DNA of 22,404 nt, taken from IMG/VR virus record IMGVR_UViG_3300005590_000081, positions 1 through 22,404 of that record. One strand, 5' to 3'. Below are positions 1 to 22,404 of this stretch, in pieces (positions within the stretch are counted from its first letter, which is position 1; each line of letters opens with the position of its first letter). The notes under the pieces are model-generated. The model made no database searches and was not told where the DNA came from. It saw only the letters and a program-made list of their open reading frames with translations. Made by a program: the position numbers and the translations under genes. The stretch comes from a virus.

Positions 1-2963
1 CTCATCACTTCTGTCTCAGAAGTGGTATCAGTTAACTGTTCAGAATCTGTCTTCGTAGTCGTGTCGACATTTTGGTCTGTTTGCGTTTCACTTTCGGTTT
101 CAGTCTGTTGGGTAGTGTCTGACTCAACGTCTCCTTTTCCCACTTCAGGCAGTCCCACTTCGGTTTCTTTCCCAACAGTTTCGCTTCCTGCATCATCCTG
201 TAACACTTGCTTCTCTGTGCTTGGCTCTTGAATGGCATCGTTTTCTTTTTTTAATTGTTCTTGAACTTCTATTTTATCTTTTTCATATAGTGCATCTAGC
301 TGTTGGTCAACAGCTGCTATTTGTTTATCAATGTCTAGTTTTCCAGGGCCTTCTAAGCCTTGTTTTTTATTTATTAAGTTTTGTCTCTCTGTTAATAAAT
401 CAGCAGCAGGCTCAATGTTTTCAGTCATCTTAACAGTACCTTGAGTTTTTAACTCAGCTGATTGTGCATTGTATATTTCTGTGTAAGCATTTGAAGCTTC
501 TATTTCAGTTAAAGAACCCTCCTTTACTAAGACGTCTAGTGTGGCTTGTAAATTTTGTACATTTGCTGCAGCTAATCTTACTAAATTCGCTCTCTTGTTT
601 CCTGACAATAATTTCTTAGCGCCTAAAGTTGAAGTAGCTCCTACTGTCATAACAACTGTTTCTGTAATCCCTGCTTTTGTTATTTTATCATTTAAAACAT
701 CATTTCCTATATGTCTATTTACTAAGTGATTTATTCCTTTTTCTGAAAAATAAACTGGAAGCTCTTCAATAAAAAGCTCTTTAGCATTCTCTTTTACCAA
801 TCCTTTACCCTTGTCTACAAGTTGTTTAACTGTAAAGTCTTTACCTTTTTTTACTGCTAAGTTTTTTATTTGGTCTTTAATTCCTTGAAAACCAATAAGA
901 AGTTTTTCGTTTCCTCCTGCTAATCCTGAGAAAATACCATCAAGAGTAGCTATTGCTTGTCCTGCATTAACAGAAATATCTAACGCCTCTTTTTCACTCA
1001 TTCCTGAAGCTACTAATTGAGAACGTACATCTTCAACATTACCAGCAACACTAGAAGTAAATGAGGCAATACCCATACCTAATGCACCTGCTTTAGGCCC
1101 TTTTAACCCAAGTGTACCTTTTACCTTACCACCTGCTCTAATTAATGCAAATAAATTTACAAGTGTACTTGTACCACCTTGAAGCACAGAACCTCCTGTC
1201 CAATTGACTTCAGTTTCTTTTACATCTTTGGATAAGCCTACAATCTTCTTTATAGTATCATTTGGAAGAATGCCATCCATTCTTATGTTGGTGTTTTGGT
1301 CGTATACAGTTCCATTGCCATCAACAATATACCTATTTCCTCCTTGAAAAACAGGCTTACCTTCTATAAACGCTTGTCTTTGTACAGCTCCTGTTGATGC
1401 CTCTAAGCTTTCAGCAGAGTTTGTAAGCATTTCTTCAAGACCTTTTAATACACCTTTACCATCAAACTTATTGTCTCCACCCATAGTGGCAATTCTTTGG
1501 TCAAAAAAAGCAGGTACTCCTGCCAAAATATCGGTAGCAAATCCTGAAAGACCGTTCCCTGTTACAGAAAGCAATTCAACCATCCCTTGACCTCCTTCAG
1601 CTAGACCACCTTCTTGAGCAGCATAATACATTGCTTTTCTTCTTCTTAAGTCAGCATCTTCAGAATATTCTTTGAATTTAGGGAAGTCATTTATAGTTTC
1701 AGTAACTGATTGTACTTTAGCATAAAACTCTTTTCTGACTTCATCTGCTTCTTTTTCAAGTTTTCTTAATTCACTTCTGTCTGATGTCAAATTCATAGTA
1801 GATTGAATTTTTCCTAATCGCTTAGTTATCTGACTTAACTGTGCTGCTTTGTAAGATTGTACTTTTTCATAAGCATTTTTCTCTTCATAATATTGATCAC
1901 CTTCATCATTTGGTAAAAGTTTTTTTATCCACTTATAAACTTTCGTTTCATTTCGTGTGTTTTTCTTTTGCCACTTTAAATAATCTTCTACATCTATCTC
2001 TTGTTTTCTAAGAATATTTTTTACATTATTTCCTAGCTTAGTGTAATCGTCATCATCAATCTCAACGTCAACATAGTTAGGAGCTTTTACGTCTCCAACC
2101 ATTGAGTCATATTCTTTGATAGCTTCTAATAAACTTGGATTTACCTCAGATTCTTTTTTAAACTCTGTTTCACCTGTTTCAGGATTAACAAATCCGTATT
2201 GTTTTTCATAGTTTTTCTTAATGTAATCAGGTACATTGGCGTTAACTTCTGAGGAAGTGTCAAGTATTGACATAAACTTTTTTCTTTCAGGATCATTTGC
2301 ATATGCTAAATACCCTGATTCTTCAAGTAAGTTGTTTTTTTTATTGGCATTGTATTTTTGCTTCCAAGCTCCTTTACCGTATTTAATAGCTGATTCTTTA
2401 TCTTTTGAAAAATCAATAACTTCTCCTCTATTTTTAGCTTCTGCGTATACACTCTCCCAATCTGACTCTGCTTGTTCAGACATGTCAACAAAACTTCCGT
2501 CTTCATTTTGAAATATTGTAGGAAAAGAAAACCAATTGCCTTGGCCATCAGTTTCTGTTCTCATTTTATGTGTTGACACAGAACCATCTTCATTTTCTAA
2601 CACACCCTTTCTTTCTGGTGCGTCAGGGAAATCTATTAAAGGCTCTTCTACTAAAGGTATATCAACGCTTGTTGTTGTTGAAGAAGAGTCCAAAGAGGAC
2701 GGATTTGTTTCCACATTTGTAGTGGATTCCGTAACTTCCGTTTGACCATTTGAATCGGTAACAATTGGATTTTTTTTTTCAGCCCAAGCAGATGTAAAAA
2801 CATCTAAAGTAGTTTTTGGGCTTATTATTTTTTCTTCAATACCTTGATTGTATAATACTTCCTGAATGGAAGAATCTGATTGAGAAAATTGTTCAAAGCT
2901 AGTTTCTTTGCTTAATAATCCTTGTTCGATATAACTTTCGTATAAAGCTTTTAATTTATCCAT
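1..2963 (-). CDS. Giant internal virion (ejection) protein C (partial, 3' end beyond window)
   Basis: The frame is open from the ATG at 2963 to the left edge, at least 987 codons. Residues about 128-205 contain the pattern FSFPTIFQNEDGSF, then EAKNRGEVIDF and AIKYGKGAWK. This resembles a small module (a fPTI strand, then GexigxF and a terminal A...a..) found in large internal virion proteins of many podoviruses. Several Gly/Ala-rich hydrophobic stretches (about residues 461-488, 622-642, 660-681 and 761-786) could contact a membrane during ejection. Charged helices separate them. The last ~80 visible residues (bases 1-240) are Thr/Glu/Ser/Gln-rich, low in complexity and distinctly higher in GC. 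A run of ten A lies at codons 62-65. No lysozyme or transglycosylase motif is visible in this part. The likely role is the third, largest ejection protein. Confidence 0.75.
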   Translation of the reverse strand, partial: MDKLKALYESYIEQGLLSKETSFEQFSQSDSSIQEVLYNQGIEEKIISPKTTLDVFTSAWAEKKNPIVTDSNGQTEVTESTTNVETNPSSLDSSSTTTSVDIPLVEEPLIDFPDAPERKGVLENEDGSVSTHKMRTETDGQGNWFSFPTIFQNEDGSFVDMSEQAESDWESVYAEAKNRGEVIDFSKDKESAIKYGKGAWKQKYNANKKNNLLEESGYLAYANDPERKKFMSILDTSSEVNANVPDYIKKNYEKQYGFVNPETGETEFKKESEVNPSLLEAIKEYDSMVGDVKAPNYVDVEIDDDDYTKLGNNVKNILRKQEIDVEDYLKWQKKNTRNETKVYKWIKKLLPNDEGDQYYEEKNAYEKVQSYKAAQLSQITKRLGKIQSTMNLTSDRSELRKLEKEADEVRKEFYAKVQSVTETINDFPKFKEYSEDADLRRRKAMYYAAQEGGLAEGGQGMVELLSVTGNGLSGFATDILAGVPAFFDQRIATMGGDNKFDGKGVLKGLEEMLTNSAESLEASTGAVQRQAFIEGKPVFQGGNRYIVDGNGTVYDQNTNIRMDGILPNDTIKKIVGLSKDVKETEVNWTGGSVLQGGTSTLVNLFALIRAGGKVKGTLGLKGPKAGALGMGIASFTSSVAGNVEDVRSQLVASGMSEKEALDISVNAGQAIATLDGIFSGLAGGNEKLLIGFQGIKDQIKNLAVKKGKDFTVKQLVDKGKGLVKENAKELFIEELPVYFSEKGINHLVNRHIGNDVLNDKITKAGITETVVMTVGATSTLGAKKLLSGNKRANLVRLAAANVQNLQATLDVLVKEGSLTEIEASNAYTEIYNAQSAELKTQGTVKMTENIEPAADLLTERQNLINKKQGLEGPGKLDIDKQIAAVDQQLDALYEKDKIEVQEQLKKENDAIQEPSTEKQVLQDDAGSETVGKETEVGLPEVGKGDVESDTTQQTETESETQTDQNVDTTTKTDSEQLTDTTSETEVM
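2770..2779 (-). repeat. A10 homopolymer within coding sequence
   Basis: Ten consecutive A on the minus strand cover codons 62-65 of the giant protein. Slippage by one base in either direction reaches a stop after about 39 codons, giving a product near 100 residues. Confidence 0.9.
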
Positions 2964-2969
2964 TTTTTA

Positions 2970-4961
2970 TTATATAGGGTTTCCAAATGCATCTACCATT
3001 TTCTTTGCGCCTGACTTATATTCTTTCATATATTTGTCTAGTGCATTTTTGACATTTGCACCATTTTCTTCATCATCTTCAAATCGCTCTCCTATGATAG
3101 TTCCTGCGGCATCTCTTATAGTCATTCTGTCGTTATCCCAGGTATCATCTACCTCTATTGTTAGGAAACCTTCAGGGAAATCATATAGTCTAGACATTTC
3201 AGCTATGGTTCTATCAAAAGCAGCTTTTATTTTACCTGAACTTTTTCCTGCATCTGCAAATAAATCACTTGTCGTAGTTGTTACTCCTTGATTATTTACC
3301 CCAAAAACTACATCGTCTAAATTAGTATATTCTCTTGACCTAGAACTAAAGTTGCCATTGTTTTGTGAAGCCTCCTGATCTTTTAAATTTGTCTTATTTA
3401 TATACTTTTCAGCTTGTTTTTTAAGTTGAGATGCAATTTGTTTACCTACATTTTTACCTAATCCATCAATTGTAATGTCAGCAAGCTTGTCTCCAGAAAA
3501 AGTGTAAAAGTTTAATACCTGTTGTGCATTATCACCTGTGCCGACAGTTTCTATAGTGTATTTTTCTACAATATCGCTTTCGTTTACTAAAGCCTGTAAA
3601 CTTTCTTCATCACCTGTAGCGGCTTGGTCAATAAGTTTTACTGTGTAACTATAATCTTCATCTTCTTTATCTCCTTTAATTTCAGCAGCGCTTTTTGCAC
3701 GAGCTTGGAACTCACTTCTTTTAGTTCCTCCATCTGTAATATCTCTTCTTAATCCTGAATAGAAACTAGTTCCAGCAATTCTCTCAGCAGCTAACTTATC
3801 ATCTTCATCTATTACAGGAACAATTTGATTGTTCTTAGACATAACCATTTGTATATACTTACTCTTTTTCCCTGTAAGCTCTTCTCCGTAAGTATCACTT
3901 TTTGGGTCTGTATCAATATATGTATAATCTATTTTTTCATCTAAATCTATTCCTTGATTTTTTAGCTCTTGAGCTTGAAACTCATTTACTGTTTCTGATC
4001 TTTGTGATTCAGGGCCATTGTCACTTAATATACTAGCCTGTCTGTCAGTAGTTGCAGCAGCAGTAGCTACCGCATCTTGGAGTAATATGTTTAATTGTGG
4101 GTTATTTCTCATGTCATCAGTAACAACACCAAGCATTTTACCAAAATTATCCATTTTCTCAAAAATCTGACCCAATGGAGTATCTTTACCAATAACTGCT
4201 TCAGTTTCTTTTGCTAAGTCTAATTTTTCTGCAGTTTGATTTCTTTTGTTATTAAAAGCTAAAACGCTCATATCCTTAACACCATCATAAGGCTGAGGTT
4301 TTCCATCAGCATCTAAATCTAAAACCCTAGTTTTAGTTCTTTCGTCAATTTTTGTTTTGAAAAAAGTTATTCTACCCATTCCATTTTCTCCAAATGTCAT
4401 TTCAGTAAAATCAGGATTACCCATTCTATCGTGTAAATCTTGAAGTGATTGGTCTACACCACCTGAAGTTGGGTTAACAAAAATTGGATTTCCATTGTTG
4501 TCTAATTTCTTTTTTCCTTCTTCATCAACTTCGTAGTATCCCTTAAGTCTTTTTAGATAGTTTTCTTTTTCTTTAGCGTATCCATTTATTTGCTGCGCAA
4601 GTATATCAAAAGATTGTTTTCCGTTTTCTTGAAATATTAAATTATCTTCAGGCTTTACCATTCCTGCTTGAACCAACCCCATGTTTCCATATAATCGGTC
4701 TTTGTAATTTGATAATGCTTTTATTGCTAAATCTCTACTAGTTTTATCACTAGGAAGATTTTCCATTGTCTTTAACTCAGCCTCTCTATATTTTTCAGCT
4801 GTGTTTGTTTTTAATTCAAGACGTTGTTTGTCGATGTTTTCTTTCCATTCTTTAACACCTTTCATTCCTCTATCAATACCTGCTAGTAGTGTCTTTTTAG
4901 TACCTACCCCTGTATTGCCTTGTTCTATCGAAAACTTTGCTGCGTCTAATGCGTTACCCAT
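2970..4961 (-). CDS. Putative internal virion (ejection) protein B
   Basis: A 663-residue protein without a function I recognise. It is strongly charged and helical, with a helical N-terminus (AGIDRGMKGVKEWKENIDKQ). A middle region with DNNGNPIFVNPTSGG looks like a turn between domains. Further charged helices and a Thr-rich linker (VTTTTSDLF, near residue 560) follow. The C-terminal part contains beta-type sequence (EGFLTIEVDDTW, then MTIRDAAGTIIG) and ends in a helix. There is no signal peptide or membrane span. It sits between the 338-residue and giant proteins with gaps of 10 and 6 bases, so the three are surely co-expressed. By order and size it corresponds to a T7 gp15-like second ejection protein; this is analogy, not homology seen. 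Confidence 0.65.
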   Translation of the reverse strand: MGNALDAAKFSIEQGNTGVGTKKTLLAGIDRGMKGVKEWKENIDKQRLELKTNTAEKYREAELKTMENLPSDKTSRDLAIKALSNYKDRLYGNMGLVQAGMVKPEDNLIFQENGKQSFDILAQQINGYAKEKENYLKRLKGYYEVDEEGKKKLDNNGNPIFVNPTSGGVDQSLQDLHDRMGNPDFTEMTFGENGMGRITFFKTKIDERTKTRVLDLDADGKPQPYDGVKDMSVLAFNNKRNQTAEKLDLAKETEAVIGKDTPLGQIFEKMDNFGKMLGVVTDDMRNNPQLNILLQDAVATAAATTDRQASILSDNGPESQRSETVNEFQAQELKNQGIDLDEKIDYTYIDTDPKSDTYGEELTGKKSKYIQMVMSKNNQIVPVIDEDDKLAAERIAGTSFYSGLRRDITDGGTKRSEFQARAKSAAEIKGDKEDEDYSYTVKLIDQAATGDEESLQALVNESDIVEKYTIETVGTGDNAQQVLNFYTFSGDKLADITIDGLGKNVGKQIASQLKKQAEKYINKTNLKDQEASQNNGNFSSRSREYTNLDDVVFGVNNQGVTTTTSDLFADAGKSSGKIKAAFDRTIAEMSRLYDFPEGFLTIEVDDTWDNDRMTIRDAAGTIIGERFEDDEENGANVKNALDKYMKEYKSGAKKMVDAFGNPI

Positions 4962-4971
4962 ATCTTAATTT

Positions 4972-5988
4972 TTATCGTGGTGCTTTTTCAGGATTAAATA
5001 TACTACTCATCATATCCGAAAATCTTCCTTGCGTTCCAAATCCATTAACTATTTTCATAAAATCGCTAACAGCACCTTCCTCTTCCTCCTTCTTTTTTCT
5101 CATCATTTCCTGAATTTCAGGACTATTCATTAACGCATCGAGGTCAAATTTTCCTCCCCCTATTGAAAGTGTTTTTACACCTGCAGGTGAGTCAGCGTCT
5201 TCAAAGGTATCATAATGTCTAGTACTTTTGGTATCTACAACATCATTAGTAGTAGTAGTAGTTGTGTTTACACTAGGTAATGCTCCATCTTTAATTATCT
5301 TATTTAACCCTTTTCTATCCAATCCAAGAGCTTCAATTTGTTTTAAAGCATCTGCCCTGTCTATTCCTGTTGATTTAGATAGTGCGTCTGCTGCTTTACC
5401 CACTTTCTTTGCGCCACCTCCTAAGCCTCCAAATGCAGTAACTCCTGCACTTAAGGCACTTACTCCTGCATCTATAAATGCTCCTGTAGCTTGTCCTGAT
5501 AATTCGTCTGCTTGTTGGGTTAAAGCATCTGCTTTTACTCCTGCTGCCGCTGCTCTATCATCAAATAAACCTGCTATTTCTGAAGCATCTTTTTCAGAAG
5601 CCTCAGCACGTTTCATGTCTATATCTAGTTTTTGTTGAGCATATTTGTCAGCAATAGCACCTGAAGTAGCATCTTGAGCTTGCTTTACTTTACCTGCAGT
5701 TGCAGAAATACCTCTTTGGTCTCCTTCTTGAGCAGCCTCTAATATTTGAGAACCTTGTTGATTTGCTAATTGTAGTTGTTTGTCGTAAACATCAGTTGTA
5801 GCTCTAACAGCATCATAAAAATTAGCCTCTAATCTTGCGACAGATTGTTTTTCTAATTCTTCTTGTTGTATTCTAAATCTACCAGCTGCTCTTGCTGCAT
5901 CCGCAGCTGCATCTTTTGCAAGAAAGCCTTTTGCAGCACTACCACCTACCGCTACTGTTGCTGCTGCTATTGTTGTAAATGCCGCCAT
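4972..5988 (-). CDS. Putative internal virion (ejection) protein A
   Basis: A 338-residue protein, first of three genes that close the window and that match the size order of the T7 ejection set (gp14, gp15, gp16). The N-terminus is small-residue hydrophobic (MAAFTTIAAATVAVGGSAAK), followed by a long Ala/Gln/Glu/Lys-rich helical region to about residue 165. A second Gly/Ala-rich hydrophobic stretch (FIDAGVSALSAGVTAFGGLG, about residues 171-190) could insert into or cross a membrane. A run of six threonines at about residues 242-247 comes from an (ACT)5 microsatellite. The rest is charged and ends in NPEKAPR. Such alanine-rich helical proteins with membrane-active segments are typical of podovirus ejection proteins. 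The assignment is inference; no specific signature was found. Confidence 0.65.
   Translation of the reverse strand: MAAFTTIAAATVAVGGSAAKGFLAKDAAADAARAAGRFRIQQEELEKQSVARLEANFYDAVRATTDVYDKQLQLANQQGSQILEAAQEGDQRGISATAGKVKQAQDATSGAIADKYAQQKLDIDMKRAEASEKDASEIAGLFDDRAAAAGVKADALTQQADELSGQATGAFIDAGVSALSAGVTAFGGLGGGAKKVGKAADALSKSTGIDRADALKQIEALGLDRKGLNKIIKDGALPSVNTTTTTTNDVVDTKSTRHYDTFEDADSPAGVKTLSIGGGKFDLDALMNSPEIQEMMRKKKEEEEGAVSDFMKIVNGFGTQGRFSDMMSSIFNPEKAPR
5248..5262 (-). repeat. (ACT)5 trinucleotide repeat
   Basis: Five perfect ACT units on the minus strand encode five of six consecutive threonines in ejection protein A. It is a possible slippage site that would change length in frame. Confidence 0.9.
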
Positions 5989-5989
5989 A

Positions 5990-6400
5990 TTATAATCGTT
6001 TTATCATTTCTTTATTATAACTGTCACCTTCAATATATCCATTATCTTTATAATGTTCTATTAAAGAATCAGACTTTATTAAAGCATATGCGTATGTACA
6101 GTCTGACAGTTTTAAAGTATGCGTTAATATTTTTACAAGCTCAATTAAAGCTTCTTTTCTTTTCTTCTTGTTTTTATATTCAAAATTGGATATTATCCAA
6201 TCACACCAACCTACCTTAGAGTTAGTCATGTATATGTATCCTGCACATACAGGTATATCATTGTCATATACAATAAACCCACCTTCACCATTCTCAGGTA
6301 AAAAATCTTTTGGAGGTGCTGTCCATCTCCAATCTTTCCACCATTTAACTAAAATAGAATCGTAGTCTAAAGAATTTAATTTTCTAATATTGAATTTCAT
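5990..6400 (-). CDS. GNAT-like N-acetyltransferase
   Basis: A 136-residue protein with the general GNAT layout. The N-terminus (MKFNIRKLNSLDYDSILVKW) is the typical first strand and helix. Strands then run at about residues 41-58 (GFIVYDNDIPVCAGYIYM) and 63-73, and the long helix is at about 80-98. A C-terminal SDSLIEHYKDNGYIEGD is the classic region before the last strands, where acyl-CoA enzymes carry a Y and a G-F/Y motif. The usual acyl-CoA pyrophosphate loop (Q/R-x-x-G-x-G/A) is not visible; the matching place reads EYKNKKKRKEA. The substrate is unknown. The ATG at 6400 is preferred over an in-frame ATG at 6442 because the latter overlaps the previous gene and lies upstream of the promoter box. 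It ends one base before the next gene. Similar small acetyltransferases occur in tail regions of marine phages. Confidence 0.72.
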   Translation of the reverse strand: MKFNIRKLNSLDYDSILVKWWKDWRWTAPPKDFLPENGEGGFIVYDNDIPVCAGYIYMTNSKVGWCDWIISNFEYKNKKKRKEALIELVKILTHTLKLSDCTYAYALIKSDSLIEHYKDNGYIEGDSYNKEMIKRL

Positions 6401-6405
6401 TAACG

Positions 6406-6413
6406 CAAAGATA
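6406..6413 (-). promoter_or_regulatory. -7 box before the GNAT gene, predicted leaderless
   Basis: TATCTTTG on the minus strand is a perfect TAnnTTTG box. Only five bases (CGTTA) separate it from the ATG at 6400, so a transcript started at the usual distance would begin at or within a base or two of the start codon. No obvious -33 TTG was found. Confidence 0.5.
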
Positions 6414-6419
6414 CAAAAT

Positions 6420-7196
6420 CTAAGGAAAACTTTTAAAGACATCTGAATCTACAGTAAATAATTCAACAGCTGTCTTACTATTGTTTGTCAATTTAAACTC
6501 CATAAAGTATCCTGTTGCTCCATAAGACTCGGCAACACTATCTTTAGTTGTAAATATGTATGACCCTAAAGGAACTGTCTGTCCGATTGGTTCAAGGTCA
6601 ACTGCATCAACTTCAATTGTTTTTCTATCAGTACTAATACCTGTTATTGGGCCAATTTTTTTAATTATACCACCTAGTGGTTCTCTATAAAACACAGAGT
6701 CTCCATAATTAATAATATTACTTATTGAAATATTAAACTCTATTTGGATTAAACCTGGTGAAGCACCTGTTGATGAAGCAAATCCACCAATACCCTGTGT
6801 TGATCTTTGAGCAAAATCTTGACTACCACCAATTCTTCTTACAAAAGCAAACCAAGCTCCTTCTTTCTGCTCAAAATAAGTCTCATCCATAAATCCACTT
6901 CCTAAGTCTGTTGCTAAAGAACAATCCCAAGAATCATCACTTTCAAGCTCAATGGTTTTAAACACCTTAACAGTTGTAGGTTCTTGATTAAATACACCTG
7001 TAATTGTAGAATCATAGTCTATTCCGTAATACCTATTTCTAATTTCATTAGTATTATGTCTGTATAAACTACCTCCTTTAAAAGTATATAAATACTGATT
7101 CATTCCTAAAATAAAATCAGGCATATAACTGTAAAAAGAAGGCCATCCTTTTACTGACTCACTAAATGTTAAAGTATAATTAAGTTCTGCTGCCAT
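6420..7196 (-). CDS. Tail protein resembling the C-terminal module of nozzle proteins
   Basis: A 258-residue structural protein. Residues about 10-60 (TFSESVKGWPSFYSYMPDF, then GMNQYLYTFKGGSLYRHN) match, as I remember the family, a module found near the C-terminus of the single-chain nozzle/stabilisation proteins of crAss-like phages. The following STITGVFNQEPTTVKVFKTI and LESDDSWD continue the same pattern. Here that module is an independent gene separated from the nozzle gene by the 308-residue cysteine-containing gene. The remaining residues are beta-rich (for example PIGQTVPLGSYIFTTKDS). The likely role is a peripheral part of the tail nozzle, assembling with the 1475-residue protein. The gap to the upstream stop is 11 bases, with an A-rich leader. 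Confidence 0.75.
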   Translation of the reverse strand: MAAELNYTLTFSESVKGWPSFYSYMPDFILGMNQYLYTFKGGSLYRHNTNEIRNRYYGIDYDSTITGVFNQEPTTVKVFKTIELESDDSWDCSLATDLGSGFMDETYFEQKEGAWFAFVRRIGGSQDFAQRSTQGIGGFASSTGASPGLIQIEFNISISNIINYGDSVFYREPLGGIIKKIGPITGISTDRKTIEVDAVDLEPIGQTVPLGSYIFTTKDSVAESYGATGYFMEFKLTNNSKTAVELFTVDSDVFKSFP

Positions 7197-7207
7197 ATAT
7201 CTTTTTT

Positions 7208-8134
7208 TTAAGGGCCTACGCAGTTTTGTATACTGCTCACAACCCCATTTGTTACTGTGATTACTTGATTATTATCCATTATATAGTTTTGGTCTGCAAC
7301 TCTATTTACTCCATCGTGGTCTAAAAACACAGGGTTATTTAATATAGGGAAAGCATTTCCTGCATTTAAAAATCTACCAAAATATAAGGTGGTATCTGTA
7401 GCCTGACAAATATTACCTGCAGCTATTGCTTTTGCTTGAAATGAAGGTAAAGCCGCAGGACATTGAACAGCTATATCCCAAGCTGTTCCACTACAAGGGC
7501 CTAAAACCTGTATTGTTACAAGCGCTGGTAATGCATTTGGTTTTGGAACTATTAATAAATTATTTTGATTTTCACCAAACCTAATATCGTCTCCTGTATT
7601 TATAGTAATACTTTGTGGTGATGGAGTACCAGCTAACCAACCATTTGAATCATAACCATTTTTGAAATCATAATTAAGTGTGCTTGGCGTTGAAGGAACA
7701 CAATTGTCATTGGGGTCTCCTAATATAGTAAAGGCATCTGCAACACCACTTGTTGATTGTAAGTTACCGTCATTTGGACTTGACAGCCTATTATAATAAA
7801 CACCATCGTATAAAACTCTTATTCCGTCAGGATAACTTTTAGGATCAAAATAAATAGATATAGCTCCTGTATCGACTGATGTACTTCCTGCTGTAATCTC
7901 TAATTGATATATACCCTCGTTTCCTCCTGGAGGATTTAAAGTTCCACCACATGGTATACCGCATTCTTCACATATTGTAAGTGGCCCTAAAAGTCCATTT
8001 ACTTGATTTCTATATTCATTATTATATTGATAATATCCATCTGGTGATACAGTTGTTAAGTGTATATCATCGTATACTCTAGTTGCAGTTGCAAAACTTG
8101 ATGAGTCTATAAATTTATTTACTATACTTGGCAT
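7208..8134 (-). CDS. Cysteine-containing tail protein, possible receptor-binding or nozzle accessory protein
   Basis: A 308-residue protein of unknown exact function, placed between the nozzle gene and its apparent C-terminal module. It is rich in Gly, Ser, Thr, Asn and aromatic residues and reads as consecutive beta domains. The N-terminal part ends in a CEECGIPC motif (C55, C58, C62). The segment around SIYFDPKSYPDGIRVLYDGV resembles a small beta module seen repeatedly in marine Bacteroidota phage tail proteins. The C-terminus (QVITVTNGVVSSIQNCVGP) looks like a short repeat-like strand-turn. Eight cysteines were counted. The CxxC/CxEC theme is shared with the nozzle C-terminus. There is no signal peptide or membrane helix. 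A surface-exposed, adhesin-like role is inference. Confidence 0.65.
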   Translation of the reverse strand: MPSIVNKFIDSSSFATATRVYDDIHLTTVSPDGYYQYNNEYRNQVNGLLGPLTICEECGIPCGGTLNPPGGNEGIYQLEITAGSTSVDTGAISIYFDPKSYPDGIRVLYDGVYYNRLSSPNDGNLQSTSGVADAFTILGDPNDNCVPSTPSTLNYDFKNGYDSNGWLAGTPSPQSITINTGDDIRFGENQNNLLIVPKPNALPALVTIQVLGPCSGTAWDIAVQCPAALPSFQAKAIAAGNICQATDTTLYFGRFLNAGNAFPILNNPVFLDHDGVNRVADQNYIMDNNQVITVTNGVVSSIQNCVGP

Positions 8135-8143
8135 AATTTAATT

Positions 8144-11100
8144 TTAAGGTGTTGGTGGTTCATCACATTCACAACATGCTTCTGTTGGGCTTGCCACATC
8201 ATAGCAAAACTGCAATGGCGTTGGCTCTCTTAAATCCCAAACTAGATATATGTAACTTGCTTGATTGCTATATGTAAAGCTAGCTTGATATTCAGGGAAC
8301 GAACCTGTTGTTGGACTTGCTGTATTTAATAATGGAAGCAATGTTGCTAAGTCAGCTTCGTTATAATTTGTATTACTTACTAAATACTTAAACTTATCTT
8401 GACCTAGAACAAACTCAAATGTTTGTCCTGCATTTTGTCTGTTTTTCATTGTCACTACAGAACCTAAAGCAGGTAGTGTACCAACTGATGAACTTCCTGT
8501 TGTTTCATTAAATAAGCTAACAGCATCATCATCAAGTGTTACCTGATTTGTGCTATATGGACTTACATCAGTTCCTAAAGCCCATCTATATCTACATGTG
8601 GTTGTAAGGTCTGCATCTCCTGCAAAATTAATAACAATCTCTTTTACAGTTAATTCTTCTGCAACAGGACAATTAAAATCTATTTCATATGTAACAGGGT
8701 CAACTCCAGGAGTTAATTTAACGCTTGCGTTTGTTGGAAAGTTAGATAGTTTGTCAAAAGTTACAAACCCATTTCCTGTTACAGTTTGACTAACTACAAT
8801 CACACCATCTAATTCTACCGAAATATTTAATGGGTTGTTTGTTTCGTAATCAAATTTAACCGTTCCAATTACTGTACCTAAATCAACCTCTAAGTTATAA
8901 ATATCTGTAGAATTACTAATTAACAAAGTATATCCACATTCTCTTTCAGTTGGGGGTTGAGGTATTTTTCTTGTGTTAGAACTTAATACAAACTCATTCA
9001 TGTATGGATCAAATCCACCTAATTTTTGAGTCTCAAAAGCATCAACAAACAAATCCCTAAACCATGACCTCATACCAACTTCAGATATAACACCTAGTCT
9101 TCCACCTGTATCTCCTCTAGTTCCTGCACCCTTTAATTGAATAACAGAACTTCTTTTTGCATCAGTAAAAAAGACATCTTGTCCATAAACTGAAAAGCTT
9201 TCAGGGTTGTTACTTATTCCATACTCTTCTACTCTAGCTAACTGTGTTCCTAAAACTTCAGGTACTGAAGTAATAGCTCCTCCTGCAGCTGCATCAGATA
9301 GTAGGTTTTTTCCTACAAGTAAAGAAGATATTTTGTCTTCCTGTAAGATTAATATATCTGTTTGTCTTGAATGCATTCTTCTTATAGGCCCATAAGATGT
9401 TTCAAGTGTTTTAAAATTAGCTAACGCTAAATTAAATTGATTTAACTTATTTAAGTTTGTTTCTTGATTAAACACTCCACTATAAGTTACATCACCAAAT
9501 CTGTTAGATTCCTTGTATTGTTCTTCAGATACAGAGGTTACTTTATCACCTAAACTTAACGTAGGTTTTATTAAGGCGTCTAAAACAGTATTACTTTCTA
9601 CACCATTTCCAAAAGTAAAGCAATTAAAGAAACTTAAATCTACAATAGCAGGGTCTGTTAATGTTTGATTTTGGTCAGCATCTGCATCACCTGATAAATG
9701 AAATCCATTTACAATATCAAATGTTTGCTCGTTTTCATAATACAATTCATCATTTGCATCTAAAGGCTCTGTTTCAAATACCATTAAAGAAGTAGCTCTA
9801 TTTATTGTAACCGCAATGTTACCAAAAGAGTTTCTTTTATCAGGTGAAGAACAAGTAGGCGTTCCGTTTCTCCAAGCCATAACTTGTCTACCATCATTTG
9901 GGTCTTCTGCAAAAAATACTACGTTTTGCCCTGCCCCTCCTGGAAGTCCTATATTAAACATCGGAAAAGGAAATGTTTGCATTGTTTCATCAAATGAAAC
10001 ACTATTAATAGTATCATCTGAACCTGTTGTTGTACCGTTTGTAAAATCTATATTGTCTCCTATAGCCCAAGCATATAAACTATTGTAATCTTGAGAAGCT
10101 GTAAATCTTTTTTCATAATCATATGTACGACCACCACATTTACTTCCTCTTCTGTTTCTGTGCGCTCTTAGTTTAATCCTAATAAGACTACCTGCAGGCA
10201 CATCATAGGGTGCATACTCTAATTCACCAGGGTCACCAAAATCAGGATTATCAATATATGTACCCACCTCTGTAACACAATAGCTTCCTCTACAATCATC
10301 TTTTCTATCAATAAAAGCATTGGGTGGATAATTTGCAGCAAACCCATTTGGTTTTAATTGCATATACGTTCCCCCTAATTGTCCACATGCAGGACTTCCA
10401 TCTATAAGATTTCCATCTGCATCTTTATCGCAAAGAAAATCATCTACCTCTACACCAAATCCTAAAACTTTTGTTGATGCACAATTTAATACAGCACCAT
10501 TTGTATCGGATTTAACAAACAAAGTGTCATTATCTTTTACTTTATCTCTATTATCTCCTTCAAGTTTAAAGTATATCAAGCCTGTTTCTTCTTCTTGAAA
10601 AAATATGTTTGAGTAAATAGTTCTATATAAACCTTTTGATTCTTTTATTACGAACTTATACTTAGTTGCCCAATATGGAGGGTAGTTGTTTAACTCAACT
10701 CTAATATTATTTTTTGATATGGATTTATCACATGGTATAAAAACTGTATTGTTTGTATCAACTAAAGCAGTAGTACTTCTTCCATACTCATCCATGTATA
10801 CAATTCCTATTTCATAATCTCGATTACTATGTAAAGATTGTTTTGAACTGTCTTTGGCGTATAAACCTGTTGCATCAATAGATGATAAATACTCATAAGC
10901 AAAAACTCCTAGCGGTGCAGGAGGGGTTACTGTTTGGTCGTATTGTTCAAATTTTAAAGCAGGAAACGTAAAAGAAATTTCGTCACTACCTTGTGATGTT
11001 TCAATCAATATCCCTTGTGGTGTCCCTGTAATACCAAACCCTACATACTCCCATTCATTTTTAGTAAGTATACCACAATTAAAAAGGTCAGTTTGACTGC

Positions 11101-12571
11101 TACCTGATGTACAGTTTGACTGACAGACATTAAAACAACTTGAATCAGCTATAGCAACAAAGTCACTAACTGCATTTACAAACTCAGGGCTTGTAGCTAA
11201 TGCAAAAACACTTGGATAATCTTGCTGTATATTAAAAAGAAAAGTTCTTTCGTATGAGTTTTCAGGTTGTGTTCCATCATCATAAGATGCATCTCCACCA
11301 AAAGCATTGCTTTCGTAAGAAAAATCAACACCTATCTGTGAGCCTGCTACTAAATCTAAACCACCAAAATCAATTGTTGTTTTTGCATTGTTTACATTAA
11401 CACTACTTCCTTCTATTGTATATGTAACAGGTGATAGTGTTCCGTCAATTTCGTCTGCAGTAAGATCTTTTGATATTAAAGATAAGTTGTAATCTAAGTA
11501 TATTTCCTTACCCTGTGAGTTAACTACATCGTATCCATCAACATAATTACCATACATTAATCTATTACCCATAATTGTTTGAGCCTGAGCCTTTTTAGGC
11601 ACGTTATCAAACAACCTAAGCAACTGAGCTTCAGGTAAAGTTGTAAATATTTTTTTGTTTGTAAATGGCAATGTTTGAAAGCTATTGTCTTGCCATCCCT
11701 CGTTAATTTTATTAAATCTTTCTATAACATTGACAGTTTGACTTGTGCTAAACTTAAATATTACATCTACATCTTTTACATTTTTACCACCTGTATTAAA
11801 TGTAACATCGGTAGTATTAAACTGATTAAGCATTCCATCATTATCATAGGTGTCATAATTTATTTCAAACGGCCCTGGAGTAAAAGCAACTTGACTAAAC
11901 GGTGATAAAGCTGAATACTCTCCATCTTCATATTGCCACCTATAAGCAAAGCTTAAAAAAAGTTGCTCCATGTAATTTTCACCACCACCTAATTGATAAC
12001 TATCTAAAGTTGGAGGGCTTAATGGAGGGGCTAATATAACCCCTATATCTTGCTCTGTAATCTCATCAACTGTTGTAAAGTTGTTTGGCCTTAAGTAAGT
12101 TCTATTTACATTTATTTTTCTAGGAGGATTTATGTTGTCTGTAAAAAACAATAAATCACCTATTAAATTAACTCCATTAACTAAATAATCTTCATCAAAA
12201 TTTAATATAGACGTAGATATTACATGATAAAATAAAACAAACGTCCTAGTATTATATGATACTATCAAATCTACTTTTCCTGTGGATGACAAAGTATTTG
12301 CCTTGTCGTGTACAAACCAATAAATGGTTTCGTTTGCACCATCTTCATAAGCACCAATACATCTAGCGCTAAGACTTAATGGTTGATTTAAAAATTCTAA
12401 CTCAACTACTAAATCATTTCCTTTTGAGTTTTCTACAGCACCTATTTCAGTACCTTCTGTAGAACCCAATCTTACATTTAATGCATCTATGTACTCGCCT
12501 TGAGGAACTAGTCGTTCATCAATGCTTTTATTCATTCTACCTGCAACAAAGTTCTTTTGAATCTTAGCCAT
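8144..12571 (-). CDS. Large tail nozzle / stabilisation protein
   Basis: A 1475-residue virion protein, probably the beta-rich nozzle at the tip of a short tail. The N-terminus (NFVAGRMNKSIDERLVPQGE, then YIDALNVRLGSTEGTEIGAV and EN.KGN) is the hallmark of tail nozzle/stabilisation proteins in crAss-like and related podoviruses. Near residues 1100-1200 it has another family pattern (VEEYGISNNPESFSVYG, VFFTDAKRSSVIQL, LGGFDPYMNEFVLSSN). I count about 21 cysteines, clustered around CFNVCQSNC, DDCRGSYC and the extreme C-terminus ACCECDEPPTP, which is unusual for a cytoplasmically assembled particle. After residue ~1200 the chain continues into Ig-like beta sequence rather than the expected KGW-type module, which is instead found in the 258-residue gene two places downstream. 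The ATG lies one base after the preceding stop. Confidence 0.85.
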   Translation of the reverse strand: MAKIQKNFVAGRMNKSIDERLVPQGEYIDALNVRLGSTEGTEIGAVENSKGNDLVVELEFLNQPLSLSARCIGAYEDGANETIYWFVHDKANTLSSTGKVDLIVSYNTRTFVLFYHVISTSILNFDEDYLVNGVNLIGDLLFFTDNINPPRKINVNRTYLRPNNFTTVDEITEQDIGVILAPPLSPPTLDSYQLGGGENYMEQLFLSFAYRWQYEDGEYSALSPFSQVAFTPGPFEINYDTYDNDGMLNQFNTTDVTFNTGGKNVKDVDVIFKFSTSQTVNVIERFNKINEGWQDNSFQTLPFTNKKIFTTLPEAQLLRLFDNVPKKAQAQTIMGNRLMYGNYVDGYDVVNSQGKEIYLDYNLSLISKDLTADEIDGTLSPVTYTIEGSSVNVNNAKTTIDFGGLDLVAGSQIGVDFSYESNAFGGDASYDDGTQPENSYERTFLFNIQQDYPSVFALATSPEFVNAVSDFVAIADSSCFNVCQSNCTSGSSQTDLFNCGILTKNEWEYVGFGITGTPQGILIETSQGSDEISFTFPALKFEQYDQTVTPPAPLGVFAYEYLSSIDATGLYAKDSSKQSLHSNRDYEIGIVYMDEYGRSTTALVDTNNTVFIPCDKSISKNNIRVELNNYPPYWATKYKFVIKESKGLYRTIYSNIFFQEEETGLIYFKLEGDNRDKVKDNDTLFVKSDTNGAVLNCASTKVLGFGVEVDDFLCDKDADGNLIDGSPACGQLGGTYMQLKPNGFAANYPPNAFIDRKDDCRGSYCVTEVGTYIDNPDFGDPGELEYAPYDVPAGSLIRIKLRAHRNRRGSKCGGRTYDYEKRFTASQDYNSLYAWAIGDNIDFTNGTTTGSDDTINSVSFDETMQTFPFPMFNIGLPGGAGQNVVFFAEDPNDGRQVMAWRNGTPTCSSPDKRNSFGNIAVTINRATSLMVFETEPLDANDELYYENEQTFDIVNGFHLSGDADADQNQTLTDPAIVDLSFFNCFTFGNGVESNTVLDALIKPTLSLGDKVTSVSEEQYKESNRFGDVTYSGVFNQETNLNKLNQFNLALANFKTLETSYGPIRRMHSRQTDILILQEDKISSLLVGKNLLSDAAAGGAITSVPEVLGTQLARVEEYGISNNPESFSVYGQDVFFTDAKRSSVIQLKGAGTRGDTGGRLGVISEVGMRSWFRDLFVDAFETQKLGGFDPYMNEFVLSSNTRKIPQPPTERECGYTLLISNSTDIYNLEVDLGTVIGTVKFDYETNNPLNISVELDGVIVVSQTVTGNGFVTFDKLSNFPTNASVKLTPGVDPVTYEIDFNCPVAEELTVKEIVINFAGDADLTTTCRYRWALGTDVSPYSTNQVTLDDDAVSLFNETTGSSSVGTLPALGSVVTMKNRQNAGQTFEFVLGQDKFKYLVSNTNYNEADLATLLPLLNTASPTTGSFPEYQASFTYSNQASYIYLVWDLREPTPLQFCYDVASPTEACCECDEPPTP

Positions 12572-12572
12572 A

Positions 12573-13499
12573 TTATTTTATCCACTTGTTTTGTCCCCTT
12601 AGATTCATTAATAATCTCCCTGGATGTATATTGCTCAATCTTAATTTTGCGTTCCTTAGAAGGGCTGATTTTTCCTTTCTAGCTCTATTTATGATATACT
12701 CTTGTATTCCATATTTACTTGAAAGAATAACAAATTTCATATATGAATAAATAAACTCTTCAAAAAGCTTATTAACGCTTATCTCTGAGTCAACTCCATT
12801 TTCCATACCATCTGATACGTATTCCAATACACAAAGCTCACCTGCCATATCAGAACTAAAGTTTATTACTCCTGACTTTTTGTTTATTTTAAAAGTAGGA
12901 TTTGCATTTGCTGTTTCTGTATTCAATCCATATCTTGCACCTACAGGATACTCAAAATACCAAAGGCCATTATAAAAATATCCCTCTTGTCCATTGTATT
13001 GACTTTGTTCGTTTAAGTAAATACTTTTCTTACCACCTGTAATTCTTTGTAAGTCTACAGTTGAAGTAGATGGTTTTAGTATTTTACCCTCATGGTCAAA
13101 CAGTATTCTACAATTATTATCTTGTAAATACGCATCACTCCAATTTGTTTGTATATTTTCAGTTAGTGGTAGTAATGTTCCGTTTTTGTATAAAGAAATT
13201 CTTACCCAATTTACATAGTCATGTGGCAATACATATCTTAATGTATCACAAACTTCTAATTCTAAGATTTTAATTTCTTTCATTGAATCGTAGTTCAACT
13301 CCTGAATAGCTCTTTTAGCATGAAATATAATATTAAATCTTTCAACATTATTTATCAACTTGTCATTTCCAACATACATTAAAATGAAATTATTTACAAT
13401 GTCATTTAATGATACATATTGATATGAACCCCAATTTTCATCTAATGTGTTTGGGTTTCCTGTATTTTCGTAATACTGATATTCTGTTATATATGCCAT
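12573..13499 (-). CDS. Putative tail adaptor/ring protein 2
   Basis: A 308-residue structural protein between the first connector candidate and the nozzle protein. The helix at about residues 50-70 (NNVERFNIIFHAKRAIQELN) followed by strands around residues 77-102 (KILELEV, then LRYVLPHDYVNWVRIS) matches the general arrangement of gp4/gp11-like tail adaptor (tail tubular A) proteins: a helical bundle docking onto the portal and a beta part contacting the nozzle. A second helical bundle near the C-terminus (SVNKLFEEFIYSYMKFVILS) is followed by a basic end (RNAKLRLSNIHPGRLLM). An AAGGA sequence precedes the ATG but is part of the upstream gene's last codons. The call is from architecture and position, not a detected signature. 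Confidence 0.7.
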   Translation of the reverse strand: MAYITEYQYYENTGNPNTLDENWGSYQYVSLNDIVNNFILMYVGNDKLINNVERFNIIFHAKRAIQELNYDSMKEIKILELEVCDTLRYVLPHDYVNWVRISLYKNGTLLPLTENIQTNWSDAYLQDNNCRILFDHEGKILKPSTSTVDLQRITGGKKSIYLNEQSQYNGQEGYFYNGLWYFEYPVGARYGLNTETANANPTFKINKKSGVINFSSDMAGELCVLEYVSDGMENGVDSEISVNKLFEEFIYSYMKFVILSSKYGIQEYIINRARKEKSALLRNAKLRLSNIHPGRLLMNLRGQNKWIK

Positions 13500-13502
13500 A
13501 AT

Positions 13503-14480
13503 TTATCCTTCTTGTTGGTCTGATTCTTTTTCTTCCATTTTTCCAAATTGTGCTAATGCTGTTTCTCTTATAGATACTCCTGCGTACTGAAGAATTTTAT
13601 TAACTAAATTAGTCTGGTCAGAATCAGGTAATTCAAAATCTTGATAATCAGGAGCTGTTTCATCAAAACTAGGTTCTCCTCCTGTAATAATATTAAAATA
13701 TGTCCAATTAGGATCTTTAGGGTATCTTATATATTGACCTATAATTGTTCCTTCTGTTGTTAAGGTATTTGGATATACAGTAATGGTATTTCCATAAACA
13801 GTACTATTTGCTCCACCTAAAACATAGGCTGGGAATGTTGAATTCGGTTGAGTTAAAGGTGAAGAATTCAAATAAAATATTTTGTTTTGAGAAACTCTTT
13901 CAACTTCAGTTATTCTTGATGTACTTAAAATAGCATAACCTTGATCTTGAACAATACCTATATTTGAAGATATTGTTAATTGATTTATACTATCAACACT
14001 AACAACAAAAGCACTATCACCTGTAACAATTACTGAAGGGTCAAGAGGGTTTGTAACACTCACAACCAACATTCCTGGCTGAACACCATCAGCTATAAAG
14101 TCTGCATTTTGGTCTACTATTCTATTTAGAGAAACTACTGTAACTGCACCTTGCGTAATAAACAATGGATAGTAATTTATCTTATTCATTAAATAATAAT
14201 CTTCAGGCATCTCGTAGGTATTTAGCCCATTTGTCACTAAAGATTTAGTAGATGAAAAACTATCAACAACTTCTTCTATTCCTTTTAAAATATCTGCGTA
14301 CCCTGATCCTGAAACTCTAGCATTTTGTTTTACTATCTGTGAATTATATTGATAAAAATAATCTTCAAAAATATCTAATTGTGCTTGCTTTGCATATAAG
14401 TTAAAATCATTAGGTGTTATATAACCGTAATTATTTTTATTTGCGATAGAAAGGACGGTAGCTCTTACTGTATTTATCAT
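13503..14480 (-). CDS. Putative head-tail connector/ring protein 1
   Basis: A 325-residue structural protein, first gene of the tail unit. The N-terminus is helical (MINTVRATVLSIANKNNYGY then DFNLYAKQAQLDIFEDYFYQ), a layout seen in adaptor proteins that sit under the portal. A central beta-rich segment of about residues 115-175 contains DQNADFIADGVQPGMLVV and a later FVVSVDSINQLTIS, a repeated phage structural pattern of a pGd turn followed by Val/Ser strands. The acidic C-terminus ends in MEEKESDQQEG. I chose the ATG at 14480 because the in-frame GTG at 14498 overlaps the promoter box itself. The next gene follows after 3 bases. A ring or adaptor role is inferred from position and layout. 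Confidence 0.7.
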   Translation of the reverse strand: MINTVRATVLSIANKNNYGYITPNDFNLYAKQAQLDIFEDYFYQYNSQIVKQNARVSGSGYADILKGIEEVVDSFSSTKSLVTNGLNTYEMPEDYYLMNKINYYPLFITQGAVTVVSLNRIVDQNADFIADGVQPGMLVVSVTNPLDPSVIVTGDSAFVVSVDSINQLTISSNIGIVQDQGYAILSTSRITEVERVSQNKIFYLNSSPLTQPNSTFPAYVLGGANSTVYGNTITVYPNTLTTEGTIIGQYIRYPKDPNWTYFNIITGGEPSFDETAPDYQDFELPDSDQTNLVNKILQYAGVSIRETALAQFGKMEEKESDQQEG

Positions 14481-14497
14481 ACCTATTAATCTTTTCA

Positions 14498-14505
14498 CAA
14501 AGATA
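14498..14505 (-). promoter_or_regulatory. -7 box of the connector/tail unit promoter
   Basis: TATCTTTG on the minus strand is a perfect TAnnTTTG box, 17 bases before the ATG at 14480. It directly follows the terminator T-tract; no clear TTG is seen at the -33 distance. The same 13-base string TTTTGTATCTTTG recurs at 6406-6418 before the acetyltransferase gene. Confidence 0.6.
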
Positions 14506-14541
14506 CAAAAAAAGGAGCTTCATTTTTTGTGAAGCCCCTTT
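14503..14541 (-). terminator. Strong intrinsic terminator ending the head unit
   Basis: On the minus strand a 12-base-pair stem (14541-14530 with 14522-14511, one A-C mismatch) closes a 7-base A-rich loop and runs straight into a T-tract (CCTTTTTTTG). It begins 27 bases after the stop of the 247-residue gene and has all parts of a Rho-independent terminator. Its T-tract touches the -7 box of the next promoter. Confidence 0.85.
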
Positions 14542-14568
14542 CAGGTAAAAGCCTATTTTTTATATTGG

Positions 14569-15312
14569 TTATAGCTTGTCTTCCAATATTCTCATTACCT
14601 CTAGCCCTTCATCACTCTGAAGAAATGATGCTAGTATAAATAAAGGGTCTTCACCGTAGGGAACTGTAAGTAATTTTTTCTTATTTCCTTTTAAGTTATA
14701 ATAAACATCCTTTTTATTCTTTAAAACTAATAAACCTTCACTAAAAAATTTAGCACATTTATTTTGAAGTTTTAATAAAGGATCATTTAAAGCCTCCATA
14801 AAGTCTTCAGGATATCTTCCTGCAAACATTCTAACATCTCTTTTTAATTCAGCAGATGTTAAATTATCAACTCTAAGTCCCACTACAATTCGTGCAACTG
14901 TTTCTAGCATTTCAATATCTAAATCTTTAGCTAAAACTTGAGCCTCTAATGCCACATCTAAGAAATCAACATCTAAACTAGCGTCTCTTTCTTTGTCAAC
15001 TTCAACAAATTCTTTTCCGTTAGCTGGATGGTGTGATAAAAATTTCTGTAATATTTGGTTTTGTTTTTCTACTCTTAGAAAGCCATCTTCAAAAATAATT
15101 GGCTCTAATATTACATTACCATCTTGCTCATCTTCAAAAATACTTTTTTGATTTTTAGCATAACGCATAGACCTGTTTGTTCCAGTCTCTTCGTCAAAAT
15201 ATAATAATGTACTTCTTCTTGTATTCCTTGACGGAATTGTGTAGCTCAATGGAGCTTTGTCTCTGGTAAGTTTGTAGGTTTTATCTACAAAAGATTGTTT
15301 CTTTTTTTTCAT
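14569..15312 (-). CDS. Conserved-looking phage head-region protein of unknown function
   Basis: A 247-residue protein I do not recognise by function, although similar sequences seem common at this place in marine Bacteroidota phages. The first ~20 residues are Lys-rich (MKKKKQSFVDKTYKL). Residues about 36-75 read as a compact domain (YFDEETGTNRSMRYA, then a DEQDG turn and EPIIFEDGF). The rest is helical and charged, with KDLDIEMLETVARIVVGLRV in the middle. There is no membrane segment, signal peptide or catalytic motif. It is flanked upstream by the hairpin after the capsid gene and downstream by a strong terminator, so it closes the head unit. Candidates are a decoration, vertex or head-completion protein. 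These are inferences from position only. Confidence 0.75.
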   Translation of the reverse strand: MKKKKQSFVDKTYKLTRDKAPLSYTIPSRNTRRSTLLYFDEETGTNRSMRYAKNQKSIFEDEQDGNVILEPIIFEDGFLRVEKQNQILQKFLSHHPANGKEFVEVDKERDASLDVDFLDVALEAQVLAKDLDIEMLETVARIVVGLRVDNLTSAELKRDVRMFAGRYPEDFMEALNDPLLKLQNKCAKFFSEGLLVLKNKKDVYYNLKGNKKKLLTVPYGEDPLFILASFLQSDEGLEVMRILEDKL

Positions 15313-15348
15313 TTGATTTCGATTTAATTTTAATAAAAGTAATAATTA

Positions 15349-15369
15349 CCCTCGTCATTTCAACGAGGG
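15349..15369 (-). terminator. Hairpin after the capsid gene (terminator or attenuator)
   Basis: A perfect 7-base-pair stem (CCCTCGT with ACGAGGG) and 7-base loop lies 28 bases after the capsid stop codon. On the minus strand it is followed by a T-rich but interrupted tract (TAATTATTACTTTTATT). The stem is GC-rich in an AT-rich gap, so it is likely selected. The imperfect U-tract suggests partial termination or 3'-end protection rather than a full stop. Confidence 0.6.
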
Positions 15370-15396
15370 CAACTATTACATAATTATACTCTTATC

Positions 15397-16818
15397 TTAT
15401 TTAAAGATAAAGAAGTTGTTAGCACCTAAAGTACATAAAGCTCTTTCAGATAAGAAGTTTACTTCCATAGCATCTAAGCTAGAAGTAGCTGCTCCACCTG
15501 CTGAACCTGTAATCCAAGTTTTGTAACGTCTGTCTTCAGTTTCTGAAGCTCTGTAACGAACGTGTAAGAAAGGACGCTTAGCATTCTTTCCTAATACTTG
15601 GTCGTATACAGTTGTAGAACCTGCAGGTACTAATACCCCATTGATAGCTCCACCAACGATATCACCACGCATTGTTGGATCGTTAAGATATTTCCAGTCT
15701 GTTTTGTAGAAATCATATCCTCTACGGAATCCTGAGAATCCTAAGTTTAGAGCCATTTCTTCGTCATTGTCAAAAAGACCATATGATGTACCACCTGGGT
15801 TACCATATGAGTTTTGAGACGCTAACATATCATCAATGTCAAATCCAAACTCTCTGTTTAAGAAAATTACGTTTTCTTCAATAGAACCTTGCTTATCAAG
15901 TCTTTGAATAATTGCATCGAAATCTGCAAGAGTTGTTGGGTTACCACCACTCCATACATTTCCACGCTCTTCAATAACATAGAAAAGTCCTTCTGAACCT
16001 TTGTTACCTACACCTGAAGCTACACCTTCTACAATTGCTGCTGCACCTGAACCTGCTTCTGCTGGTACTGCTTCAACCATCGCTGTTTCTAAATAGTCTT
16101 CAAAACGAAGTCTAGTTTCATGCTCTGATTTCAAATACCATAAGTATCCTGTAGCACCATTTTCAGTTGTTACTTCAATCCATCCAATCTGAGCCATGTC
16201 AGAACCACTTACTGCGTAGTGATCTTTGATGATGATTGGTGAATTTTGGAAAATACTGTCATCAGCTTCTAACTGTCCTTGCATTCCAATAGCTCCTTTT
16301 TGAAACTCAGAACCATAGATAAATAAAGAACATTTTACTGCTGCTGCCATTGATTGACCTGCTAACTCATAGTAAGCTACGTCAATTGTTCCGTTTCCAG
16401 TATCTACTGCCGTTACAATTGCTTTGTTACTATTAGTTGAAGCAACTGAACTGTCAGACAACATAATTGTTTGACCAACACGAATTGCGATAGAACCTGA
16501 ACCAGGTACTAATACATCGTTAATAGTTAGAGTTGCCGTAGCCGCTCCTGCTGCTCCTGCTGATACAACATCAGCATATTTAGTGTGTAGTCTTCCTTGC
16601 TCAGCCCATTTGATAAGGTCAGAGTTAGAAGGCATTTCAGCGCCTACCATTCTTAAGAATGATGCTACTGTACGATTACCGTAACGTTCGAATTCTTTCT
16701 CGTAAGTATCTGGAAGATATTGGTTTAAGAAATCAAAGTTAGTAATGTAGTTTGTCTGTAATAAAACCTGTTCTGAACTTGGTTGTAAGTCAAACCCAGG
16801 TACTGCATCTACTGCCAT
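15397..16818 (-). CDS. Major capsid protein
   Basis: A 473-residue shell subunit, presumably with the HK97 fold. It follows portal and scaffold, the standard order. The N-terminal helical region contains EFERYGNRTVASFLRMVGAE (about residues 43-61). Residues about 88-170 are Ala/Gly/Thr/Val-rich with alternating beta-type patterns (ATATLTINDVLV, SIAIRVGQTIML), which suggests an inserted beta domain. The C-terminal half is Gly/Tyr/Asp-rich, as in capsid P and A domains, and ends in ANNFFIFK. GC content is higher than in neighbours, and about half of the arginine codons are CGT rather than AGA, consistent with selection for high expression. The leader is an A/T-rich 24-base gap without Shine-Dalgarno. 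A hairpin sits just downstream. The family call comes from recognised pattern plus position. Confidence 0.85.
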   Translation of the reverse strand: MAVDAVPGFDLQPSSEQVLLQTNYITNFDFLNQYLPDTYEKEFERYGNRTVASFLRMVGAEMPSNSDLIKWAEQGRLHTKYADVVSAGAAGAATATLTINDVLVPGSGSIAIRVGQTIMLSDSSVASTNSNKAIVTAVDTGNGTIDVAYYELAGQSMAAAVKCSLFIYGSEFQKGAIGMQGQLEADDSIFQNSPIIIKDHYAVSGSDMAQIGWIEVTTENGATGYLWYLKSEHETRLRFEDYLETAMVEAVPAEAGSGAAAIVEGVASGVGNKGSEGLFYVIEERGNVWSGGNPTTLADFDAIIQRLDKQGSIEENVIFLNREFGFDIDDMLASQNSYGNPGGTSYGLFDNDEEMALNLGFSGFRRGYDFYKTDWKYLNDPTMRGDIVGGAINGVLVPAGSTTVYDQVLGKNAKRPFLHVRYRASETEDRRYKTWITGSAGGAATSSLDAMEVNFLSERALCTLGANNFFIFK

Positions 16819-16842
16819 AATAATAATTTTTAAATTTTTAAC

Positions 16843-17964
16843 TTATTTTTTTTTACTTCTAATTTTCAACCCTCTGCCGCTTGCGTCTGAAACTTGTCTA
16901 GCTTTAAAACCTGTATCTCCAATTGATTGAGGAGTTTGCCTAATTGACATATTGACGTTTTTACTTTTTTTAGTAACGTCACCAATCGCATCTGCTTTTC
17001 CTTGCTCATAAAAATAATTAGCAAATCGCTGAGGATCCATAGCAGCACTTAGCGCTCTATGCCATCCTTTAGCATCATTTATTAAACCATCATCGCCAAC
17101 ATATTTACTGACTAGATTGTTTAAATCACTTTGCTTAGACTTCATCTCATTAACGTCACCATAAGAATATTTTACTTTTTTGTCTCCTACTTCGAACTCA
17201 AAACCTTTGAATTCAGGATTAAAAACTTCATTAGTTCGTTTAACAAAAAACTCATTCTTCTTATCATTGACTTCTTTAGCTGATTGAGAATTTTTAATAT
17301 AACTCTTATAAGCTTCGATTTCCTTAACTTGTTCTTCTGAAATAGAATTCCCACTTGACTCAAGAGGAATTCTGTATTTTTCTTTTAACTCATTAAGATA
17401 TGTCTTAGCTTTTGAAAGTTCTCTTTTTTTAGCAATGTTCTTTTTCTTTATATCTTTTTCATCATCAATATCTTCGTCATAAGAAAATTTTTCTTCCATT
17501 AAATAATGAATATCTTCTTTGTCTAGGTCTGATTCTGTTAAAGAATAGTACTCTGCTAATACTTGATCGTCATCTAAGTCATCGTATTGTTTATTTACTT
17601 TTACGAAATCTTCGAATCCACGACCTGTATTCTTTTTATAATCTAAATATTTAGATACTTCTTCAGGTAAATTATCTGATTGTTCTCTTTGTGAAAACAA
17701 ATCATCTACAGAAGGTATATCTTTATTATATCTATTCTTAATATATGAAAGAACGTCATCCTCACTTAACTCTGAGGATTGAGTTTCTGTGGTTTGTGCA
17801 TTTTCTGCACTAACCTTATTATTGTCAACTTCTGAGTTTACTTGTTCTGTTGAACTGTCAACTTCTGAGTTTACTTCTTGCTCGTGTTTTTTTAGTAGAG
17901 TTTCTTCTACTTCCTGTGTAGATTTTTCTGGCACAGAATCTAGTGATTTTACTTTAATTTCCAT
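16843..17964 (-). CDS. Putative capsid scaffold protein
   Basis: A 373-residue protein placed between portal and capsid genes, the usual position of a scaffolding protein, which guides capsid assembly and then leaves or is degraded. The sequence is very rich in Glu, Asp, Lys, Ser and Asn and low in hydrophobics, with predicted helical stretches. The C-terminus is basic (RGLKIRSKKK), reminiscent of the basic helix by which P22-type scaffolds contact the coat protein. The N-terminus carries a short in-frame duplication of a VNSEVD-containing unit. It has its own promoter box 15 bases upstream of the ATG. An A9 run directly precedes the stop codon, but slippage there reaches stops within a few codons. 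No enzymatic motif was seen. The function rests on position and composition; an internal capsid protein is the alternative. Confidence 0.65.
   Translation of the reverse strand: MEIKVKSLDSVPEKSTQEVEETLLKKHEQEVNSEVDSSTEQVNSEVDNNKVSAENAQTTETQSSELSEDDVLSYIKNRYNKDIPSVDDLFSQREQSDNLPEEVSKYLDYKKNTGRGFEDFVKVNKQYDDLDDDQVLAEYYSLTESDLDKEDIHYLMEEKFSYDEDIDDEKDIKKKNIAKKRELSKAKTYLNELKEKYRIPLESSGNSISEEQVKEIEAYKSYIKNSQSAKEVNDKKNEFFVKRTNEVFNPEFKGFEFEVGDKKVKYSYGDVNEMKSKQSDLNNLVSKYVGDDGLINDAKGWHRALSAAMDPQRFANYFYEQGKADAIGDVTKKSKNVNMSIRQTPQSIGDTGFKARQVSDASGRGLKIRSKKK
17823..17876 (-). repeat. Direct repeat in scaffold gene, 2 x 21 bp
   Basis: A perfect 21-base direct repeat occupies 17823-17843 and 17856-17876, with a period of 33 bases. 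It encodes an in-frame repeat of the VNSEVD motif in the acidic N-terminus of the scaffold candidate. It looks like a small tandem duplication in a disordered region. Confidence 0.85.
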
Positions 17965-17979
17965 TTGATTTAATTTTTA

Positions 17980-18012
17980 CAAAGTTACTATATAATTATA
18001 ATTGATTTTCAA
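17980..18012 (-). promoter_or_regulatory. Bacteroidota-type promoter for the scaffold/capsid unit
   Basis: On the minus strand the box TAACTTTG (17987 to 17980) matches the Bacteroidota -7 consensus TAnnTTTG. A TTG at 18012-18010 lies 22 bases upstream, within the spacing accepted for the -33 element. The box ends 15 bases before the scaffold ATG. It lies in one of the few real intergenic gaps (50 bases). This is a consensus match only; no transcript data are available. Confidence 0.6.
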
Positions 18013-18014
18013 GC

Positions 18015-20471
18015 TTATCTTGGCTCAAATTCAGCAAGGTCAAACCCATCTAAACTATCTTCATTGGATTCAAAACTAACTGATGGTAAATTGTTTTTTC
18101 TTTGTTCTATAAGTTTTGATTGTTCTGTATTCGCTTGAGATATTCTAGCAGACTTAGCATTCTCTCTTTCATCTTCTCTTTTTTTCAAACCTTCTTGCTC
18201 CATTTTTTTCAAATCGATATCCACCCCTTTTAATTTCATTTGAAGTGAAAACTCAAGATTCATAAGCTCAGCTTTTATCGAGGCTTCACCTTGCATCTTT
18301 TTAACTGAAAATTCAGCTTTAGCTTGTTCTAGCTGTATAGCTGCTTGATTCTCCATTTGGAATTGCTGCATCTTAGCTTGTGCTGCCATTTGCTGTGACT
18401 GCTGATTTATTTGAGCTTGCTGTTGAGCAGCAGCAGCTTTTTCTTTTTGAAGTCTATCTTGCTTAGCTACTCTTTTTAATTTAAGTATTTGATTAGCTAA
18501 CTTTAAGTTTCTTATTTCACGTATATCAATAGCGTCTTCTAAGTTTATAGAATCTCTCTGCAATGCCATTTGAATGTTTTGTTCAAGCATTTTTCTTTCT
18601 TCTTCGTCAGGCTCAATTTCTATAAATATTCCAAAGTCACTTAAATATAATTTACTTATTTCTTCAAGTATTCCAACGTTAAATTTTCCAATTTGATTAA
18701 CAAATTCTTCTCTAAATTCTGAATACTCTATTACATCAGCAATTCTACTAGATAATGCTGTACAAAGTCTTTGACTCATTTGAAGACCTGCGTCTAAAAT
18801 ATGTCTTGTGGCTGTATTACTACTTAATGCAGCCAGTTTTTGTAATCCCACTAAAGAATATGAATCAGGAGTTGAGCCATCTCTTGCCTCGTTTAATCCT
18901 GTTACATCTCTTAGCATTTGCATATAATGATTATATGAACCAACTAAGCTTTGTATTTTACCTTGTCCTGAATTACTATTTAATTGTTGAATTGGTACTT
19001 TTGCTTGATTGTAATCTCCATCTTGAGTATAGCTTCTACCAATAACAGAACCTGTTTGAAAAAACATTCGTAATGCATCTTCAGGATTATATGCTTGGCC
19101 TGTTCCTAGGTCTACTTCATTTAATCCATCAGCATCTATAAAAACACCATCAGGTACTACTCTAGATATTACTTGTTGTAATTTTAAATGTGTTATTTGA
19201 ATTAAATCAGCAAACGTAATCATACGTCTTGTTAAAGATTCAAAAACACCTTTATACATTCTAGGTGCGCATGCTATGTATTCAGGATACACTTCTTGAG
19301 ATGCTGACTGTGGTCTAGCCATGTTTTCAGCCATTTCCCATTTAAGCAAAATATTTGTACCCATCACCATTACACCTTCATACCAAACATCTATAGTTTT
19401 AGAAACTTTTTTAAAGTTTCCTTCCTCTTGCATTTCTTGAGTAGGATCAAATGTGTCTTCTTTTTCTATTACTTTTTCTGCTCCTACTGAATTTACTTTT
19501 TTCTTGTAAGTGAATGTGTGAGTTGTTTTATAATTAAAAAACAAAACAGTAGCACTATCCTTACTAAACAAACTATTATTATAATACTGAGCTGTATTAT
19601 TGTAATCATACCAACTTTGACTATACTTAGATATTTCATCCATATCCTGTCTTGTCAAACTAGTATCTATCTTTTTTAATTCAGTTATTGGCAATGTTTT
19701 AATTTCACCCCAATAGAAACAATCTTGAAAATGAGGATCTTCTGTATAACTATAAACTACATTCGCAGGGTCTACATATTCAACTGTTATTCCTGCACCT
19801 GGTTTAAATGTATTTTTACACATTGAAACACCTAATACAGTTTGATCGTAGTACAACTGTTTTTGTATTTCGTAATATCTATTTTCAGAAAGTAATGTAT
19901 TTATTGCTTCCTCTTCTGCTATTTCAATTGAAGGTTTATACTTCAACTGCATATGTAATGCTAATTCTTCTGAAGTATTAGGAATATCCTCTTCTGACGT
20001 AGCAAACGTGTTTATTCCTAGCTGCTGCTGTACCTGTTTCATAACAGGTTTTGCTAGCATATCTTTTTCTAAATTTACTTGGTATTCACTTCTTTTATCT
20101 AAAGACATTCCGTCTTGAGCATAAGCTTTTATTTTGAATACTCTATCAGCCATTCCATTTACAACAATGTCTACAAATTTTGGAATAATAGGTACAGGAG
20201 TCCAGTCAAGATTAAGATAACTTAAATCGCCATCTATAGCAAGTTCGTTTTTGTATTTTTGTATTGACTGCTCACCACGAGCATATAGTCTCAATCTATG
20301 GAAGTCTGCCCATTGATTGTAGAATCTACTTTGTCCACCATCTTTTCTGAACCATTCATATTGAATAGCTTGTCCTATTTGTAATCCAAACTCAAAGGAA
20401 TCCTTTTCTTTGTCTGAAACAAATTGACTAGGAAAACCTGTGGGATTTAACGTGATTTTTACATCCTCCAT
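18015..20471 (-). CDS. Portal protein
   Basis: Forms the dodecameric ring at one capsid vertex through which DNA enters and leaves, and onto which the connector proteins dock. At 818 residues it is long, in the range of P22-type rather than T7-type portals. The first ~660 residues form a mixed alpha/beta portal core (for example the region around TGLNEARDGSTPDSYSLVG, a pattern familiar from portals of marine Bacteroidota phages). From about residue 663 to 790 the chain is Gln/Ala/Lys/Glu-rich and strongly helical, which suggests a long coiled coil or barrel extension into the capsid. An acidic tail ends in DGFDLAEFEPR. The start ATG abuts the terminase stop with no gap, so translation is probably coupled. 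No Shine-Dalgarno sequence is visible. Position after terL and before scaffold and capsid fits the call. Confidence 0.9.
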   Translation of the reverse strand: MEDVKITLNPTGFPSQFVSDKEKDSFEFGLQIGQAIQYEWFRKDGGQSRFYNQWADFHRLRLYARGEQSIQKYKNELAIDGDLSYLNLDWTPVPIIPKFVDIVVNGMADRVFKIKAYAQDGMSLDKRSEYQVNLEKDMLAKPVMKQVQQQLGINTFATSEEDIPNTSEELALHMQLKYKPSIEIAEEEAINTLLSENRYYEIQKQLYYDQTVLGVSMCKNTFKPGAGITVEYVDPANVVYSYTEDPHFQDCFYWGEIKTLPITELKKIDTSLTRQDMDEISKYSQSWYDYNNTAQYYNNSLFSKDSATVLFFNYKTTHTFTYKKKVNSVGAEKVIEKEDTFDPTQEMQEEGNFKKVSKTIDVWYEGVMVMGTNILLKWEMAENMARPQSASQEVYPEYIACAPRMYKGVFESLTRRMITFADLIQITHLKLQQVISRVVPDGVFIDADGLNEVDLGTGQAYNPEDALRMFFQTGSVIGRSYTQDGDYNQAKVPIQQLNSNSGQGKIQSLVGSYNHYMQMLRDVTGLNEARDGSTPDSYSLVGLQKLAALSSNTATRHILDAGLQMSQRLCTALSSRIADVIEYSEFREEFVNQIGKFNVGILEEISKLYLSDFGIFIEIEPDEEERKMLEQNIQMALQRDSINLEDAIDIREIRNLKLANQILKLKRVAKQDRLQKEKAAAAQQQAQINQQSQQMAAQAKMQQFQMENQAAIQLEQAKAEFSVKKMQGEASIKAELMNLEFSLQMKLKGVDIDLKKMEQEGLKKREDERENAKSARISQANTEQSKLIEQRKNNLPSVSFESNEDSLDGFDLAEFEPR

Positions 20472-22404
20472 TTATTGTATAATTTGGCTATAACTTCCCT
20501 TATTGTCGTATCTTGCAAAGTTAAGTTTTATTTTTGATTTCTTTTTAATGGGCTGATAAAGGTTCTTTTGCGTTGCCATAATAGCTAAGCCAGAACTTAT
20601 TGACGCATCAAACTTAGTTCTGTTGTTAATGTTAAACCTTGCCCAGTCTTCTAAAGTTCTAATAAAATACATAGAACCTATTAAATCTGACTCTCTAAAT
20701 GTACCTGACATATCAAAACCCACATGCTTTTCTATATACGACTCTATAGCTGCTGCGTGTGCTTGTTTTATGTCTTCTGAACTGTTTGGTATTCCTCCTA
20801 ATTCTTTTTCTGTTTTTGATAATTTAGTATAAATTTTATCAGGCCTGTTCATACTAAAACCTCTGTATCCTCTATTTTTAAAATGATATAATAAACGAGG
20901 TTTATTATTTTCTATTAAAATTGGCATTCCATAAAACACGCAAGCCATAAGAACATCTTCAAAAAATATTTCTGCAGTTTGAGGTCTAGCAATGTATTCT
21001 AAAAAAAACTCACTAGTTGGGCCTTCATCCATATGAAACTTAGTCATTCCATGCAGCGCTCCATTAGAGCCTCCTCCTCCTACTGTGCCTGATATATCAT
21101 AGCTATCACAACCAAACGCACCCATATGGTCATTGCTTGGATATTTAACTCCGTTTTTATAATAATATTTGTTTTGTAATTGTTTATTTGGAGTCCAAGA
21201 AACATAAAACCTACCTCTATCATTTGGTGAAAAAATAACCTCTGTATCTTGAACGCCATTTTTCCAACTAAAAGAACCTCTTGTAACAAACCTATCTTTT
21301 ATCAAAGAATCGTTGTAATCTATCTGCTGATAAATTTTTTGCAAATTAAATAATGATTGCTTGCTTTCATCTCTAAATGCATGAGACTCTGTTCTAGGAA
21401 ATTGCCTATAGTATTCATTTAATCCATCAGGATCCGACTTTAACCCTTCTACTTCATTATTCCAATGATTGATAACACCCTCATCTATTACGTCTCCAAA
21501 TGGCCCTTCTAAATCTTCTTTCGGCTCATCAAACACAGGATACCCATAAACATCTATAAATCCTTCATAATTCCATTCCATAGGGATGAAAAGTGAATAT
21601 AGTCCACTTTTAGTTTGACCATTCTTGTTTCGTTTTCCCACATCGGAATCTGTATATAATTTTTTAAAGTTACCTCCACCTTTTTCTAATGAATTAGATG
21701 TACTTCCCATCATACATTTTCCGATAATTCTAGAACCCAACCTTAAACAAGTTTTTGTAACCCTCCAATTATTTAGTATGTTGTCAGGTCTTTCCCATTT
21801 CCCACTTTCATCGTGAGCAAGTATTTTTAATTTTTCTCCATCGTACGAGTTGTCCCCTGTGTTTTTCCAGTCAATCGTGGTGTCAAGACCTTCGAGTTCC
21901 TCAACGGCTTGATTTGCATCAAGTTTCTTTCTGGTGAGTTTTGAGGCAGGGACTCTATAGGCAAGCTCCGTCTTCGGCCTGTCCATACCGTCCTGGATGG
22001 GTTTGAAGAAGAAGGGATAGTTGAGCGATATCGGTACGACCTTGTCGGTAAACATCTTCTTAGCATCTGACCCAGTTTTTGACAATATTCCGTAACGTGA
22101 GTCACGTGAGGTGGTAGCTGAATGCACGAGTTCTGATGAGGACATAAATGAAAAGCCTGATCGTCTGTTCTTAAGATAACACATCCCATATGACCTTGCA
22201 TCTGCCTTACAAGCTTCCCAGAATATATAGAATAATCTATTTGATTCTCTAAAGTTTGGCTGCCCAACATCAATCTTGGTCCAGCACAAGTACATGTAAT
22301 GAGAGCCAGTAATATAAGTAGGAACGTTTTTGTTATTAAACCAAAAACCTTTTTCACGCCTTTCAAATTCTTTGTCAATATAGTCATACCATTTTTCTTT
22401 AAAA
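20472..22404 (-). CDS. terL: Terminase large subunit (partial, 5' end beyond window)
   Basis: Packaging motor that drives DNA into the prohead through the portal and cuts concatemers. The frame is open to the right edge, 36 codons beyond the first in-window ATG at 22295, so the true start lies outside; upstream residues such as ITGSHY look like terminase sequence. Counting from that ATG: an atypical P-loop region (KNRRSGFS, about 42-49); Walker B LKILAHDES (about 156-164); a coupling motif MMGSTSN (about 195-201). A RuvC-like nuclease half follows, with D397 in FGCDSYD, E462 in ILIENN, and D563 in KFDASISSG as the likely metal-binding acids. The TAA is directly followed by the portal ATG. About 300 bases between Walker A and Walker B have unusually high GC. 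The family call is strong; the exact catalytic assignments are read by eye. Confidence 0.93.
   Translation of the reverse strand, partial: FKEKWYDYIDKEFERREKGFWFNNKNVPTYITGSHYMYLCWTKIDVGQPNFRESNRLFYIFWEACKADARSYGMCYLKNRRSGFSFMSSSELVHSATTSRDSRYGILSKTGSDAKKMFTDKVVPISLNYPFFFKPIQDGMDRPKTELAYRVPASKLTRKKLDANQAVEELEGLDTTIDWKNTGDNSYDGEKLKILAHDESGKWERPDNILNNWRVTKTCLRLGSRIIGKCMMGSTSNSLEKGGGNFKKLYTDSDVGKRNKNGQTKSGLYSLFIPMEWNYEGFIDVYGYPVFDEPKEDLEGPFGDVIDEGVINHWNNEVEGLKSDPDGLNEYYRQFPRTESHAFRDESKQSLFNLQKIYQQIDYNDSLIKDRFVTRGSFSWKNGVQDTEVIFSPNDRGRFYVSWTPNKQLQNKYYYKNGVKYPSNDHMGAFGCDSYDISGTVGGGGSNGALHGMTKFHMDEGPTSEFFLEYIARPQTAEIFFEDVLMACVFYGMPILIENNKPRLLYHFKNRGYRGFSMNRPDKIYTKLSKTEKELGGIPNSSEDIKQAHAAAIESYIEKHVGFDMSGTFRESDLIGSMYFIRTLEDWARFNINNRTKFDASISSGLAIMATQKNLYQPIKKKSKIKLNFARYDNKGSYSQIIQ

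Follow-up and report, generated by a model that had tools for sequence, protein, structure and literature searches.

The muzzle, or tail nozzle, is known as a highly conserved gatekeeper that crassviruses make as a single chain. The locus described here raises the question of whether the nozzle of this virus is made in two pieces with a further gene lying between them, and of what such a break would bring to the virus. The sequence-only reading had proposed a modular tail tip, in which one part of the nozzle was freed so that a variable protein could be inserted.

The window analysed is a whole virus record (IMGVR_UViG_3300005590_000081; 22.4 kb) and contains a minus-strand head-tail block with the terminase, the portal, a capsid-type protein, more virion structural proteins and the nozzle. 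Three ORFs lie on this strand, encoding proteins of 1475 aa (8144-12571), 308 aa (7208-8134) and 258 aa (6420-7196), as had been read from the sequence. These are referred to as NOZ (the nozzle), the slot protein (the product of the middle gene) and MOD (the module). Their stops are TAA, TAA and TAG and the gaps between them are 9 and 11 nt; the three are therefore not one ORF with readthrough of recoded stops. The features of the locus are as follows.

8960-12571, minus strand: nozzle/muzzle core, NOZ residues 1-1204, with the N-terminal ring-joining/propeller part, the middle region and the propeller blades as far as the first half of the interrupted one (hhalign to gp44; phrog_14478).
8978-8995, minus strand: strand EFVLSS, NOZ 1193-1198, the final propeller strand ahead of the break (aligned just before gp44 1198; equivalent to hairpin strand 243-250 of L167).
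8147-8959, minus strand: C-terminal extension of NOZ, residues 1205-1475, two predicted beta-sandwich domains, missing in joined forms (locus counts; fold from the relative L063).
8165-8176, minus strand: CCEC motif at the NOZ C-terminus (sequence).
7208-8134, minus strand: middle (slot) gene, 308 aa (ORF; beta-rich model of a 59%-identical fused relative).
7955-8134, minus strand: conserved N-terminal domain of the slot protein, about 58 aa, with a Cys at its end (profile table of 157 loci; sequences).
6420-7196, minus strand: detached C-terminal nozzle module MOD, 258 aa, comprising the other half of the interrupted blade, the final blade and the C-terminal part (PF25729; gp44 profile alignment; phrog_18548, phrog_38031 and the C-terminal part of phrog_14478).
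7155-7178, minus strand: strand YTLTFSES, MOD 7-14, the first strand beyond the break (equivalent to hairpin strand 253-260 of L167; gp44 1198 onward).
12573-14498, minus strand: two virion structural genes upstream of the nozzle, 308 and 331 aa (phrog_13977, phrog_14543), taken, by gene order, to be the tail ring/adaptor genes associated with the nozzle.

Other genes flank this block. A small gene (5990-6442) that matches phrog_17252 comes after MOD and shares 23 nt with its 3' end; its equivalent in the Manatee Spring podovirus MW202828 is annotated as 'N-terminal acetyltransferase complex subunit'. Downstream of the tail genes lie two further large ORFs (3-2963 and 2970-4961) without a PHROG match; their position suggests ejected cargo proteins.

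Nozzle identity and the position of the break

MOD was found to match the Pfam family PF25729 (crAss_MUZ_C) with an E-value of 7.6e-14 and 52.4 bits against a cutoff of 27, and no Pfam match was obtained for NOZ or the slot protein. In phrog_14478, the N-terminal part is matched by NOZ and the C-terminal part by MOD. The sequence link to the muzzle gp44 of phicrAss001 was obtained by profile-profile alignment only, with a profile of nine Crassvirales muzzles in which cr6 and cr109 were kept although their translations contain internal stops under table 11. When solved structures were searched with NOZ, the slot protein and MOD as single sequences, and with the module profile, no useful match emerged. 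In the hhalign comparison, NOZ 1-345 aligns to gp44 1-314 (probability 97.7, E 1.5e-12), NOZ 1047-1204 to gp44 1049-1203 (probability 82.6) and MOD 5-122 to gp44 1198-1333 (probability 98.2, E 3e-14). The NOZ and MOD alignments thus meet on gp44 without a gap, with the split point at approximately 1198-1203. No hhalign alignment to gp44 was found for NOZ residues from about 346 to 1046, the region of IG1, IG2 and the crass fold in gp44.

The same C-terminal part is present within the single-chain nozzles of two isolates, at residues 1078-1323 of 1324 in phi38:1 and 1237-1469 of 1470 in elemoA. In L007, which encodes three proteins 100% identical to those of the window, the module profile matched the separate ORF alone; NOZ has no KGW-type module of its own. 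The proposals that the nozzle lacks this module and that the 258-aa protein corresponds to the C-terminal part of full-length crAss-like nozzles were both borne out, the latter by the alignment to such nozzles that had been recommended as a check. Because of the module-profile and C-terminal matches, the two outcomes that would have spoken against a split, a KGW module within NOZ or membership of MOD in an unrelated and always separate family, did not arise. The window nozzle has the homologous N-terminal region of the gp44 family, and the MUZ_C domain lies on the separate 258-aa chain. As these parts are encoded by two ORFs and not in one polypeptide, it is a two-chain variant of the gp44 family rather than a standard member. 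The nearest annotated relatives by nozzle are in Pachyviridae, Pervagoviridae and Elemovirus, and the taxonomy lines of their records do not name Crassvirales.

The position of the cut was examined in an AlphaFold model spanning the junction of L167, a single-chain relative encoded on a contig of an Aquimarina algiphila genome. The model covers part of the propeller only and has a mean pLDDT of 74 and a pTM of 0.43, with low values in the first 110 residues or so and 82-89 in the blocks at the junction. Strands 243-250 (EYLLVITD) and 253-260 (EYMTIGFS) form a predicted hairpin whose two-residue turn falls exactly at the junction. The model matches the phicrAss001 muzzle (7qok) with a Foldseek value of 8e-13, and its residues 85-491 superpose on gp44 1031-1371 (Z 9.2, 265 residues, 17% identity) with an rmsd of 15 Å, so that the global arrangement of the muzzle is not reproduced. 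Matches to the nozzles of SU10, T7, P22 and other podoviruses were also found. Because the hairpin sits at the junction and the model matches muzzles and nozzles, the cut is placed inside a propeller blade. Taken together, sequence and predicted model show both the split and its position at a beta-hairpin turn within a blade, and strand order in the model suggests that the turn is the one between the second and third strands. By general propeller topology, this turn would share a face with the inter-blade loops.

Split and joined relatives, the nozzle extension and the slot gene

The loci examined, drawn from scans of viral and genome contigs and from annotated phages, number 173, and 157 of them contain MOD. 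The adjoining propeller part is also contained in 142 of them, and 106 of these are distinct by exact sequence, many being near-copies. A total of 98 distinct loci are split and eight are joined, the latter including L006 (Maribacter phage Panino) despite a probable upstream frameshift. The slot gene is separate in 78 split loci, fused to NOZ in 11 (six, plus L029, L031, L032, L038 and L039 shown by BLAST) and undetected in nine. A scan for further single-chain relatives returned one locus, identical to L167 over the query. In L171, L172 and L173, which are divergent, the N-terminal nozzle part lies on a separate upstream ORF while the propeller part and MOD are joined, which is a different break. 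The nozzle frame of Panino is broken at 8561-8790; this was considered as a second, upstream break and rejected, as the missing residues occur in another frame and point to a probable frameshift in the record.

Isolates were found in both states. Four Cellulophaga phages (phi13:2, phi18:3, phi19:3 and phi46:3) have the split pair, and in the three examined for the spacing of nozzle end and module, only 3 nt separate the two chains and nothing lies between them. No slot gene was detected in phi19:3. Gundel_1 belongs to Pachyviridae like the split Cellulophaga phages but is joined (1386 aa); it stands outside the counts for the 106 loci. For phi18:3, gp114 (NOZ) and gp115 (MOD) are each recorded with the remark 'annotation based on experimental MS/MS proteomics analysis', and by this record annotation both chains are shown to be present in the virion of this one isolate.

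The constant companion of the break is a set of extra domains on the new NOZ C-terminus. A tail of 107-910 aa extends past the last propeller strand in 97 of the 98 distinct split loci, the exception being L056 with a visibly broken NOZ ORF. In the joined loci, only 2-17 aa separate the two profiles in seven of eight cases. The 145-aa gap in the eighth, L172, was considered as a domain inserted at the hairpin and set aside, since it reflects a truncated profile match and an insertion further upstream; the hairpin linker itself is about 25 aa by eye. Among the loci examined, none of the joined forms had an entire domain inserted at the hairpin.

The CCEC tail described for the window nozzle is present, and a CC.C motif occurs in the NOZ tail of 62 of the 78 distinct loci with a separate slot gene. 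A cysteine-based dock is not universal, as the motif is missing in the other 16, in most of which the slot protein is short (55-66 or 119-128 aa). In the fused L063, the slot domain comes directly after the motif. The extension and slot of L063 are predicted to be mostly beta-sandwich (mean pLDDT 88.7), and their PDB matches (Foldseek/VIA) are weak and of mixed kinds, with a Z of 9.6 at best to unrelated beta-sandwiches. We set these matches aside as functional evidence. The description of the nozzle end as Ig-like is thus partly borne out by the predicted beta-sandwich domains, whose matches are weak and generic.

Nine proteins were searched for domains, and clear adhesion-type domains were found at this junction in relatives. 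The phi19:3 NOZ tail contains a Big_9/cadherin domain, and in L120 the phage nozzle chain ends in a tail (6774-8600) with TSP1 (TSP1_spondin) and VWA domains. On the other side of the break, MOD of L099 (7864-9741) has a 378-aa N-terminal extension containing DUF5122 beta-propeller repeats; MOD homologues with 130-380 extra N-terminal residues exist, and long extensions also occur in L035, L036, L158, L162 and L163. Muzzle models were matched in the joined L173, and no domain above the curated cutoff was found in the remaining tails and extensions among the nine.

The slot ORF ranges from 55 to 584 aa in the 78 distinct loci, and it reaches 1052 aa in L036, where NOZ is cut by the contig end. 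One search found the slot gene in 37 loci. The N-terminus of about 58 aa is also found by itself as a mini-protein, as tandem copies, joined to differing C-terminal parts, or fused to NOZ immediately behind its CC.C motif. Divergence was measured against the window in the 39 loci that hold every part and whose slot ORF spans 290-340 aa. The median identity is 76% for the NOZ N-terminus, 82% for the propeller part, 52% for the extension, 58% for the slot protein and 63% for MOD. Slot identity is below that of MOD in 34 of the 39 loci, below the NOZ N-terminus in all 39 and below the extension in 24; in the other 15 the slot is not faster than the extension. By these values the slot and the extension are both fast-diverging and neither is always the faster.

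Explanations of the split

The reading that we favour, and consider likely, is a two-chain nozzle of the crassvirus type with an expandable junction for surface-binding domains. The muzzle would be made as two polypeptides obliged to assemble in trans, the large chain providing everything up to the first strands of the interrupted blade and the 258-aa chain providing the rest of its strands, the last blade and the ring-closing C-terminal segment. Assembly of NOZ and MOD into one blade from two chains is very likely. Both new chain ends would lie at the hairpin tip, where they could serve to hang extra domains; in the window these would be the two beta-sandwich domains on the NOZ C-terminus, followed by the separately encoded 308-aa slot protein. 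The slot protein probably docks at the CCEC-bearing end of NOZ through its small conserved N-terminal domain, and its fast-changing remainder is probably exposed on the tail tip and in touch with the host surface. That the extension and slot protein bind surfaces is plausible. Of the modular tip proposed at the outset, the two-gene split, the 258-aa C-terminal part and the variable gene between them hold. The idea that the module was freed to let a protein insert is not supported in that form, as nine split loci, including phi19:3, have no detected middle gene and three of the four Cellulophaga isolates have nothing between the chains.

A rival account concerns history and is compatible with the two-chain nozzle. 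The ancestor of the aquatic group may already have been split and have carried the extension, with joined forms (Gundel, phi38:1, elemo and L167) re-fused or recombined, or there may have been two independent splits. The tree of the shared parts has 37 rows, the 57 available being reduced by 19 near-duplicate rows and gp44. The split or joined label changes state three times on it, and a tree with all split rows in one clade is disfavoured (AU p 0.02, for a test group named after the first tree was seen). A homologous NOZ extension is present in both split clades, which argues for shared origin or exchange. Against these points, the tree is that of the muzzle itself, with long branches, and because the Crassvirales muzzles examined are single-chain, the deep state was probably joined. 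We regard this history as a serious candidate that falls somewhat short of even chances.

Plain gene fission without function, in which a cut was tolerated at an exposed turn and the middle gene is an unrelated passenger, would fit the coexistence of split (phi19:3) and joined (Gundel_1) forms even in Pachyviridae and the nine split loci without a detected slot gene. It is unlikely in view of the tail of at least 107 aa found at the break in all but one of the split loci, and of a slot protein with homologues throughout the group, a retained N-terminal domain and fusions to the nozzle in 11 of 98. Slightly less probable again is a removable blade, in which the small chain holds the gate shut and host binding by the extension or slot protein levers the blade out; if true, receptor recognition would be directly coupled to gate opening in one split domain.

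It is more doubtful still that the 258-aa protein is an independent tail-tip protein, similar to the nozzle C-terminus but with no part in completing the propeller. Its separate gene and the extra 130-380 N-terminal residues of some homologues would agree with this, but the preceding nozzle lacks exactly this part, no split locus was seen whose nozzle also keeps a copy, and in 77 of the 78 loci with a separate slot gene no more than 12 aa separate the start of the module from the hairpin strand. Finally, a sequencing error, recoded stop or programmed frameshift can practically be dismissed: the L056/L097 nozzles and Panino do look frameshifted, but the split recurs in 98 distinct loci and four isolates with TAA stops, varying inter-gene spacing and differing chain overlaps.

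Comparison with known systems

No description of a split muzzle was found in the literature searched, the coverage of which was limited. If the two-chain reading holds, a widespread group of aquatic phages makes one blade of this gatekeeper from two chains, and cut ends loaded with changeable domains would be a route for a conserved gating machine to gain variable host-contact parts with its core undisturbed. Cultured phages of the Cellulophaga phi18:3 type would offer a natural two-part nozzle for testing assembly and gating.

The muzzle gp44 of phicrAss001 (Crassvirales) shares the N-terminal region, the propeller blades and the C-terminal MUZ_C domain with the window nozzle, in addition to the structural match over gp44 1031-1371. 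It is, however, a single chain of 1371 aa with no domain at the hairpin, whereas the window has two chains with the extension and the slot gene there. Length variation among crassvirus muzzles is placed in the crass and IG2 regions in the accessible part of the published account (Nature 2023, PMC10172136).

The split pair of Pachyviridae (phi13:2, phi18:3, phi19:3 and phi46:3) has the same break, a separate module of 241 aa and, in phi19:3, a homologous extension. It differs in the absence of a slot gene and, in phi19:3, in the added Big_9/cadherin domain. MW202828 has the same three-gene order as the window (1551, 183 and 267 aa), and its slot N-terminus is 34% identical over 58 aa, whereas its slot protein is only 183 aa with a different remainder. 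This protein (L002, 12665-13216) is labelled 'putative glycosidase', for which PHROGs give no support.

The nozzles of SU10, T7 and P22, which the predicted model matches, resemble the window nozzle in having a propeller core with inserted domains. In SU10, as described, the inserts fall between blades 2 and 3, and a short fibre is bound by a dock loop of blade 1; these inserted domains stay in one chain, whereas the nozzle of the window is encoded as two.
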